Shown piece by piece: positions 1 to 58,926 of a DNA stretch of 58,926 nucleotides. Origin of the DNA: Candidatus Aenigmatarchaeota archaeon. Its GTDB lineage: Archaea > Aenigmatarchaeota > Aenigmatarchaeia > CG10238-14 > SCSR01. A model generated the notes under the pieces. That model had not been told where the DNA came from. It saw only the letters and a list, made by a program, of their open reading frames with translations, and did not search any database. The stretch's first letter is position 1. Each line of letters starts with the position of its first letter. Location: positions 1-58,926 of the forward strand of contig JAGVVV010000006.1 in assembly GCA_018304615.1 (NCBI GenBank). Reading direction: 5' to 3'. The position numbers and the translations under genes are program-made.

Positions 1-185
1 TAAGAAAATTTCTGAAAAATTGGATAAAAAAAATGGAATAATATACTATAAATCTATTCTATAGTTTTGATATTTTACTTCCATCTGTCTTGCGTCTTAA
101 ACTTCTTTTTTGTAGATCTTCTGTTTCTGATTCTTTGTTTTGCAGTTTTCATTAACTCTAAATTGGTTTTTTGTTAATAACCTTA

Positions 186-225
186 TGCGGGAGGTGTGCT
201 CTCTGGCTGGACTACAGACCGAGAG
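186..225 (+). repeat. box A repeat copy with hairpin
   Basis: The 11-base box TGCGGGAGGTG (186-196), extended to TGCGGGAGGTGTGCT exactly as in the copy at 17081, is followed by an imperfect hairpin (arms about 199-206 and 219-225, one bulged T). It is an outlying copy of the family clustered at 17000-20212 and lies about 50 bases before the gene at 278. I see nothing else in the AT-rich stretch 1-277 except an A+T-rich region that may hold a promoter. Confidence 0.6.
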
Positions 226-277
226 TATTAAAGTATGTGTTAAAACAAATATCAAAAATAGAAAATAGGATGGAATA

Positions 278-610
278 ATGAAAACAAAAAGAGAAACTGC
301 AAATGTTCCTCAAGCTACTGTAAGAAAGAAGTTTCTAGGTCTAATCCTTAGTCTAGTTTCATTTGGGATAGCGCTGAAGACAATGGATGAAGTGTTCGAG
401 AGAGCCATCGACAAGTGGATCAACTGCTATCAATGGCCTGTGGTATTCAATGCATCATACCAATCGTGGTACACCGTTCAAGGCTGTATGAATCTGTGGG
501 GGGCTGAGATAATATCTTTCATATGGATTGGATTGAGTACAGTTGCCGCCGTAACATTTGCCTATCTTCTAGGAAGAGAAGACAGTGATTCCGTTGCTCG
601 AAAAAATTAA
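278..610 (+). CDS. hypothetical two-helix membrane protein
   Basis: The 110-residue product has a basic N-terminus and two hydrophobic segments, around residues 20-35 and 78-96, with a polar, tryptophan-rich stretch between them that probably lies outside the membrane. I recognise no family. It starts at an ATG after an A-rich leader. It sits between a box A repeat (186) and an intron-containing tRNA on the other strand, so it may be accessory. Confidence 0.55.
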   Translation: MKTKRETANVPQATVRKKFLGLILSLVSFGIALKTMDEVFERAIDKWINCYQWPVVFNASYQSWYTVQGCMNLWGAEIISFIWIGLSTVAAVTFAYLLGREDSDSVARKN

Positions 611-658
611 CAGACCGTTTTCTGACTTATTTTTTGAGCCTCGAGCGGGAATAGAAAA

Positions 659-764
659 GCCCCAGAGGGGAATTGCACCCCTGACCTTGTCTATAAGACT
701 TAGTCTGCTTACCATGCTTACGCCGACAATGTCGTACACGCTCTACTAACTGAGCTACTGAGGC
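659..764 (-). tRNA. tRNA with intron-like insertion, anticodon unresolved (possibly Thr)
   Basis: Reading the minus strand, the acceptor arms (GCCTCAG and CTGGGGC) pair fully, the D-stem (GCTC/GAGC) is intact and the T-arm (AGGGG/CCCCT) is good. About 30 extra bases lie in the anticodon region, so an intron is likely, but I could not place splice sites or the anticodon with confidence. The GCC start and U discriminator fit archaeal tRNA-Thr, which is only a guess. A tRNA finder with archaeal intron support would settle it. Confidence 0.75.
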
Positions 765-830
765 ATAAAAATTAGATAGAAATTCCAATAATTTAAACTA
801 AAGGAAATTAAATTCCAGCTCTAGTTTTCC

Positions 831-1304
831 TCATTTCATCTTCCAGTTCATCAGAAGCATTGGTATTCCGAGTAAGATTGCTGCGGCAAGGAAGTAATTG
901 TCAGGGAACCAGCTTGTGACCAAAAGGCCAAAGGCTATGTTCGTCAAGCCAAATGCAGTCGCTTGTGACATCTTCATCTCATGCCCTGTTGCGAATCTGG
1001 CAGCACCGAAAGTTAGGAAATAAACTGCTAGTATCGCAGACATCGGAGCCTGAACATAACCTGTCAATATGGCGACAGAAAGAACTACGAACACTCCTGT
1101 TGCAGCTCTCCAAGCCATCATAACAGAGTCAGGCATCTTCTTGCCCCATGATTTCCCAATACTCCATGTGGATATCAAGATCACTACAATCCAGATAGCC
1201 CATGCGAAAGTTTCAGAGAATCCTTGTTGAACGAAGAAGTTAGTTGCAGCGAATCCAACAAGGTACACTAGAGCCCAAAGCATCCTAGTTTGTTCACCTG
1301 TCAT
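831..1304 (-). CDS. hypothetical polytopic membrane protein
   Basis: The 157-residue product has about five hydrophobic helices separated by short basic loops (for example SIGKSWGKK and FATGHEMKMS) and a C-terminal basic tail. There are no catalytic-looking motifs and I recognise no family. It is a single gene between a tRNA and the UMP kinase gene, transcribed in the same direction as the latter. Confidence 0.6.
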   Translation of the reverse strand: MTGEQTRMLWALVYLVGFAATNFFVQQGFSETFAWAIWIVVILISTWSIGKSWGKKMPDSVMMAWRAATGVFVVLSVAILTGYVQAPMSAILAVYFLTFGAARFATGHEMKMSQATAFGLTNIAFGLLVTSWFPDNYFLAAAILLGIPMLLMNWKMK

Positions 1305-1366
1305 TAAAACTGATTTGATTTGACCCCTTAAAAAGATTTTCGGCGCTTCTAAACGATGGAAAATAT

Positions 1367-2038
1367 TTATTCGATAACAGTACCGTGATGTTTACCTTTA
1401 ACAGCAGAAAGAATCTCACTGGGTTTCTTTCCGTCCAATATGATTGTCCTTATCTTCCATCTTTTAAGCGACTGGGCAGCCCTCAGGTCAAAAAGCTTGT
1501 ATTTCCCAGGCGTCTGCTCATTTTTCGACATTATCTTCAGGAATTGGTTGTAAGTCAGTCTGGAAAATTTCTTCGCGTTTCTGTTTTTCTTAGGATCCGC
1601 AGAGTAAACTCCGTCAACATTCGTCGCTTTAATGATAAGGTCGGCTCCGACTACGTGAGCATACAAGGCCAAGTCATAATCAGTGGAATGTCCAGGTTCG
1701 AAAGCACCGCAGACAAGAATCTTCCTTCCGAATTCACGCTTTATCCGGCGGAGATTTGTCAGAACTACGGGAAAAGCTTTTTTTCCAAGTGCGGCAACCA
1801 ATGTCATGGCGGTGAGCTTAGTCGCAGCTATCCCAACCCAGTCTGTAGAAACACCGTCAGCACCTAATGATCTGGCAATATTCTGATAGATTCTAGAAGT
1901 AGACCCTCCGCCTGTTACCACAAGCAACTTATGGCCGTCTCTCTTCAGTTTTCTCAGAACATCCACATATTTTTTGAAATTCCGTGTGTCAAGCTTCCTA
2001 GTGAGAAGAGAACCGCCAATGCGGATTGCGACTTTCAT
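1367..2038 (-). CDS. pyrH: UMP kinase (archaeal type)
   Basis: The product phosphorylates UMP to UDP in pyrimidine nucleotide synthesis. It is an amino-acid-kinase-fold protein of 223 residues, the usual archaeal length. Visible motifs are the N-terminal glycine loop AIRIGGSLL (4-12), VVTGGGSTSR (40-49), the UMP-contacting PGHSTD (115-120) and ATNVDGVYSADPKK (138-151). The ATG start follows a short AT-rich leader shared divergently with the DipZ-like gene at 2105. Nothing looks truncated. Confidence 0.93.
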   Translation of the reverse strand: MKVAIRIGGSLLTRKLDTRNFKKYVDVLRKLKRDGHKLLVVTGGGSTSRIYQNIARSLGADGVSTDWVGIAATKLTAMTLVAALGKKAFPVVLTNLRRIKREFGRKILVCGAFEPGHSTDYDLALYAHVVGADLIIKATNVDGVYSADPKKNRNAKKFSRLTYNQFLKIMSKNEQTPGKYKLFDLRAAQSLKRWKIRTIILDGKKPSEILSAVKGKHHGTVIE

Positions 2039-2104
2039 AAAAATAATTTGTTTCAGTCCCTATTGAAGTTAATTTATTTATCGTCAAGTAAATAAATTGA
2101 TTAA

Positions 2105-3076
2105 ATGTTCGAATCTGATGCTCCTGAGTTCAAAGGAACCACTGATTGGATAAACTCGAAACCTCTAACGATGAAAAGTCTGAGAGGAAAAGTTGTATTT
2201 CTAGATTTCTGGACATACTCCTGCGTGAATTGCATAAGAACTATTCCTCATCTGAAAGAGCTTCATGATAAATATTCATCGAATAATTTGGTGATAATTG
2301 GAGTTCACACGCCTGAATTCGAATTTGAAAAGGAGACGAAAAACATAAAGGAAGCAGTGAAAAAGCACGGATTGAAATATCCGGTTGTCAATGATCCTGA
2401 GAATATCACTTGGAGGGAGTATGGAAATCAATACTGGCCAAGACAGACTTTGATAGATTCGAAAGGAATGATCAGGCTTGAGCATGTGGGTGAAGGAGGT
2501 TTTGATGAATTGGCAGGCAAAGTGATAGAACTGCTCGAAGAAAGTGGCAGTAAAATTAATGTTATTACAAAGGTAATGATAAAGAAGGAGAACATGACGA
2601 GCAGGATGATGACCGCAGTTTCACCGACGCCAGAGACTTATCTGGGCGAAGAAAGAAGTCCTGGCTTCGGAAACGGAGCTGTTTGCGTTCCAGAAGGTTG
2701 CGACAGGTATGTGGACATTCCAACCCATGAGAAAGACAAGGTCTATCTGAGCGGAGATTGGATCCAGGAAAAAGAGTTCATCAAGCATGTAGGAAAGGAA
2801 GGCTATGTTGCCTTGAAGTATTCTGCCCGTTCTGTAAACATAGTCCTGAAACCATTGGGAACAAAGCCATTCAAAGTGTGGATTCAGTTGGATGGAAAGT
2901 TTCTGACAAAAGATAATGCTGGAAAAGATCTCAAGTTTGAAAAGGATAAGAGCTACATACTCGTAGACAGGCCGGACATGTACAATATAGTTAATACTCA
3001 GAATTTCGAAACTCACGAAGTGAAAATAGTTACTGATTCGAAGGACTTTTCAATGTACACCTTCACGTTCGGATAA
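2105..3076 (+). CDS. thioredoxin-fold protein with DipZ-type C-terminal domain
   Basis: An N-terminal TlpA/AhpC-like thioredoxin domain (about residues 1-145) carries the redox pair C40-C43 in WTYSCVNCIR. The C-terminal part (about 180-323: GDWIQEKEF, GYVALKYSARSVNIVL) matches the beta-rich domain found at the end of DipZ/cytochrome-c-biogenesis thioredoxins. No signal peptide or membrane segment is visible, so it appears cytoplasmic unless exported otherwise. The neighbouring glutaredoxin, CcdA and TlpA genes point to thiol-disulfide exchange. The substrate is unknown. Confidence 0.85.
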   Translation: MFESDAPEFKGTTDWINSKPLTMKSLRGKVVFLDFWTYSCVNCIRTIPHLKELHDKYSSNNLVIIGVHTPEFEFEKETKNIKEAVKKHGLKYPVVNDPENITWREYGNQYWPRQTLIDSKGMIRLEHVGEGGFDELAGKVIELLEESGSKINVITKVMIKKENMTSRMMTAVSPTPETYLGEERSPGFGNGAVCVPEGCDRYVDIPTHEKDKVYLSGDWIQEKEFIKHVGKEGYVALKYSARSVNIVLKPLGTKPFKVWIQLDGKFLTKDNAGKDLKFEKDKSYILVDRPDMYNIVNTQNFETHEVKIVTDSKDFSMYTFTFG

Positions 3077-3101
3077 ATTTTTTTAATTAAAATAATGAAT
3101 C

Positions 3102-3392
3102 ATGAGAAAATATATTAAGGACAAAGTGGATATAATATTTTACGCGGGTGGAAATTTGAAGCATAAGATTATCGTTTATGGTGCTCCTTGGTGCCCTTGG
3201 TGCCACAGGGCGAAGGATTTTCTGAATGAGAGCAAGATAGAATTCGAGGACAGGGATGTCGACAAAAGGCCTGAATACGCTCAGGAAGTGATCAACAAAT
3301 CGGGACAGATGGGCATTCCTGTTATAGACATTGACGGCAACATTATAATTGGATTCAATAAGGACGCAATAAAGAAAGCCCTAGGACTCTAA
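3102..3392 (+). CDS. glutaredoxin-like protein
   Basis: A small thioredoxin-fold redox protein with an active site APWCPWCHRA (C31, C34) and the cis-proline loop MGIPVIDIDG. The region from about residue 21 to the end covers the whole glutaredoxin fold, so the first 20 residues may be an unneeded extension. A TTG near 3156, preceded by GGGTGGA, is a plausible alternative start. It lies 25 bases after the DipZ-like gene and is probably co-transcribed. Confidence 0.85.
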   Translation: MRKYIKDKVDIIFYAGGNLKHKIIVYGAPWCPWCHRAKDFLNESKIEFEDRDVDKRPEYAQEVINKSGQMGIPVIDIDGNIIIGFNKDAIKKALGL

Positions 3393-3418
3393 CTTCAGGC
3401 AAAGCTCACTCAACAGTA

Positions 3419-3450
3419 AAATATATAAAGTAGGACGTCCTATATATAGA
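3419..3450 (+). promoter_or_regulatory. TATA box with palindromic operator
   Basis: A TATA-like stretch (3419-3430) runs directly into the perfect 12-base palindrome TAGGACGTCCTA (3431-3442). The same arrangement and nearly the same palindrome occur at the PadR promoter (27661-27672), so both may bind the same PadR-type repressor. The likely target is the small gene at 3496. A second CCTATAGATAGG-like dyad lies at about 3485-3496. Confidence 0.55.
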
Positions 3451-3495
3451 GTGCCTGTTTCTCTAACTTTCATAGTTAGCCGATCCTATAGATAG

Positions 3496-3654
3496 GTGAC
3501 AAAAGTGAGAGGTAGAAAGAAATCAATGGAAACCCTGAGAAGGGGAACTAAAAAGGTAAAGACTAGGCAGAATATCTCAAACAATCTGAGAATGAATTTG
3601 ATGAAATATTACAAGTTCGACACGCTTCCTGAAAAGGTTACAGAAAAGAAGTGA
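3496..3654 (+). CDS. small basic protein, 52 aa
   Basis: An open frame with a GTG start (GTG at 3505 is an alternative) encodes a strongly basic protein (VRGRKKSMETLRRG near the start, KYYKFDTLPEKV near the end). It has its own TATA box and operator just upstream and ends 8 bases before the next gene, so it is probably expressed. I do not recognise it; the charge suggests nucleic-acid binding, which is inference only. Confidence 0.55.
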   Translation: MTKVRGRKKSMETLRRGTKKVKTRQNISNNLRMNLMKYYKFDTLPEKVTEKK

Positions 3655-3661
3655 AAGCTGA

Positions 3662-4162
3662 ATGAGGTTTTTCGAAAAGAAACTGAAAGAAGCAAGAACG
3701 ATGCCTGAGATATTCGAGGTAGTCAAGCTTGCAGTAGTCGAATCCCTGGGGATGGAGAGGGGAGGGTTGATGCTAGGACTGGCAGAACTCGGGGCTGGAA
3801 GAGACTTTCTGCTAGGAGCTTTCTATCCTGTCGGATCAAACATCATTGTCATGAACAAAACTCCTCTGAAGAGAATCACAGAAACTAATCCAAAATTATT
3901 CAAACCATATGTCTTTCATATCCTTCTCCATGAATACCTGCACACACTTGGATTCATTGACGAACAGGAATGCCAAGCTTATGCTTTCTTTATTTCAAAA
4001 GAACTATTCGGAGAAGATCACATCACCACAAGAATAGCTTACAACATGAAAGAATTCTTGCCAGAATTGTCTTATCCTGTTTATGGATGGTATCCGCCAA
4101 ACAGATTCAGCGTGGAGATAGTCGACGGCTTCGACCATTCGAACGTCAGTTACATCATGTAG
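3662..4162 (+). CDS. small zincin-like metalloprotease
   Basis: The 166-residue product carries HEYLH (90-94) followed by a glutamate-rich segment (E101, E103) before a helix (QAYAFFISKELF). This is the layout of a short gluzincin-type zinc site (HExxH plus downstream Glu). No signal peptide or membrane segment is visible, so it seems cytoplasmic. It follows the small basic gene at 3496 closely and probably shares its promoter. Peptidase activity is inferred from the motif alone. Confidence 0.65.
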   Translation: MRFFEKKLKEARTMPEIFEVVKLAVVESLGMERGGLMLGLAELGAGRDFLLGAFYPVGSNIIVMNKTPLKRITETNPKLFKPYVFHILLHEYLHTLGFIDEQECQAYAFFISKELFGEDHITTRIAYNMKEFLPELSYPVYGWYPPNRFSVEIVDGFDHSNVSYIM

Positions 4163-4982
4163 TTAGAAAATTTTCGTCAGAACTTCTTCCAATGGGGTGA
4201 GCTTTAAATTAAATTCCTTCTCGAGAATTTTCTCAGCGCCTTTCGATACTTCATTTGATACTCTGACAACAAACTCCTCAGCAGAAGTCATTTTCTCATT
4301 CCTCAGTGCTTCCTGGATTCCCTTCTCCAACTCTACAAACTTTTTCTTCGGCATCTTCCTAATCAGTTTCTTCTTAATCATTACCTTTGACACCATGTCC
4401 GCATACTGGTTGAATGAAAGCACTTTCGGACCGACCAAATCAAAAATCTCTTTTGTTTTCGTCCTGTCAACTACGGTCTTGAAGAATATTTTAGCGACAT
4501 CACCAATAAAAATAGGCTGCATAACATATTCTCCAGAGCCATAAACTGTCAGCAAACCTCTCTTGATATCTCCTATCAGTTTCGGAGTGAATTCATCGTT
4601 CTTTCCAATGATGTAAGAAGGCCTGAAGATTGTATAGTTCAAACCAGAGTTAATGATTTCTCGTTCGCCCAACCATTTGGAATAGAAATATGCTTCAAAA
4701 TTATTTTCCCTCACACCGAGTCCGCTGTTTGTGACTATTTTCTTTACTCCTGAATCTTTGCATGCGTCGACGATCTCCTTGACAAGGTGCCACGGCAAAG
4801 GCTTCACTGAAAGTTTGCCTGTCCATGTCTTCTAAAATCCTTATCTCAGAACCCAGATTTTTTATCAGATTTGCTGATTTCTCTGATCTGACGACAGCTA
4901 GAGTCCTAATCCGACCTTGAATCAAAGTAGGGATTATGCTCCTTCCTATGAACCCACTTGCACCGAGAATCGCTACTCTCAT
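4163..4982 (-). pseudogene. NAD(P)-dependent epimerase-like gene, frameshifted
   Basis: Two overlapping frames together make one NDUFA9/NmrA-like short-chain epimerase. The N-terminal piece (4701-4982) has the Rossmann signature AILGASGFIGRS; the C-terminal piece (4163-4807, GTG-initiated if separate) has VKKIVTNSGLG, the downstream YFYSKWLGE corresponding to the YxxxK region, and FRPSYIIG. The frame changes near 4800, and the usual segment between the NAD-binding half and the catalytic half is much shortened. This suggests a decayed gene with a deletion plus frameshift, though a sequencing error cannot be excluded. Confidence 0.75.
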
Positions 4983-5039
4983 AAAATTAGTTTGGTTTCA
5001 AAGGAAAATATATTAGCACTTTTAACCAATTCTCTTTAG

Positions 5040-5156
5040 TTGGTAAAAAAGCCGAAGACCCAAGAAGAATACTATTGTCATGCCTGCAATAGGACATATC
5101 CGGATTCAGGAATCTGTTCTGTCTGTGATGTTGCTCTAAAGAAGAAAGGCGGTTAA
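5040..5156 (+). CDS. mini zinc-ribbon protein, 38 aa
   Basis: A TTG-started frame encodes a tiny protein with two CxxC knuckles (YYCHACNRTYPD and GICSVCDVAL) spaced as in a treble-clef or zinc-ribbon fold. A TATA-like element (AAAATATATTA, about 5007-5017) lies about 25-30 bases upstream, consistent with a nearly leaderless transcript. Its function is unknown; such mini ribbons are common in archaea. Confidence 0.6.
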   Translation: MVKKPKTQEEYYCHACNRTYPDSGICSVCDVALKKKGG

Positions 5157-5161
5157 CTGAT

Positions 5162-5842
5162 TCAAATTGGAACTCCAAAAGTATTTCTATAAATCAACCA
5201 CAATCCAACTCCAATTAGAATTAAGGCATTTATTTTTGACATATGCGGAAGAAGTCTGGTCAAATGTTTCATTGTATATTCCTTTGAAGTTGCAAGAATG
5301 ACAGTAACTCCGATCATCATGATTCCCATACCCAATGCATATGAAAGAATAACAATTGATGCTGATAATAATCCGGAGGCTGCTATTGCAGCTACTACTA
5401 CAGATAAAAATATTGGAAGAGTACATCCGAATGAAGCTAGAGAATACATAATCCCATATTCATAAAATGAAAGTTTGCTTTGAAGTTTGAAGCCTTTTCT
5501 GACTGAAAAATGAATTCCAAAATTCCTATTGAAAAGTACAGCAATACCTACCACAATTAACAGTCCCCCTAAAATGGTTATCAAAGACGGAATATACCCA
5601 AGTAATTCTCTACCAAAAAAGGTGATTATCAAACCCAAAAGAACGTTCACTGAAATGAATCCTAACATAGCAAGAAAACCTGAACTCGCTCCTTCATACA
5701 AACCACTGACCAATCCTCTCTTTTTTTCTTTTTTTGTGAAATAGTAGGAAAGATAGGAAGTTAGGACTGCATAACCGCATGGATTTAGAAAAGAAACTGA
5801 TCCAGCCGCAAAAGCAAATCCGAGAAGTACTGGGTCGACCAT
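5162..5842 (-). CDS. ccdA: CcdA/DsbD-type thiol electron carrier
   Basis: A polytopic membrane protein of 226 residues with the two membrane cysteines of the CcdA family: C22 in FLNPCGY and C140 in ASFGCTLP. About six helices are visible. The family moves electrons from cytoplasmic thioredoxin across the membrane to extracytoplasmic thiol-redox proteins. The TlpA-like gene ends directly before its start (stop ending 5843, start 5842), so the two form an operon and TlpA is the probable partner. Confidence 0.85.
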   Translation of the reverse strand: MVDPVLLGFAFAAGSVSFLNPCGYAVLTSYLSYYFTKKEKKRGLVSGLYEGASSGFLAMLGFISVNVLLGLIITFFGRELLGYIPSLITILGGLLIVVGIAVLFNRNFGIHFSVRKGFKLQSKLSFYEYGIMYSLASFGCTLPIFLSVVVAAIAASGLLSASIVILSYALGMGIMMIGVTVILATSKEYTMKHLTRLLPHMSKINALILIGVGLWLIYRNTFGVPI

Positions 5843-6430
5843 TCACACTTCACCTAGAGCTGTCTTGAATGCCGTTTGCCACTTGTCAGCAGATATTACT
5901 CCCACGCCTTTGGTTACAATGATACCGTTCTGATCAATTATGTATTTTGTTGTTGTAGCTCTCACATTGTAGTCCCTAAGAACATCTATGTTTCCGTTTG
6001 TGAATGTCCAATCGTGAGCATGCTGATCTTTATAATTCTGAATCTGTTGCAAAGTTTCTCCGGTATCCAAATCAACAGCTATAAGTTCCACTCGCCCTTT
6101 GTATTGAGGATAAATCGAATCCAAAGTCTCGAATTCGTCCCTACAGAAAGGGCACCAAGTAGCCCAGAAATAAACAATAACAGGTTTTTTCTGATTTGTA
6201 AAATCACTCAGTCTCAACGTCTTACCATCACTTGTAGTAACAGTGAAATCAGGAGCCTTATCCCCTATATTCAAACCCACGCTAGAACCAGTTCCTGAAA
6301 CTTGAGAATAACCTCCCAAAACCTGATGAGAACTAAAATAACCAGTAAAATTAAGAATAGTAAAAACGGCGAAACCAGCAGCTGCTACAAGAACTAAAAC
6401 AGAAAGCAGGATGCTGAGTTTCATTTTCAT
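5843..6430 (-). CDS. membrane-anchored TlpA-like thioredoxin
   Basis: An N-terminal helix (MKMKLSILLSVLVLVAAAGF) anchors an extracytoplasmic redoxin domain with active site WATWCPFCRDE (C93, C96 from this start) and the preceding APDFTVTTSDGKTL strand typical of TlpA/ResA. I chose the ATG at 6430 because it begins the membrane helix and lies about 30-40 bases after a TATA-like ACTTAAATG; a frame upstream to 6502 adds residues unlike an N-terminus. It is co-transcribed with ccdA and probably reduces or isomerises surface protein disulfides. Confidence 0.85.
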   Translation of the reverse strand: MKMKLSILLSVLVLVAAAGFAVFTILNFTGYFSSHQVLGGYSQVSGTGSSVGLNIGDKAPDFTVTTSDGKTLRLSDFTNQKKPVIVYFWATWCPFCRDEFETLDSIYPQYKGRVELIAVDLDTGETLQQIQNYKDQHAHDWTFTNGNIDVLRDYNVRATTTKYIIDQNGIIVTKGVGVISADKWQTAFKTALGEV

Positions 6431-6538
6431 ATTAACCTTTACAAATAATGTAAAACTGGAAGCATTTAAGTCTTTTCCCACCAGGCAAAATTTAAGAGCC
6501 AATTGATGTCATTATTCTACATAGACAATAGTGATAAG

Positions 6539-7651
6539 ATGGAACTTGAAAACTTTTCTGATGAATTTGGTCCTGAGATGATTGTCGAAGTGTATGACAC
6601 CAAGACTAATATGAAAGGCGTTCTTGTCATTCACAATACTGCGCTCGGGCCAGGGAAGGGCGGAATCAGAATGACTCCTACCGTAAACGTGGAAGAAGTT
6701 TTCAGACTGGCTAGTACAATGACATGGAAGACTGCCCTAGCAGAACTGCCTTTTGGTGGAGCAAAATCAGGAATTATTGCAAATCCGAAAGAAATAACAA
6801 AGGAGCAGAAATTTGAACTGATAAAATCATTTGCCCGTGCGCTAAGATATCTTTCGCCGAGCAAGTATGTTGCAGCTCCAGACGTTAACACTGCCGAAGA
6901 AGAGATGGCCGTTTACGCAAAAGAAAATGGTTCGATGAAATCGGTCACAGGAAAACCAACGGACCTCGGTGGAATCCCGCATGAGTTAGGTTCAACTGGA
7001 TTTGGTGTCTATCATTCAACAAAAGTTGCAGTCGAACATATGGGAATGAGCCTGAAAGGAATCAAGTTTGCAATTGAGGGGTTCGGTAATGTTGGAGTCT
7101 TCGCCTCGAAATTCTTAACCGAAGGAGGAGCAAAATTAGTTGCAGTTTCTGATTCTAAAGGAGCGATTTACAATGATCAGGGAATTGACTTTGAAAACTT
7201 GAAAGAAGTGAAAGAAAAGACCGGCTCAGTCACTAATTACAGGCTTGGTGAAGTTTTGGATGGGAAGAAATTGTTTGAACTGCCTGTGGAAGTCCTGATT
7301 CCTGCAGCTCTTCCAGATGTGATAAACAAGTCGAATGTCAACAATGTAAAGGCAAAGATAGTAGTTGAAGCAGCGAACATACCAATGAAAGAGGACATTG
7401 AAGATACTTTGCACTGGAGGAAGATTCTAGTTGTCCCTGATTTTGTTGCAAATGCGGGTGGAGTAATCTCTTCGTATATTGAATTTGTTGACGGAACACC
7501 TCAGGACATGTTCAGGACTGTTGAAGAAAAAATAAAAAGGAACACGAAGCTTGTTTTGGAAAGAGCCGACAAAGATAAAGTCAAACCTAGGGATGCTGCA
7601 CTCAAGATTGCCAAAGACAGAGTGCTAGAAGCGATGAAGAGGAGAAAATGA
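6539..7651 (+). CDS. Glu/Leu/Phe/Val dehydrogenase
   Basis: An NAD(P)-dependent oxidative deaminase of amino acids. The dimerisation/substrate domain has GPGKGGIRM and the catalytic-lysine region TWKTALAELPFGGAKSGI; the Rossmann domain has EGFGNVGVF and ends with VPDFVANAGGVISSY. At 370 residues it is closer in length and N-terminus (MELENFSDEF) to leucine dehydrogenases than to 415-residue archaeal glutamate dehydrogenases, so substrate preference is open. The frame extends to TTG 6503, but MELENF aligns with family starts. It overlaps the NAD kinase gene by four bases. Confidence 0.9.
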   Translation: MELENFSDEFGPEMIVEVYDTKTNMKGVLVIHNTALGPGKGGIRMTPTVNVEEVFRLASTMTWKTALAELPFGGAKSGIIANPKEITKEQKFELIKSFARALRYLSPSKYVAAPDVNTAEEEMAVYAKENGSMKSVTGKPTDLGGIPHELGSTGFGVYHSTKVAVEHMGMSLKGIKFAIEGFGNVGVFASKFLTEGGAKLVAVSDSKGAIYNDQGIDFENLKEVKEKTGSVTNYRLGEVLDGKKLFELPVEVLIPAALPDVINKSNVNNVKAKIVVEAANIPMKEDIEDTLHWRKILVVPDFVANAGGVISSYIEFVDGTPQDMFRTVEEKIKRNTKLVLERADKDKVKPRDAALKIAKDRVLEAMKRRK

Positions 7652-8322
7652 GAGTTGCAGTTGTAGGCAAGCATAGGAGATACATAGAAGAGGAACTGCC
7701 AGAGTACGGGCTAAAACTTTCAAAGAAAAATCCTGATGTTGTCATATCATACGGAGGTGACGGGACGATTCTCAAATCTGAAAGAATGTATCCTGGAATT
7801 CCAAAAGTATTCATCCGGCATAGCTACCTCTGCGTCAAATGCCATGGTGACGAATACAGAAAGTATTTGAAGTATCTGAGCAAGAAAAAGTTCAAGACCG
7901 TGAAAGGGATCAAAGTAGAAGGTTCAGTGAAAGGGAAGAAATTAGGTGGGATGAACGAGATAAACATAGTCTCAGAAAAACCCATATTCGCAGTAAGATT
8001 TGACCTAATTGTTAACGGAAGATTAATCGCAAGAAATGTAATCGGAGACGGAGTAGTAGTCGCGACACCATTTGGCAGCCACGCGTACTTCTATTCGATT
8101 ACAAGGAAGACATTCAAGAAAGGTCTTGGAATAGCATTCAACAATCCAAGGAAAAAAATGAAAAATCTTATAGTGAAAGACAATTCTATAATCAAAGTAA
8201 AGATTTTGAGAGACGCTGGATGGATGATTGCAGACAACAATCCCAAGTTTGTTCACCTTAATGAAGGAGATGTCATCACAATAAATAAATCAAAGGGAAC
8301 TGCAAATATAATAAAATTTTAA
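7648..8322 (+). CDS. nadK: NAD kinase
   Basis: The product phosphorylates NAD to NADP. The 224-residue protein has the ATP-NAD kinase signature SYGGDGTIL (GGDG at 36-39), the conserved NE in GMNEINIVSEKP, and the second motif GDGVVVATPFGSHAYFYS. It is shorter than the usual 250-290 residues because the loop between domains is compact. Its ATG overlaps the TGA of the amino-acid dehydrogenase, so the two are translationally coupled and NADP(H) supply may match dehydrogenase use. Confidence 0.88.
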   Translation: MRVAVVGKHRRYIEEELPEYGLKLSKKNPDVVISYGGDGTILKSERMYPGIPKVFIRHSYLCVKCHGDEYRKYLKYLSKKKFKTVKGIKVEGSVKGKKLGGMNEINIVSEKPIFAVRFDLIVNGRLIARNVIGDGVVVATPFGSHAYFYSITRKTFKKGLGIAFNNPRKKMKNLIVKDNSIIKVKILRDAGWMIADNNPKFVHLNEGDVITINKSKGTANIIKF

Positions 8323-8778
8323 TTACCGATTACGCATTTTTGTTTTATAGACTTGTATGGTGATTACGATAACTAAAAAAAGTAAATTGGTCAAAATAAT
8401 GTCCTGAAGAGTCAGAAATAGAGGATTTCCAAGGAGGCCATTGAATTCGTATTTAGTTTTCATTAGATAGTCAAGTGATATGAAATTCAATCTTACCGCA
8501 TCGAGACGATGAACGAATACGGCCAAATTATAAACAAGTAAACTGAGTAACACAACTTGAACGAGTTTTAATTTATCCTTGAGAAGTGATTTCCCATAGA
8601 TCAAAAATATTCCAATCAAAAAATAAATTGAAAATAAGGATCCCCAGAAAGATTGGTATTCGATTGGGAAAATGTTCTTTCTTACTATGTCTATTCCAAA
8701 TAGTCCGTCAAAAATTCCAATAGTGAACGAAAGCCAAATAAGTAAGAGAGTTTCCTTTTTTATTTTAAAAAATTTCAA
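8323..8778 (-). CDS. hypothetical four-helix membrane protein
   Basis: The 151-residue product has four hydrophobic helices (about 10-30, 47-60, 70-88 and 122-142) and a basic C-terminus. It contains lone charged residues but no recognisable motif. It converges on the NAD kinase gene. I recognise no family. Confidence 0.6.
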   Translation of the reverse strand: MKFFKIKKETLLLIWLSFTIGIFDGLFGIDIVRKNIFPIEYQSFWGSLFSIYFLIGIFLIYGKSLLKDKLKLVQVVLLSLLVYNLAVFVHRLDAVRLNFISLDYLMKTKYEFNGLLGNPLFLTLQDIILTNLLFLVIVITIQVYKTKMRNR

Positions 8779-8855
8779 TTATCTCACCAATTATATTTAT
8801 AATCCAAAATGAATCTGATTTTTAAGCAGTTAAATTCAAATAAGAAATAGAGAGC

Positions 8856-9470
8856 GTGCCCAAAAAACCACAAAAGCATCATTACATAACAAGCGAAAGG
8901 GCCAACAAAATTTCATTCTTATCTGCAGTCATCGTCTTCTTTTCAATCATGTTTTATTTCGTAGTCCTTAGAGGCCAGCCTTTTGATCTGGCTTTTGCTA
9001 ATCGGGCGTTTGCAATCGGAGCAGTGTTCCTTATCGGAGCATCGTATTTTCTCGGTCCTTTGGCAAGATTTGCTTGGAACACCTTTTCACCTAAACTAGA
9101 ATATAGAAAACCCCTTGGGCTCTACGGATTCTATTTTGCGATAATCCACATTCTTCTATCTTTGCTGATTGTCCCAGGAGAAACTCTTGGGAGCAATGGG
9201 CTGTCTCTTTTCTTCGGCATGATAGCGATATTGATATTCACTTTGGTAGCATCTACATCGATGACGAAGTCGATCGAAGCTCATGGATTTGACAGATGGC
9301 AGAAAATCCAGAGAACCGGCTACCTGGCATTCCTGCTCGTGATCTTGCATTTCGTGGTTCTTGGGAATGGCAGCTTCATCAACAGGCAATTGGGACAACT
9401 CACGCTCGCATTTGCCGCACTAGTTCTCCTAGCAAGACTTCTCGTTTTGGCGTTCAAGAAAAGCAGGTAA
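8856..9470 (+). CDS. ferric-reductase-like heme membrane protein
   Basis: A polytopic protein with a GTG start (after AGAGC) and six helices in the pattern of the ferric reductase-like transmembrane domain (MsrQ/YedZ-like). Histidines in helices that could bind heme include the one in YFAIIHILLS and the one in LLVILHFVVL; the segment FDRWQKIQRTGYLA resembles the W-x-x-x-x-R-x-x-Y loop of that family. It probably moves electrons across the membrane. Partner proteins are not obvious, though a cupredoxin and an RnfD-like protein lie 1.5-2.5 kb away. Confidence 0.75.
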   Translation: MPKKPQKHHYITSERANKISFLSAVIVFFSIMFYFVVLRGQPFDLAFANRAFAIGAVFLIGASYFLGPLARFAWNTFSPKLEYRKPLGLYGFYFAIIHILLSLLIVPGETLGSNGLSLFFGMIAILIFTLVASTSMTKSIEAHGFDRWQKIQRTGYLAFLLVILHFVVLGNGSFINRQLGQLTLAFAALVLLARLLVLAFKKSR

Positions 9471-9475
9471 ACACT

Positions 9476-9512
9476 TTTATATCAGCAATCCAAAGTAATT
9501 TCTGTAAGGAGG
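9476..9512 (+). promoter_or_regulatory. TATA box and strong ribosome binding site for a small gene
   Basis: TTTATATC (9477-9484) lies about 25 bases before TGTAAGGAGG, whose GGAGG (9508-9512) is a full Shine-Dalgarno core. No ATG, GTG or TTG in the downstream coding frame follows it; the in-frame codon at the right distance is ATA at 9521. Confidence 0.5.
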
Positions 9513-9520
9513 TTGTTGAC

Positions 9521-9676
9521 ATAGCAAAGAAACCATTCGGAGGATATTCTGTAAGTTTCAAGAAGGTAGCCAACTGGCCTATTACAAAAATCTTCGGAAC
9601 AGGAAATCTTCCACCAAGCCAAATGACAAAGAAGCTTTGGCAATTTATAAAAAAGAACAAGCTCGCTAAAAAGTAA
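9521..9676 (+). CDS. small SWIB-like basic protein with apparent ATA start
   Basis: The frame encodes about 51 residues (AKKPFGGYSVSFKKVANW near the start, then ending PPSQMTKKLWQFIKKNKL plus a basic tail). The last part resembles the MTKKLWxYIKKNxL stretch of SWIB domains, but a full SWIB fold would be longer, so the match is tentative. A promoter and strong Shine-Dalgarno lie directly upstream. The only codon at normal spacing is ATA, so initiation is either non-canonical or hidden by a sequence error. Confidence 0.5.
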   Translation: MAKKPFGGYSVSFKKVANWPITKIFGTGNLPPSQMTKKLWQFIKKNKLAKK

Positions 9677-9707
9677 AATTTAGAATTTTTGTCTTTTCAG
9701 TGATTCA

Positions 9708-10487
9708 ATGGTACGCGTAATAGGAATTAGCTCAGGGAAAGGCGGCGTCGGGAAAACGACTGTCGCCACGAATTTGGGAATTGCTCTTTCTAACTTCGGG
9801 AAGAGGGTGATACTCGTAGACTGTAATCTATCCACACCGCACATGGTCCATTATCTTGGAGACACGAAATTTTCAAAAACTCTTAATGACGTGTTGAAAG
9901 GAAAGATTGAGATCACCAGTGCTATCTACCATCACAACGGCGTGATGTATGTCCCAGCTTCAAATGATTTGGAAGATTTGGTGAATTTGGATGTTGCGAA
10001 GTTGAAAAAAGCTATCAAAAAACTTTCAGACACAGACATGATAGATTATATAATTTTGGACTCAGCACCTGGCCTTGGTAGAGAAGCTGTTTCTGTCCTT
10101 GATGCAAGCGACGAAGTCGTTTTTGTATCTCAACCACTGGAATCTGCGCTTACTGATGTTGACAGATGCAATCAAGTAGTCAAACAGATGGGAAAGAAAA
10201 AAGTCAGTTTAGTAGTGAACATGGTGAAAAACAAGAAATATGAACTGAAACAGAAAGACATACTAGAATCTGTAGGAATTCCGATTGTGGGCAATATCCC
10301 ATTCGACAAGAATGTGGAAAGAGCTTTGGTTCAAAGAAAACCTATTGTCACTTTCAAACCCTACTCGCAGGTGAGTGTCAATTATCATAAGCTTGCCGCG
10401 AATGTCCTTGGAATAAATTTCAAACCATCGTCAGGGGCAAAACTTTTCAGGTTGATAGATTCTATGAGAGATATTCTTTCTAGTTAA
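9708..10487 (+). CDS. MinD/ParA-family ATPase
   Basis: A deviant Walker A P-loop ATPase: SSGKGGVGKTTVATNLG (GKGGVGKT at 10-17), an ILVDCNLSTPHMVHYLG switch region, and DYIILDSAPGLG as Walker B. The C-terminal third lacks a clear cytoplasmic membrane-targeting helix. Archaeal MinD homologues position surface or division complexes, but the specific role here cannot be read from sequence. It is a single gene with a short AT-rich leader. Confidence 0.88.
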   Translation: MVRVIGISSGKGGVGKTTVATNLGIALSNFGKRVILVDCNLSTPHMVHYLGDTKFSKTLNDVLKGKIEITSAIYHHNGVMYVPASNDLEDLVNLDVAKLKKAIKKLSDTDMIDYIILDSAPGLGREAVSVLDASDEVVFVSQPLESALTDVDRCNQVVKQMGKKKVSLVVNMVKNKKYELKQKDILESVGIPIVGNIPFDKNVERALVQRKPIVTFKPYSQVSVNYHKLAANVLGINFKPSSGAKLFRLIDSMRDILSS

Positions 10488-10531
10488 CGAGTTTTAGTTT
10501 CTCAGAAATAATAATAAAATAAAAAAGAAAA

Positions 10532-10798
10532 TTACTCGATTACCTTGAAGACAACGTCCTTCTCTCTGACTGCGCCGTTGACTTTCATTCCGACAGACTG
10601 GCCCGGCTTTGCTACCTGGACCTTTTTGTGTTCAATCTCCATAGAATTCACAGTCTGGGTGACTGAAGTACCTGGACCTTCTATGCTGATAGTGTCTCCA
10701 ACAGCAAGCTCTTCCTCAAGCTCGAGTACTGCAACTCCTAACTTGCCATAGTAGTGGCTAATCCATCCAATCCTCATCTTTTCAGCGTCTTCTTCCAT
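10532..10798 (-). CDS. EF-Tu domain II-like small protein
   Basis: A stand-alone 88-residue beta-barrel matching the second domain of translational GTPases: KLGVAVLELEEELAVGDTI, then a conserved GPG turn, then KPGQSVGMKVNGAVREKDVVF. Archaeal genomes often carry such lone elongation-factor-like domains without a known function; there is no GTPase domain here. The start is the ATG at 10798, followed soon by a second ATG (MRIGWISHYY). Confidence 0.75.
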   Translation of the reverse strand: MEEDAEKMRIGWISHYYGKLGVAVLELEEELAVGDTISIEGPGTSVTQTVNSMEIEHKKVQVAKPGQSVGMKVNGAVREKDVVFKVIE

Positions 10799-10881
10799 AA
10801 TTAACCTTCGAATGTCTAGAGTTTATACTTTTCCTTTATAGGGCAAAAATAAGTTTTAACTTTGAGAAACTTTGTTCCAGA

Positions 10882-10892
10882 AGCTTTATATA
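10882..10892 (+). promoter_or_regulatory. TATA box of the cupredoxin gene
   Basis: CTTTATATAGG lies about 35-40 bases upstream of the ATG at 10926, with an expected transcription start near 10910 and therefore a very short leader. The run of A/T and purines before it (about 10845-10855) may serve as the BRE region. Confidence 0.5.
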
Positions 10893-10925
10893 GGGTGTCA
10901 TACTAATTCCTTGTAAGTGTAGCGA

Positions 10926-11396
10926 ATGAATAAACAAGTCACATGGGTTCTAGCTATAGTTGTTGTTGCCCTGATAGGACTTTCTGTCTATTATTCCCAG
11001 AGCGGTAATCAAGGGTACACATACACCACAACTACGACAACTCAAACTTCCGCTTTAACGACAACCACAACTACAACTACTACTTCCACAACTTCCACTG
11101 GTGGTGCAACTATTGAAATAACTGCATCTGGTTTTAGTCCTAAGGCAGTGACAGTAAAATCTGGTGATACTGTGACTTGGATAAATAAGGATTCCGTAGC
11201 TCATTGGACTGCATCTGCTGTCCATCCTACTCACGCAGTTTATCCAGAACCAGGCGGATGTATTGGTAGCAAGTTTGACGCTTGCCGTGGATTAGCTCCT
11301 GGAGAAAGCTGGTCGTTCACATTTACCAAAATAGGATCATGGATATACCACGACCACCTCTTCCCGTCAAACACTGGAACAATAGTTGTCCAGTAG
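10926..11396 (+). CDS. membrane-anchored cupredoxin
   Basis: An N-terminal helix (VTWVLAIVVVALIGLSVYY), a poly-threonine/serine linker (about residues 34-60) and a plastocyanin-like domain (ITASGFSPKAVTVKSGDTVTW onward). Copper-ligand candidates are the histidine in SVAHWTAS, the cysteine in KFDACRGL and the histidines in WIYHDHLF. A second cysteine (GGCIG) may form a disulfide. It would be an extracytoplasmic copper electron carrier or copper-binding protein. The RnfD-like gene converges on it. Confidence 0.85.
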   Translation: MNKQVTWVLAIVVVALIGLSVYYSQSGNQGYTYTTTTTTQTSALTTTTTTTTTSTTSTGGATIEITASGFSPKAVTVKSGDTVTWINKDSVAHWTASAVHPTHAVYPEPGGCIGSKFDACRGLAPGESWSFTFTKIGSWIYHDHLFPSNTGTIVVQ

Positions 11397-11398
11397 AA

Positions 11399-12193
11399 TC
11401 ATGCTGTTTTAGCAAGATAATTTCTGTATAGAAAATAGATAAGGTTTCCAATTAGTAAGGCAATGAAGAGCGCGAATTTAATACTGTAAAATGAAAGAAC
11501 AAAAGTTAATATTCCTACGAATAATCCGAATGCAACTTGCTGTTTAGTTTTGAAAGGAGAGGTCTTCGGCTCAGAGACCATTATGAAACCGAAATAGTAT
11601 GGCATGGCTACAAGAAAACTCACTATTCCCTGAACAGAATTCGAAGAAATTGTTATGAATCCAGTGAAATAATACAGAAGTCCAACAATTACCAGAAATG
11701 GAATTGAAACTGCTAATTTCCTTGCTTTGAAATTAGGTAAAATCAAGAGTGGTGTGAGAGTTAAAGTATAACCGAGATAATTAAAACCAATTGCTGCCCA
11801 CCATTCGTCTCCTAAAGAGAAAGCAAATAAAGAAACCAACAGTCCTAAAGTAGCAGGATTAAAAATATGGGATCCTTTTATTCTAATCAAATATTTTGAA
11901 AGAATGGCGACAAATGAAGCTAACAGGACGACTAAGAAAGAAGAATTAATAGGAGCGATTGAACCAATTATAAGACCTGTGATTATAGCAGAAGATGGGA
12001 AAGAGATTGCTCGTTTGAGAAAGAATTTTTTCAACAAAACATCTAAGACCGAGGTCGTAATCACTGCGATGAAAATGTTTAAAGGGAAAGTTCTGTAAAT
12101 GTAGCTGGCTACAACAACTAGCAATGACAGGAAAATAATCGCCCAAGTGTACATTGAGTAAGCATATTTCATATTTTCTATTTCTTTATCCAA
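11399..12193 (-). CDS. RnfD/NqrB-family membrane protein
   Basis: A polytopic protein with about eight to ten helices and the family segments SAIITGLIIGSIAPINSS and KGSHIFNPATLGLLVSL. In RnfD and NqrB a threonine or serine near this second segment binds FMN covalently or lines the ion path; the T in NPATLG is a candidate. No other Rnf or Nqr subunit is present, so it may act alone or with the nearby cupredoxin. It ends two bases from the convergent cupredoxin gene. Confidence 0.78.
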   Translation of the reverse strand: MDKEIENMKYAYSMYTWAIIFLSLLVVVASYIYRTFPLNIFIAVITTSVLDVLLKKFFLKRAISFPSSAIITGLIIGSIAPINSSFLVVLLASFVAILSKYLIRIKGSHIFNPATLGLLVSLFAFSLGDEWWAAIGFNYLGYTLTLTPLLILPNFKARKLAVSIPFLVIVGLLYYFTGFITISSNSVQGIVSFLVAMPYYFGFIMVSEPKTSPFKTKQQVAFGLFVGILTFVLSFYSIKFALFIALLIGNLIYFLYRNYLAKTA

Positions 12194-12252
12194 AATATTT
12201 ATAAGCAGGAATCTCAGCCAATCTTTAGATGAATTGGATCAACTGAAATAAT

Positions 12253-12609
12253 TTATGTAGGAAATACTCCTGGAGGCAAAGTAGTCGAAGTTGTAGTGGT
12301 AGTTGTGGTTGTTCTTGTCGACCTGCAGCAAAACATGTTATCTCGTTCGCAGGAAGCCTGCAATAATTCGTCTCCAGGGGAACACTGAATTTTGCATTCT
12401 CCTTTGAAAAGGTTGCAAGGAGAGTTTGTGGTGGTGGTTGTAGTTACAAAAAACGTCGTAGAAGTAGTTGTTGTAGTTCTTGTTGTTATCCTAGTAGTTG
12501 TTGTAGTCGTCGGAGGAGTATAGACAGGGGTTTTCGGCACAACGAAAAATGCGATTAAAATTCCAGATATTGCAATCGGTATCAGAATCAAAATCCAGAG
12601 CCAGTTCAT
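12253..12609 (-). CDS. small anchored Cys-rich protein with Thr linkers
   Basis: An N-terminal membrane helix (LWILILIPIAISGILIAFFVV) is followed by two poly-threonine linkers framing a compact domain of about 35 residues with six cysteines (CNLFKGECKIQCSPG to ASCERDNMFCCRS). The spacing suggests three disulfides, and the domain must lie outside the cell. I recognise no named family; the design matches other surface proteins in this window. Confidence 0.65.
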   Translation of the reverse strand: MNWLWILILIPIAISGILIAFFVVPKTPVYTPPTTTTTTRITTRTTTTTSTTFFVTTTTTTNSPCNLFKGECKIQCSPGDELLQASCERDNMFCCRSTRTTTTTTTTSTTLPPGVFPT

Positions 12610-12642
12610 AATATTACATTAGAGCCAGAATAAAAAAGTGTT

Positions 12643-14022
12643 TTAACCTATCAGTTTGCCTTCCCTGATTATCAGTTTCCCGTCGACGAAAACATTCGGC
12701 TTCTCTATCACTCCGTCTTCATGGAAAGGAATCTTGATTATTCCACCGATGTTGTAGTTGCTGCCGAAACCGAAATGAACTGCGCCTAGGACTTTTCTGT
12801 CCTCGAAACTCCCAAGGAAAGAAGCTTTGGGGTTGCATCCGATTCCGAATTCTCCGACAGTTCTCGCTTTCTCCCCAATCTCTTTGAAATATTTGGAAAG
12901 TTTTATGACTCTACCTTTTGTTTTTTTGATCAGCCCGTTTTGAACGTGGAATTCTGCTGGAGGTTTTGTCAGTCTGCAGTGATCGAAAACTATCCTGCCA
13001 TTGACACTTGTTTCTACAGGTGCGATGAAGACTTCTCCTGCAGGAAAGTTTGCCCACTTACCCCTTCCTATCAAGCCGTCTTCAGCATGCCACCTTCTGC
13101 CTTCGACACTGAAAGAAACATCTGTTCCGTTTCCAGAGGTAACTTTGATTTTAGTTACTGGCTTCAAAGACGAATAGACTTTCTGCACAAGTGTTGAAAT
13201 TTGGAGATAAGGAGCAATGGCTCCGTTTTTCAATGATTCTGAAGAAAAACTTGGGATTGACAGGAATCTTGCTCCGGCAAGAAGTGACTTGTGTATTGCA
13301 TCTGTGTATGCGAGAGAAGACGAGGTGATTGCGATGATGATTGATGCTCCTGAAAGCGAATTCGCCACTGATTCGTCAGGCTCCTGGCCGTGCCTGCTCA
13401 TCTTTTCTGTGATGATCATGTACACTTTGCTGCTCAACTCTGTGGCCTCCTTGTAGAACATCTTCGCATACCTCATGTTCGGTTTGTCTGAAATAATTAT
13501 GATTTTCTCTCCAGGAATCATCCTCAGGCTCTCTTTCAAGATTCTAGAGAAAACTGACTTGTCGATGAGAATTTCCCTGCCCGTCCTGATTTTTTGTTTC
13601 GACAAGGTCATCTTCAAAGTCTGGATTAGTTCTGCCATATCTGCCTTTGTCACTAATTCTCTCAAAACCTGGTCTGTGGGGACGATCTCTTTCTGCAGTT
13701 CTTGCCTGAGCTTGTTTATGTTGTCGTTTGTATACTTCAGGAATTCAGAAATTTCAGTAGGCTTGGCAGGATGCTCTTCTCTGATTGTGGTCTTCGTTTC
13801 CGAGACTTGGGATTTGCTCAGCTCATTCCTTAAAGTTATGATGTTCTTGTTCAGTGTGGAAAGCCATTCCCAAACCTGCATCTTATCTTCATTGCTGAGA
13901 TGGACTGCATGAGCTTCCTGAGGGACGTCTGTAGGTTCTACGCCTATGGGTTTCCCAGTGTCGTCGTAGATGATTTTTACATACTTCGGGAGGCTCTCGT
14001 AAACGATGTCTTTCTGCGGCAT
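12643..14022 (-). CDS. M29-like aminopeptidase with extra N-terminal region
   Basis: The C-terminal 300 residues match aminopeptidase T-type proteins: GKWANFPAGEVFIAPVET, then VGEFGIGCNPKA, then GAVHFGFGSNYNIGG and the closing FVDGKLIIREGKLIG. Metal ligands would be the glutamates in AGEVF and GEFG and the histidine in VHFG. The N-terminal 150 residues (charged, with heptad-like helices such as LRNELSKSQV and INKLRQELQKE) are not part of the usual family and probably form a coiled-coil. It is a single gene. Confidence 0.75.
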   Translation of the reverse strand: MPQKDIVYESLPKYVKIIYDDTGKPIGVEPTDVPQEAHAVHLSNEDKMQVWEWLSTLNKNIITLRNELSKSQVSETKTTIREEHPAKPTEISEFLKYTNDNINKLRQELQKEIVPTDQVLRELVTKADMAELIQTLKMTLSKQKIRTGREILIDKSVFSRILKESLRMIPGEKIIIISDKPNMRYAKMFYKEATELSSKVYMIITEKMSRHGQEPDESVANSLSGASIIIAITSSSLAYTDAIHKSLLAGARFLSIPSFSSESLKNGAIAPYLQISTLVQKVYSSLKPVTKIKVTSGNGTDVSFSVEGRRWHAEDGLIGRGKWANFPAGEVFIAPVETSVNGRIVFDHCRLTKPPAEFHVQNGLIKKTKGRVIKLSKYFKEIGEKARTVGEFGIGCNPKASFLGSFEDRKVLGAVHFGFGSNYNIGGIIKIPFHEDGVIEKPNVFVDGKLIIREGKLIG

Positions 14023-14063
14023 ACTATAGAAATGTTAGCTTTTAATAAAAATAACCTTTCTTT

Positions 14064-15086
14064 CTAGATTACTGCCTCCCTGTTAGATGGGAAAGTAGTG
14101 CTAGCCCTTATGTCGTTGGAGTTTATCACAAATTGCGTCACTCTATTCAGACCGAAGCCGCATCCTGAATGTGGGACTGCCTCGTGGTTCTTGTAGAAGT
14201 CTAGGAACCAATCGAAATCCCTTATGCTCCCGCCTCTCTGCTCGAGCAGTTTCAGCATTGTCGACTGGCTTAGCCTGTCCCTGAGTTTTTCATACTCATA
14301 TTCTCTTTCTGCAGCTCCGACAGCTTCTCCGGAGAATGGCAATATGAGATCCGCACTCTTCACCACTTCTGAGTTTGTGTCGTCCTCTTTCATGTTAAAG
14401 AATTTTATAGACTTGGGAAAATGGGTTATGAACAGTGGTCTGCCAAACATTTCAACCAAAAATTTTTCGTGTTTGCTCTTCAAATCATCCCCCCAATTAA
14501 CTCCAAATTCAGATAAGAGATCCACGGCCTTTGTATAGGTGATTTTTTCGAATGGTGGTTTCACCATTTTCAACATGCCTATGTTCGATCCTAGGAATTC
14601 CAATTCATGCATGTTCCTGTTCAGTGTTTCTTGGACCATTGATGTGATAGTTTTTTCGATATGCTCAAGAAGCTCCTTGAAATACCCCTGATGCTCGATT
14701 TCCAGAAGAGGAAATTCAATCAGATGCCTGTCATCGACATCAGGCTCGGCTCTGAAACTAGGACCAGCACACCATACTCTTTCAAAGAAAGGTGTCATAG
14801 TCTCGAGATAAAGCTGTCCTGTCTGAGCCAGGTATTTCCTTCCTCCGAAAAACTGAACTTCGAATACTGTCATGAAATTCTCGCATGCGCCTGTTGCTTG
14901 AGTCAGATGAGGGACTACAATTTCAGTGAATCCAGAGTCTTCAAAATATTTTCTAGCTCCTCTGAGAAGAGACGCCTCAATCTTCGAAACCGACTGAAGC
15001 TCCTTTGTCTTTAGCAAATTGTATCTATTCTTAGTGTCAGTCAAAATCTGTAGATTTGACTTTTCTATTAAATCTGTTCCATCCAT
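14064..15086 (-). CDS. AsnRS-paralogue lacking the anticodon domain (asparagine synthetase type)
   Basis: A class II synthetase catalytic core: motif 2 around VWCAGPSFRAEPDVDDRHL, an ATP/amino-acid region FSGEAVGAAEREYEYEKL, and motif 3 SGCGFGLNRVTQFV. It has 340 residues and lacks the N-terminal OB-fold anticodon-binding domain of AsnRS. This is the architecture described for the archaeal AS-AR enzyme, which makes asparagine from aspartate and ammonia rather than charging tRNA. Function is assigned by architecture; there is no other AsnRS in this window to compare. Confidence 0.8.
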   Translation of the reverse strand: MDGTDLIEKSNLQILTDTKNRYNLLKTKELQSVSKIEASLLRGARKYFEDSGFTEIVVPHLTQATGACENFMTVFEVQFFGGRKYLAQTGQLYLETMTPFFERVWCAGPSFRAEPDVDDRHLIEFPLLEIEHQGYFKELLEHIEKTITSMVQETLNRNMHELEFLGSNIGMLKMVKPPFEKITYTKAVDLLSEFGVNWGDDLKSKHEKFLVEMFGRPLFITHFPKSIKFFNMKEDDTNSEVVKSADLILPFSGEAVGAAEREYEYEKLRDRLSQSTMLKLLEQRGGSIRDFDWFLDFYKNHEAVPHSGCGFGLNRVTQFVINSNDIRASTTFPSNREAVI

Positions 15087-15228
15087 GTGTTTGCCTCCAT
15101 TTTTTTAAAGAAGAGGAAACCTTGCGTTAAAACCTTAGGATTTGATAGGTTTTGTTTTAACAAGACCCACTACCAATTTGTTCGGGCTGGCTTATAAAGT
15201 TTTTTATGATGTAGAATATAATTTGAGT

Positions 15229-15432
15229 TTAAATTAGAACAATACCGAAATTATCTGAACCAGTAAAGTGAGGATGTTCTCTCTTTAACTCAACTCGCTC
15301 TCTTCTTTTTTCGGTGTGGGATTTGTAAGAGTTCATGGCCGAAACATAAATTCGGTGTGCAAATCCAGAATACGACAGAGCTAGCAGAGCAATAGTAGGA
15401 TAGGCAAGTTGAATCAAATACGAATCTGCCAT
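15229..15432 (-). CDS. hypothetical small membrane protein
   Basis: A 67-residue frame with one N-terminal hydrophobic helix (LIQLAYPTIALLALSYSGFA) and a highly charged tail (SHTEKRRERVELKREHPH). The start is an ATG after an AT-rich leader. There is no homology I recognise. It lies next to tRNA-end-like fragments and a broken membrane gene, so it may belong to an inserted segment. Confidence 0.45.
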   Translation of the reverse strand: MADSYLIQLAYPTIALLALSYSGFAHRIYVSAMNSYKSHTEKRRERVELKREHPHFTGSDNFGIVLI

Positions 15433-15483
15433 GAAATTAAAAATTGTTTAAAAATTCAAACTTATAGTTTGAACAAGGGAAAA

Positions 15484-15503
15484 CTGTGGGAATTGAACCC
15501 ATC
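15484..15503 (-). other. tRNA T-arm/3'-end-like fragment (copy 1)
   Basis: On the plus strand CTGTGGGAATTGAACCCATC has the form of a tRNA T-arm read backwards (minus strand: TGGGTTCAATTCCCA), but no D-arm or anticodon arm follows. A similar fragment lies at about 16229-16256 in the same orientation, on the other side of the broken gene 15502-16199. Confidence 0.5.
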
Positions 15504-16199
15504 ATAACAATTTCTTTCCTTTTCTAATTAACCAGATTGCACTTACAAGTATTACGAGTTCGGACCAGAAGTCCCAGTGGAACCAGTATGCGGTAAGGAG
15601 CTCCATCCTGGTTAGCCCAGCGTATATTGAAACTCCTATTTCAGATACGAAGAACGTGACATAATTCATAAGGAAAACGATCACTTCAAATGCGGCTACT
15701 CCAATCAACATTATCTTATAACTCTTCGAGATTTTGTCATGAAAAGGAACCCAAACAACAAACTGAAGCTCGTCGTTTCCATAGAAATTGTGGTAAGAAA
15801 ACCCCATAGAAGATTGGACCATGTATAGAAATGCCCACTTCCTCGTGGGAATTCAAAAGTTCTTGAGCCTAAAACAGAGTAGTTTGATTCGTATGGCTTC
15901 CAAATCATATCGACAAAGATTACTGTTATCGCTATAGCAAAAAGGAAAATTCCTATTGAAATCCATTTCCAATTTTTATCAAATTTAAAGTTCAAAGTTG
16001 GACGGTATACTTCATATAACAGGCCGGCAAGAACAATGAGAAAAGCAGCGTTAAAAGGATGGATATAATTAGAATATGGATAAGGTGGAAGATTTGCATC
16101 TTTGCCAATGACATTTGTCCATACAGGCTGCCAGAGAACCCAAAGCAAAATTACTACAAAGAAGAAAAATGCGAAGATACGGTTTTTAATCTTTTCCAT
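15502..16199 (-). pseudogene. polytopic membrane protein, frameshifted
   Basis: Two overlapping frames (15711-16199 and 15502-15822) share the same style and together give a plausible single protein of about 230 residues with six or seven helices. The first frame runs to SRRVIR and stops; the second continues with KIMLIGVAAFEVIVF. An overlap of 112 bases in different frames is unlikely for two genes, so a one-base indel in 15711-15822 is the simpler reading. No family is recognised. Both sides carry tRNA-end-like fragments. Confidence 0.6.
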
Positions 16200-16228
16200 T
16201 AATTTTAATTTTATTTTATCGGGATAAA

Positions 16229-16256
16229 AGTATGCGCGTGTAGGGATTTGAACCCA
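16229..16256 (-). other. tRNA T-arm/3'-end-like fragment (copy 2)
   Basis: GTGTAGGGATTTGAACCCAT resembles the 3' part of a tRNA on the minus strand (GGGTTCAAATCCC core) with no upstream tRNA body. It aligns to the fragment at 15484 as TGT(A)GGGA(A/T)TTGAACCCAT, giving an approximate 20-base direct repeat around the broken membrane gene. Confidence 0.5.
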
Positions 16257-16319
16257 TTAAGAATCAATTTAATTATATAAGTTGCAAAATTTAAATTTAA
16301 TTTAAGCGGTGGATTGAAC

Positions 16320-16955
16320 ATGGCGGACACAAAAAAACCAACTTCAAAGAAACCAACACTTGTTGTTGTGCTTCCATTCATAATTATCGGAGCCATTTTT
16401 GCAGTGTTCGTTTTAGATCAAACGGGATACATAGATATTCCTTTTGTGGATATCCCTAATTTTATGGACGTCGTTTTGGAAATGAAGAGTGAAGCATGCA
16501 TCGGCGTTCCATATGCTGGTTTTGATTTTGCTCCTGGATTAATTCCTTTGCTGAATCCTGACTGGAACGGGGTACGTTCTGGGTACACTTTCTATCTCGG
16601 CTCAGGAAAAGGATTTCCTCCCATGGGACTAATCCTTGGCATTGATGGTATGTTGAGAGGAACGCCAACGGGAGCAGGTGATAATTTCGAAGTCTGTGTA
16701 AAAGACGTTGGCGGAAATTCTATATGCAGACTAGTCCATCTGGAAGTGAAGTCTGGATGTACCACTACAACTACCACTACTAGCACAGGAAAATGTCCAA
16801 CCGTGTTAAATCCACCATGTCGTTCAACACAAGGCGGCGTTGGGGTATCTGGAGGCATTGTACCTGCTTCATGCAATTGCCCAAGCGGCACTACTTATGC
16901 GGGGATGGACAACATGGCACCGGGCGGTCCCTATAAAATCTGCACATGCAACTAA
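16320..16955 (+). CDS. anchored surface protein with putative Ig-like domain
   Basis: After a short basic N-terminus comes a membrane helix (LVVVLPFIIIGAIFAVFVL). The next 110 residues follow the putative Ig (He_PIG) pattern: YTFYLGSGKGFPPMGLIL, then GMLRGTPTGAGDNFEVCV. A poly-threonine linker leads to a cysteine-rich tail with CNCPSG and ICTCN. I chose ATG 16320 over an in-frame TTG six bases earlier. It is exposed outside the cell; binding partner unknown. Confidence 0.65.
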   Translation: MADTKKPTSKKPTLVVVLPFIIIGAIFAVFVLDQTGYIDIPFVDIPNFMDVVLEMKSEACIGVPYAGFDFAPGLIPLLNPDWNGVRSGYTFYLGSGKGFPPMGLILGIDGMLRGTPTGAGDNFEVCVKDVGGNSICRLVHLEVKSGCTTTTTTTSTGKCPTVLNPPCRSTQGGVGVSGGIVPASCNCPSGTTYAGMDNMAPGGPYKICTCN

Positions 16956-16999
16956 ACTGAAGATTCAACATAGAATTTGAATTATTGTGTGCAGTATTG

Positions 17000-17036
17000 T
17001 GCGGGAGGTGAGAACGACGGTTAACCGTAGTGCGTA
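17000..17036 (+). repeat. 37-base repeat, copy 1 (box A plus perfect palindrome)
   Basis: This 37-base segment is identical to 20175-20211. It consists of box A (TGCGGGAGGTG), AGAACG, the perfect 12-base palindrome ACGGTTAACCGT and AGTGCGTA. Box A is identical to the 3' terminus of the tRNA-Leu gene as read on the plus strand at 21865-21875. With copy 2 it brackets the genes at 17225, 17891 and 18805. Confidence 0.85.
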
Positions 17037-17063
17037 GTGACTGCTCCAACATTTGGCTGTTTG

Positions 17064-17149
17064 TTTACAGCTGTAAATAATGCGGGAGGTGTGCTACTCT
17101 ATAAAAAGAGAAGCGGATATACTGCTTCGTTTTTCATAGCGATGCGGAC
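17064..17149 (+). repeat. palindrome - box A - hairpin - box B unit
   Basis: The 14-base perfect palindrome TTTACAGCTGTAAA (17064-17077) precedes box A (17081-17091). Then come a hairpin GAAGC/GCTTC (about 17110-17128) and box B TGCGGAC (17143-17149), 62 bases after box A. The same order and nearly the same spacing recur at 17767-17837. The downstream sequence (TTTGTGTTTCGGCTG) resembles that after the later box B. I see no open frame in 16956-17224. Confidence 0.75.
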
Positions 17150-17224
17150 TTTGTGTTTCGGCTGAAAAATAATATAGTAAATGGACATTGGAAAGTAGTT
17201 AAATGCGGAAAATCTTAAAAAATT

Positions 17225-17713
17225 TCATTGTTGGTATATTTCTTGATACATTTCTGCTTTCTTTTCTAACCTTGATACATTTTCTTTAGTAAGAGTTCCT
17301 TTACCAAACACTGATTCCCAGCGGGTTTTATGAGTGTCAGGATTCCTATTCATCAAATAGCCTGCCGTACCGCCATATACAAAAACAGGAGCGCCGATAA
17401 TTTCAAAGAACAAAAGCCCTAATTTAGAATTACCAGTTATTACATCATAAATCAAACCAATTGCAAGAGGAATACCAACTGCCATCATTGCAAGGGCTTG
17501 TTTTCTCTTACTCTTCTTACTGAAGTAAAGTTGACCATCTTCTACAAGACTTTTCGCAAAAGTATACCTTGAATTGTTTATAGCTTGCATTTTCTGTGTT
17601 TGAAATATTCTTTCTTTTTCGATTGAAGACAAAACTGATGGTCTTTCTTCATCCAATTCCGACACTAATTGTTCGTATGACAAGATATGCTGTTGCATAA
17701 TTTCACTAATCAT
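17225..17713 (-). CDS. hypothetical two-helix membrane protein (cassette gene)
   Basis: The N-terminal 75 residues are charged and helical (coiled-coil-like: LDEERPSVLSSIEKERIFQ), followed by two membrane helices (about 75-90 and 100-120) and a charged C-terminal helix (VSRLEKKAEMYQEIYQQ). I recognise no family. It is AT-richer than the core genes and lies alone between two repeat units. Confidence 0.6.
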   Translation of the reverse strand: MISEIMQQHILSYEQLVSELDEERPSVLSSIEKERIFQTQKMQAINNSRYTFAKSLVEDGQLYFSKKSKRKQALAMMAVGIPLAIGLIYDVITGNSKLGLLFFEIIGAPVFVYGGTAGYLMNRNPDTHKTRWESVFGKGTLTKENVSRLEKKAEMYQEIYQQ

Positions 17714-17766
17714 AATTAAGCACCTAAAAGTATTTTACATTATTACCGCATCGTTTTCCGTAGAGA

Positions 17767-17837
17767 TGCGGGAGGTGTGTCTTCTCACGGTATTCCAGTG
17801 CGGACTTCACGCACATACATACCGTGGTGATGCGGAC
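17767..17837 (+). repeat. box A - hairpin - box B unit
   Basis: Box A (17767-17777) is followed by a hairpin with arms CACGGTAT (17786-17793) and ATACCGTG (17819-17826). An inner TGCGGAC (17799-17805) sits in the hairpin loop, and the terminal box B TGCGGAC (17831-17837) follows 64 bases after box A. Just upstream, CGCATC and GATGCG form another inverted pair. Confidence 0.75.
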
Positions 17838-17841
17838 TTTT

Positions 17842-17934
17842 TGTTTACAACTGTAAATAATGCGGGAGGTGGGCATTAGACTTTAGTCATATGCTTTGCT
17901 TTTTGACAGCATTTAACCAAAGTCATATGCGGAA
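17842..17934 (+). repeat. palindrome - box A - box B-like unit
   Basis: TTTACAACTGTAAA (about 17842-17855), the near-palindrome seen at 17064, precedes box A extended to TGCGGGAGGTGGG (17861-17873), the copy closest to the tRNA-Leu 3' end. The 10-mer AGTCATATGC then occurs twice (about 17885 and 17921), the second running into TGCGGAA (17928-17934). The downstream part overlaps the start region of the gene at 17891/17927. Confidence 0.65.
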
Positions 17935-18790
17935 CACCAGGGACAGAAACACTTTAATCTTTATCAGCCATTTGTTATTTCATGGAAACAAAATACCACT
18001 ATTTAGAGGAACTAGCACACGACAAGAAATCGAAGATCTAAAAAGATATTTAATAGAACATTTTGATATGAACACTGCACAAACAAAAGGTTTTTATAGA
18101 CTGTCTGAAATTTCTAAGTCATCCTTATATCCTATGGTAGAGGCAACAAATGTTCAGTTAACACTCGGTGTTCCTTTACAGTTTATAGCTTATGCAATCT
18201 CTTATCCTGGCAAGCGAACTATAGGATTGGAGACATTTAATGATTTTGATATGGCTGGTGATCATCCTTTTAGTTTTGACTTTATAGATTATTGTCGAGT
18301 AAGAGATAGGACTGAGACTTTAAAGCTTGGAGGATCAGATTGGTTTAATGGTGACAATAAATCTAATTCTGAATTTTATGCTAAAGTTATAGCACCTTTA
18401 CTTCATTCGACATTACAATCTGTTCTACCACCAGATCTTATAAAAGAAGAAAGTTTAGCTCATGAATTACAACATCAAAGAGATTTTGACGAAATAGTTT
18501 CAAGATTTCCGTACCCTTTAAATGAAATTGTTTATGTTTATTTGTTTCAGGAAACTGAAATTGGCGAAGATAGAGCTGTAGAATTTGGGAGTCATATAAA
18601 GAAAAAAGATTATTCTTCATTACAAACATTAAAAGAAAAATATGAAAAAGACGAGCTTCTTGAATATTTTAAAGGTGCATTAAGAAAGCATAGATTAAAA
18701 ATTTTCAAGAGATGGGGTATTAGACTTTTCCTTCGTATGACTGGTGACAGATTTCAGTATTTGCATGATTTACTGCAAGCCTATTTCTAA
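17891..18790 (+). CDS. putative HELQH zinc metalloprotease-like protein (cassette gene)
   Basis: The 299-residue product contains SLAHELQHQRDFDE, an HExxH zinc-site motif, and about 40 residues later TEIGEDRAVEFG, where a glutamate could be the third ligand. The rest is unrecognised; no membrane helix is clear. ATG at 17927 (MRNTRDRN) may be the true start, since the first 12 codons overlap a repeat. It is AT-rich compared with core genes. Proteolysis is inferred from the motif only. Confidence 0.6.
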   Translation: MLCFLTAFNQSHMRNTRDRNTLIFISHLLFHGNKIPLFRGTSTRQEIEDLKRYLIEHFDMNTAQTKGFYRLSEISKSSLYPMVEATNVQLTLGVPLQFIAYAISYPGKRTIGLETFNDFDMAGDHPFSFDFIDYCRVRDRTETLKLGGSDWFNGDNKSNSEFYAKVIAPLLHSTLQSVLPPDLIKEESLAHELQHQRDFDEIVSRFPYPLNEIVYVYLFQETEIGEDRAVEFGSHIKKKDYSSLQTLKEKYEKDELLEYFKGALRKHRLKIFKRWGIRLFLRMTGDRFQYLHDLLQAYF

Positions 18791-18804
18791 CATTTTTGAT
18801 TATT

Positions 18805-20028
18805 TTAGAAAAATAATAAGCTATCAACTAATTCATAAAGAGCATCTTTTTCTCTTACAGATTCAGGAACTTTTACTTGTCTTATTGTAGACCAAGGAAC
18901 TAGACTATTTCCACTTTTCAACATAATTATTTCATCGCTTTTCTTTCCTCTTACTAATTCTTCGTCCCATCCTTCTCTAACATCAGGCTTTCCTTTTAAC
19001 CATTTTATATCTGAATATCCTTCTCGTTCCAAATCTTCAGGAACCATGACAAATCCGTAATCTATTGTCACATGCCTTGGGTTACCAACTCTGAGAGCAG
19101 TTTCAGTTGCAAGTCGTATGAACTTATTTCTGTATGTTTGAATAGCTTCTGAATCTGCAGAAGGTCCTTCAGGAGCATATTTATTGTAATGGCTAAATTC
19201 ATTTGTAAAAATTCCAGCCGAATAAGAATGTCCATAATATGCTGATTGCAAATTTCCATCTTTGTCAATAAATGGAAAGTGATGACCATTAGGATTATGT
19301 TCAGATTTATCTACCCAAACTCTTCCTCGTCCATTAGGAAGTTGCGGACCATAAAATCTGGCCCATTGTCTTAAATCCATATCCCAATAAGCAACTATTT
19401 GGCCAATTTCATTTTGCTCTAATGGTTTGTCCGCATCCTTATATTCACCTTCATAATTCCAATCACCAACAGCACATGCACCTACATGTCTCACTGGTTT
19501 TGATCTTGTTATTCCTAATGTTCGCATAATAAGTTCGTCAGACACATCAATTTCCTCTATATCACCTGAACGAATATTACAAGTCTGCAACAATAATGAA
19601 AGCAATTCCTGCTTTGAAAGGCCAATGAGAAAATGTTTAGATCTTTCATAATCAAACGGTTCTCTTTGAGGTGGTATGAATTTATCGCTATTTTTCTCTC
19701 TGAAGTAGTTTGCCGTTCTAACAATCTCATCTCTAGACAAATTTCTTACAACATAAGAAGTTGAAGGTTTAGGATAACCCAAATAAAATCGATTTTCCAA
19801 CCAACATGACCAAAGCCCAACCAAACCATCTAAAGTACCATCGTGAATAGATAATTCCCAACCAGATTTATGATACATTGGCATTCTTCTTTCTGAACCT
19901 TGTGCTTGTAGTTCTGCTTGGCTAAGAGTTGCATTTGCAGCTACCATTAACATGGCTCTCATTGGATCGTACTGTGCTGTCTTTTCTATTATTTTTCCAG
20001 GAGTTTGTTTGTACATTTCTTTTGTCAT
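18805..20028 (-). CDS. unrecognised 407-aa protein (cassette gene)
   Basis: A soluble-looking protein rich in tryptophan and aromatic residues, with segments WELSIHDGTLDGLVGLWSCW, HVGACAVGDWNYEGEY and YYGHSYSAGIFTNEFSHYNK. I recognise no fold or catalytic signature. It is convergent with the HELQH gene (14-base gap) and ends the segment enclosed by the 37-base repeats. The AT-rich base use matches the neighbouring cassette genes. Confidence 0.6.
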   Translation of the reverse strand: MTKEMYKQTPGKIIEKTAQYDPMRAMLMVAANATLSQAELQAQGSERRMPMYHKSGWELSIHDGTLDGLVGLWSCWLENRFYLGYPKPSTSYVVRNLSRDEIVRTANYFREKNSDKFIPPQREPFDYERSKHFLIGLSKQELLSLLLQTCNIRSGDIEEIDVSDELIMRTLGITRSKPVRHVGACAVGDWNYEGEYKDADKPLEQNEIGQIVAYWDMDLRQWARFYGPQLPNGRGRVWVDKSEHNPNGHHFPFIDKDGNLQSAYYGHSYSAGIFTNEFSHYNKYAPEGPSADSEAIQTYRNKFIRLATETALRVGNPRHVTIDYGFVMVPEDLEREGYSDIKWLKGKPDVREGWDEELVRGKKSDEIIMLKSGNSLVPWSTIRQVKVPESVREKDALYELVDSLLFF

Positions 20029-20174
20029 ATATTCACTAACAGAAAAACACGATAGTTAAAGATTTAAGCTTTGTTTGAGCCGATTTTGGAGAGCATGCTG
20101 CAAGTGATATTGGACGCTTCATAAAAACTAATTTCGATTGAATTGAATCAAAACCTATTGAATTAAATCAATTA

Positions 20175-20211
20175 TGCGGGAGGTGAGAACGACGGTTAAC
20201 CGTAGTGCGTA
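20175..20211 (+). repeat. 37-base repeat, copy 2
   Basis: Identical to 17000-17036: box A, perfect palindrome ACGGTTAACCGT, AGTGCGTA. It is followed by TTTACAGTTGTAAA (about 20216-20229), a variant of the 14-base palindrome at 17064. It lies between the minus-strand gene ending near 20028 and the plus-strand gene starting at 20319. Confidence 0.85.
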
Positions 20212-20318
20212 TTTCTTTACAGTTGTAAACAATATGTTCCCAAAAACTCTTAAGGTTGTGCTCTGTCAGAAATCAATCCATAGTACAAGATTTAAAGCTT
20301 CTTATTCATTGTATTTTT

Positions 20319-21788
20319 ATGATTTTTGAAGCTGTCGAAAAAGTCAATGAAAAATTACAGAGATTCGTTCCAGATTTATATACGGATATCGATGCTTCAT
20401 ATTTCCTTAAGAAAACAAAGGACAAGGAATTTCTTTTTGGTTCCAGCGAACTGGATGTAAAAAAATTGGAAGACAGGGCGAAGATATACGGAATTTCTCC
20501 AAAAGTCCTTGAAGATATTAGAGGTATAGCTGAGAAATCCGGACATTTCAAGTATTGGCCATTCATTCTAGGGACATATTATGTCGATGGAAAGAGAATG
20601 TCAATGAACGACATAAACGCGACAGATCTCATATTCATTGCTTCACAATTGGGTGCGCCCAATATAATTTTTTATGCGTTAAATTTACCTCCTCTCTCAC
20701 CACAGTGGTACTTATCCGGTGTCTTGCCACTCAGAGCAATGTATTTTGCCGCGAGGAGAGGATGGTGGAGGCATGAATCAACACATGCCAGACATCATCA
20801 TTCCATGGCTGAGTATATGGCAATCATGAAAGAGCAAAAAAATCTCAAACATGCAATATCAAAAAATCCTAGATTTTTTACTCAGTCGAGATCAAATACA
20901 AGATTGGAAGATCAACTGAGTGCAATGCAGTCCAGTTATTACAGGGAAAGTTTGTCAGATGCAGGACTCACAATACATGAGGCCGGTAGCGAGGAGCTTC
21001 TGACGAGATGGCAGAGCCTTAAGGAAGCAAGAGGTCCTAGAGAGAAAGCATTGGCAACTTTTGCACTTGGCTTGTATTTCGAATATGCTCCTTTCAAGGG
21101 GTTGCAGAACTTGCTCATAGATTTCAAGGACAAGGTGGATGAAAAGTTTCCACATGATCCTCGCTTAAGGAGGGCGGTAAAAGTAGGATCCGTTGCCTCG
21201 ATGCTCGCTTTGCCTTTTTACGGACTTGTTACATATGCTCCCGCAGCAGCCCAGCAATTGCATGACATTCTCGTTCAAGAATACAAGTATGCAGACATAG
21301 ATCCTGAGAGAATAGACAGCGCACTTTGGCGAGGCTTTGCATATTATTTCGTCACAGTTCTGGCAGCGTTTTTCAGTTCGCATAGAAAAGGTATTTTGGG
21401 ACAAAAGAAGCAGAAGGTATTAGAAAAGACTGGAAAGCATTTGAGGACCCGCGAGTACAAATTCCCATACACATACAATCCTGCGAAGTCATTTTACAGG
21501 CATGTAAAGACAGCGCTTTACCTAAACAAAGTCTGGGGCAATATCCCAAATTACAGACAGCTTCAATCGAGCAGCGATGTAGATGGTGTCATCTCGGAAG
21601 TCGATGCAAGACTGCGTGGAAAGATGGGCGACAATGACAGAACATTTACAATAAATACATTGGGAGACTCTTTACAACCATATACAAGAGCTCATGAATA
21701 TCAATTTCCAGTCGACATTTATCCAAAGGAACTTTTCCTTGCAAATGTTTATCTCAACTTGAAAGATTTGTTTGAAAAGATGCAATGA
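20319..21788 (+). CDS. membrane protein with HESTH motif
   Basis: About 490 residues. A segment AMYFAARRGWWRHESTHARHHH holds an HExxH-type motif followed by extra histidines, just after a hydrophobic stretch. Two or three further hydrophobic segments lie near the middle (SMLALPFYGLVTYAPAAAQQ and FAYYFVTVLAAFF). The frame extends to GTG 20256, but ATG 20319 (MIFEAVEKV) is the better start. I recognise no family; a membrane metalloprotease is one possibility. It is the last gene before tRNA-Leu and less AT-rich than the genes to its left. Confidence 0.6.
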   Translation: MIFEAVEKVNEKLQRFVPDLYTDIDASYFLKKTKDKEFLFGSSELDVKKLEDRAKIYGISPKVLEDIRGIAEKSGHFKYWPFILGTYYVDGKRMSMNDINATDLIFIASQLGAPNIIFYALNLPPLSPQWYLSGVLPLRAMYFAARRGWWRHESTHARHHHSMAEYMAIMKEQKNLKHAISKNPRFFTQSRSNTRLEDQLSAMQSSYYRESLSDAGLTIHEAGSEELLTRWQSLKEARGPREKALATFALGLYFEYAPFKGLQNLLIDFKDKVDEKFPHDPRLRRAVKVGSVASMLALPFYGLVTYAPAAAQQLHDILVQEYKYADIDPERIDSALWRGFAYYFVTVLAAFFSSHRKGILGQKKQKVLEKTGKHLRTREYKFPYTYNPAKSFYRHVKTALYLNKVWGNIPNYRQLQSSSDVDGVISEVDARLRGKMGDNDRTFTINTLGDSLQPYTRAHEYQFPVDIYPKELFLANVYLNLKDLFEKMQ

Positions 21789-21864
21789 ACGTTAGAACAA
21801 TATTTCAATTCTATCAATGGCTGTGAAATTATTTATCGAACCTACGAACTACGAGAAACCGTTG

Positions 21865-21950
21865 TGCGGGAGGTGGGATTTGAACCCACGTATGCACTAA
21901 GCAACTGGCACCTCAAGCCAGCGGAATTGACCAGGCTATCCGACCCCCGC
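21865..21950 (-). tRNA. tRNA-Leu(GAG)
   Basis: A complete class II tRNA on the minus strand: acceptor GCGGGGG/CTCCCGC with discriminator A, anticodon stem CTGGC/GCCAG around loop TTGAGGT (anticodon GAG), long variable arm, T-arm GTGGG/CCCAC. CCA is not encoded. Its last 11 bases (on the plus strand TGCGGGAGGTG) are repeated six times elsewhere in this window, five of them in the 5 kb just beyond its 3' end. Confidence 0.95.
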
Positions 21951-21991
21951 GTGCTGATAATTAATATAAACAAGCTGATAAATGTTTGTTT

Positions 21992-22603
21992 ATGAAAGAT
22001 TTGGAATCTCAAATAAAAGAACACTGGGATTCCGCCTACAGGTCAACACCATACAAGAAGCTCCCATGGGAAAGCGTCAAGCCTGACGAAGAACTTGTCA
22101 AGTATGTTGCTGAAAGAAGAATAAAAAAAGGAAAGGCGCTGGAAGTATGCTGCGGAGCAGGCACTCAGTCTATATTTTTGGCAAAGAAAGGTTTTGATGT
22201 GACGGGTATCGATATCTCACCTACTGCAATCAAGATAGCAATAAAACGTGCGAAGGAAGAGAAGGTTAAAATAAATTTCATGACCGGAAACTCTTTCGAT
22301 TTGAAATTAGATGCCGAATCATTCGATTTGGTTCTAGACAGGGGCTGCTTCCATCACATCCCGCCAGAAGCCAGAAGCAGGTATATAGAAGGGGTAGCAA
22401 GAGTGCTGAAAAAGGGAGGGAAATATTTCAGCAAGTCGTTCAGTAAGAAAAATGGGTGGAACATAGAAAAGGAATTCACTCTGGAAGAAGTGGAAAACAT
22501 ATTTTCCCAATATTTTGATGTCGAAGTTTCAAGAGAAGTGGTTCACACACAGCCCGAAGGCGGAGATGTGATAATGAACGCAATTCTCATGAAGAAGAAA
22601 TAA
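21992..22603 (+). CDS. class I SAM-dependent methyltransferase
   Basis: Rossmann-type methyltransferase: motif I GKALEVCCGAGTQSIFLA, motif II acidic residue in FDVTGIDISPTA, and the post-I SFDLVLDRGCFHHIP. About 200 residues, soluble. The N-terminus (HWDSAYRSTPYKKLPWE) resembles thiopurine-methyltransferase-like or tellurite-type proteins, but the substrate cannot be told. ATG 21992 was chosen over the in-frame TTG two codons earlier. It is divergent from tRNA-Leu. Confidence 0.88.
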   Translation: MKDLESQIKEHWDSAYRSTPYKKLPWESVKPDEELVKYVAERRIKKGKALEVCCGAGTQSIFLAKKGFDVTGIDISPTAIKIAIKRAKEEKVKINFMTGNSFDLKLDAESFDLVLDRGCFHHIPPEARSRYIEGVARVLKKGGKYFSKSFSKKNGWNIEKEFTLEEVENIFSQYFDVEVSREVVHTQPEGGDVIMNAILMKKK

Positions 22604-22627
22604 TAACTTCAAAACCGAGTTGAATTT

Positions 22628-23074
22628 ATGACCCTTACAGAGCTTATTGCCGTTTCAATTGTAGGGATAGCTCTTGTAATAATATTCTTCAACTTCTACA
22701 ACCCCGAATACAAGACGGTGAAAGTAAAAGTAGGGAATTACACAGTAACTGCCGATATAGCTGATTCCATACCGAAAAAGACGAAAGGTTTGATGGGAAG
22801 GAAGAGTCTACCTGAAGACAAAGGCATGCTTTTCACTTTTCGAGATAATGACAAGCCTTCTTTTTGGATGATGAACATGTCTATACCCATTGACATGATT
22901 TGGATCAGTTCTGATGGGAAAGTCACATACATAGCCAAGGATGCACAGCCATGCTTAGTAAATTGCAAACTGTATTCTCCTGACAAGGAAAGCAAATACG
23001 TCCTGGAAGTCGCTTCAAATTTCACAGACAGGCACAATGTGAAAATGGGGACAAAGGTCGAGATTAATCTTTAG
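22628..23074 (+). CDS. DUF192 family protein, membrane-anchored
   Basis: An N-terminal helix (LIAVSIVGIALVIIFFNFY) is followed by the DUF192 domain: KTKGLMGRKSLPEDKGMLF, then PSFWMMNMSIPIDMIWI and YVLEVASNF. The family is widespread, extracytoplasmic and without a firm function. It follows the methyltransferase by 24 bases and is probably co-transcribed. Confidence 0.85.
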   Translation: MTLTELIAVSIVGIALVIIFFNFYNPEYKTVKVKVGNYTVTADIADSIPKKTKGLMGRKSLPEDKGMLFTFRDNDKPSFWMMNMSIPIDMIWISSDGKVTYIAKDAQPCLVNCKLYSPDKESKYVLEVASNFTDRHNVKMGTKVEINL

Positions 23075-23108
23075 GAAAACTTAAATAGTTTTGTTTTAAT
23101 CAACAATC

Positions 23109-23378
23109 ATGAAAACAAGAAGAATCGCTGCCGAATTGGGATTAGGAGCAATTTCTCTATATTCATTTGGACAATTAGTTCCTTACGTAAATAATAATGT
23201 CAAACAATCTTTGGGAAATGTATTTCAAAATTACAGAGATCCAATTGGTTTTGTGTATAGCCTTGCTAATTTAACAATTCCTAATTTTGCATTAGGCTTT
23301 GCCGAAATGGGTCTGTTACTTTTATCTGCATATTCATTTTACAGTGCTGTAAAAAATATTGTCAAATCCCAAATTTGA
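23109..23378 (+). CDS. hypothetical small membrane protein
   Basis: An 89-residue frame with two hydrophobic segments (about 8-25 and 55-80) and short basic ends. It starts 34 bases after the DUF192 gene, preceded by a TATA-like TTAAATAG. No family is recognised. Confidence 0.5.
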   Translation: MKTRRIAAELGLGAISLYSFGQLVPYVNNNVKQSLGNVFQNYRDPIGFVYSLANLTIPNFALGFAEMGLLLLSAYSFYSAVKNIVKSQI

Positions 23379-23405
23379 TTCCACTTTAAATTTCTTTGCC
23401 TACAT

Positions 23406-23990
23406 ATGTTTTTCATGAGAAAGTTAATCACCTTGCTCACAATGTTGTTCTTAATACCTCTTGCCTCAGCCCAGTTTGAAATAACTCACCCAAACCTGAA
23501 CATTACAAATTATCAAAATACTTTAACCCAATCACAAGGAACAACACAGGCATATTCAGTCATTGTGATGAACACAGGAGATGTCAGATTGGATAAAGTC
23601 TATCTCAGTCTGTCCTTCCTCCCGTCCAGTTGGTACGAGATTGTAGATTCGAAACCTTTGGATGTTGGAGAGTCTGGAACATTCGCTTATACCATAAAAC
23701 TTCCACATGATACAGTTGGAAAATTAGATCTTGATTTAACGGCTCATGGAATGAAAGGTTTTGGTGAAGTGACGAAAACTTCAGTAAAGGTAAAACTGGA
23801 AGCAGGAATTTCTCAACCTACACAATCTACTAGTGTTCCAGAGACAACTTCTGCAACAACAACAGGCACAAGTTCGACTATGACTTCGATTCCGGCAGAA
23901 ACTGATTTCCTTTCCAAGAATTCCAGCTACATTGTAATTATTTTGACAGTTGTGATTGCGGTAGCACTGGCAGTTCTTTTCAAGCTTTAG
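23406..23990 (+). CDS. secreted anchored protein with NEW3-like beta domain
   Basis: A signal peptide (MRKLITLLTMLFLIPLASAQ; ATG 23415 is an alternative start), an approximately 100-residue beta domain resembling the alpha-galactosidase NEW3 type (VIVMNTGDVRLDKVYLSL, then LDVGESGTFAYTIKLP), a Ser/Thr linker, and a C-terminal membrane helix (YIVIILTVVIAVALAVLF). It is exposed on the cell surface. It converges with the next gene, overlapping by four bases. Confidence 0.7.
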   Translation: MFFMRKLITLLTMLFLIPLASAQFEITHPNLNITNYQNTLTQSQGTTQAYSVIVMNTGDVRLDKVYLSLSFLPSSWYEIVDSKPLDVGESGTFAYTIKLPHDTVGKLDLDLTAHGMKGFGEVTKTSVKVKLEAGISQPTQSTSVPETTSATTTGTSSTMTSIPAETDFLSKNSSYIVIILTVVIAVALAVLFKL

Positions 23991-25258
23991 ACCTTGTAAA
24001 GTTCCTGTTGCTGTTTGGGTTTCCTGATGAAGAAGAAATAGATTGATGGAACCAAAAACGCTATCACTGCTACAATTAAAAGAAGGTAGACGTTGTTGAA
24101 ATCAAAACCGCCGCACTTCTCGCCTGGACAGCATCCTATTTTTGTTGTTGTGCTGTTGCAAACCTTGTATCCTTTCTGAGAATCGGTCTTGCAAGCAGGA
24201 GATGTTTGGGTCCCATTGGAACAAGTGGAAGATCCACAATCCGAATCTTTTGAGCACTGGTCAAGTGTCGTGGTTGTAGTAGTTGTCGTAGTAGTTGATG
24301 ATGTAGAGGAAGTTGTCCCACCGCCAATAATTGTTTTGGTTGCGCTGGTCACAGGGAGTCCGTTAACGACAGCCTTGGATAGTGTGTTCACACCAGCGGC
24401 AGTGATAGAGACAAGTTGAACTGTAAATGTTTGTCCTGAAGAAATTTGACTGCTCATGGTATACTGGACTAGTAAATTGACGGTTGTGTTAGTCTGAATC
24501 TTGTATGGTGAAGACGAGAGATCCAACCTCAAGACACCGTCGTCTGACAGGAACTGCCCATAGCCTAAAAGTGGCTCTCCCTGATCAACAACTCCATTTG
24601 AATTAGAATCATCAAAGACTTTTACAATTGTAATTCCATTCCTGTCATCTCCGGCTCCTGATGGAATGAAATCCAAGGAAGTTATTTGTATTGGTTCGGC
24701 CTGATCTCCGGTAATTCTGATCTGAAGCATGACATTGTTCCTGATGTTCGCGTCGTATGAATAAGTGTGGCTAGGAGGAGATTGAGAACCGACCGAGAAG
24801 CCCAAAGTCGGGATGGGTGCTCTGATGACTGAAATTCCGCCTCCTCCGCCGCTGTAATTACAGTCCCCTCCGTTCCCGCAACTTCCTATGTCAAAAAGAT
24901 TGTTGTTATTGACGTCTGCTATCAAATCATAGGTTCCGGCAATCAAGACCGGAGTCCAGAAAGACCTGACATCGAAACCACCAGAAGAATTTGTCGTTAT
25001 CGACACAGGACCCAACACCTGGCCGGAATTCAGAACTGTGAGGTTGGCAATGCTCGCATTATGGTTTCTCAAATAGACGTTGACTGTAGCAGATGCATTT
25101 GTTATGTTGTTTGCTACGATGTACATGGTCTCGTTTGTCATGAATGACACTTGCTGAGTTCCGTTAGAGCTTGTTGTCATTATAACTTGAGCAGTTGAAA
25201 GACTAGCAAATGACAGAAATGATAAGGTAAAAATGAACAGGAAATTCAACTTTCCCAT
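23987..25258 (-). CDS. surface protein with Cys-rich segment and C-terminal anchor
   Basis: A signal peptide (MGKLNFLFIFTLSFLSFASL), a long extracytoplasmic region of beta-type repeats (SVLNSGQVLGPVSITTNSSG style), a calcium-loop-like DDSNSNGVVDQGE, a poly-threonine linker, an eight-cysteine segment (CSKDSDCGSSTC to CCPGEKC), and a C-terminal helix with a KPKQQQ tail. The frame continues upstream to 25303 but overlaps the 87-residue gene, so ATG 25258 is preferred. Confidence 0.7.
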   Translation of the reverse strand: MGKLNFLFIFTLSFLSFASLSTAQVIMTTSSNGTQQVSFMTNETMYIVANNITNASATVNVYLRNHNASIANLTVLNSGQVLGPVSITTNSSGGFDVRSFWTPVLIAGTYDLIADVNNNNLFDIGSCGNGGDCNYSGGGGGISVIRAPIPTLGFSVGSQSPPSHTYSYDANIRNNVMLQIRITGDQAEPIQITSLDFIPSGAGDDRNGITIVKVFDDSNSNGVVDQGEPLLGYGQFLSDDGVLRLDLSSSPYKIQTNTTVNLLVQYTMSSQISSGQTFTVQLVSITAAGVNTLSKAVVNGLPVTSATKTIIGGGTTSSTSSTTTTTTTTTTLDQCSKDSDCGSSTCSNGTQTSPACKTDSQKGYKVCNSTTTKIGCCPGEKCGGFDFNNVYLLLIVAVIAFLVPSIYFFFIRKPKQQQELYKV

Positions 25259-25289
25259 GTAAATTCTATGATGATATTTAATAATAAAC

Positions 25290-25553
25290 CTAGGAAGCTC
25301 CATTGCCTACCCCCACAGGTATTTTAGGAGGGGTGCGAATCCGATATCCATTTTTTCTGAAAATTTCTGCACTGTACAGTTTGTTCTTAATCTTTATCTC
25401 CCTATTGATATCCTGTCGTCTGTGAGCATGATCCCAATATTCGACAACAAATCGTTCAGCATAAAATTTAATATTAACAAACTCGCCCCTATATTTCGTC
25501 ACTACTTTTTTTGCCATATTCACATATTTTTCTCGTTCTTCTGCAGATAACAT
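25290..25553 (-). CDS. hypothetical basic protein, 87 aa
   Basis: A soluble, strongly basic frame (VKIYAERF-like beta stretch FVNIKFYAERFVVEYWDHAH, tail GYRIRTPPKIPVGVG). It starts at an ATG with an AT-rich upstream region. No family is recognised. It ends 31 bases before the surface protein start. Confidence 0.5.
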   Translation of the reverse strand: MLSAEEREKYVNMAKKVVTKYRGEFVNIKFYAERFVVEYWDHAHRRQDINREIKIKNKLYSAEIFRKNGYRIRTPPKIPVGVGNGAS

Positions 25554-25678
25554 GGAATTATCTTTGTAACAATAACTATTAAAATGTTTTAGAAAATATT
25601 TTTTTGTTGAAAAAATTTAAGAAAAAAATTCTTATGAAACTTTTTAAGTAAGGAATGCAATATATCTTATAAGATTAA

Positions 25679-26743
25679 ATGAAAAATAATTTCGTAGAAA
25701 AAAAATTAGAGCCCATCGAAGTCAATAAAAAAACGATTTCAGAACTTCTTTCTTCAATGGCAAAAACTGGATTTCAGGGAAAAAGTTTAGGCAGAGTTGT
25801 TGACATTTGGGAAGAAATGGTGAAGGACAAGAATCTTACAATCGTAATGGGATATGCAGGATCATTGAGCACGACTGGACAATGGACGATTGTTAAATGG
25901 TTGATGGAACACAGGTATATTGACGTTTTGGTCTCGACCGGAGCAAACATTTCTGAAGATATTATTCCAGCCATGGGATTCAATTATTATCAGGGAACTA
26001 CAAATGTCGATGACACTGAACTTTTCAAAAGTGACATTAACAGATATTATGACGTCTACGGCAAAGAGCAAGATTACATCAAGATGACTGAGTTTATTGC
26101 AGATTTTATTGTCACACTTGACGAAGACCACGCATATACCTCAAGAGAATTTTTATATCTTTTTGGAAAATGGTTGACTAAAAAAGGGATTCACAGCATT
26201 GTCGCAGCTGCTGCCGAGAACGGCGTTCCTGTGTTTTGTCCAGCGATTATAGACAGCCCGTACGGAGATGCTGCACTGATAGCAAAAGCCCGTGGCTTCA
26301 ACCTTAAACTCGATTCGATAAAAGAATATGCAGAATTCATGTCAATGCCAGAACATTTCAAAGATGTCGGAGTCATCTATATCGGCGGAGGAGTTCCAAA
26401 AGACATAATTCAACTTTTGGCCGTTACTGCTGACCTGATGTACAAGGACAGAAAAGTTCCAAACAGGCCAGGCAAGATGTCTAGATCAGGCGCAACCAAC
26501 GAGAATTACTACCCTCACAAATACGCGATTCAGATCACTACAGATTCCCCCCAATGGGGAGGATTGAGCGGATGCACGTTCGAAGAAGCAACCAGCTGGG
26601 GCAAGGAAATTAAAGGAGGGAAGAATGTTGCTTGTTATGTAGATGCTACTATCGCATTGCCTCTGATTTCTCATGCACTCAACGAAAGGATTGGAAATAG
26701 AAGGAAGCACGCGACTGACTTTTCATGGATGTTTAAACAGTAA
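25679..26743 (+). CDS. dys: deoxyhypusine synthase
   Basis: The product transfers the butylamine part of spermidine to a lysine of aIF5A, the first step of hypusine formation. Clear family blocks are TIVMGYAGSLSTTGQWTI, STGANISEDI, IGGGVPKDI, and the active-site region FEEATSWGKEIKGG whose SWGK lysine forms the enzyme intermediate. At 354 residues it is full length. A long AT-rich leader with TATA-like TTTTTAAG precedes the ATG. Confidence 0.94.
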   Translation: MKNNFVEKKLEPIEVNKKTISELLSSMAKTGFQGKSLGRVVDIWEEMVKDKNLTIVMGYAGSLSTTGQWTIVKWLMEHRYIDVLVSTGANISEDIIPAMGFNYYQGTTNVDDTELFKSDINRYYDVYGKEQDYIKMTEFIADFIVTLDEDHAYTSREFLYLFGKWLTKKGIHSIVAAAAENGVPVFCPAIIDSPYGDAALIAKARGFNLKLDSIKEYAEFMSMPEHFKDVGVIYIGGGVPKDIIQLLAVTADLMYKDRKVPNRPGKMSRSGATNENYYPHKYAIQITTDSPQWGGLSGCTFEEATSWGKEIKGGKNVACYVDATIALPLISHALNERIGNRRKHATDFSWMFKQ

Positions 26744-26753
26744 TTCAAATGAA

Positions 26754-26990
26754 TTAATAGAAAGAAATTTCATAAGGTAATTCTTTTTCAGGAATCGGAG
26801 TAGTTATCTTAACATATTCTCTCTTTATTTGAACGTCTCTTTTTTTTCGTGTTCTATTTTCAAAATATGTTATTACTTGATCACGAGTCATTCCAGTCAA
26901 ATTTGCAAAATACCCAAAAGTTTGAAAATTATTAGATAGCAATTCTTCAATGGTCCAAATTTTAGGTTCTATTTCTTTTACCCTAGTCAA
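26754..26990 (-). CDS. hypothetical protein, 78 aa
   Basis: A soluble frame whose middle (TGMTRDQVITYFENRTRKKR) reads like a helix-turn-helix with a basic recognition helix, so DNA binding is possible. It converges on the deoxyhypusine synthase gene. No family is recognised and the frame is short. Confidence 0.5.
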   Translation of the reverse strand: MTRVKEIEPKIWTIEELLSNNFQTFGYFANLTGMTRDQVITYFENRTRKKRDVQIKREYVKITTPIPEKELPYEISFY

Positions 26991-27093
26991 CTAAACACCT
27001 ATCTTAATGTGATACGTTAAAAATTTAAATGTGTCAATTCACCGGAAATCTACTTACCAATAGATGTTAACCTCACAATAATTTCTAGAATTC

Positions 27094-27348
27094 ATGCTGG
27101 TGCATTGTGATAACTGCGGAGAGGAGATGATAGTTGCCAGTTTCACCCGTACAGTTGAAAAGCTCAAGATACTTCCGAGAGCAGAGACTAGATTCTGGTT
27201 GGTGAAATTCGTATGTCCTTTCTGTTATTTTGTAAAAACATTGTCAATAGACCTTCTTTCAGGAAACCGATATTTCACTACACTGGCTGCAAACACTCTC
27301 TGGTATTATTGCATTCTGAAAGGAAAATGGAAATTATCTCAGAAATAA
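27094..27348 (+). CDS. zinc-ribbon-like small protein
   Basis: An 84-residue frame with CDNCGEEM near the N-terminus and CPFCYF at about residue 48, the two knuckles of a zinc ribbon with a long insert. The C-terminal half is hydrophobic and aromatic (TLAANTLWYYCILKGKW). Function unknown. It converges on the PadR gene. Confidence 0.6.
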   Translation: MLVHCDNCGEEMIVASFTRTVEKLKILPRAETRFWLVKFVCPFCYFVKTLSIDLLSGNRYFTTLAANTLWYYCILKGKWKLSQK

Positions 27349-27351
27349 AAT

Positions 27352-27651
27352 TCATGACCTGAAAACATCGGCAAAACATCTGATGAAATATTCCCTTGCG
27401 TATTTCACTGACTTCTCCCCATCCGAAGTAAGCGAGTAAACAATGGTCTTTCCTTTCTTTATTCCTTTGATAAGATTCTTTTTTTTCAGGTCTTTCAATG
27501 CCGGATAAATCGTTCCCGCCTTGGGTTTTTCTCCACGCCTTTTGCCAATCTCTTCAGCAATCGCATCACCGTGCATGGATTTTTTCGATAATAAATAAAG
27601 TATCTGAAAAGAGAGCATCCCCCTCATGTCGCATCCACAATTTCCTTGCAT
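27352..27651 (-). CDS. PadR family transcriptional regulator
   Basis: A 99-residue winged-helix protein: MLSFQILYLLSKKSMHGDAI, then KAGTIYPALKDLKKKNLI (recognition helix region) and the wing GKTIVYSLTSDGEK. It starts with a short CGCD-containing N-terminus (NCGCDMRG), cysteines that might sense metal or redox state. It is divergent from the small gene at 27745, with palindromic elements in both promoters, so autorepression is likely. Confidence 0.88.
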   Translation of the reverse strand: MQGNCGCDMRGMLSFQILYLLSKKSMHGDAIAEEIGKRRGEKPKAGTIYPALKDLKKKNLIKGIKKGKTIVYSLTSDGEKSVKYAREYFIRCFADVFRS

Positions 27652-27660
27652 AATAATACA

Positions 27661-27672
27661 TAGGGTGTCCTA
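27661..27672. promoter_or_regulatory. PadR-promoter operator
   Basis: TAGGGTGTCCTA (27661-27672) lies 10 bases upstream of the PadR start and next to the TATA element (TTTAAATATA on the minus strand, about 27674-27684). It matches the palindrome TAGGACGTCCTA at 3431 in 10 of 12 positions, and TATATAT follows it in both places. Confidence 0.55.
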
Positions 27673-27710
27673 TATATTTAAATACCTGCAGATTCAATTA
27701 ATTTGTAATA

Positions 27711-27740
27711 TTGGATACCCTATAACGAAGGAGGTGTGAT
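27711..27740 (+). promoter_or_regulatory. operator half and ribosome binding site of the 47-aa gene
   Basis: GGATACCCTA (27713-27722) is the inverted counterpart of TAGGGTGTCC at 27661 with one mismatch. It sits where transcription of the plus-strand gene should start (TATA-like AATTAATTT about 25 bases upstream). AAGGAGGTGTGAT (27728-27740) is a full-strength Shine-Dalgarno before the ATG at 27745. Confidence 0.55.
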
Positions 27741-27744
27741 AAAA

Positions 27745-27888
27745 ATGTGCGGTGAATTCGGAAGTGGAATGAGAGGCTTCTTTACAAAGGAAGAAAGGAT
27801 AGAGATGCTCAAGGAGTATAAAGAATCTCTAGAGAGCGAAGCCAAAGGGGTTTCTGAAAGGATCAAAGAGTTAGAAAAGAATAATTGA
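27745..27888 (+). CDS. small coiled-coil protein, 47 aa (DUF5320-like)
   Basis: MCGEFGSGMRGFFTKEE then a long charged helix (IEMLKEYKESLESEAKG to RIKELEKN). The glycine/cysteine-containing N-terminus plus coiled coil resembles short DUF5320-type archaeal proteins often found with PadR regulators or iron-sulfur proteins; this match is from memory. It has a very strong ribosome binding site and is followed by the LUD protein 35 bases later, so the two form an operon under the PadR operator. Confidence 0.65.
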   Translation: MCGEFGSGMRGFFTKEERIEMLKEYKESLESEAKGVSERIKELEKNN

Positions 27889-27923
27889 TCCTTTTCTTTC
27901 TTATTTTTTTAAAAAGTGATGAG

Positions 27924-28532
27924 ATGGATTGGACTAAACTACCAGAAGATATTATAATAGAAAAAACTTCGAACAACCTCAAACAAAGAGGTGTAGAGAC
28001 ATTCATTGTTAACACGCGCGACGAAGCGAAGAAAAAAGTTTTGGAGCTGGTTCCTGAAGGGTCGGAAGTCATGAACAATACATCAGTTACTCTGGATCAA
28101 ATTGGGGTGTCAAAAGAAATCTTGGAAAGTGGAAGGTACAACGCATTAAGGAAAATTATTATGTCAACCAGTGATAAGGAACAAAGGCAGAAATGGAGAA
28201 AGATTACAGCTACTGCAGAGTATTCTATTGGCAGTGTTCAAGCTGTCACAGAAGATGGACAAGTTGTCATTGTGTCAAACACCGGTAGTCAATTATCACC
28301 TTACGCTTCAGGTGCAGCAAATGTTGTCTGGGTCGTCGGAACGCAAAAAATAGTTAAAAATTTGGATGAAGCTTTTAAAAGAATAAGAGAATATACGCTT
28401 CCTTTAGAGAGTGAACGAATGAAGAAAGCTTACGGAGTTGGAAGCAACATAAGCAAAATTCTGATAATCGAAAAGGAAGTCGTACCTGGAAGAACAAAAC
28501 TGATTTTTGTAAAAGAAAATCTTGGATTCTGA
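27924..28532 (+). CDS. LUD-domain protein (LutC/YkgG-like)
   Basis: A 202-residue soluble protein of the LUD (lactate utilisation, DUF162) fold: NTRDEAKKKVLELVPEGSEV, then ATAEYSIGSVQAVTEDGQVV and NTGSQLSPYASGAANVVWVVG. Family members sit in lactate oxidation complexes but stand-alone copies are often unassigned. ATG 27924 is preferred to an in-frame TTG at 27885, which would overlap the small gene. Probably regulated with the 47-aa gene by PadR. Confidence 0.82.
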   Translation: MDWTKLPEDIIIEKTSNNLKQRGVETFIVNTRDEAKKKVLELVPEGSEVMNNTSVTLDQIGVSKEILESGRYNALRKIIMSTSDKEQRQKWRKITATAEYSIGSVQAVTEDGQVVIVSNTGSQLSPYASGAANVVWVVGTQKIVKNLDEAFKRIREYTLPLESERMKKAYGVGSNISKILIIEKEVVPGRTKLIFVKENLGF

Positions 28533-28582
28533 TTTATAAAGAATGTTTTTCAAATAAAATGAATGGTTGAAATTTTAAAAAA

Positions 28583-28612
28583 GGTTCGAAGCGAGACTTG
28601 AACCAGATGGGT
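28583..28612 (-). other. weak tRNA-end-like fragment
   Basis: GGTTCGAAGCGAGACTTGAACCAG resembles the T-arm region of a tRNA on the minus strand (CTGGTTCAAGTCTCG), but the stem does not pair well and no tRNA body is present. It lies between the LUD gene and the GH130-like gene, whose other end abuts a complete tRNA. Confidence 0.35.
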
Positions 28613-28618
28613 ATATCT

Positions 28619-29737
28619 TTATCTAAATGTTAAAGGTTCAGAGAAATCCAATAAATCTTCCATAAGCAATTCTACCATCACAACCGCCGTGTCTCCTAGA
28701 TTGAGAGGAATATCAACTTTATCGATACTATCGACATTAAACATCTTATCAACATTATCAAGTTTTTCCTTGCTTCTAGGAATTATGGCACCACTGTAAA
28801 TCACCTTTTTGCCCTCTGGTCGCAATTCTTCATATGTCCAATCCGTCTCTTCCTTCAATTTTTCCCTGATCATTTTAGGAGTTAAAAAAGGTTCTTCACT
28901 AATTCTCCACTCACCTGATTTCCATACTGCTGTACCAATCGAATACTCATAAATTCTGTCATGGACTTGAACCCCGTGTAAAATAAAAAGTTTTGATTCA
29001 TCTGATAGTTCTATAGGTAATCCGGTAAATCCTATATTTTGAGATGCCCAATAAGGCCTGTGTTTAATTTCCTCATCCCGAGTTTCTGTTTTTCCACCGG
29101 ATTTTTTAATATATCTAAAAACAGGAGTGTGTTTGACAAGTCTAAATACTACTTCCCTTTCATTTTCATTTCTACTCAAAGGAAGGACATTTTTACCGAT
29201 CTGATTTCCATATACATCCACATCCTCCAGTTCCTTATACGGTGGTTTTAAAGTCGCTCCTACAGGACCTGGGAGGGTCTCTCCATTTTCTCCACGGCGT
29301 AAATAATTATAACAAACATAAGTTTCACCACTTTTATCAGGCAGTCCTGCGCGAACGTCTTCAACAGGATTTACAATATTTTTATCGTTCATTTCAGGAA
29401 ACATTAAATCTCCTTTATGTTTGATATTCTGAAAATCCCAATCCATATGATATACTCCGATCCTTTCGGTTGGATCATAACTATTTTGACGGTAAGATAT
29501 CCATCTTACTATAAGTTCTACTCCTTCCTCTCTAGGTATAGCAGCAGGATTTAGGGGATATAATTTTTTTCCTTTAGATTCATCATAACAGGGAACTAAA
29601 AGCGGAATAGGGCCTACAATCTCAACTAGCGATATCATAAGATCTCCTAACGAATACCCACCTAATAAAAATATCGAAAGATAAGAATTTACTATTGTAT
29701 CTGATTGAAAAATTCTTTGAGAAAAATCCAAGTGCAT
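28619..29737 (-). CDS. GH130-like glycoside phosphorylase/hydrolase
   Basis: A 372-residue protein with the five-bladed propeller pattern of GH130 enzymes, which cleave beta-mannosides: YHMDWDFQNIKHKGDLMFPE, NPVEDVRAG, VVFRLVKHTPVFRYIK, and the blade IGFTGLPIELSDESKLFILH followed by YSIGTAVW and KVIYSGAIIPRS. It is divergent, so substrate and phosphorolysis versus hydrolysis are open. The first 30 residues contain a hydrophobic stretch that may be part of the fold. It is the only gene between a tRNA 3' end and a tRNA-like fragment. Confidence 0.6.
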   Translation of the reverse strand: MHLDFSQRIFQSDTIVNSYLSIFLLGGYSLGDLMISLVEIVGPIPLLVPCYDESKGKKLYPLNPAAIPREEGVELIVRWISYRQNSYDPTERIGVYHMDWDFQNIKHKGDLMFPEMNDKNIVNPVEDVRAGLPDKSGETYVCYNYLRRGENGETLPGPVGATLKPPYKELEDVDVYGNQIGKNVLPLSRNENEREVVFRLVKHTPVFRYIKKSGGKTETRDEEIKHRPYWASQNIGFTGLPIELSDESKLFILHGVQVHDRIYEYSIGTAVWKSGEWRISEEPFLTPKMIREKLKEETDWTYEELRPEGKKVIYSGAIIPRSKEKLDNVDKMFNVDSIDKVDIPLNLGDTAVVMVELLMEDLLDFSEPLTFR

Positions 29738-29754
29738 TTAACTAAATAAAAAAG

Positions 29755-29909
29755 TGCTCCCACCGGGATTTGAACCCGAGTTTGCTGCTTTCGTCTCAGC
29801 CTGTCTTCGTCTGCTTTCATCTTTGCATCAAACCTTTCTGAGCAAAACTCGAAAGGGCCTTAGACGGTCTTAATGACCTGTATCCTTGACCGGACTAGAC
29901 GATGGGAGC
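29755..29909 (-). tRNA. tRNA-Glu-like gene with long insertion(s)
   Basis: On the minus strand the acceptor arms (GCTCCCA/TGGGAGC, discriminator A), a D-arm (GTCTAGTCCGG...GGAT) and the T-arm (TCGGG TTCAAAT CCCGG) are good and resemble archaeal tRNA-Glu. About 80 bases too many lie between the D- and T-arms, so one or two introns are present. A CCTTTCGAG in the middle would supply a TTC anticodon, but I could not fix the splice sites. Confidence 0.7.
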
Positions 29910-29975
29910 TTGAAACAATTCATTCTCATCTCTTTATTTAAATCTAACTTAGAATTCGTTCCATTTAATAATGAG

Positions 29976-30596
29976 TTATTGCAGTCCTAGGTTGTCTTTG
30001 ACAATATTCCAAATCTCTTGATGTATCTCGTTCAATTCCTTTGTTCCATCTATAATAAACCATTTGGTCTCTTCGTCTGGATTATTCTCTGCCAGGTGTA
30101 AATAGGTCTCTCTTATTTTCTCCTGCATCTCCCTCTCGATCTGCAGTTTGGATATGAGCTCTTTCTTGGTGAAATCCTCTATGTTGGCCTGCTGGACTCT
30201 TCCTATGCTGGTCTCAATCGGAACGTCAATGAAGAAAACTAAATTAGGTTTTATAATGTTTTTCTCTATTGTCATAAGCCAGTCAAGTGGAACCCCTCTG
30301 GAACTTTGGTATGCGAAGTTGCTGTAGCAGTATCTGTCAGAAATGACGATCTCATCTTTGTCAAGAAGTGCCTTGATTCTCTCCTGATACTGGCTCCTGT
30401 CAGCAGCGTACAGAAGAGCAAGTGTAAAAGGATCGAAACTTCCTCTCCTGGTTACTTTGGCGATGTCAGTCTCGAAATTCGGAAAACTAATCATGGTTAC
30501 TATTTTACCTCTTTCTACGAGTTTTTCAGATAAATTCTTGATCTGGGTTTTTTTTCCAGAACCAGTGATTCCCTCGAACACGATGAATGTTGGCAT
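29976..30596 (-). CDS. tmk: thymidylate kinase
   Basis: The product phosphorylates dTMP to dTDP. P-loop FEGITGSGKKTQIKNL near the N-terminus, the DR motif in ISDRYCYSNFAYQ, and the LID region VQQANIEDFTKKE. At 206 residues it is full length. The P-loop has GSGKKT where GxGKST/T is usual, a conservative change. Single gene. Confidence 0.92.
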   Translation of the reverse strand: MPTFIVFEGITGSGKKTQIKNLSEKLVERGKIVTMISFPNFETDIAKVTRRGSFDPFTLALLYAADRSQYQERIKALLDKDEIVISDRYCYSNFAYQSSRGVPLDWLMTIEKNIIKPNLVFFIDVPIETSIGRVQQANIEDFTKKELISKLQIEREMQEKIRETYLHLAENNPDEETKWFIIDGTKELNEIHQEIWNIVKDNLGLQ

Positions 30597-30630
30597 AAAA
30601 CATAGTTTGAGACTTAAATATTAATCTCGA

Positions 30631-31296
30631 CTAAAGATAGAACCCCTGCTGAGAAGTAGGGAAAATTTTACCTATAGAAACGAGAATACCTGCTGGAACA
30701 GGTACTTGATTTAACGAGTTGTAAATCTCCTTGTACCCCTTCAGAAACAAAACATCAAAGCTCTTCAGGACAACGACGACAACCTTTCCCTCCTTGTAGT
30801 AGTCCAGAACATCCTTGTTCATGCTCTTTGAAGTCAGGATATTCACCAACGTATCCTTGTCAACGACAATCCTCAAATCCGGGCTGTCAGCTTTTCTCTC
30901 AGATGTGTAAGGCACGTTCCTTTCTACTGTCACGTCAAAATACTGCCCTGTGTCAGATACTACAACCTCTATCTCAGGCTTCTCTCCATTCAGGGGATTT
31001 GTATGAAGAGAATAAGCTCCTATTTCGTTGGCCAGATAGTTGATGTCGCTTTCAAGGATCTTGGAATCTCCGCCGCCCAGAGGAAACAGATGGTTGATGG
31101 CTGAATTTATGATGTTTGGTTTTGTCGGCTTGCCAAATATCGCAGACGAAAAAATAACCAAAATGAGAGCCAAAACTACAACAATCACGATTGCTAGAGC
31201 GATAATCAACTTTTTCCTTGAATGTTTTGGAGGTGGAGTTGGTTGCGGCGGTTGAGGAGGGAGTGTTTGAGGATAGGGCGTCTGGAAGATTTCCAT
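30631..31296 (-). CDS. membrane-anchored protein with proline-rich N-terminus
   Basis: A cytoplasmic proline-rich stretch (PYPQTLPPQPPQPTPPPK) precedes a single membrane helix (LIIALAIVIVVVLALILVIF) and a 165-residue extracytoplasmic domain with no cysteine pattern. I recognise no family. It lies directly downstream of tRNA-Ile on the same strand. Confidence 0.6.
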   Translation of the reverse strand: MEIFQTPYPQTLPPQPPQPTPPPKHSRKKLIIALAIVIVVVLALILVIFSSAIFGKPTKPNIINSAINHLFPLGGGDSKILESDINYLANEIGAYSLHTNPLNGEKPEIEVVVSDTGQYFDVTVERNVPYTSERKADSPDLRIVVDKDTLVNILTSKSMNKDVLDYYKEGKVVVVVLKSFDVLFLKGYKEIYNSLNQVPVPAGILVSIGKIFPTSQQGFYL

Positions 31297-31329
31297 AAAC
31301 GATATTTAGAAAATGATGTATAAATTTGG

Positions 31330-31404
31330 TGGGCCCGGAGAGATTTGAACTCTCGACCTCCCGATTATCAGTCGGATGCTCCAACCAGGCTAAGCTACGG
31401 GCCC
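31330..31404 (-). tRNA. tRNA-Ile(GAT)
   Basis: Standard cloverleaf on the minus strand without intron: acceptor GGGCCCG/CGGGCCC with discriminator A, anticodon stem CCGAC/pairing partner around CTGATAA (anticodon GAT), T-arm GAGAG/CTCTC around TTCAAAT. CCA is not encoded. Confidence 0.95.
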
Positions 31405-31462
31405 TCAAATAACTAATATTTTATTACTCTACTTAAGTCTTTTATTAGTTAGAATTCAAAAA

Positions 31463-31534
31463 GGGCCGGTAGATCAACGGCAGATCGCTTCGTTCGCAAC
31501 GAAGAGGCTCTGGGTTCAAATCCCAGCCGGTCCA
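31463..31534 (+). tRNA. tRNA-Ala(CGC)
   Basis: Standard cloverleaf on the plus strand: acceptor GGGCCGG/CCGGTCC with the alanine identity pair G3-U70, anticodon stem CTTCG/CGAAG around TTCGCAA (anticodon CGC), T-arm CTGGG/CCCAG, discriminator A. The convergent gene at 31516 ends inside its 3' end. Confidence 0.95.
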
Positions 31535-31794
31535 TTAGTCTCGTTACTGCTTTCACTAGGATTATTTTGACTAGGATTATTTTCACCAGTTTTAGAAGAT
31601 TTGAAGACGAATTTGTACAGGATTATCGAAACCATCAAAGCGAGTAGTATGAAAACTACTGAATACTGGGTTGACGGCAAGAAGAGAAACCCTGTTACTG
31701 CTGAAAACGGATTTGCACCAGCCATCACAATGATAGCCAATACAGCGCTAGGCAATGTCTTGCCCAATACTCGGATGTTCTTTGGAAATTTCAT
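31516..31794 (-). CDS. hypothetical two-helix protein ending inside tRNA-Ala
   Basis: A 92-residue protein with two hydrophobic helices (TLPSAVLAIIVMAGA and STQYSVVFILLALMVSII) and a polar Asn/Ser/Pro tail (NPSQNNPSESSNETNG). Its last six codons and stop lie antisense to the tRNA-Ala 3' end. A palindromic operator (31807-31825) sits in its promoter. No family is recognised. Confidence 0.55.
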   Translation of the reverse strand: MKFPKNIRVLGKTLPSAVLAIIVMAGANPFSAVTGFLFLPSTQYSVVFILLALMVSIILYKFVFKSSKTGENNPSQNNPSESSNETNGPAGI

Positions 31795-31806
31795 TTTCTC
31801 ACTGTA

Positions 31807-31825
31807 TTTACTATCAAATAGTAAA
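31807..31825. promoter_or_regulatory. 19-base palindromic operator, copy 1
   Basis: TTTACTATCAAATAGTAAA is a perfect inverted repeat (8-base arms, 3-base centre) 13 bases upstream of the start of the gene at 31794. A related dyad TACTAAATAGTA lies at 31838-31849. A near-identical element occurs at 36025 in the promoter of the large surface protein gene. Confidence 0.6.
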
Positions 31826-31878
31826 GTATTTAGTCACTACTAAATAGTACTAATTAATATTATAGAATTATAACGGCG

Positions 31879-32970
31879 TTATTTTTTCATGAATTTGGAA
31901 AGAGAACCCTCTTTCTTCCTCTCGAAAGACCCTATTCTAACCCCGATCCTGCGGACGTCGATATCGACATTATGCAGGAACTCGCGCAGCAATTCCCTCG
32001 AGACCTTTTTGACAATTTTGGCGTCATTTGTGTAGCTTTCGATGGTTCTAGATTTGCTTCTACTCTCTAGGTTTTTCATGAATGCTATGATTCCTATGTT
32101 TTTGAACAAAGTTTTTTCTTCTTTTGCTCGCTGGGCAACTTCTACACAGAGCTTGTCTGTCACTTCAGAAATTAAGTTGAAATCCCTAGAATCCTCTTTC
32201 AGAGTTTCTATTTTGCTCATCTGCACGTTGTCAGATCTAATTTCGACAGGTTCTTCATCAATCCCGTTGGCAGCATCGAAAAAATATTCACCTGTCTTAT
32301 TTCCGAACATGCCTTTCAATTTTTGAAGACCTACTTTTGACAAATCCTCTATGGTATTCACCCCAAGTTCCTTCATCTTCTCCTCGCTTTTCTTCCCAAC
32401 ACCAGGTATATCAGTCACTTTCAAAGGATTCAAGAATTTTTTTACTTCTTTTGGTTTCACCGCAGTCAAACCGTCTGGCTTTTTGAAACCTGATGATATT
32501 TTTGCAACAAGCTTGTTCGGACCTATGCCTATTGAGCAAATCAACTTTTCTTTTAATCTCAATTCCTTCTTTATGTCAGTTGCAAGTTTCACAGCATTGT
32601 CAAAATCCCCGTCAGTTCTCTTCGTGACATCCAAATAAGCTTCGTCTATGCTCCTCACTTCTAGTATGTCTGCGTGTTTTCCTAAAATTTCCATTACCCT
32701 GTTAGAAGTTTGAGAATAAAGCTCCCTGTCTGGAGGGAGGAAGTACACTTCTTTGTCTTTCATGATTCTTTTCGCGAAAACTATCGGCATCCCAGCTTTC
32801 ACTCCTGATTCTCTTGCCAGATAATTTGCAGAAGCAACAGCTCCTGAATCTTCAGTTCTTCCAGAATAAACACATACGATGACTGGTTTTCCAATGAGAG
32901 AAGGATTTTTTATTTCTTCGCACTGCGCAAAAAAATAGTTCAAATCTACATGCATGACAACTCTGGACAT
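31879..32970 (-). CDS. dinB: DNA polymerase IV (Y family)
   Basis: A translesion polymerase. The catalytic acids are in VVMHVDLNYFFAQCE and in VRSIDEAYLDVT (SIDE motif); SGAVASANYLARESGVKAGM is the incoming-nucleotide region, and the helix-hairpin-helix thumb reads LKVTDIPGVGKKSEEKM. The little-finger domain follows, and the C-terminus ends KKEGSLSKFMKK, a possible PCNA-binding tail. MSRVVMHV at 32970 is the preferred start; an upstream in-frame start adds eight unrelated residues. Confidence 0.93.
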   Translation of the reverse strand: MSRVVMHVDLNYFFAQCEEIKNPSLIGKPVIVCVYSGRTEDSGAVASANYLARESGVKAGMPIVFAKRIMKDKEVYFLPPDRELYSQTSNRVMEILGKHADILEVRSIDEAYLDVTKRTDGDFDNAVKLATDIKKELRLKEKLICSIGIGPNKLVAKISSGFKKPDGLTAVKPKEVKKFLNPLKVTDIPGVGKKSEEKMKELGVNTIEDLSKVGLQKLKGMFGNKTGEYFFDAANGIDEEPVEIRSDNVQMSKIETLKEDSRDFNLISEVTDKLCVEVAQRAKEEKTLFKNIGIIAFMKNLESRSKSRTIESYTNDAKIVKKVSRELLREFLHNVDIDVRRIGVRIGSFERKKEGSLSKFMKK

Positions 32971-33039
32971 GCTAAAATAATTGTTTTTCAACAAATTAAT
33001 TTAAATCTTTCACTATAACATTATCTTTAGGTTAAAGTT

Positions 33040-33297
33040 ATGAGCGCTTTAGAAAGTTTGGATCGTATGAAAGATAAAACAACTGTTCAGAAAAAAATAC
33101 AAGCGACAGCTGTTATGACTGTCTACTTGGATCTGGAGAGATTTGGTTTAGACAATGGAATTCGACCTACTCCAACAATGGATGCAAAATATGAAAATGC
33201 AAATAGGATGATTGAAGAAGGAAATTATCTTGATGCCTTTTTATTTTTCCAAGATCTTAATGCAGAATATAGTAAATTAATAAGAAGACGTTTGTAA
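33040..33297 (+). CDS. hypothetical helical protein, 85 aa
   Basis: A soluble, mainly helical frame (KDKTTVQKKIQATAVMTVYL, then YENANRMIEEGNYLDAFLFF), with the second part resembling a TPR-like helix pair. TATA-like elements lie between it and the divergent dinB gene. No family is recognised. Confidence 0.5.
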   Translation: MSALESLDRMKDKTTVQKKIQATAVMTVYLDLERFGLDNGIRPTPTMDAKYENANRMIEEGNYLDAFLFFQDLNAEYSKLIRRRL

Positions 33298-33328
33298 AAA
33301 ATCCAAGTTTTTGGCCGGTAATGAGATT

Positions 33329-33679
33329 TTAAAATTTCATCAGACTATCGACTAGTTTCTGTGTGGCTTCTTCCTGTTCAGGGTTAGGCTTTATCATTTG
33401 TCTGACCATGTCTTCTACTGCCTTCCTTTTAGCTGCTTCTCCTGCTTCGACTATCGCTTTGAAAGGAGCAGCCAATTTCTCAAGAAGCGACTTCATGTCA
33501 TCAACTTCATGCTTCAACTCCACGAGCGCTGTCCAAACCTGAGCGACCTTGACGTCGTCAGCCTGCATGTAAGCTCCTTGATGTTTTTTGGATCTTTCGA
33601 GAATCATGGAAAGAGTTTCTTTAGCCTCATCGTTCAAGTGGTCTTTCCAATCCCCTTCCCCAGAGCCTTGTCCCAACAT
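33329..33679 (-). CDS. hypothetical helical protein, 116 aa
   Basis: A charged, all-helical frame with heptad-like leucines (VWTALVELKHEVDDMKSLLE) and a C-terminal helix (EQEEATQKLVDSLMKF). No membrane segment. Convergent with the gene at 33040. Role unknown. Confidence 0.55.
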   Translation of the reverse strand: MLGQGSGEGDWKDHLNDEAKETLSMILERSKKHQGAYMQADDVKVAQVWTALVELKHEVDDMKSLLEKLAAPFKAIVEAGEAAKRKAVEDMVRQMIKPNPEQEEATQKLVDSLMKF

Positions 33680-33732
33680 GAAATATCAATTCAATAATAG
33701 ATTCGAAAATTTAAATGTTTGAAAAAACGACG

Positions 33733-36012
33733 TTAATTCTTTTTAGCCATCACTTCAGGCTCGCCTGGCAGTTCTCTTTCCTTGAACCAGACCCATCTCT
33801 TACCTTTCCCGTTTCTCTTCCACAGAATGTAAGCGATGATTATGAAGAGTATGAGGATCAAAACAAGCAATCCAAGTATGTAAACATTCGTCGGACTGAG
33901 TTCTGGGAATATCAACATCCCGATCAAGCTTCTTCCGTCAACCACTCTCAATGAAGTAGTCTGAGCTGATGTGGTCTTGTCCTTCGCATTTATCGTGAAA
34001 GTGTAATCTCCAACCTGGGCAGAACATGGAACTGCGGCAACTCCGTTCACAGTCACTCTGTCACCTGCATCTACTGTCACAGTATCAGGGCTGAAGTGGA
34101 CCCAATCTTTTGCCGGGCCAGATGCCCAGACCGTGAAGGTCTCCTTTGCTTTTCCTACGTTCATCAAATCAAAAGTGAACGAATTGATTTCGCATCTATT
34201 TGCTTCGTACTGAGCTTTCACTGCCAGAACAGGCTGACCGAATAGTATGTCGAAAGTTTTTTCCGCGATCAGTGAGTTGTAAGAGTTCGAGACTTCTAAA
34301 ACTGCCTTCTCCTTTCCAGCAGCATCGCTTGGCACGTTAATTGAAATCGAAGAAGATTTAGTTTCTCCTGGTGCTAAAGATGATATCGTCGCATCTGAAC
34401 TTGTCCCGAACATCTTCAATTTTGTACTGACCGAAGATTCGGTGAAGGTTCCACAATTGTTTATCGAAGCCTTGAAAGTCTCTGAATTGCCAGCTTTTAT
34501 TTCACCGTCGCCTGTCAGACTTGTAACTTTCAGACAGTGTTCACCAGCAGGTTGAGTTGCAGTTACTGTGTTTCTGTTCAAGCATAGATCATAAGAAGTT
34601 TGCTGGCTGTAGTAGACCGTCGCAGACCCTGATTGTGTGCTGTAACCAGGAGCTGAAGCTGTCATAGTATAAACACCTTGCCCGATTCCATAGAACATCA
34701 CAACCCCTGTTGAAGAGTATTGTGAATTTCCGCCAGGCCACACTTGGACAGTAGCAGGAACATAGTTGTTGTTGGAACAGTCTCTCACGTTAACAGCAAG
34801 AGTTCCGTAACCTGAACCGTAATAATAATTGTTGTTGTAATAGTACGGATATGTCGGATAATAAGTTGGATAATAATATTGTCCAGTGCAGTAACCTCCG
34901 CTGCAGTATGTTGCTGATGGGCATGAGTTGGTTATAGTCTGCCAGTAGTTTCCGTAGCAGTACTCATAAGAGTAAGATGTTGAGGAATAGCACTGGTAAT
35001 TTCTTGTCTGTCCGTATGTGCAAGTAGAAGAACAGCAGTATCCGTTGACACATTGGTTATTTCCGCAGTAGTTTGTCAATGTTTGCCAGGTCGTTCCGTC
35101 AGAACTGCACTGCTCGTACTGTGAAGTGTAAGAATTCACACAGTATTGGTTTCTAATCTGGCCAGGCGTGCAAACTTGGTTGTTGTTCACAGTGAAAGTG
35201 GCGTATGCGACTGCCTGGTTGCAGTTTGAAGATGTTGCTGTCGCAGTAACTGTATGTCCGCCTGAACTCAATCCTGAAACCCAGTAAGTGCGAGAATAAT
35301 AACCGCTGGAATCAGGGTAGACAGTTGCAATAAAATTGTTATCGACCATCAGACTGACTTGCGTGTTTTGATAGCCTGAATAATAAGATTTAGACACGTA
35401 TCCAGAAATTGTGACGTAATTGTTCATCTGGACTACATTAGGAGACACTTGAACTGAAACTTGCAGGTTGCATACAACTGGAACGCAGCTTCCGATGCAG
35501 CAGCTTGATGTGTCAGTAGCATAAGTGTAATAGCCGGAACAATATGAATTGGATCCGCAAACTACTCCGCCTTTGTTGTAGCAAGTCTGTGGATAGTAAG
35601 TTTGATAGTAAGTGGTCGTGTATGTCGGATAATATGTCGGGTAGTAGGTTGGATAATAAGTGGAAGTGTATGTCGGATAATATGTTGATGTGTATGTTTG
35701 GTAATATGTGGTTGTCGTAGTAGCTGGTCTACATGGCCATGCAGGATAAACAGAAGAACCGTAACATATCTCCAAATTTGAACACCATCTCTTGTCTTCA
35801 ATTATGGTGTTACCGTCTTTGCATACGAAGTGGTTATGACTTTCTCCGCCACCTGGTTCGTCACAAGTACAAATAGTGGCCGAAGAAGCAAATGATGGAA
35901 TTAAAACAAATGATATTGCCAATATTAGGAAAATAGGAATCAGATTCTTCATACTTGAAAGATTTTCACTAAAAAGATTAATCTGTGTTTGGTTTTCTTT
36001 TTGTCTAGACAT
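33733..36012 (-). CDS. large Tyr/Cys-rich surface protein
   Basis: About 759 residues. After a signal segment (IPIFLILAISFVLIPSFAS) comes a cysteine-containing domain, then tyrosine/threonine/proline-rich repeats (TSTYYPTYYPTY type), several cysteine pairs, a second Tyr/Asn-rich run, a carboxypeptidase-regulatory-like domain (GTLAVNVRDCSNNNYVPATV), NEW3-like domains, and a C-terminal helix with a basic tail. I chose ATG 36012 because TATA and the operator (36025-36042) lie just upstream; 35952 (MKNLIPIF) is a credible alternative. Probably part of the cell envelope. Confidence 0.75.
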   Translation of the reverse strand: MSRQKENQTQINLFSENLSSMKNLIPIFLILAISFVLIPSFASSATICTCDEPGGGESHNHFVCKDGNTIIEDKRWCSNLEICYGSSVYPAWPCRPATTTTTYYQTYTSTYYPTYTSTYYPTYYPTYYPTYTTTYYQTYYPQTCYNKGGVVCGSNSYCSGYYTYATDTSSCCIGSCVPVVCNLQVSVQVSPNVVQMNNYVTISGYVSKSYYSGYQNTQVSLMVDNNFIATVYPDSSGYYSRTYWVSGLSSGGHTVTATATSSNCNQAVAYATFTVNNNQVCTPGQIRNQYCVNSYTSQYEQCSSDGTTWQTLTNYCGNNQCVNGYCCSSTCTYGQTRNYQCYSSTSYSYEYCYGNYWQTITNSCPSATYCSGGYCTGQYYYPTYYPTYPYYYNNNYYYGSGYGTLAVNVRDCSNNNYVPATVQVWPGGNSQYSSTGVVMFYGIGQGVYTMTASAPGYSTQSGSATVYYSQQTSYDLCLNRNTVTATQPAGEHCLKVTSLTGDGEIKAGNSETFKASINNCGTFTESSVSTKLKMFGTSSDATISSLAPGETKSSSISINVPSDAAGKEKAVLEVSNSYNSLIAEKTFDILFGQPVLAVKAQYEANRCEINSFTFDLMNVGKAKETFTVWASGPAKDWVHFSPDTVTVDAGDRVTVNGVAAVPCSAQVGDYTFTINAKDKTTSAQTTSLRVVDGRSLIGMLIFPELSPTNVYILGLLVLILILFIIIAYILWKRNGKGKRWVWFKERELPGEPEVMAKKN

Positions 36013-36024
36013 AGTGTTACCTGT

Positions 36025-36042
36025 TTTACTATCTAATAGTAG
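36025..36042. promoter_or_regulatory. palindromic operator, copy 2
   Basis: TTTACTATCTAATAGTAG matches the operator at 31807 (TTTACTATCAAATAGTAA) in 16 of 18 positions. A TATA-like TTTAAATA lies about 20-25 bases farther from the gene (about 36057-36065), so the operator covers the expected transcription start, as at copy 1. Confidence 0.6.
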
Positions 36043-36141
36043 ATACAAGGGAAATCTATTTAAATCCCTACTAATACCAAAAAGACGAGAATCTAAATTC
36101 TATATACTGGGAAACCCCTAAATCAAGGAGAAAGTGACAAC

Positions 36142-36852
36142 ATGATAATAGCTGCTATTTCAGATGTACACTCTCCACAGTACTTTGACGAGTTTGTGAG
36201 AGCCGTAGATTGGATGAAAGTAAAACCAAATTTGTTCCTGATAGCCGGAGATATGGTAAACAGGGGAGAATTACCAGAATATGAGAAGGTATACAATGTC
36301 TTTTTCGGAAAAATCAACTGCCCGATCGTCGCTTGCTTCGGGAATAATGAGTTCCAACAGCTTAGGGATCAGCTGAAGACTAGATATCCTGACATAAAGT
36401 TCCTGGACGACGAGACTACTGTCCTTAACATAGGTGGAAAAGCAGTCGGGATCATTGGAACAACCGGAAGTCTTGAAACTCCGACCCCGTGGCAGAAAGC
36501 AAACATGCCAAACATACAGCAAATATTTGAAAGCAGGATCACTTTTGTTGAAAGATATCTTCAAAGGCTGAAAGTAGACTTTAAAATCGTCCTCTCCCAT
36601 TATGCTCCGACGTTCAAAACACTCGAGGGAGAAAATCCAAGGTTCTACACCAGTCAAGGGACGCAGCTTCTAGAACCAATACTTGTAAACAACAAGGCTA
36701 ATCTTGCTCTCCACGGCCACTCACACAGAGGAATCAAAATGGCATGGATAGATTCTGTCCCAATCTACAATGTCGCATTCCCAGTGAACAAGGAAGTTGT
36801 CATCATAGACACAGAGAAGGATTTGAAACCTGGAATCTCCAAGTTCGTCTGA
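36142..36852 (+). CDS. metallophosphoesterase
   Basis: Calcineurin-like fold with the expected metal-ligand blocks in order: ISDVHSP, IAGDMVNRG, CFGNNEF (where GNHE is usual, His replaced by Asn), VLSHYAP and LHGHSHRG. The GNNE change is also seen in some family branches. 236 residues, cytoplasmic; substrate unknown. It starts after an AGGAG element and is divergent from the large surface protein gene. Confidence 0.88.
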   Translation: MIIAAISDVHSPQYFDEFVRAVDWMKVKPNLFLIAGDMVNRGELPEYEKVYNVFFGKINCPIVACFGNNEFQQLRDQLKTRYPDIKFLDDETTVLNIGGKAVGIIGTTGSLETPTPWQKANMPNIQQIFESRITFVERYLQRLKVDFKIVLSHYAPTFKTLEGENPRFYTSQGTQLLEPILVNNKANLALHGHSHRGIKMAWIDSVPIYNVAFPVNKEVVIIDTEKDLKPGISKFV

Positions 36853-36893
36853 TTGCCTCTACAAAGAGATATTAATTCTTTCTCATAGAAAAC

Positions 36894-37052
36894 ATGAACA
36901 TGAAATCCTGTCCAAAATGCACGCGGGAATTTATCGACCAGTTCAACTTCTGCCCTATTGATGGGGAGAAGCTTTCCGCACAGAAATATGAAGCTGAGTC
37001 AGAAGAGAAAAATTCTAGAAGAGAGATTGACACGGAAGAATACGATTTTTAG
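36894..37052 (+). CDS. mini zinc-ribbon protein, 52 aa
   Basis: SCPKCTREFIDQFNFCPIDG is a short zinc-ribbon half with the CP-DG turn, followed by a charged tail (EAESEEKNSRREIDTEE). An ATG start shortly after the phosphoesterase gene and a 23-base gap to the HD gene suggest co-transcription. Function unknown. Confidence 0.6.
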   Translation: MNMKSCPKCTREFIDQFNFCPIDGEKLSAQKYEAESEEKNSRREIDTEEYDF

Positions 37053-37075
37053 TTAGAGGATTCTAATAACAAGTA

Positions 37076-37678
37076 ATGAAGAAAGAAAAAATAATCGATT
37101 TCTTGATTGAAGCGAACAAGCTGAAAGACTTGAAAAGAACAGGATGGGTCGCTCTGAAAGTGAAAAATTCAGAACATGTAGGAGATCATGTTTACTCTAT
37201 GATCATGCTGGCATCAGTCCTTGCAGACAAGCTGAAAGTAAACAAACAAAAATTGATGGAAATGATTTTAATTCATGAATTGCCTGAACTTTACGTTGGC
37301 GACATTGCTACTATTTTCGGAACAGGAACGATACACAAAACTGGTTACATGTATACACTTGATAAAAATGGGAAAATAAAAGAGTTCAAGGGAAACAAAC
37401 GTAGGCTCGAAGAAAACGCAATGAAAAAAATTTTAAACATGTTGCCAACAAATGTAAGGAAGAAATATTACAGGCTTTGGAAAGAGTTTGAAAAAAATAA
37501 AACTCCGCTTGCGCACGCCGCTCACGATTTAGATAGACTGGATCATACCGTTCTTGCATTGCTGTATAAAGACAGGACAAAAATAAAACTCGATGGTTTC
37601 ATCAATGTTGAAAGCAGGTTGAAAACAAAATATGCCAAAGAACTTCATAAGTTAATCAGAAAAAGATTTTACAAATAA
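37076..37678 (+). CDS. HD-domain phosphohydrolase (YfbR-like)
   Basis: The metal site of HD hydrolases is visible as EHVGDHVYSM, ILIHELPELYVGD and HAAHDLDRLDH. The 200-residue size and the GWVALKVKNSEHVGDH opening match HD_3-type 5'-deoxynucleotidase or related enzymes. It is cytoplasmic. Substrate not determined. It stops directly before the convergent gene at 37679. Confidence 0.85.
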   Translation: MKKEKIIDFLIEANKLKDLKRTGWVALKVKNSEHVGDHVYSMIMLASVLADKLKVNKQKLMEMILIHELPELYVGDIATIFGTGTIHKTGYMYTLDKNGKIKEFKGNKRRLEENAMKKILNMLPTNVRKKYYRLWKEFEKNKTPLAHAAHDLDRLDHTVLALLYKDRTKIKLDGFINVESRLKTKYAKELHKLIRKRFYK

Positions 37679-38734
37679 TTACATCTGTTCAGGAATTCTC
37701 ATCAAGTTCTTTCTGCCGAAGTGGTTTATCCCAAATCCAAGTGCAATCAATCCTGCCAGAACAGCTAGAGCAATCATAATGATCACTGATTCGCTGATAC
37801 CTGCAGCAGGAGTTACAGCAGTACTATAATGAGATTGAGATTCCCATGGAGGAGCATCGCCTTGGACTGCTATTCCGATAGTCTGTGGTGCTGCTGGCAA
37901 TGGAGAAGCTCTGTTCAAGCAGGTAGAACTAAGGCTTGTCGCGTCTGGAGAGACTGAAACAGAACCCTGTCCGGTAGTGTATCCGCCGGCGTATGCCCAA
38001 TAATTGTAATCTCCAGGCTGGATGTTTGAGAACAGAATCTTTCCGTTTACGGAAGATTGTGCATAAGCTCCGTTCCCTAGGACAGCCCATGATGGGAGTT
38101 GCTGGCCATTCGAACAGTCAGTTACATTCAACCACAAGGACGCGACATTAGTCTGGTACTGGTATGGGTATGGAAGATTTTGAACTGGCCCTTGGACATT
38201 AACTCTCTCAGTCCATATTCCAGGCTCACACCCATCTATAGAAGCGTTCACAGTCACCCAGTGCGGGCCGCTGTACAAGAAAGGAGATACAGGGAAGCTT
38301 GCATAATAATAACCATTCCAATCACCCTGAACAGTCGAGACCAGGCTACCATCCCAGTAAATAGAGGCTTTAGGATTGACGATTTGGTATCCGATCGCTG
38401 ACGTCCACATTCTTCCGTAAATAGTTAGCTTTGATCCGGCTTGGACTGTGGACCTGTCTATTGGAACTGTCACATTGGTGTAGCATTTGGCTGTGTTGAC
38501 AGTCCACGGCAATCCGTAATTGGTTGAGAAAAGAATCAAAGGATATTGCTGATTTGTCCAAGATCCCCATGGAGCCCAATTCCACTGCCATTGCTGTGGT
38601 ACCCATCCCCAAGGCCCTGGAACATTCTGGGATTGCCAGTTAGGATAGTACTGGGCAAAAGAAATTTGTGTGAAAACTTGGACGAAAACGAATAATGAAA
38701 CTGCGAACAAAACTAGTTTTCCCACACTCTTCAT
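37679..38734 (-). CDS. surface protein with regulatory-like beta domain and anchor
   Basis: A signal peptide (MKSVGKLVLFAVSLFVFVQV), a Trp/Gln/Pro-rich region (WQSQNVPGPWGWVPQQWQW), Ig-like repeats with cysteines, a carboxypeptidase-regulatory-like domain (LWLNVTDCSNGQQLPSW) like the one in the 33733 protein, and a C-terminal membrane helix. The preferred start is 38734; the frame upstream to 38782 has no signal-like features. Envelope protein, role unknown. Confidence 0.7.
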   Translation of the reverse strand: MKSVGKLVLFAVSLFVFVQVFTQISFAQYYPNWQSQNVPGPWGWVPQQWQWNWAPWGSWTNQQYPLILFSTNYGLPWTVNTAKCYTNVTVPIDRSTVQAGSKLTIYGRMWTSAIGYQIVNPKASIYWDGSLVSTVQGDWNGYYYASFPVSPFLYSGPHWVTVNASIDGCEPGIWTERVNVQGPVQNLPYPYQYQTNVASLWLNVTDCSNGQQLPSWAVLGNGAYAQSSVNGKILFSNIQPGDYNYWAYAGGYTTGQGSVSVSPDATSLSSTCLNRASPLPAAPQTIGIAVQGDAPPWESQSHYSTAVTPAAGISESVIIMIALAVLAGLIALGFGINHFGRKNLMRIPEQM

Positions 38735-38800
38735 ACCATTTCTTTGAATGTGAAAATACTTAAGTGATTGGGAATTTTTCATGAAATAGAAAATTTAAAT

Positions 38801-38938
38801 TCATTTCTTGAAAACAGACATGAAATCAACTTTCTCATGGCAGTATGCGCAAAGTATGTTCATCATCCCGTCGTTCTGCATGAGAACAGGTTTCCCTTTG
38901 GATTTGTCGCATGAATGAAGTTGTCTGAAGTCAATCAC
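38801..38938 (-). CDS. small Cys protein, 45 aa (GTG start)
   Basis: A minus-strand frame with RQLHSCDKSKGKPVLM, then NILCAYCHEKVDF. The H-x-C and CxxCH pattern suggests a zinc site. A TATA-like TATATT lies about 15-20 bases before the GTG, which would make it nearly leaderless. It overlaps the leader of the divergent gene at 39062, and the frame is short, so it is tentative. Confidence 0.45.
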   Translation of the reverse strand: MIDFRQLHSCDKSKGKPVLMQNDGMMNILCAYCHEKVDFMSVFKK

Positions 38939-39061
38939 TTTTTCACCAAAATGAATATACCCTTGCTCCGTGCATCTGGATCACAGCAAGCTTGTGCAAA
39001 CTCAACAGAGGCTTTTGAGCAAGGTAAAATTAATATAACCCTCAACCCTAAAATACTTTCT

Positions 39062-39364
39062 ATGCGACCTCTGGAAAGGCAAATAACTTCTCTCCAGGAC
39101 CTGAAAAATCAGTGGAAAGATCTAGACCAAGACGCAGGTATCAGGATAATACCAAACTGCAAGATATTCCGTCCTCAGACAAGAATTTTCCTATTCTTCT
39201 ATGACGGCAAGTACTGGATAAACATTTCAAATGATAATAAAAAGCAGAAAGAGTGCCCTGTTGGAAATAAGAATGAAGTAATTTTCGAAATCAAGGATTT
39301 CGACCGTGCATGGAGCGCGGTTCAGAAGATAATAGACCATCCTCTGCAGGCGTGGGCATACTAG
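39062..39364 (+). CDS. hypothetical protein, 100 aa
   Basis: MRPLERQITSLQDLKNQWKD onward, a mixed alpha/beta soluble protein with a central FLFFYDGKYWINI strand pair. I chose ATG 39062 because TATA-like ATTAATATAA lies about 30 bases upstream; the frame continues to 38915 but that part overlaps the small minus-strand gene. No family recognised. Confidence 0.5.
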   Translation: MRPLERQITSLQDLKNQWKDLDQDAGIRIIPNCKIFRPQTRIFLFFYDGKYWINISNDNKKQKECPVGNKNEVIFEIKDFDRAWSAVQKIIDHPLQAWAY

Positions 39365-39483
39365 TTTTTTAAGCATAGCTTCCTAAATGATTCAAGGTGT
39401 TCGAATTAGGTGGCTGAAGGGTTTACGAGTTCTGGATTTTTATTGTACAGTCTCCTTAAATTAGAGATAAAAGGAAGCTTTAG

Positions 39484-41814
39484 ATGAGATTCACTCCGAA
39501 GATAAAAGAAAAGGTCTGGGAAATAAAACTCGAGAAGAAGATTTTTGACAAGTGGACAAGCGAGAAGATCCATGTTTTCAATGTCAAGAGCAAGAAGAAG
39601 ATATTTGCCATAGACACTCCTCCTCCTTATCCGTCCGGAAGGCCGTGGCACATAGGTGCTGCCGCTCATTATTCTCAGATCGACATGATCGCTCGAACGG
39701 CGAGGATGATGGGAAAAGAAGTTTACTTCCCGATCGGGATAGACAGGAACGGAGTCCCTGTGGAGAATTACACTGAGAAGAAATTCAACATAAGAATGCA
39801 AGATACTCCCAGAGAAAAATTCCTGGAATTGGCGAAAACTGCTCTGGACGATCTGGAAGCAGAGATGATCGGGATAATGAAATCGATGGGACTGAGCGGG
39901 AATTTCGAGAATTATTACAGGACCGATTCCACTGAATACAGGAAATTAACGCAGACGACATTCATAATGATGTGGAAGAAAGGATTGATCTACGAGGACA
40001 TGAGGCCGAATAATTTCTGCATCGATTGCGGCACTACGATTGCTGACGCAGACATAACTTACGAGGATCTGCCTGCCCAACTCGTCTATATGAATTGGAA
40101 AGTGAAAGATTCCGATGAAAACATAATCATCGCCAGCACGAGACCGGAACTTATCTGCGCATGCCAGACTCTTATTGTAAATCCAGATGACGAAAGATTC
40201 AAGCATCTGCACGGAAAGTTTGCGACCATTCCAATTTACAACAGGGAAGTCAAAATAATTCCTCACCCTGCAGCTGATACTGAGTTCGGTAGCGGTGCGC
40301 TGATGATCTGCAGTTATGGTGATTACGAGGATGTCAGGCTGTTCAGGGAATTGGGGTTGAAAGAAGTTGTCGCCATAGATTCTAAAGGAAGGATGACAGA
40401 CAAGGCTGGAAAGTATGCCGGATTGAAGATAAAAGAGGCGAGGATGAAAATTATCCAAGATTTCGAGAATACTGGGATTATAATAAAAAAAGAGAACATA
40501 ACGCACAGGACACCTATCTGTGACAGGAGCAACACTCCGATAGAAATAATATCGATGAAAGAATTTTACCTGAAGCAGCTGGACTTTAAAGGAAAAATAA
40601 AAAAGGCTTCAGAAAAGCTGAAATTCCATCCAGAGGAACACAGGCAGATTCTCAACAACTGGATTGATGCTATTTCTATCGACTGGCCGATTTCAAGGAG
40701 AAGATTTTACGGTACAGAAATTCCAGTCTGGTTTTGCAAGTCCTGCAAGAAGGCTGTGGTTCCGGAGCCGGGAAAATACTACCAGCCATGGAAGGAGAGA
40801 AGCCCGGTTAGGAAATGCCCGTCATGCGGAGGAAGATCTTTCACAGGAGATGGTAGAACTTTCGACACATGGTTTGATTCAAGCATCTCCCCTCTGTTCA
40901 TAACAAAATTCATGAAAGACAAAACATTCTTTGCAAAAACCTATCCGTGCAGCATAAGGCCGCAGGCGAAAGACATAATCAGAACTTGGCTGTATTACAC
41001 ACTTTTGAGATGCTACCAGATCACAGGGAATCTCCCGTTCGAGCATGCGTGGATCCAGGGATATGGGGTGGACGAGAAGGGGGAGAAGATGAGCAAATCG
41101 AAAGGAAATGTCATCGATCCAATTCCCATTTTGGAAAAATATGGAGGTGACAATTTCAGATTCTGGGATGCGGCAGAAGCATCGCTCGGTTCAGATTTCA
41201 GATCTTCTGAGCAGAGGGTGATAGGATCATCCAAATTTTTGACGAAACTGTGGAATGTTGCCAAATACATCTCCATGTTTCCACAATCTCCAGAAGTGAA
41301 ACTAACTCCAACAGACAGATGGATTCTCGCAGAGTTGAACAAGGTTATCGAGGATTGCATGAAAGGATACGAAGATTTCAATTTCTTCATCCCCGCAAAC
41401 AGGATTAGGGAATTCGTGTGGAATGTCTTCGCACCGCACTATCTGGAGATGTCGAAGGCAAGGGCGTATGGGACTAATTTTTCAAAGGAAGACCAGAAGG
41501 CAGCATGGTTCACTCTGAACGAATGTTTGAAATCAATCCTTCTCTTGCTTGCTCCGATCACTCCGTTCCTCAGCGATTTTGTGTGGAGGACTCTGTACGG
41601 AAAGAAGAGCATCCACATAGAACAATTTCCAAAGACAAGATGGAAGAGCGATCTAGGAAAATTGACACAAGACATAATCGATTTCAACTCTGTTGTCTGG
41701 AACAAGAAGAAAGAGAAGAACATATCTTTGAAAGATCCGATCAAGATTGAAATACCGAAAGACCTGAAGGAGTTCGAAAAAGATCTCATAGTCATGCACA
41801 ATGCCAAATCTTAA
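39484..41814 (+). CDS. valS: valyl-tRNA synthetase
   Basis: A class I synthetase. The HIGH element reads RPWHIGAAAHYSQIDMIA, as in archaeal ValRS with WHIGA. Zinc-knuckle cysteines are in FCIDCGTT and in WFCKSCKK/KCPSCGG, and the KMSKS loop is EKMSKSKGNVIDPIPILEKYG. The CP1 editing domain carries STRPE. At 776 residues it is about 80-100 shorter than many ValRS because the C-terminal tail is brief. ATG 39484. Confidence 0.93.
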   Translation: MRFTPKIKEKVWEIKLEKKIFDKWTSEKIHVFNVKSKKKIFAIDTPPPYPSGRPWHIGAAAHYSQIDMIARTARMMGKEVYFPIGIDRNGVPVENYTEKKFNIRMQDTPREKFLELAKTALDDLEAEMIGIMKSMGLSGNFENYYRTDSTEYRKLTQTTFIMMWKKGLIYEDMRPNNFCIDCGTTIADADITYEDLPAQLVYMNWKVKDSDENIIIASTRPELICACQTLIVNPDDERFKHLHGKFATIPIYNREVKIIPHPAADTEFGSGALMICSYGDYEDVRLFRELGLKEVVAIDSKGRMTDKAGKYAGLKIKEARMKIIQDFENTGIIIKKENITHRTPICDRSNTPIEIISMKEFYLKQLDFKGKIKKASEKLKFHPEEHRQILNNWIDAISIDWPISRRRFYGTEIPVWFCKSCKKAVVPEPGKYYQPWKERSPVRKCPSCGGRSFTGDGRTFDTWFDSSISPLFITKFMKDKTFFAKTYPCSIRPQAKDIIRTWLYYTLLRCYQITGNLPFEHAWIQGYGVDEKGEKMSKSKGNVIDPIPILEKYGGDNFRFWDAAEASLGSDFRSSEQRVIGSSKFLTKLWNVAKYISMFPQSPEVKLTPTDRWILAELNKVIEDCMKGYEDFNFFIPANRIREFVWNVFAPHYLEMSKARAYGTNFSKEDQKAAWFTLNECLKSILLLLAPITPFLSDFVWRTLYGKKSIHIEQFPKTRWKSDLGKLTQDIIDFNSVVWNKKKEKNISLKDPIKIEIPKDLKEFEKDLIVMHNAKS

Positions 41815-41984
41815 TGCTTATGCCGATAAACAAACCATGGCATGAAAAAAACAGGATGCCGAAAAATCCTAATTTAGGACATAGAATTAAATGGCATCTA
41901 GAACATTCTAAAAACTGCGGTTGCAGAGAAATTCCTCAAAAGCTTTTAAGAGAGATGAAGAGGAGATCGACGAATAAAATTTAA
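41814..41984 (+). CDS. small conserved-looking protein, 56 aa
   Basis: HEKNRMPKNPNLGHRIKWHL, then EHSKNCGCREIPQKLL: a basic protein with several histidines and a CGC pair. I have seen similar short frames in archaeal genomes, from memory only. The ATG overlaps the ValRS stop by one base (TAATG), indicating translational coupling; ATG 41820 is the alternative. Confidence 0.65.
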   Translation: MLMPINKPWHEKNRMPKNPNLGHRIKWHLEHSKNCGCREIPQKLLREMKRRSTNKI

Positions 41985-42016
41985 ATACGGGCGACAAACT
42001 ATAAACAGTCGGTGAC
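41977..42016 (+). promoter_or_regulatory. promoter and ribosome binding site of the aRF1 gene
   Basis: ATTTAAATA (about 41979-41987) is a TATA box overlapping the end of the small gene. GGTGA (42012-42016) is a Shine-Dalgarno core correctly spaced before the ATG at 42026. Confidence 0.55.
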
Positions 42017-42025
42017 TTGCATTTA

Positions 42026-43221
42026 ATGAAGAACAAATCTACAGGCTTAGAAAGCTCATCAAAGAGCTAGATTCTTATAGAGGTAGGCATACCGAACTTG
42101 TTTCTGTTTACATTCCTGCTGGATATCAAGTTTCTGATGTCATCAACCAACTAACCAATGAAAAATCCACTGCAAGCAACATCAAGAGCAAGACCACTAG
42201 AAAGAACGTCCTCACTGCCTTGGAAAAAATAATCCAGCATCTGCGATTGCTTAAGCAAACTCCGGAGAATGGTTTTGTAGTTTTCTCTGGCAATGTCTCT
42301 CCGATAGAAGGAAAGGAAGACATAAGAATCTGGTCTTTCGAACCGCCGATAAAAATGAACCAGAAGATGTACTGGTGCGACCAGAAGTTTGTTATAGAAC
42401 CGTTAAGAGATTTCATCCAGGAAAAGGAAGTTTACGGTCTGATAGTTTTGGATGCAAAGGAAGCGTACATAGGACTGTTGAAAGGAAAATCTATTGTAGT
42501 GGTCAAGCATGACGACTCTACTGTCCCATCTAAATCTGTGAAAGGAGGAATGTCAGCCCGCAGATACGACAGGATCAGAGAAGATGCTCTGAACGAATTT
42601 TTCAGGAAAATTGCTGAGCTTGCATCTCAGGCATTCTTGCAGGAAAAAAATATCAAGGGTGTGATAATCGGCGGACCGGGCCCGATAAAAGAAATGTTCT
42701 ACAAAGGAAACTACCTCCATTACGAAATCCAAAACAAAGTTTTGGGAGTGAAAGATACGAGTTATACAGACGAGACTGGGTTGGAGGAGATTGTTCATAG
42801 GTCAGAAGACTTGTTGAAGGAAACTTCAATCGCCAAAGAGAGGGAACTTTTGAACGCATTTTTCACTGAACTCCAAAAAGACGGAAAGATTACTTATGGG
42901 TTGAAGGAGGTAGAGAAGGCCCTTGAGATGGGGGCTGTGGAGACTCTTTTGATTTCTGAGGAATTCGACAAAATAAGAGGAAAGTTCATCTGCCAGAACG
43001 AGCATGAGTTTGAAAAAGACGCGAAGAAGGATATGGATGTTAAATGTCCAGAATGTCTTGCACCTGCTAAACTCCATCAATTCAAAGATCTCAATGAATA
43101 TCTGATCGAACGTGCGAAAACTTTAGGCGCGAAGGTCGAAGTGATCTCGACCCAAACTGGTGAAGGAAAACAATTCAAAGAACTTGGCGGAATAGCTGCT
43201 TTTCTGAGGTACAAAATCTAG
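42026..43221 (+). CDS. prf1: peptide chain release factor aRF1, with GGM motif and apparent 5' frameshift
   Basis: The class I release factor that reads stop codons. Stop-codon domain: STASNIKSKTTRKNV (TASNIKS) and MYWCDQKFV (YxCxxxF). The peptidyl-hydrolase loop reads SVKGGMSARRYDRIRE, with GGM (codons 42544-42552) where GGQ is expected. The C-terminal domain has a zinc-like CQNEHEF/KCPECLAP segment. Homologous sequence extends upstream of the first in-frame start (TTG 42220) to codons just after ATG 42026, which is in another frame; restoring one A in the A-run after that ATG would give about 399 residues starting MKEQIYRLRK. Confidence 0.88.
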
Positions 43222-44036
43222 ACTTTCTGATAGACTCGATACTTTGGCCTTTTCCATTTGTCGTAGAGTTTCTTCCAATCGTCTTTCTTCCTCTTGAATA
43301 TGAAGAAGAACACGAACAGGGGAATCAATACTACAATCAACACGATAGCAAGAATCAATCCCCATGGGAATTCGTTACCTGTTTCCTGTGGAGTAGTTGT
43401 ACTTATCTCCTGGCAGTTGTTCGCAACGCATTCAAATCCATCTGAGCAGGACTTGTCAAAGAAAGAGTCTTCATTCTGGCAGCAGTCAAATTGACAATCT
43501 TGTTTAGAAATAGTTGTGGTTGTTGGAGTGGGAGTTGAAGTTGTAGTCGTAGTGACAATCAACGGTGCTTGGCAGATTCCATTAACACATTGAAGACCGG
43601 GGCAGCAGATACTGAAAGCGGTGCACACATTTCCAAGCGGACGGCAACTGATACCTCCGCCACCGCCACCACCTCCTCCGCTAGTCGTTGCTGTAGTCGT
43701 TCCAGAAGTGGTTGCTGTAGTCGTAGATGTTGTTGGAGCTGATGATACGCTAACTGAGCTGCAGGAAGTGACTATTGATGTGTTGTCGCAGAAAGGTTTA
43801 GCGTAAAAGGTTCCAGTTGAAGACGGGTACCATGTCGCAGATCCAGAAGTGATGTAAGGGTTGTCAGAAGGCGGACCTGAACATGTATTTGTAGGATAAA
43901 TGAGAAGTTTTCCAGAAGAACAATCTGATACAGTGCAATTGCATGAATTGGTGTCGCATGTCGAGCATGAGACTGAACCGTAGACTGCCGAAGGGATGAA
44001 GAGTAAAAATGCGGCGATAATTATAATTTTTTTCAT
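43218..44036 (-). CDS. anchored Cys-rich surface protein
   Basis: A signal peptide (IIIIAAFLLFIPSAVYG), an N-terminal cysteine cluster (SVSCSTCDTNSCNCTVSDC), a Ser/Thr linker, a poly-glycine turn, a second cluster (CRPLGNVCTAFSICCPGLQC), another Thr linker, a third (CQFDCCQNEDSFFDKSC), then a membrane helix and a basic tail KKDDWKKLYDKWKRPKYRVY. Three disulfide modules joined by flexible linkers. It overlaps the aRF1 stop by four bases, convergently. Confidence 0.7.
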   Translation of the reverse strand: MKKIIIIAAFLLFIPSAVYGSVSCSTCDTNSCNCTVSDCSSGKLLIYPTNTCSGPPSDNPYITSGSATWYPSSTGTFYAKPFCDNTSIVTSCSSVSVSSAPTTSTTTATTSGTTTATTSGGGGGGGGGISCRPLGNVCTAFSICCPGLQCVNGICQAPLIVTTTTTSTPTPTTTTISKQDCQFDCCQNEDSFFDKSCSDGFECVANNCQEISTTTPQETGNEFPWGLILAIVLIVVLIPLFVFFFIFKRKKDDWKKLYDKWKRPKYRVYQKV

Positions 44037-44040
44037 ACCA

Positions 44041-45366
44041 TCAACAGGTCAAAGTTTTGTCTTGTGAAGTTGTGGAATATGCAATCGGAGTTGTCAAGTC
44101 AGTGTCGCTCTTCTTGTAGGCAATCCATGAGATCTTGTATGTCCCGGTTCCGTATGTCGAGCAGTAGAAGTTGAAGATTAGAATGTCTCCCAATGTGGAA
44201 GTCGCCCCTCCGCTGCTGATTATTTTGCTTTTTGAATTTGAGACAAGGAACAGGACGTTGATACTCTCCAGATAGTTGGAGTTGAAGTCGAACATGCACT
44301 GGTAACCTATCGAGAGCGGCGAGCATGTGAAGTTCAGAGGAACTATACTCTGCAATACATTGATTTTGAAGTTGGCAAATCCGGAATGTGAGGAATCACC
44401 TGAGTCCGAAGCGGTTGCGTTCAGTGTGTAGTTGCTTGGTAATGCGAAGTTGGTATGGTAGCTGAAATTCACCAATCTCGACTGGCCAGGTGCAAGATTG
44501 AAAGTGCTGGAATCAGACGTGATGTCGAACATGTTGAATGATCGATTGAATAAAGTGAACGATTCTTGGGAAGTGTTGAAAATGAATTGGGTGCTGCCGC
44601 AGGCCGTGTCGTCCATGTTTGTGACATTGGCTGTGAAGTTGACAGTCTCTCCGAGTTTAAGGGTGGCAGAAGTAGGATTGACGGTTATATCTGGTTTATT
44701 TCTTATACAGCCTGGTTGAGAAGTTGTAGTGGTGGTGGTTGTTCCACAAGCTCCAGGGCATGACTGAATAGCTGCTCCAAATTGATTACAACTAACATTT
44801 AGTAGAAAACAATTCGCAGAAGGTGCTGTTGGACATCCGCCTGAAGAAATCAAACAACAACAGAACTGTTCAGTACCAGTGGTTGTGGTGGTTGTCGTAG
44901 TTGTTGTGGTGCTTGTCGTAGTAGTTGTGGTGGTCGTGGTTGTACTTTTAATTTGAATCAGAGGGCTGCCTTCCTTAGTTTGAATCAGAGGGCTGCCTTC
45001 TTTGATGATCATCAATGGGCTGCCTTCTTTGATGATCATCAATGGGCTGCCTTCCTTAGTTTGAATCAGAGGGCTGCCTTCCTTAGTTTGAATCAGAGGG
45101 CTGCCTTCTTTGATGATCATCAATGGGCTGCCCTCCTTCTCTATAATCAGAGGGCTGCCTTCCTTAATTTGGATTAAGGGACTGCCTTCCTTAATTTGGA
45201 TTAAGGGACTGCCTTCCTTAATTTGAATCAGAGGGCTTCCCTCTAATATCATACCTAGTTGAGGTCCACGCTCGATATAATTCGAGATAAATGAATAATT
45301 TGACACAACAACAGCGACTGCAAAAATAGCAATCAGAATAATTACATATGTAATAAAAGGCTGCAT
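44041..45366 (-). CDS. surface protein with 11 tandem nonapeptide repeats
   Basis: An N-terminal helix (FITYVIILIAIFAVAVVVSN) anchors the protein. Residues 42-140 are eleven units of EGSPL-I/M-x-x-K (QIK, IEK, IIK, QTK variants). A poly-threonine linker, a cysteine cluster (EQFCCCLISSGGC), a second linker, and CARDB/NEW-like beta domains (LKLGETVNFTANVTNM) follow. No C-terminal helix is visible. It is followed closely by the anchored Cys-rich gene at 43218 and is probably co-transcribed with it. Confidence 0.72.
   Translation of the reverse strand: MQPFITYVIILIAIFAVAVVVSNYSFISNYIERGPQLGMILEGSPLIQIKEGSPLIQIKEGSPLIQIKEGSPLIIEKEGSPLMIIKEGSPLIQTKEGSPLIQTKEGSPLMIIKEGSPLMIIKEGSPLIQTKEGSPLIQIKSTTTTTTTTTTSTTTTTTTTTTTGTEQFCCCLISSGGCPTAPSANCFLLNVSCNQFGAAIQSCPGACGTTTTTTTSQPGCIRNKPDITVNPTSATLKLGETVNFTANVTNMDDTACGSTQFIFNTSQESFTLFNRSFNMFDITSDSSTFNLAPGQSRLVNFSYHTNFALPSNYTLNATASDSGDSSHSGFANFKINVLQSIVPLNFTCSPLSIGYQCMFDFNSNYLESINVLFLVSNSKSKIISSGGATSTLGDILIFNFYCSTYGTGTYKISWIAYKKSDTDLTTPIAYSTTSQDKTLTC
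44947..45243 (-). repeat. 27-base coding minisatellite, 11 units
   Basis: Eleven in-frame 27-base units encode the nonapeptide repeats of the gene at 44041. Subtypes (QIK, QTK, IIK, IEK) recur in blocks, showing recent duplication and gene conversion between units. Codons for the GSPL core are nearly identical in all units. Confidence 0.9.
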
Positions 45367-45404
45367 ATTAAAAAATTGGTTTTCAAGATTATAAATCTGC
45401 TATT

Positions 45405-46433
45405 TTAAGGGTTCATGTAATTAACTTTGAACAAATTAATCGCAATACTGGCCCTTAAAGTTGTCAATATTCTATATCTACCGTCAGATCCGATATTCCA
45501 ACTGCCGTCAGCGTTCTGTACTGCCAATATTTTTCCTGCCAAATCCTGCAAGAAAGTTTTATCTTCGTAACCACTTTTCGCAAGGGAGTAAAGAGAGTTG
45601 TGGTATACATCGAGGGGATATCTAAGTTTTCCGTTTTTGATTTGATCGACAATGTAAGATTTCGTGAATTGAATCAGGTCAAAATATTCTGAAATGTCAT
45701 AGCCATAGCTTTCCAGTCTGTCAAACATAAGTAGAATGTGATTCCCGGCAATGATTTTCCTGTCCAAATAGTCAGAACTGTTTATATAGGAAATGAACTC
45801 TTTTGATTTTAAATCAACTTGTTGTTTTAATACTTTCTCGTCCTCGTGATTTTCTGCAAGTAGAGAAATGCACCAGGTCTCATCAATGACTTTTCTCCAA
45901 AACTGGGTTTCGTTGGGATTCGTCCAGCCATAGGGTTTTAGTTCATTCCTGATTATTCTGTAAACACTAGTATCATTGTAAGTCCAACCAAGAATACAAT
46001 AAAGATCTAATGCAAAATCTCCGGGCTCCCTGCTTTTGTCAATATAACTATAATCGATTGAGCGATTTGGAAGGATTCTGAGCACTCCTCTTAAAAATGA
46101 GTTAGCATCATCAATCTTTCTCTCAAGGCCAGAAGTACTAAAATTTTCATCCTTCAAAAAAACAAAGTCTAGACTGGCGTCGATTCTCTTATATATGTAT
46201 GTCCCATCAGGGACCGTGCATTTTGATTCGTCTTTCAAGCAATCTTCATAGGCGTTTCCCAGAATATCCTTATCCAGATTTTGGTTTACTAAGAAAACCT
46301 TTGCTTTTATCAAAGAATTATCAATACGCTCATTCAGAGGTTTGGGTAACAGGACAATTATCGAAATCACAACAAAGGCTATCGGAATAGCTCTGCTCAA
46401 AATGAATTTTGTCAAATCCTTTTTCCGTGGCAT
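45405..46433 (-). CDS. membrane-anchored alpha/alpha-toroid-like protein
   Basis: An N-terminal helix (FILSRAIPIAFVVISIIVLLP) is followed by 310 mainly helical residues. The C-terminal VQNADGSWNIGSDGRYRILT is the QW-type motif found in terpene-cyclase and prenyltransferase toroids, and HNSLYSLAKSGYED fits the same repeat style. No catalytic DXDD is visible, so a cyclase activity is not claimed. Probably faces outside the cell. Confidence 0.6.
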   Translation of the reverse strand: MPRKKDLTKFILSRAIPIAFVVISIIVLLPKPLNERIDNSLIKAKVFLVNQNLDKDILGNAYEDCLKDESKCTVPDGTYIYKRIDASLDFVFLKDENFSTSGLERKIDDANSFLRGVLRILPNRSIDYSYIDKSREPGDFALDLYCILGWTYNDTSVYRIIRNELKPYGWTNPNETQFWRKVIDETWCISLLAENHEDEKVLKQQVDLKSKEFISYINSSDYLDRKIIAGNHILLMFDRLESYGYDISEYFDLIQFTKSYIVDQIKNGKLRYPLDVYHNSLYSLAKSGYEDKTFLQDLAGKILAVQNADGSWNIGSDGRYRILTTLRASIAINLFKVNYMNP

Positions 46434-46469
46434 AACATATAGAATTTGTTACTAGAGAATAAAAAGAGT

Positions 46470-47333
46470 CTAAACAACAAATGTTAAAAATAGAATTGTT
46501 AATAAAGAAAAGATCGATAACAGAGCGACAAGGAGTTTGTCTGAAACATTTTCCAATTTTCTGGCCTTTGCAGAATCGAATCCTTTTCTTAACAAATTAA
46601 TTGCAATTGGGGATAATAAAATAAAGTAGATTCCCCATAAAATCCAAAGGATCAATTCATAAAAGATTTGATTGTTTATGTGGAATACTATTTGGAAGGA
46701 TGAAATTACGTTGACCAGTAGATGTGTCGTAATTGTCAAGAAAATATTTTTTGTGTAATAGAATAATATTGCTAGAAACATTGAATACGCTAGCACTGTA
46801 AATAAAATTATAAGAAAACTCGTCAGGTCTACATAGAAAAACCAGCCGAAATGAATGAGTGCGAAATTTGTTATTGTTATGTAAATTGCCCATCTGTCGC
46901 TAAAAACAGACGAAAGTTTACTTTGCAACAAGGATCTCATTCCAATTTCTTCGACAACGATAGCTATAGGGATTGAAAAAATTAGGAAGGTTGACAAATT
47001 CTGATAATCTAATCCCAAAGACTTGGCATAGAAAATGTCAAAATTAGGAAAGAAGACCCTGCTGATTATTGAGATGGGAAAAAATAGAGCTAATAAAACA
47101 AAAGCCAATTTTATATCGTTTTTATTTGGCTTCTTTATACCATAGTAATTAAGCTTCTTTTTAGACAGAACAGAATCGAAAATAACTAGTCCGAAAAGGA
47201 GAAATGCCAAAAGATATTCATTGAAGGGGGAATTGAAGAAATTTCGTATTAAAAAAAGTCCGAGTCCAGAAACAATTGCATTATAGAACAGAATTCTGAT
47301 TATCTGGTTATTCATCAAATTTCTTCCTGACAT
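46470..47333 (-). CDS. CPBP family intramembrane protease
   Basis: A polytopic protein with eight or so helices and the CPBP (ABI/Rce1-like) motifs: IVVEEIGMRSLLQ (EExxxR) and, two helices later, NFALIHFGWFFY (H). Such proteins process prenylated or bacteriocin-type peptides or act as immunity proteins. ATG 47315 (MNNQIIRILF) is an alternative start. It lies between two other membrane-associated genes on the same strand, with gaps of about 35-40 bases. Confidence 0.8.
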   Translation of the reverse strand: MSGRNLMNNQIIRILFYNAIVSGLGLFLIRNFFNSPFNEYLLAFLLFGLVIFDSVLSKKKLNYYGIKKPNKNDIKLAFVLLALFFPISIISRVFFPNFDIFYAKSLGLDYQNLSTFLIFSIPIAIVVEEIGMRSLLQSKLSSVFSDRWAIYITITNFALIHFGWFFYVDLTSFLIILFTVLAYSMFLAILFYYTKNIFLTITTHLLVNVISSFQIVFHINNQIFYELILWILWGIYFILLSPIAINLLRKGFDSAKARKLENVSDKLLVALLSIFSLLTILFLTFVV

Positions 47334-47374
47334 TTATATCACTTTTCTCGAATAAAAGATGAAATTTAAAAAAA

Positions 47375-48346
47375 TCAACTGAAAAATTTATTTGGATTCT
47401 CTTCATATATTTTCCTCAGGGTCTCCTCTGGTAAATTTAAACCGTCAAGGAGAGTTGAAGGCTCTAAAAAGCAATAAAACTTTTTCATTTCTAACAAATC
47501 CAAATGGCATTTCAGAAAATTGAAAATTTGCTTTTCATCTTGGCTTCCAATAACAATGTCAGAACCCCACATTATCCTGTCTTGATATCTCAGGATAAAT
47601 TCTCTGAAACTTTTCGTATCTTTTGTGGCGAAAGTGCCAACTCTTTGCCATGCACTTATATCCGTGTATAGATTTGGATACCTATCAAAAAGATTTCCAA
47701 GAACTTGCAAATTCCTTTCAACTGTGCAAAAATGGGCGCAAATGAATTTAATATTTGGGAATTCCTTTAAAACATCTTCGAATTCATCAAGTTGGTATGT
47801 CGATGACTCCACATGAATGATCACAGGCAATCTTGCTTTTCCGGCAATTTTAAAGACTTCTTTCATTTGAGAAGAATTGATCGGTCCGTACAAAGAAGTT
47901 ATATTATATTTACCTTCCCAAAAATCCAGGGTTTTCGAGAGGTTTTCCTCATTAGTTTTTTCCCAAATGACGCCATGATAAAATTTAAGTCCGTCAATTC
48001 CTTGTGAAATTCTTTCGTTTAACATTTCAAGAGAGTCTGGGAGATTGGGGTCCAATGTGTAAAAAACTAAAAATCGGTCAGGATATTCTTCCTTGATTCT
48101 TAAAAGATCGTCCATGTTTTCCTCATTCACGGATGAATCTGACAAGGAATTCAGTAAAACCATTTTTGAAATTTTCAAAGAATTCATGACATTGATAATT
48201 TGCGGGATTTCAGAACGGTTTAAAAGATGTTCATGAACATCGATAATGGAGAATTTTCTTTTCAATAGCCATCCTTGGTTTGAGAGAAATATGGAAATGG
48301 CAAACATTGAAACTACAAGTAAAATCGCAAAGTTTGTTTTATTCAT
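47375..48346 (-). CDS. exported amidohydrolase (Amidohydro_2-like)
   Basis: A TIM-barrel metal hydrolase tethered by an N-terminal helix (FAILLVVSMFAISIFLS). Metal ligand candidates in order: SIIDVHEHLLN (HxH), VIIHVES, FICAHFCTVERN, and IMWGSDIVIG (D). This matches the amidohydrolase-2/decarboxylase group. Substrate unknown. An extracytoplasmic location is unusual for the family. Confidence 0.75.
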   Translation of the reverse strand: MNKTNFAILLVVSMFAISIFLSNQGWLLKRKFSIIDVHEHLLNRSEIPQIINVMNSLKISKMVLLNSLSDSSVNEENMDDLLRIKEEYPDRFLVFYTLDPNLPDSLEMLNERISQGIDGLKFYHGVIWEKTNEENLSKTLDFWEGKYNITSLYGPINSSQMKEVFKIAGKARLPVIIHVESSTYQLDEFEDVLKEFPNIKFICAHFCTVERNLQVLGNLFDRYPNLYTDISAWQRVGTFATKDTKSFREFILRYQDRIMWGSDIVIGSQDEKQIFNFLKCHLDLLEMKKFYCFLEPSTLLDGLNLPEETLRKIYEENPNKFFS

Positions 48347-48375
48347 TATTTAATATTAGAAATTTTATTTATAAA

Positions 48376-49137
48376 CTAAGATTTTAATTCCAGACGAAGT
48401 ACCTTCTTGGCGTTCTCAGTAGTGATTCTATCAACTTCCTCGAATGTTGTGTTTCTCAACTCGGCAATCTTCTTTATAGTCAGTTCGACGTTCTGAGGGA
48501 CATTGGTCTGGTTAGGAATTGGAGAGGAAAATGGAGAGTCAGTTTCGGTGAGAAGATTATCCAGAGGAAATTTCCTTGCTATGTCCTTCAAATTGCTGGA
48601 ATGATCTAAAGTCGTTGGGACCGAGATATAGTAATTTTTCTCTACTATTTGTTTTGCCAAAGAGATGTTTCCTGAATAATAATGAAAAATCACGTCCTTC
48701 ATTCCTTGCTCGACTACAGTATCGAATCCCTCTTGCTCGGCTTTTCTCAAGTGGAGGACTACAGGTTTGTCAATCTCCTTCGCCAACTCCAGTCCCTGTA
48801 TGAAGACTTCCTTGAATCTATCCAAGTCTTTCTCTTCATTAAACCATTTCTTCTCTAGTCCAATCTCACCGACAGCCACGATCTCATCAGCATGGCTTCT
48901 TATCACATCAAAATAATCTTGGACCTGCCTGTCTGTCATTTCCTTTATGTCAATCGGATGTAGACCTATTGTAAGAAAAACAAATCCGTGAAATTTCTTC
49001 GCCAACTCGAGATTCTTTTCCCAATCCTTAGGATAGCCACATGTGACTACAGCGTCCATCTTCTTTTTTGCATCGTTTAGAACTCTGTCAGTATCCCCTA
49101 TTCCTTCATAAACCATGTGGCAGTGAACGTCAATCAT
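48376..49137 (-). CDS. tatD: TatD family metal-dependent hydrolase
   Basis: A DNase/hydrolase of the TatD type, TIM barrel: MIDVHCHMVYEG, AVGEIGLEKKW, VVLHLRKAE, FHYYSGNISLA and LLTETDSPFSSP. At 253 residues it is full length and cytoplasmic, with metal ligands in place. It stops 29 bases before the next gene on the same strand. Confidence 0.92.
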   Translation of the reverse strand: MIDVHCHMVYEGIGDTDRVLNDAKKKMDAVVTCGYPKDWEKNLELAKKFHGFVFLTIGLHPIDIKEMTDRQVQDYFDVIRSHADEIVAVGEIGLEKKWFNEEKDLDRFKEVFIQGLELAKEIDKPVVLHLRKAEQEGFDTVVEQGMKDVIFHYYSGNISLAKQIVEKNYYISVPTTLDHSSNLKDIARKFPLDNLLTETDSPFSSPIPNQTNVPQNVELTIKKIAELRNTTFEEVDRITTENAKKVLRLELKS

Positions 49138-49173
49138 TATTTCTTATTCTGCTGGGGAAAATATATAAGATGT

Positions 49174-49200
49174 AGAGATTGAGGAATCTAACCCATTCAC
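49174..49200 (-). other. possible tRNA-end-like remnant
   Basis: GATTGAGGAATCTAACCCAT loosely resembles a T-arm on the minus strand (ATGGGTTAGATTCCTC), but TTC is missing and stem pairing is poor. It lies in the 115-base gap between tatD and the large Cys-rich gene. Weak; listed because similar fragments recur. Confidence 0.2.
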
Positions 49201-49252
49201 TGAAAAGCCTATATCATCTCACTTCTTCTCTTCGACTATTGAGACAGATATT

Positions 49253-51244
49253 TCATTTTGATCCGAATAAACTTTTAAAGAAATCGATAATCTTCTGCAT
49301 TAAATCTGCACTAATACATTTTCCATCTACACATACATTTGAAGAACATTCAAAATTATTTTCGCATGCCCCATCTGCTTTTAATTGTTCTGTAAACATT
49401 CCATTGTCTGAACAGAATTTACCTTCTTTTCTATACCCAAATGGATAGCATTTTCCTTCTGACGGACAGCTATCTTTGCAAAACAAAGTTTTTTCTTCGC
49501 TTGATAGAACTCCTCCTTCCTCTGAAGGAAGCGGGACTGGCTGAACTGGAACTGCCGGAATTTGAGACGGAGAAATGAAAACTGCTTGTCCAGATCCAGC
49601 CTCGACATAACATTCATTCGAAACGCTGAAGGAATTTACTCCACACTTGCCTGTCTCCGATGAACAGTGACTACTGCAAGATCCCTTAGCAACATCCTGC
49701 CAAATTTCTGAAGATTTGCATGGAGCATCCGCGTTCAGTGCAGTTTTAGTTTCAGTTCCGTCATAGCATTGCCAATACGCATACCTAAACCCTTTTCCGC
49801 TGATTTGCTCTGCTGTAACATTTGTTGAGGGAGTACATTTGAACTCTACCTTCTCATGGCCTCCATCGATAACGCTGTAGGCGTAACCACCGCAGCTGCT
49901 CTTCCACGTCAGCTTCTGGCCCCTGTTTCCAGAAACTTCTGATAAGCAATCAGGATATCTATATCCAGTCTCGTCAGTTACCACGCCACCATCCCAAACG
50001 CATTCAAACTTTCCATCGTCTGTATAACATTTTTCTGTTGATGTGTGAGGATTAATGAGAACATCTGAATTATGAAATATACATATTACCTGCTCTCTAA
50101 TTCCCTCGCCGTAGAGCACTTCCCCTTCCGCCTTCACGCATGCACCATCCTTACAGATGTTGCTCGGACATCTTCCAACTGCTGCTTGGGCTGTTTGAGA
50201 GGATGAGCACGATCCTTCAAGCACCCAGCAGTTTTGCCCGCTGCAGTCAGCCGTGTCGTAGTAGTCTGTGTTCGAGTTTATCACCCTGCAAGTGTCATAA
50301 TCTTTGCGCACAAGGGCGCCGCCATATTGAGTTTCGACATATCCTTTCACATAGTAGTTAAGTCCGTCAGAATCAGTACATGTTTGAGCTGGAGTAGATG
50401 TTTGAAGTGTTGTACCAACTTGGATTTCAGCCTTGCTAGGAGTTGCAGTTGAAATTTGTCCACACTTGAATTCAGCATACTCACTTTTGCCGTCCATAAT
50501 TGTGTAGGCGTAACCACCGCAAGTGCTCTTCCAAGTAATCATCCTACCTTTTTCCGCAGATATTTCAGCCACGCAGCTCCCAACACCCGAACAGGTTGCA
50601 CCTTCTGAACTGCTGCACCTTTGGACTGAATCCGAATTTACAAAAATGCATTTAACCTGTTCGTTTATAATTTCAGCAGGAGTTGTTGCAGTGACAGTTT
50701 GAGTTGCTGCTTGCGCAGTCGGCTGAGGAGTCATGCACTTAAATGCAAGATATTTGGTGTTGCCATCAATCGTAGTTTCTGCATAACCTCCATCGGGGCA
50801 AGAGCTTTTCCATACAATTCTCGTTCCCACTTCCCCTACATAGCACTTTTGCTCTGAAGACGTGTCAGTAAAAACACATTTCACCTGCTCTTTGACAGAA
50901 GGTTGTGTTGTTGTAACTTCTGTAGTTGTTGTGGTTTGCTCTGGTATTGGAGCAGGTTCAGAATTGCAATAGCCATTGGTGCAGCCGTACTTGCAGGTGG
51001 TAGATATAACCCAGTTGCCATTAATGCATTCTGCAATGACATCTGCAAGACATTTTCTACTCGCCTCTGTGCATACTGCAGCAGTTGTTGTGGTAGTTTC
51101 ATTCTCAAGAACCTGATAGCCAGTAATTTTGAAAATGTTTGATACCCAAGAAACAAAATCTTCAAAGGAATATGCATAAGCAGAAGAACTAAAAATTAAT
51201 AGCAAAGAACATAAGAAAAAAGTTACAAGAACATTAAATTTCAT
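49253..51244 (-). CDS. large secreted Cys-rich repeat protein
   Basis: 663 residues. A signal peptide (FNVLVTFFLCSLLLIFSSSAYAYS) and then repeated beta/cysteine modules. Three homologous repeats of about 70 residues carry EQVKCIF, a GRMITWKSTCGGYAYTIMDG-type core and F-K-C. Thr-rich linkers separate them, and further modules (QNCWVLEGSCSS, CKDSCPSEGKCYPFGYR) follow. The C-terminus ends DLMQKIIDFFKSLFGSK, an amphipathic helix instead of a membrane anchor. More than 40 cysteines indicate a disulfide-bonded extracellular protein. Confidence 0.75.
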   Translation of the reverse strand: MKFNVLVTFFLCSLLLIFSSSAYAYSFEDFVSWVSNIFKITGYQVLENETTTTTAAVCTEASRKCLADVIAECINGNWVISTTCKYGCTNGYCNSEPAPIPEQTTTTTEVTTTQPSVKEQVKCVFTDTSSEQKCYVGEVGTRIVWKSSCPDGGYAETTIDGNTKYLAFKCMTPQPTAQAATQTVTATTPAEIINEQVKCIFVNSDSVQRCSSSEGATCSGVGSCVAEISAEKGRMITWKSTCGGYAYTIMDGKSEYAEFKCGQISTATPSKAEIQVGTTLQTSTPAQTCTDSDGLNYYVKGYVETQYGGALVRKDYDTCRVINSNTDYYDTADCSGQNCWVLEGSCSSSQTAQAAVGRCPSNICKDGACVKAEGEVLYGEGIREQVICIFHNSDVLINPHTSTEKCYTDDGKFECVWDGGVVTDETGYRYPDCLSEVSGNRGQKLTWKSSCGGYAYSVIDGGHEKVEFKCTPSTNVTAEQISGKGFRYAYWQCYDGTETKTALNADAPCKSSEIWQDVAKGSCSSHCSSETGKCGVNSFSVSNECYVEAGSGQAVFISPSQIPAVPVQPVPLPSEEGGVLSSEEKTLFCKDSCPSEGKCYPFGYRKEGKFCSDNGMFTEQLKADGACENNFECSSNVCVDGKCISADLMQKIIDFFKSLFGSK

Positions 51245-51296
51245 TTTTATCTATTATATATTTCGTTATTAATAAGAATAACGGTATCTATCTAAT

Positions 51297-51686
51297 TTAT
51301 TTTGCTTTCTCTAAAATAATTGCAGAAACAGTTCCGTGTTGAGAAGGTCGTGAGGTAATTCTTGCATTTCCCAATTCAGTTTTAATTATCGTTCCTTTGG
51401 TAATAATTTTTCTTCTGACCCACTGAGGGTTTGCTGGGTTCTGTAAGACATCTAAAATCTTGACTTTCTTAATCTGTCTTGAGGAAGGGTCCAAAACATT
51501 GACCATCTGTGTCTGGAAGGTTTTTACTTTGATGCCTCCGCCTTTGGTTCTTGCAATCTTCCTCTCTTCTTTCTCTATCCTCGTGTGGACTGGAGGACTT
51601 CCTAATTCGGACTTCCTCTTCTTCCTGTTAATCTTAATCAGGCCTCCTGTGTGTTTTCTTCCTTTTTCACCATGCCATACTGACAT
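51297..51686 (-). CDS. rps8e: 30S ribosomal protein S8e
   Basis: A small-subunit ribosomal protein specific to archaea and eukaryotes. WHGEKGRKHTGGLIKINRKK at the N-terminus, VRRKIITKGTIIKTELG, and ITSRPSQHGTVSAIILE at the C-terminus are standard. 129 residues matches the archaeal length. A TATA-like TTTATATG lies about 30 bases before the ATG. Confidence 0.95.
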   Translation of the reverse strand: MSVWHGEKGRKHTGGLIKINRKKRKSELGSPPVHTRIEKEERKIARTKGGGIKVKTFQTQMVNVLDPSSRQIKKVKILDVLQNPANPQWVRRKIITKGTIIKTELGNARITSRPSQHGTVSAIILEKAK

Positions 51687-51732
51687 AAAATCACTTATAT
51701 TCTTTCAATGGATTCGGATTTATATGCTTTTG

Positions 51733-52569
51733 TTATTTCTGTTTCCAGAAAGGAGCTCCTGCCAAAGTCGTGCTCTCGATCTTTCCATATTTTTCTAGAG
51801 CTTCAAGTTTCTTTTTTGCTTCTTCAGTTTTCAAATCGAACACTCGCGAGACTTCCATGAGCGGAGTCGGACCATGTTCTTTCAAATATCCGAGTATGTC
51901 CGACGGTTTGTTTTTCTTCAATTTCCCGCCAGCAATATAATCAATTGCCTCTTCTACAATCTTTGGATTAAACGCATGGTCGAGTAGGACCACTCTGTTT
52001 GCTCCGTCAGTAACGACAATATTATAAAAGTTCAGAGGAAGATGATGAGGAAATTCCTCCTGCTGGTGTTCATAATCATGATGTCTTGCTTTTTTGTCAG
52101 CGAAATCTTTTTTGAACTTTGCAACATCAAGACCGGCAGATTTTGCAGCCTCAAACAAAACCTTGTCCTGTGAAATGTCCTGCATCTCTACATTGCATCT
52201 CCTTAAAGTTTCCCTGGACATTCTCTCGGCTTTCTCGTGACCCTGAAGCATGGCTGCCATAACAGCAATCGATGCGGGCATAGCAGTCTTCGGAATTTGA
52301 TCCCTCTTTTGATTTGTCTCGAATGGAATTTTCATCAAATCAAAGGCTTCTTTTGCCCAATCTAAAAACTCTTTCCAACTTTTTATTTCGTATTTTTCCA
52401 TCCAGTCATTGAAATCTTCATACACGCAGAGTGTGAGAAGACGAATGTCGATTTGATTACCATAAACAAGTCTCAGTTTGTTCAGAACAGACTCATATCC
52501 CCAGGACCACCAGCAAGTCGGAGCGGTGGCATGAAGGACAATCACCTTATTTGAATGTTCGTGCGGCAT
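51733..52569 (-). CDS. DsbA-family thioredoxin-like protein with winged-helix tail
   Basis: The N-terminal half matches the cytoplasmic DsbA/SpxH-type fold: VIVLHATAPTCWWSWGYESV (one cysteine with W-W-S instead of a CxxC), then TLCVYEDFNDWM, and a helical insertion with KTAMPASIAVMAAM. The C-terminal 60 residues (SDILGYLKEHGPTPLMEVSR, then KKLEALEKYGKIE) form a winged helix. A thioredoxin-like sensor joined to a DNA- or protein-binding tail is a reasonable reading. The catalytic pair is not complete. Confidence 0.7.
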   Translation of the reverse strand: MPHEHSNKVIVLHATAPTCWWSWGYESVLNKLRLVYGNQIDIRLLTLCVYEDFNDWMEKYEIKSWKEFLDWAKEAFDLMKIPFETNQKRDQIPKTAMPASIAVMAAMLQGHEKAERMSRETLRRCNVEMQDISQDKVLFEAAKSAGLDVAKFKKDFADKKARHHDYEHQQEEFPHHLPLNFYNIVVTDGANRVVLLDHAFNPKIVEEAIDYIAGGKLKKNKPSDILGYLKEHGPTPLMEVSRVFDLKTEEAKKKLEALEKYGKIESTTLAGAPFWKQK

Positions 52570-52685
52570 AAATTTCTTAGAAATATCTTGATTTTAACCG
52601 CTTATATATCTAAACTCAAATACGATTTTCTACCTGAGATAAACCTTATAAATGCTACTGTACTATAAGTAATGAAGTGAATTCA

Positions 52686-52904
52686 ATGACCGATAGACCA
52701 ATAGACGCACTAGACAGAGCCAAGGGCAAAAGAATTATGGTCAAGCTGAAGAACGGTGAGGAAATCACTGGAATTCTGAAAGCTCTTGACCTGCATTTGA
52801 ACCTGTGGTTAGACGAAGCTGAAGTTCAGAAATCAGAAACCAAGGTAAGAATGGGAACAGTCCTCGTGAGAGGAGATACAATAGTCTACGCTTCTCCTGT
52901 GTAA
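52686..52904 (+). CDS. archaeal Sm-like (LSm) protein
   Basis: An RNA-binding Sm fold that forms rings. Sm1: RIMVKLKNGEEITGILKALD with HLNLWLDEAE; Sm2: GTVLVRGDTIVYASP. 72 residues, typical length. A TATA box (CTTATAAATG, about 52641-52651) lies upstream. ATG 52686 is preferred to the in-frame GTG nine bases earlier. It is followed by rpl37e, an order common in archaea. Confidence 0.95.
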   Translation: MTDRPIDALDRAKGKRIMVKLKNGEEITGILKALDLHLNLWLDEAEVQKSETKVRMGTVLVRGDTIVYASPV

Positions 52905-52954
52905 GCCAACTTTAAGTTTAATAAAGTCCAAAATCTAAACAGAAGAGTGGTCGG

Positions 52955-53140
52955 ATGACAAAAGGAACTCCATCGATGGGTAAGAAGAGGAAAATTACCC
53001 ATATAAGATGCAGAAGGTGCGGAAGACACTCCTACAGACTCGACAAGAAATACTGCTCAGCATGCCATTACGGATTGACTACTAAAATCAGGAAATACGC
53101 ATGGCAGACGATAGGTGCGTTTTTAAAATATTCAAAATAG
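52955..53140 (+). CDS. rpl37e: 50S ribosomal protein L37e
   Basis: The zinc-binding large-subunit protein: [20 protein letters not shown] at the start and two CxxC knuckles, [11 protein letters not shown] and YCSACHYG. 61 residues, as in other archaea. It follows the Sm gene by 50 bases, the usual archaeal arrangement, and is probably co-transcribed. Confidence 0.95.
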
Positions 53141-53202
53141 TAGATTAATACCACTTATAAAAGTTCTATAACTTTTTTCTGTTATAAACAAAAATTTTAA
53201 AA

Positions 53203-53895
53203 ATGAAAGTTACAAAGGAATCTGTTAAATTTATTAGAAAATCGAATTTATCTTACACTAAAATTCAAAAAGAAGTAAAAAAGAATTTTGGTATAGTAAT
53301 CTCAAAATCCCTTTTAAGTTATTATAAAAGGACTAAAGATAGGTTAAAAATAATAGATTTTAAAAATGCTTCGATAGAAGAAATAGATTGGCTAAACGGA
53401 ATTTTTCTAGCTGACGGATGCAAATACAAAAACAGAAATTATCTCTATACAATAAAATTTGCACTTGACAATGAAAAAGATCAAAAGATAGTAAAAAAAC
53501 TCTGTTATATTTTAAAGAAATTGGGTAGTAAATACTCTTTTAGCTATCAAAAAAACTCAATAATAATTAAGACATATTCTAAATCACTATTTGATAGATT
53601 ACCAAATAAGGAAAGATTATTTATACCAAAAAACGAGCTAGCGTTTCTTTCTGGTTTAATTGATGGAGATGGTTGTAAAAAAGGAAATGCTGCAGTCTTA
53701 GTTCAATACAAGAACTGTCAAACTATGAACTATCTTTCGAAATTCTTCAAATTAACGAAAAAATCTTTCCCAGTTTTAACAAATTTTGGATTATCAAGAA
53801 GGCGCCAATATTATATTAACAAGAGAACATGCGATTTGATTAGGAAAGGAAATCTTTCTATAAAGTTAAAAACACTATTAACTAATCAAATATAA
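53203..53895 (+). CDS. LAGLIDADG-type homing endonuclease
   Basis: Two motifs are present: WLNGIFLADGC (first) and FLSGLIDGDGC (second), giving a single-chain two-domain enzyme. Their acidic residues (D in ADG and GDG) are intact. The N-terminal 40 residues (SYTKIQKEVKKNFGIVISKS) form a helix-turn-helix. 230 residues. Codon use is strongly AT-rich, unlike neighbouring ribosomal genes, consistent with a mobile origin. It has a TATA-like CTTATAAAAG upstream and stops 12 bases before an incomplete tRNA-Lys(UUU). Confidence 0.85.
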   Translation: MKVTKESVKFIRKSNLSYTKIQKEVKKNFGIVISKSLLSYYKRTKDRLKIIDFKNASIEEIDWLNGIFLADGCKYKNRNYLYTIKFALDNEKDQKIVKKLCYILKKLGSKYSFSYQKNSIIIKTYSKSLFDRLPNKERLFIPKNELAFLSGLIDGDGCKKGNAAVLVQYKNCQTMNYLSKFFKLTKKSFPVLTNFGLSRRRQYYINKRTCDLIRKGNLSIKLKTLLTNQI

Positions 53896-53907
53896 ATTAT
53901 TATTCAG

Positions 53908-53990
53908 GGGCCGTTAGCTCAGCATGGTAGATGAAATCAGCCAAAAGCAGCTGGCTTTTAAAGTTGATTTAAAAGCTTTGATGCCAACTG
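53908..53990 (+). tRNA. tRNA-Lys(UUU) 5' half with D-arm insertion, 3' half missing
   Basis: Compared base by base with tRNA-Lys(CTT) at 54382, the 5' half reads GGGCC-GT-TA-GCTCAGCATGGTAGA, then 15 extra bases (53932-53946), then GCAGCTGGCTTTTAA with anticodon TTT (53957-53959). A hairpin GCTTTTAAA/TTTAAAAGC (53954-53962/53968-53976) spans the anticodon. After this, CCAACTGAGG could start a 3' stem, but no T-arm or acceptor strand follows. It is a split-tRNA half, a decayed gene, or a tRNA cut by insertion. Confidence 0.6.
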
Positions 53991-54035
53991 AGGACACCAG
54001 AGTAGAGTAAAATATGAATTCGGAGTTTTATTGTC

Positions 54036-54344
54036 GTGAACAAAGTTCTTGAAAAATTGAACAGAAAAGACTGGAAGTATCACAAGGCCAGGATGCAAGT
54101 GCATTCTGAATTCGGAGGATTTGCGAAACACTTGAAGCAAAATTTCTGGACGCTGGCAATTTCCACCTTCGGAATTGCAACAGGCCTTTTATGGTATGAC
54201 CTTGTGAAAGCAATTATAGACGACTTCTTCCCAAACAGAAGCACGCTGGACATAAAATTTTATGTGGCTATTCTCATAACCTTTGTTTCCATCACTGTCA
54301 CCTACATAATTACCAGATTCCAGAAGAAGAATGGAACTTCGTGA
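54036..54344 (+). CDS. DUF5654-like membrane protein
   Basis: A 102-residue protein with a charged N-terminus (LEKLNRKDWKYHKARM) and two membrane helices. The first is followed by the segment TFGIATGLLWYDLVKAII typical of the small DUF5654-type archaeal family (match from memory); the second is VAILITFVSITVTYIITRF. GTG start. It sits between the two tRNA-Lys sequences. Confidence 0.65.
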   Translation: MNKVLEKLNRKDWKYHKARMQVHSEFGGFAKHLKQNFWTLAISTFGIATGLLWYDLVKAIIDDFFPNRSTLDIKFYVAILITFVSITVTYIITRFQKKNGTS

Positions 54345-54381
54345 TATATTTTTAAATAAACTAATTCTTGTATATACACAC

Positions 54382-54475
54382 GGGCCCATAGCTCAAGGAT
54401 TTAAAATCCGGCAAAGCATGGCAGAGCAGCTGGCTCTTAACCAGATGGTCGAGGGTTCAAATCCCTCTGGGCCCA
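54382..54475 (+). tRNA. tRNA-Lys(CTT) with D-loop insertion
   Basis: Acceptor GGGCCCA/TGGGCCC with discriminator A, anticodon loop CTCTTAA (anticodon CTT) and T-arm GAGGG/CCCTC are standard. The D-loop holds 20 extra bases (54396-54415: AGGATTTAAAATCCGGCAAA, with a GGATT/AATCC hairpin), which the comparison with 53908 shows to be an insert; removing it leaves a normal 74-base tRNA. An intron in the D-loop is the simplest reading. CCA is not encoded. Confidence 0.9.
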
Positions 54476-54486
54476 CTTATTGAACT

Positions 54487-56058
54487 TCAAATTCTTTTTG
54501 CGAGTTTCAGAACTAGCACGACGGCTACAATCAAAGCAGCAATTCCAGCGATTAGATAATAAACAAAAAACGATTGCTCAATTCCAACTTGAGTTTGAGC
54601 ATTCAGATTGAACTGCATCTCCTGAACTTTCAGTGTGTATCCTCCGATAGAAACGCTGGTTGGAATTTTCAGATTCCCAGAATAGCTGCCAGAAACATTA
54701 ACTTGGCTGGATGCTAGAAGCTTGTCAGAGCTGTCTACCAAATAAACAATCATATTCCCAGAAAGAGGGCCGCCATTGGCATCTGTATATCTGACATTGT
54801 ATTTCAAATCCGAACCTGGAGAACCGTTCCCGCTGGTTATCGACAAAGTCCTTTGAACGCCAGCAAATTTAGAATAGTCGTACAACAATTCAACAGTGTC
54901 AAGAGTAGTTCCGTTTTCATCTTTCAAAGTGGCTCTTTCAAAAAGTTTAGTATATGATTTTGATGGATTGAAATCTACTTTCCATCCCTGAGGTGGTGAT
55001 GGGAAAACTTCCACTGGGCCGTAATCTTTTTTGAATATCGAATTTCTGTCTTCGTCCAGAATTTCTATGCTGCCAGTTCCGTTGAAGGTAGTCGCGTAAT
55101 CTGAGCTGGTAGCCAGACAAAAGAACGCAGTTACTGGCTTGCCTTGCATTGCCGGGAATTTGTCCAAGCCCAAATAAAGGAATCTTCCTTTGACTCCTGT
55201 GATTGACAATCTTATTTTCATAATAGAAACTGTTTGGCCGTCTTTAGTCTGAGCAGACAGAACAACAAGGTAAGAATCCGGAGATAATCCACTAATTTGA
55301 TAATCAATGTTTTGACTTTGGCCAGAGACTAAGCTTAAAGAAATGGTTTTTCTCAAATCTGTGATTTCGTTGGACTGGAGGGAATCGTCCCACCTGTAAG
55401 TCCTGATTGTAACATCCAAAGAAGATTGTCCAAGACTTCCTTCCTTCAATATGCCTGTCTTAATTGTCAACGGAGTGTTCGGTTCATCGATAGTAGTGAA
55501 TCCTGTAAATTCGTATTTTCGATCATTGACAAAGGTTGATGATTTGTCAAAATGAATGAAATTGTAGTTTCCGGAATTTGCGACCGTAAAGGTAGTTTCA
55601 ATGCCTGGGACGCTGTCAAGAAAGTTGATTCCAGCGAGGTTGAACTTGTTTGCTACGGTGAAGAAGGCTTTGATTTTATATTCTCCTGGTTTAGCGTCAG
55701 AAGGTATTTGGAACTTGAAGGCTTGGTTTGATGTTCCACCTTTCAAAAGATAAATGTCCTTGGCTGCAACAAACTGATTGACAATATTTTCAACACCATT
55801 GTCGTCATAGTAAACTCTCAAGATGACAGAGCCTTGAACGATAGGAGCGGCCATGTCACTGGACAACGTATAGCTCATGAGCACATTATCACCCGCATTG
55901 TAAGATATTTTGTCTGTATGGAAATTGTCAAAAGTCACCCCAGTCTGGAATTCATAGTAAGAAAAACAATCTGTTTCTGTGACTTGGGCAAAAGAAATTA
56001 CAGGAATAATTAAAAGAAAAATAAATGATAAAAACGGCAATAAGAATTTTTTATCCAT
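54487..56058 (-). CDS. large surface protein with Ig-like repeats and C-terminal anchor
   Basis: A signal peptide (MDKKFLLPFLSFIFLLIIPV), several extracytoplasmic beta domains (repeats with GEYKIKAFF- and DSYLVVLSAQTKDGQT-type strands), and a C-terminal helix (FFVYYLIAGIAALIVAVVLV) with LKLAKRI. The start 56058 is near leaderless: a TATA-like TTTTTATACC lies about 30 bases upstream. A start at 56097 would overlap the preceding stop by ATGA. Family not recognised beyond beta-sandwich repeats. Confidence 0.7.
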   Translation of the reverse strand: MDKKFLLPFLSFIFLLIIPVISFAQVTETDCFSYYEFQTGVTFDNFHTDKISYNAGDNVLMSYTLSSDMAAPIVQGSVILRVYYDDNGVENIVNQFVAAKDIYLLKGGTSNQAFKFQIPSDAKPGEYKIKAFFTVANKFNLAGINFLDSVPGIETTFTVANSGNYNFIHFDKSSTFVNDRKYEFTGFTTIDEPNTPLTIKTGILKEGSLGQSSLDVTIRTYRWDDSLQSNEITDLRKTISLSLVSGQSQNIDYQISGLSPDSYLVVLSAQTKDGQTVSIMKIRLSITGVKGRFLYLGLDKFPAMQGKPVTAFFCLATSSDYATTFNGTGSIEILDEDRNSIFKKDYGPVEVFPSPPQGWKVDFNPSKSYTKLFERATLKDENGTTLDTVELLYDYSKFAGVQRTLSITSGNGSPGSDLKYNVRYTDANGGPLSGNMIVYLVDSSDKLLASSQVNVSGSYSGNLKIPTSVSIGGYTLKVQEMQFNLNAQTQVGIEQSFFVYYLIAGIAALIVAVVLVLKLAKRI

Positions 56059-56093
56059 AATTCTAAATGTCGTTACTCGGTATAAAAACGTGC

Positions 56094-57404
56094 TCATTTA
56101 AATGGAACCCAATCTAAAACACCGCTACCACTCAGATCTCTGCAAACTCCCTTGGCAGGGTCTCTGCAATGGCCGGCGCAACAAAGATTAGACGGACATT
56201 GGCTGTTGTCGGAGCATGCTGGTGTCGTAGGCACTTTTATTTCGGAAGCAGAGCAAAGAACTCCGCTTGACAAGTAAACAGGTGTGAACGATATGTCTGA
56301 ATTGTCAGATGACTTTACAAACAAGTCCACTGAATCGCCTGGTTTAATAGTTACAGGCAGCTTATTCTGAACTGCGAAGTTACTTTGAGAATTTATTCCA
56401 ACTAAGCTTGCTGAGCTGTCTCCATTATTGGTTATAGTTAGTTTCGTGATGTCGCCTGCGACTGACGGTGAAATTTGAAGGTTGGGACCTTTCACTTGGT
56501 TGACGATGTTAAAGCTGGTGGATGAGTAAATGGGTTTCATGGCCAAGGCGTCCATGAAATTGTGGGTTTGGTTTATTTGAGTTTTTGTAATGTATTTTGA
56601 ATTGAGCAGCAGGATGTCGTATAATGGCTGCTCTATGACTTGATTTTGGAAGGGCACTGATGCACGCCATGGTTTACTTACTGATTTTTCTAAATAGAAA
56701 ACACATTTCCTATCATAGTTTATGGTGACATTGGCAGAACCGGTGGCCGATGGGGTAAAGGTATTGCCTGAAACAGTTCCAGTATTAGAAGAGATACCGC
56801 CGCCTGATGCGCAGATAACAGTCCCATAAGTGTAGAGGAACTTAGTTTGTCGGGGAAGCCAGTTGTAAATTGAGGATTTGTAAATAGTTATACCTGGAGC
56901 AACTTCAGGATCAGCGTTCATAGAATCTGGTGGAGTATATTGTTGACCCAAGCCAGTAATATTTCCAGCGATAGGGCTGGCTCTCTTTTGGTTGGCCTTT
57001 AAAATTATGTTTTTGAATTCATCTTCGCTCACAAAACTTATTGGTGGCGAATCCTGAGGACCACCTTTACCATACCATTCACCTTTCGGTACAGTGGATT
57101 GCAAAGTAATAGGTGTGCCGGCACAAACAGAACCAGAAGAAGGAATAACTTGATTGCCTACAGAAAAAACAGGATTAAGATAAGTGCTTAATCCAAGTTC
57201 AATAACTGAGTTGAAACCCAAAGGTTTAATGTTGGCGAAACAACCGCCCATTTGATTGCACAATTCTGCAGAAAAAGTTGCGCTTGTTGGACTTGGAGGC
57301 TGCTGGTCATTCGTCTGGGGGGAAGATGCTGAAAAAACCAGAGCAACTATAGAGAAAAAACTTATAAGAATCATGGAGAATGTTAGGAATAGTTTGATTT
57401 TCAT
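56094..57404 (-). CDS. secreted protein with disulfide-rich tail
   Basis: 436 residues. A signal peptide (LFLTFSMILISFFSIVALVF), a long beta-type domain with few cysteines, and a C-terminal cluster (ACSDNSQCPSNLCCAGHCRD, with SQCPSNLCC). No C-terminal anchor. It stops four bases inside a possible start of the next gene, so translational coupling is possible. Family unknown. Confidence 0.65.
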   Translation of the reverse strand: MKIKLFLTFSMILISFFSIVALVFSASSPQTNDQQPPSPTSATFSAELCNQMGGCFANIKPLGFNSVIELGLSTYLNPVFSVGNQVIPSSGSVCAGTPITLQSTVPKGEWYGKGGPQDSPPISFVSEDEFKNIILKANQKRASPIAGNITGLGQQYTPPDSMNADPEVAPGITIYKSSIYNWLPRQTKFLYTYGTVICASGGGISSNTGTVSGNTFTPSATGSANVTINYDRKCVFYLEKSVSKPWRASVPFQNQVIEQPLYDILLLNSKYITKTQINQTHNFMDALAMKPIYSSTSFNIVNQVKGPNLQISPSVAGDITKLTITNNGDSSASLVGINSQSNFAVQNKLPVTIKPGDSVDLFVKSSDNSDISFTPVYLSSGVLCSASEIKVPTTPACSDNSQCPSNLCCAGHCRDPAKGVCRDLSGSGVLDWVPFK

Positions 57405-57462
57405 CTAAAATTAATTCATTTTTTTAATATTTTAATCTTTGTTATTATTTTAAAGAATCAGT

Positions 57463-58422
57463 TTAGCCGCAACCGCCCGATGCTACAGTTCCAGAGCTTG
57501 AAGTGATAGTTTGAGAGCACTCGGCTGGTGGGGTAGTGAAGCCATTACATATCGCCTGCTTGAATGAATCCGAAGATCTGCCTCCATTATACAGAACATT
57601 GTTTATGAGAAGAGTTGGCGACCCTGAGATTCCGTATTGGTTAACAAGTTTTTCATCTGCTTTCAACAGATCTAAACCTTCACTTCCACTCGAACAGATC
57701 TGAATCTTTGAAGCGTCTATTCCCGCATTAGTCGCTGCGGTCTTCCAACAGTTTTCAAGCGCTGTCTCGTCGCTTCTGACAGAAGGACAATCAGTATTAA
57801 ACTTCTCCAGGTATTTCCAATAAGTCTTCGAGTCGTAGTATTTCATGATGCAGATTTGCCTCAAATCCTCTTTTGCCTCAGTCGAGCCGTGAAGGGATTG
57901 TATCGAATCGATTGTATTTCCTCCGACACTGGCGATGAATCTAATCTTGAAGTCTGCCTTATCTCCAAGGATGTCGAATACAGGCTTCATCAAACTCTCG
58001 GCTTGAATTCCGTAAGGACAGAAGCTCATCACATACAAATCGACAGTAGGCTTGGATGTTTTAGGAACCTCAGTTTGAGTCTGCGTGGCATTAGAAAGCT
58101 GGTTCAAATCAAGAGGCTGTGAGATGAACAGGAAGTTTCCGTCCTTGGTGATGTAGACAGGAATCTGTTTTCCTTGGTAGAGTGTAGTCACTTTGTAAAG
58201 ACCGCCACTTTCCTGGACAGAAACAAGCGAACATGAACCAGATTCGATCAGATTTTTATTGATGTAATTGACAACTCTGTTTCCAGCTTCCTCACTTCCT
58301 ATTCCAGGACCGACAAATGAAACTTTTCCGAAAAGAACTCCGAGGAAAAGAGACGCGAAGACCAGAGTCAAGAGTTGCCATACGATCACTTTCTTAAAAA
58401 CAGAATGTTTTTCCTCAGGCAT
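57463..58422 (-). CDS. membrane-anchored DsbA/GILT-like thioredoxin
   Basis: An N-terminal helix (VIVWQLLTLVFASLFLGVLF) is followed by a domain with DLYVMSFCPYGIQAESLMKP (CPYG; one cysteine, no CxxC) and the C-terminal QYGISGSPTLLINNVLYNGG cis-Pro loop. Several other cysteines (ICIMK, NTDCPS, ENCW, IQICSS, ICNG) are distributed as in GILT-type proteins. It probably acts on disulfides outside the cell, next to the half-size CcdA gene. Confidence 0.75.
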   Translation of the reverse strand: MPEEKHSVFKKVIVWQLLTLVFASLFLGVLFGKVSFVGPGIGSEEAGNRVVNYINKNLIESGSCSLVSVQESGGLYKVTTLYQGKQIPVYITKDGNFLFISQPLDLNQLSNATQTQTEVPKTSKPTVDLYVMSFCPYGIQAESLMKPVFDILGDKADFKIRFIASVGGNTIDSIQSLHGSTEAKEDLRQICIMKYYDSKTYWKYLEKFNTDCPSVRSDETALENCWKTAATNAGIDASKIQICSSGSEGLDLLKADEKLVNQYGISGSPTLLINNVLYNGGRSSDSFKQAICNGFTTPPAECSQTITSSSGTVASGGCG

Positions 58423-58494
58423 TTACATCCGATTTACATTTCATCTCGTTATTATTTAAAAATAGCAGTTTTTTCATAAGCCTGTTATATTTTT

Positions 58495-58818
58495 CTAGCC
58501 GAACGTGAACGTGTAAAGCCTGAATGCAATTATGACTATACCACCTATTCTTCCCGCCCAAATCTTCACATCATACGCCACATCGGAAAGCACGCTATTC
58601 AATGCTATCCCGAAGGCTGCGAAAATCAGGGAAAATCCTAATACAAAGAATGCGGCGTTCAGAAAAACTTTCAATCTCGTTTTCGTTTGTTTCTTGATCT
58701 CCTCGATGCTGATTCCAGAGAGATATGAGAGATAACCAGGGATGAGAGGCAAGACGCAGGGGGAAAAGAAAGAGAGGATTCCTGCGATGAAAGATATCGA
58801 AACCGAAAGATCTGACAC
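58495..58818 (-). CDS. CcdA-like protein, half length
   Basis: 107 residues: the N-terminal half of a CcdA-type transporter, with the first cysteine motif FFSPCVLPLIPGYLSYL and three helices. It ends LYTFTFG and stops, where the family continues with three more helices and a second cysteine. It is either a true half-size protein working as a dimer or a truncated copy of ccdA (compare the full version at 5162). Confidence 0.7.
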   Translation of the reverse strand: MSDLSVSISFIAGILSFFSPCVLPLIPGYLSYLSGISIEEIKKQTKTRLKVFLNAAFFVLGFSLIFAAFGIALNSVLSDVAYDVKIWAGRIGGIVIIAFRLYTFTFG

Positions 58819-58879
58819 AAGATCACTATCTATAAAAGATTTTTCAAATGCTTAAATTATTAATTATATACCTGATACT

Positions 58880-58926
58880 ATGGACGATTTGGAAAAAGAG
58901 GCCGACAAGGAAATAAAAAGAATAGA
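58880..58926 (+). CDS. partial frame running off the window end
   Basis: ATG 58880 begins MDDLEKEADKEIKRI, which continues beyond the last base. A TATA-like TTAATTATATA lies upstream, so a short-leader transcript is likely. The sequence is too short to assign. Confidence 0.45.
   Translation, partial: MDDLEKEADKEIKRI

Follow-up and report, generated by a model that had tools for sequence, protein, structure and literature searches.

Analysis of a 58,926-nucleotide stretch of DNA from a Candidatus Aenigmatarchaeota archaeon (contig JAGVVV010000006.1; hereafter the window) indicated that a tyrosine recombinase supplied in trans probably inserted small, integrase-less cassettes at the 3' ends of tRNA genes. 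Judged from sequence, this reading was given a probability of about 0.7. Its observed basis is the cores, their arms, the spacing and orientation of both, the gene content of the units and their absence from relatives. The window is contig C17 of the genome G000 (785 kb, 22 contigs, 89% complete), whose small size and intron-rich tRNAs would be consistent with a DPANN lineage.

The 11-base sequence TGCGGGAGGTG was present in seven copies in the window, against a mean of 0.01 in shuffled sequences (largest shuffle, 1). The five plus-strand copies described in the first-pass annotation were confirmed and form an array of five, each copy being the core of one of the units A to E (Table 1). To these were added the true 3' end of tRNA-Leu(GAG) and a seventh copy near the start of the window, which had been overlooked.

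Table 1. Coordinates of the array at tRNA-Leu(GAG) and of associated features in the window; each unit starts at the first base of its core.
Feature	Position	Strand	Description
Solitary core	186..196	+	TGCGGGAGGTG(TGC); followed by ORF 278-610 (110 aa); second boundary not recognised
tRNA 3' fragment	16233..16256	+	TGCGCGTGTAGGGATTTGAACCCA; ends after the T arm; just left of the array
Unit A (81 bases, gene-less)	17000..17080	+	Core, 41-base block, CTGCTCCAACATTTGGCTG arm, palindrome 17064-17077
Unit B	17081..17766	+	Core, hairpin, decayed TGCGGACTTT...AATAA end, ORF 17225-17713 (-)
Unit C (94 bases, gene-less)	17767..17860	+	Core, hairpin, TGCGGACTTT, palindrome 17844-17857
Unit D	17861..20174	+	Core TGCGGGAGGTGGGCA (TGC-N9-GCA), ORF 17891-18790, ORF 18805-20028 (-)
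Unit E	20175..21863	+	Core, 41-base block shared with unit A, palindrome 20216-20229, ORF 20256-21788
tRNA-Leu(GAG), array anchor	21864..21950	-	Terminal 11 bases 21865-21875, TGCGGGAGGTG on the plus strand, equal to the core
Intron-containing tRNA, probably tRNA-Glu	29755..29940	-	3' end TGCTCCCACCGGG; 5' end placed by eye

The 41-base block of units A and E (16996-17036 and 20171-20211) was 98% identical; neither this block nor the palindrome at 17064, 17844 and 20216 had been noticed in the first pass. Unit C adjoins the next core directly after TAA. Box B (TGCGGAC or TGCGGAA) was located, as described earlier, 62, 64 and 67 bases past the copies at 17081, 17767 and 17861 (at 17143, 17831 and 17928). 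A hairpin had been reported after each copy; the fold z-scores of the five units were -0.23, -2.28, -1.85, -1.31 and -0.14, and the structures differed between units, so the description was only partly right, with notable scores in two units. Two tRNA fragments that comprise T arm and 3' end but have no 5' half were seen immediately left of the array, at 15478-15502 and 16233-16256; both are possibly scars of tRNA-targeting insertions at other tRNAs.

The units carry 0-2 genes, are 0.1-2.3 kb long and have no integrase of their own. The ORF of unit B encodes 162 aa, those of unit D 299 aa and 407 aa, and that of unit E 510 aa with no family found. None of these four cassette proteins had a Pfam match above the cut-off, in agreement with their earlier description as unrecognised, and most cassette proteins could not be named convincingly from libraries of defence, phage and NCBI families. 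An HExxH zinc-protease-like motif was seen in two unrelated proteins, as HELQH in the 299 aa protein and as HESTH in the 510 aa protein. Cargo elsewhere in the genome included a GNAT acetyltransferase and a DsbB-like protein, as well as a small protein that by eye is winged-helix-like; other cargo ORFs had no relatives. The core at the end of contig C20 has beside it an ORF that by eye resembles a thermonuclease. Several cassettes had 31.8-35.7% GC, compared with 37.5-43.2% in host DNA. The genes between the repeats had been called AT-rich, which applied to two of the gene-bearing window units (34.8 and 34.0% GC) and not to the third, unit E (40.2%; window, 39.4%).

Genome-wide, TGCGGGAGGTG occurred 13 times and its reversed control pattern 0 times; two of the 13 copies are the ends of real tRNA genes (C17:21865 and C11:15946). 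The tRNA with the TGCGGGAGGTG end at C11:15300-15957 (L016:5300-5957) contains an intron and has no array, and the ORF upstream of it resembles, by eye, a LAGLIDADG homing endonuclease. A second tRNA end, that of tRNA-Glu (TGCTCCCACCG), was multiplied likewise at at least four other places. This second core, TGCTCCCACCG or TGCTCCCAACG, was accompanied by the palindrome and the second arm on C8, C9, C12 and C20, and it is the 3' end of glutamate-type tRNA genes at window position 29755 and at C8:38132, whose amino acid was read by eye from the anticodon loop and is tentative. In 237 kb of the genome, only these two tRNA-end families were clearly multiplied (13 and 9 copies). In the control, with spurious non-tRNA matches set aside, every tRNA 3' end counted had at most two copies in 354 kb of genome G013 and 323 kb of genome G003; G003 had 13 tyrosine-recombinase matches, yet no multiplied tRNA end. 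A third candidate core, TGGACCCGAAG (C8:47291 beside an arm; tRNA at C8:50244), was discarded, since the sequence at C8:47291 may be coding.

One array on C12 contains both a Leu-type and a Glu-type core, 95 bases from each other, and therefore both families belong to one system. Each locus of either family had a single core orientation. The end of contig C20 coincides exactly with the outer base of a core. An assembly would break off in this way if the population differed in the neighbouring sequence; this is suggestive only, and the end may instead be an unrelated break.

The palindrome TTTACARYTGTAAA was found at 14 places in the genome, clustered on C8, C12, C17 and C20. Both core families had the same arms: immediately outside the core lies TTTACARYTGTAAA, and some 46 bp to the inside lie CATTTAGGGGATTTT and a second palindrome (for example, C8:37635-38131, C20:4455-4973 and the C12:9532-9686 junction). 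The complete junction has the order palindrome, 3-7 bases, core, about 32 bases, arm, palindrome, as at C20:4437-4501 and C12:9606-9686, and also at C8:45304-45404 with a wider spacing (28 bases, not 3-7). Of the 24 palindromes, 15 lay within 100 bp of a plus-strand core (about 0.4 expected) and none near a minus-strand core, which refuted a random spread of the copies.

Palindromes of the form TACA-NN-TGTA are typical of winged-helix repressor operators. This form fits the proposal that the repeats are regulatory or RNA elements, in which the palindrome would be an operator and the core would resemble a tRNA end by chance or for a function. The Rfam scan gave tRNAs and no other match, and the proposal leaves unexplained the exact identity to two tRNA ends, the fixed orientation relative to the tRNA and the lineage-specific genes between copies; we regard it as very improbable.

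The pattern TGC-N9-GCA was present in at least 10 of the 24 non-tRNA cores, and three had ACA in place of GCA (in the core alignment, two C8 rows are shifted by one base; correctly aligned, both read GCA). The tRNA genes themselves have TGC-N9-GAT, in which N9 is the acceptor stem. The core appears to read as an inverted pair around the acceptor stem and looks like a tyrosine-recombinase site. At the short end of archaeal integrase sites, the att identity is 8-13 bp (PMC8371274), and the 11-bp core identity and inverted-arm layout are inside the recorded range. Several Glu-type cores had an inverted GGAGCA about 35-42 bases further on, as a third half-site (L100:5493-5533, L100:8559-8610 and L054:13601-13650). 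Inside the hairpin of unit C, TGCGGACTTCACGCA (17799-17813) matches TGC-N9-GCA as well, with a different overlap sequence; none of the genome stretches examined contained a tRNA ending in TGCGGACTTCACGCA.

From these features we infer recombination, a circular form and a trans-acting enzyme. Each unit would be a small non-autonomous integrative cassette, and the recombination core would be an inverted-arm site with the consensus TGC-N9-GCA, the central bases of which copy the end of the tRNA acceptor stem (GGGAGGTG for tRNA-Leu(GAG), TCCCACCG for tRNA-Glu). The circular cassette would carry its core between the palindrome TTTACARYTGTAAA and the CATTTAGGGGATTTT-palindrome arm, and a tyrosine recombinase in trans would join it to the core at the tRNA 3' end. 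Integration would restore the tRNA and leave a copy of the core on the far side; therefore, repeated rounds would stack cassettes in one orientation beside the tRNA.

The first-pass annotation had rightly seen no integrase in the window, and no unit in the genome contained an integrase gene. The whole-genome search for a tyrosine recombinase revealed a single one (PF00589 match at C11:5688), far from any unit. It passed the archaeal XerA model NF040815 (244 bits; cut-off, 220) and failed the integron integrase model TIGR02249 (224.6 bits; cut-off, 265), and its closest solved structure was Pyrococcus XerA. Several relatives, including G010 (96% complete), had no PF00589 match. XerA sites are 11-6-11 inverted repeats (PMC2958812), to which the cassette cores had no obvious match. 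That the host XerA, the only tyrosine recombinase found in the 89%-complete genome, acts on the cassettes is a guess, to which we give a minority chance; a helper encoded on missing sequence, a virus or a plasmid is at least as likely.

Integron sites have the consensus GTTRRRY, and the core is a tRNA acceptor end instead. This difference bears on the explanation that the array is a true integron or a cluster of attC sites (CALIN), which would account for small genes between repeated sites in one orientation and has a precedent in the integrons and CALINs of archaeal MAGs of nine phyla (PMC9668308). The 224.6 bits of the recombinase on the integron integrase model also point that way, but the score is below the curated cut-off, the XerA model was passed, the best solved relative is a XerA and the folds were inconsistent between units. 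Integron identity was rejected (no IntI in the 89%-complete genome, the best model score being below the cut-off, and no consistent attC-like fold among the units of the window), and we consider this explanation very unlikely. The resemblance of box-hairpin-box to attC, suggested earlier, was likewise not upheld: the sites are short and inverted-arm, as in tyrosine integrases, and the box-hairpin-box arrangement was inconsistent between units.

The layout of the cassettes nevertheless resembles that of a bacterial integron, built from different parts. Like the cassette array, integrons and CALINs, archaeal ones included, are arrays in which small units, most with a single gene, all face the same way with respect to an anchor, and toxin-antitoxin, acetyltransferase and unknown genes occur as cargo in both (PMC9668308). 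Unlike integrons, the cassettes have inverted-arm tRNA-acceptor cores and not folded attC sites, their anchor is a tRNA gene and not attI, and their gene orientation varies.

Comparison with relatives showed that the units are not conserved. Among 56 relatives, most had zero copies of TGCGGGAGGTG and none had more than three. In four relatives, tRNA-Leu(GAG) had a single core and no array genes, and some flanking genes were kept (in G010 the methyltransferase adjoining the tRNA; in G008 the surroundings of tRNA-Ile/tRNA-Ala). In 878 kb of related-genome DNA, relatives were found for 0 of 17 cassette proteins versus 9 of 14 neighbouring genes, and the arm motif, with up to three mismatches, was absent from each of the 155 other phylum genomes. 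By these comparisons, the cassettes are foreign and lineage-specific. With neither a fixed order of units in relatives nor a random spread of the 11-mer, the first-pass proposal that small units carrying genes were inserted one after another at the tRNA 3' end was supported.

In the genome collection, eight of nine palindrome-core matches were chance, and one archaeal contig also had the arms. This contig, JACRDV010000129.1 (binned euryarchaeon, groundwater), has the same arms and cores, and the search revealed no further such place outside G000. Between its arms and cores lie an antitoxin of the AbrB type and a toxin of the RelE/ParE type; the pair was also present, without arms, in G013 and G003, two relatives of G000 (64-78% identity). 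On G013:C2 (L194:14340-15160), an AbrB/RelE pair is bracketed by two diverged copies (about 39 bases) of a protein-coding gene's 3' end, which looks like the result of a small element integrating at a gene 3' end. The base composition of JACRDV010000129.1 was compatible with either correct or wrong binning; therefore, it is treated as a second occurrence and not yet as transfer between phyla.

In the viral collection, the exact arm patterns gave no match and the looser palindrome-core pattern gave chance matches only. Viral contigs yielded no relative of the 510 aa or the 407 aa protein, plasmids none of the 407 aa protein, and phages none of a 359 aa protein of C12. These searches weigh against a serious rival, namely that the units are captured elements: larger viruses or plasmids would have integrated repeatedly at the same tRNAs and then shed their integrases and the bulk of their genes, so that stray genes now lie between att scars in tandem. 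Archaea are known to show both integration in tandem at a single tRNA and loss of the integrase (PMC8371274, PMC6563490), and the core-less arms in C8:39-49 kb and the tRNA fragments at 16233 and C19:9606 agree with such decay. But units that differ in both gene content and target tRNA share the same arms, the genome search gave no further integrase or remnant, and the 81-95-base units and the one-gene units with both ends intact (C20:4455-4973 and C8:37635-38131) look minimal, unlike random deletions. We judge decay of ordinary tRNA-targeting elements to be unlikely as the origin of the array. Boundaries are missing at 186, from C12:9627 onward and at several arms in C8:39-49 kb, and part of the cassette set has therefore decayed. 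These gaps count against the preferred reading, as do the arm-less AbrB/RelE pairs of G013 and G003, the GC content of unit E and the poor match of the cores to XerA sites. Solitary arm-plus-palindrome copies were seen at C8:39435-48886 (L054:3435-12886) among housekeeping-like genes, including an apparent TATA-binding protein and a ribosomal protein (by eye).

Archaeal tRNA-targeting elements (SSV/pNOB8/pT26-2, short-att thaumarchaeal and halovirus types) have direct repeats equal to the tRNA 3' end, and such repeats, identical to the tRNA 3' end, were present at the cassette boundaries. The cassettes also fit the 8-13 bp att identity and tandem integration recorded for these elements (PMC8371274, PMC6563490). 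However, these elements are of kilobase size and normally have their own integrase, whereas the cassettes are 0.1-2.3 kb, integrase-less and share arms between different tRNA targets. Satellite or hitcher elements (PMC11389934) are similarly non-autonomous and use the integrase of another element in trans; unlike them, the cassettes have single-gene cargo, a stacked array and a putative helper only.

The Xer-mobilised dif modules of Acinetobacter plasmids (PMC6449649) are small and carry one or a few adaptive genes, or a toxin-antitoxin pair, flanked by short sites for a tyrosine recombinase. Like the cassettes, they have no recombinase of their own, with a Xer recombinase in the host and a role for it suspected. 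The modules are mainly on plasmids and have dif-like sites, whereas the cassettes are chromosomal, have tRNA-end sites in one orientation per locus, and their Xer role is only guessed. Compared with 28-bp dif sites (11-6-11), the cassette cores have inverted arms, with spacing and sequence that do not clearly match published dif sites.

Casposons can insert at tRNA 3' ends. They can also stand in tandem (PMC6563490), and they share a fixed target, direct repeats and tandem insertions with the cassettes. Cas1-type insertion (casposon or CRISPR-like) would make the 11-mer a target-site duplication at the tRNA 3' end; however, the Cas1 search gave no match in the 89%-complete genome versus matches in 9 of 14 control genomes. 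The cassettes also have no polymerase, the unit tips differ and have no terminal inverted repeats, and the arms stand in fixed order around the core. Casposon identity was rejected, and Cas1-type insertion is extremely unlikely.

If the preferred reading is correct, the cassette family would show how integrase-less genes stack at tRNA genes. Routes of accessory gene gain in small-genome archaea are poorly known, and a searchable cassette end structure would be a handle on one such route. The cassettes would also be a testable case of a housekeeping Xer, or of an unknown helper, as an archaeal gene-capture machine. A wider proposal, which we hold to be doubtful, is an archaeal cassette platform in which tRNA acceptor stems serve as the exchange sequence and the host XerA stacks single-gene cassettes at several tRNAs, with exchange between unrelated archaea. 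Such a platform would be a functional counterpart of the integron, made from tRNA ends and a housekeeping recombinase.

At L018:4970-5140 (C20), a tRNA gene adjoining a cassette boundary seemed, by eye, to be interrupted by two introns, of which one lies in the T loop.
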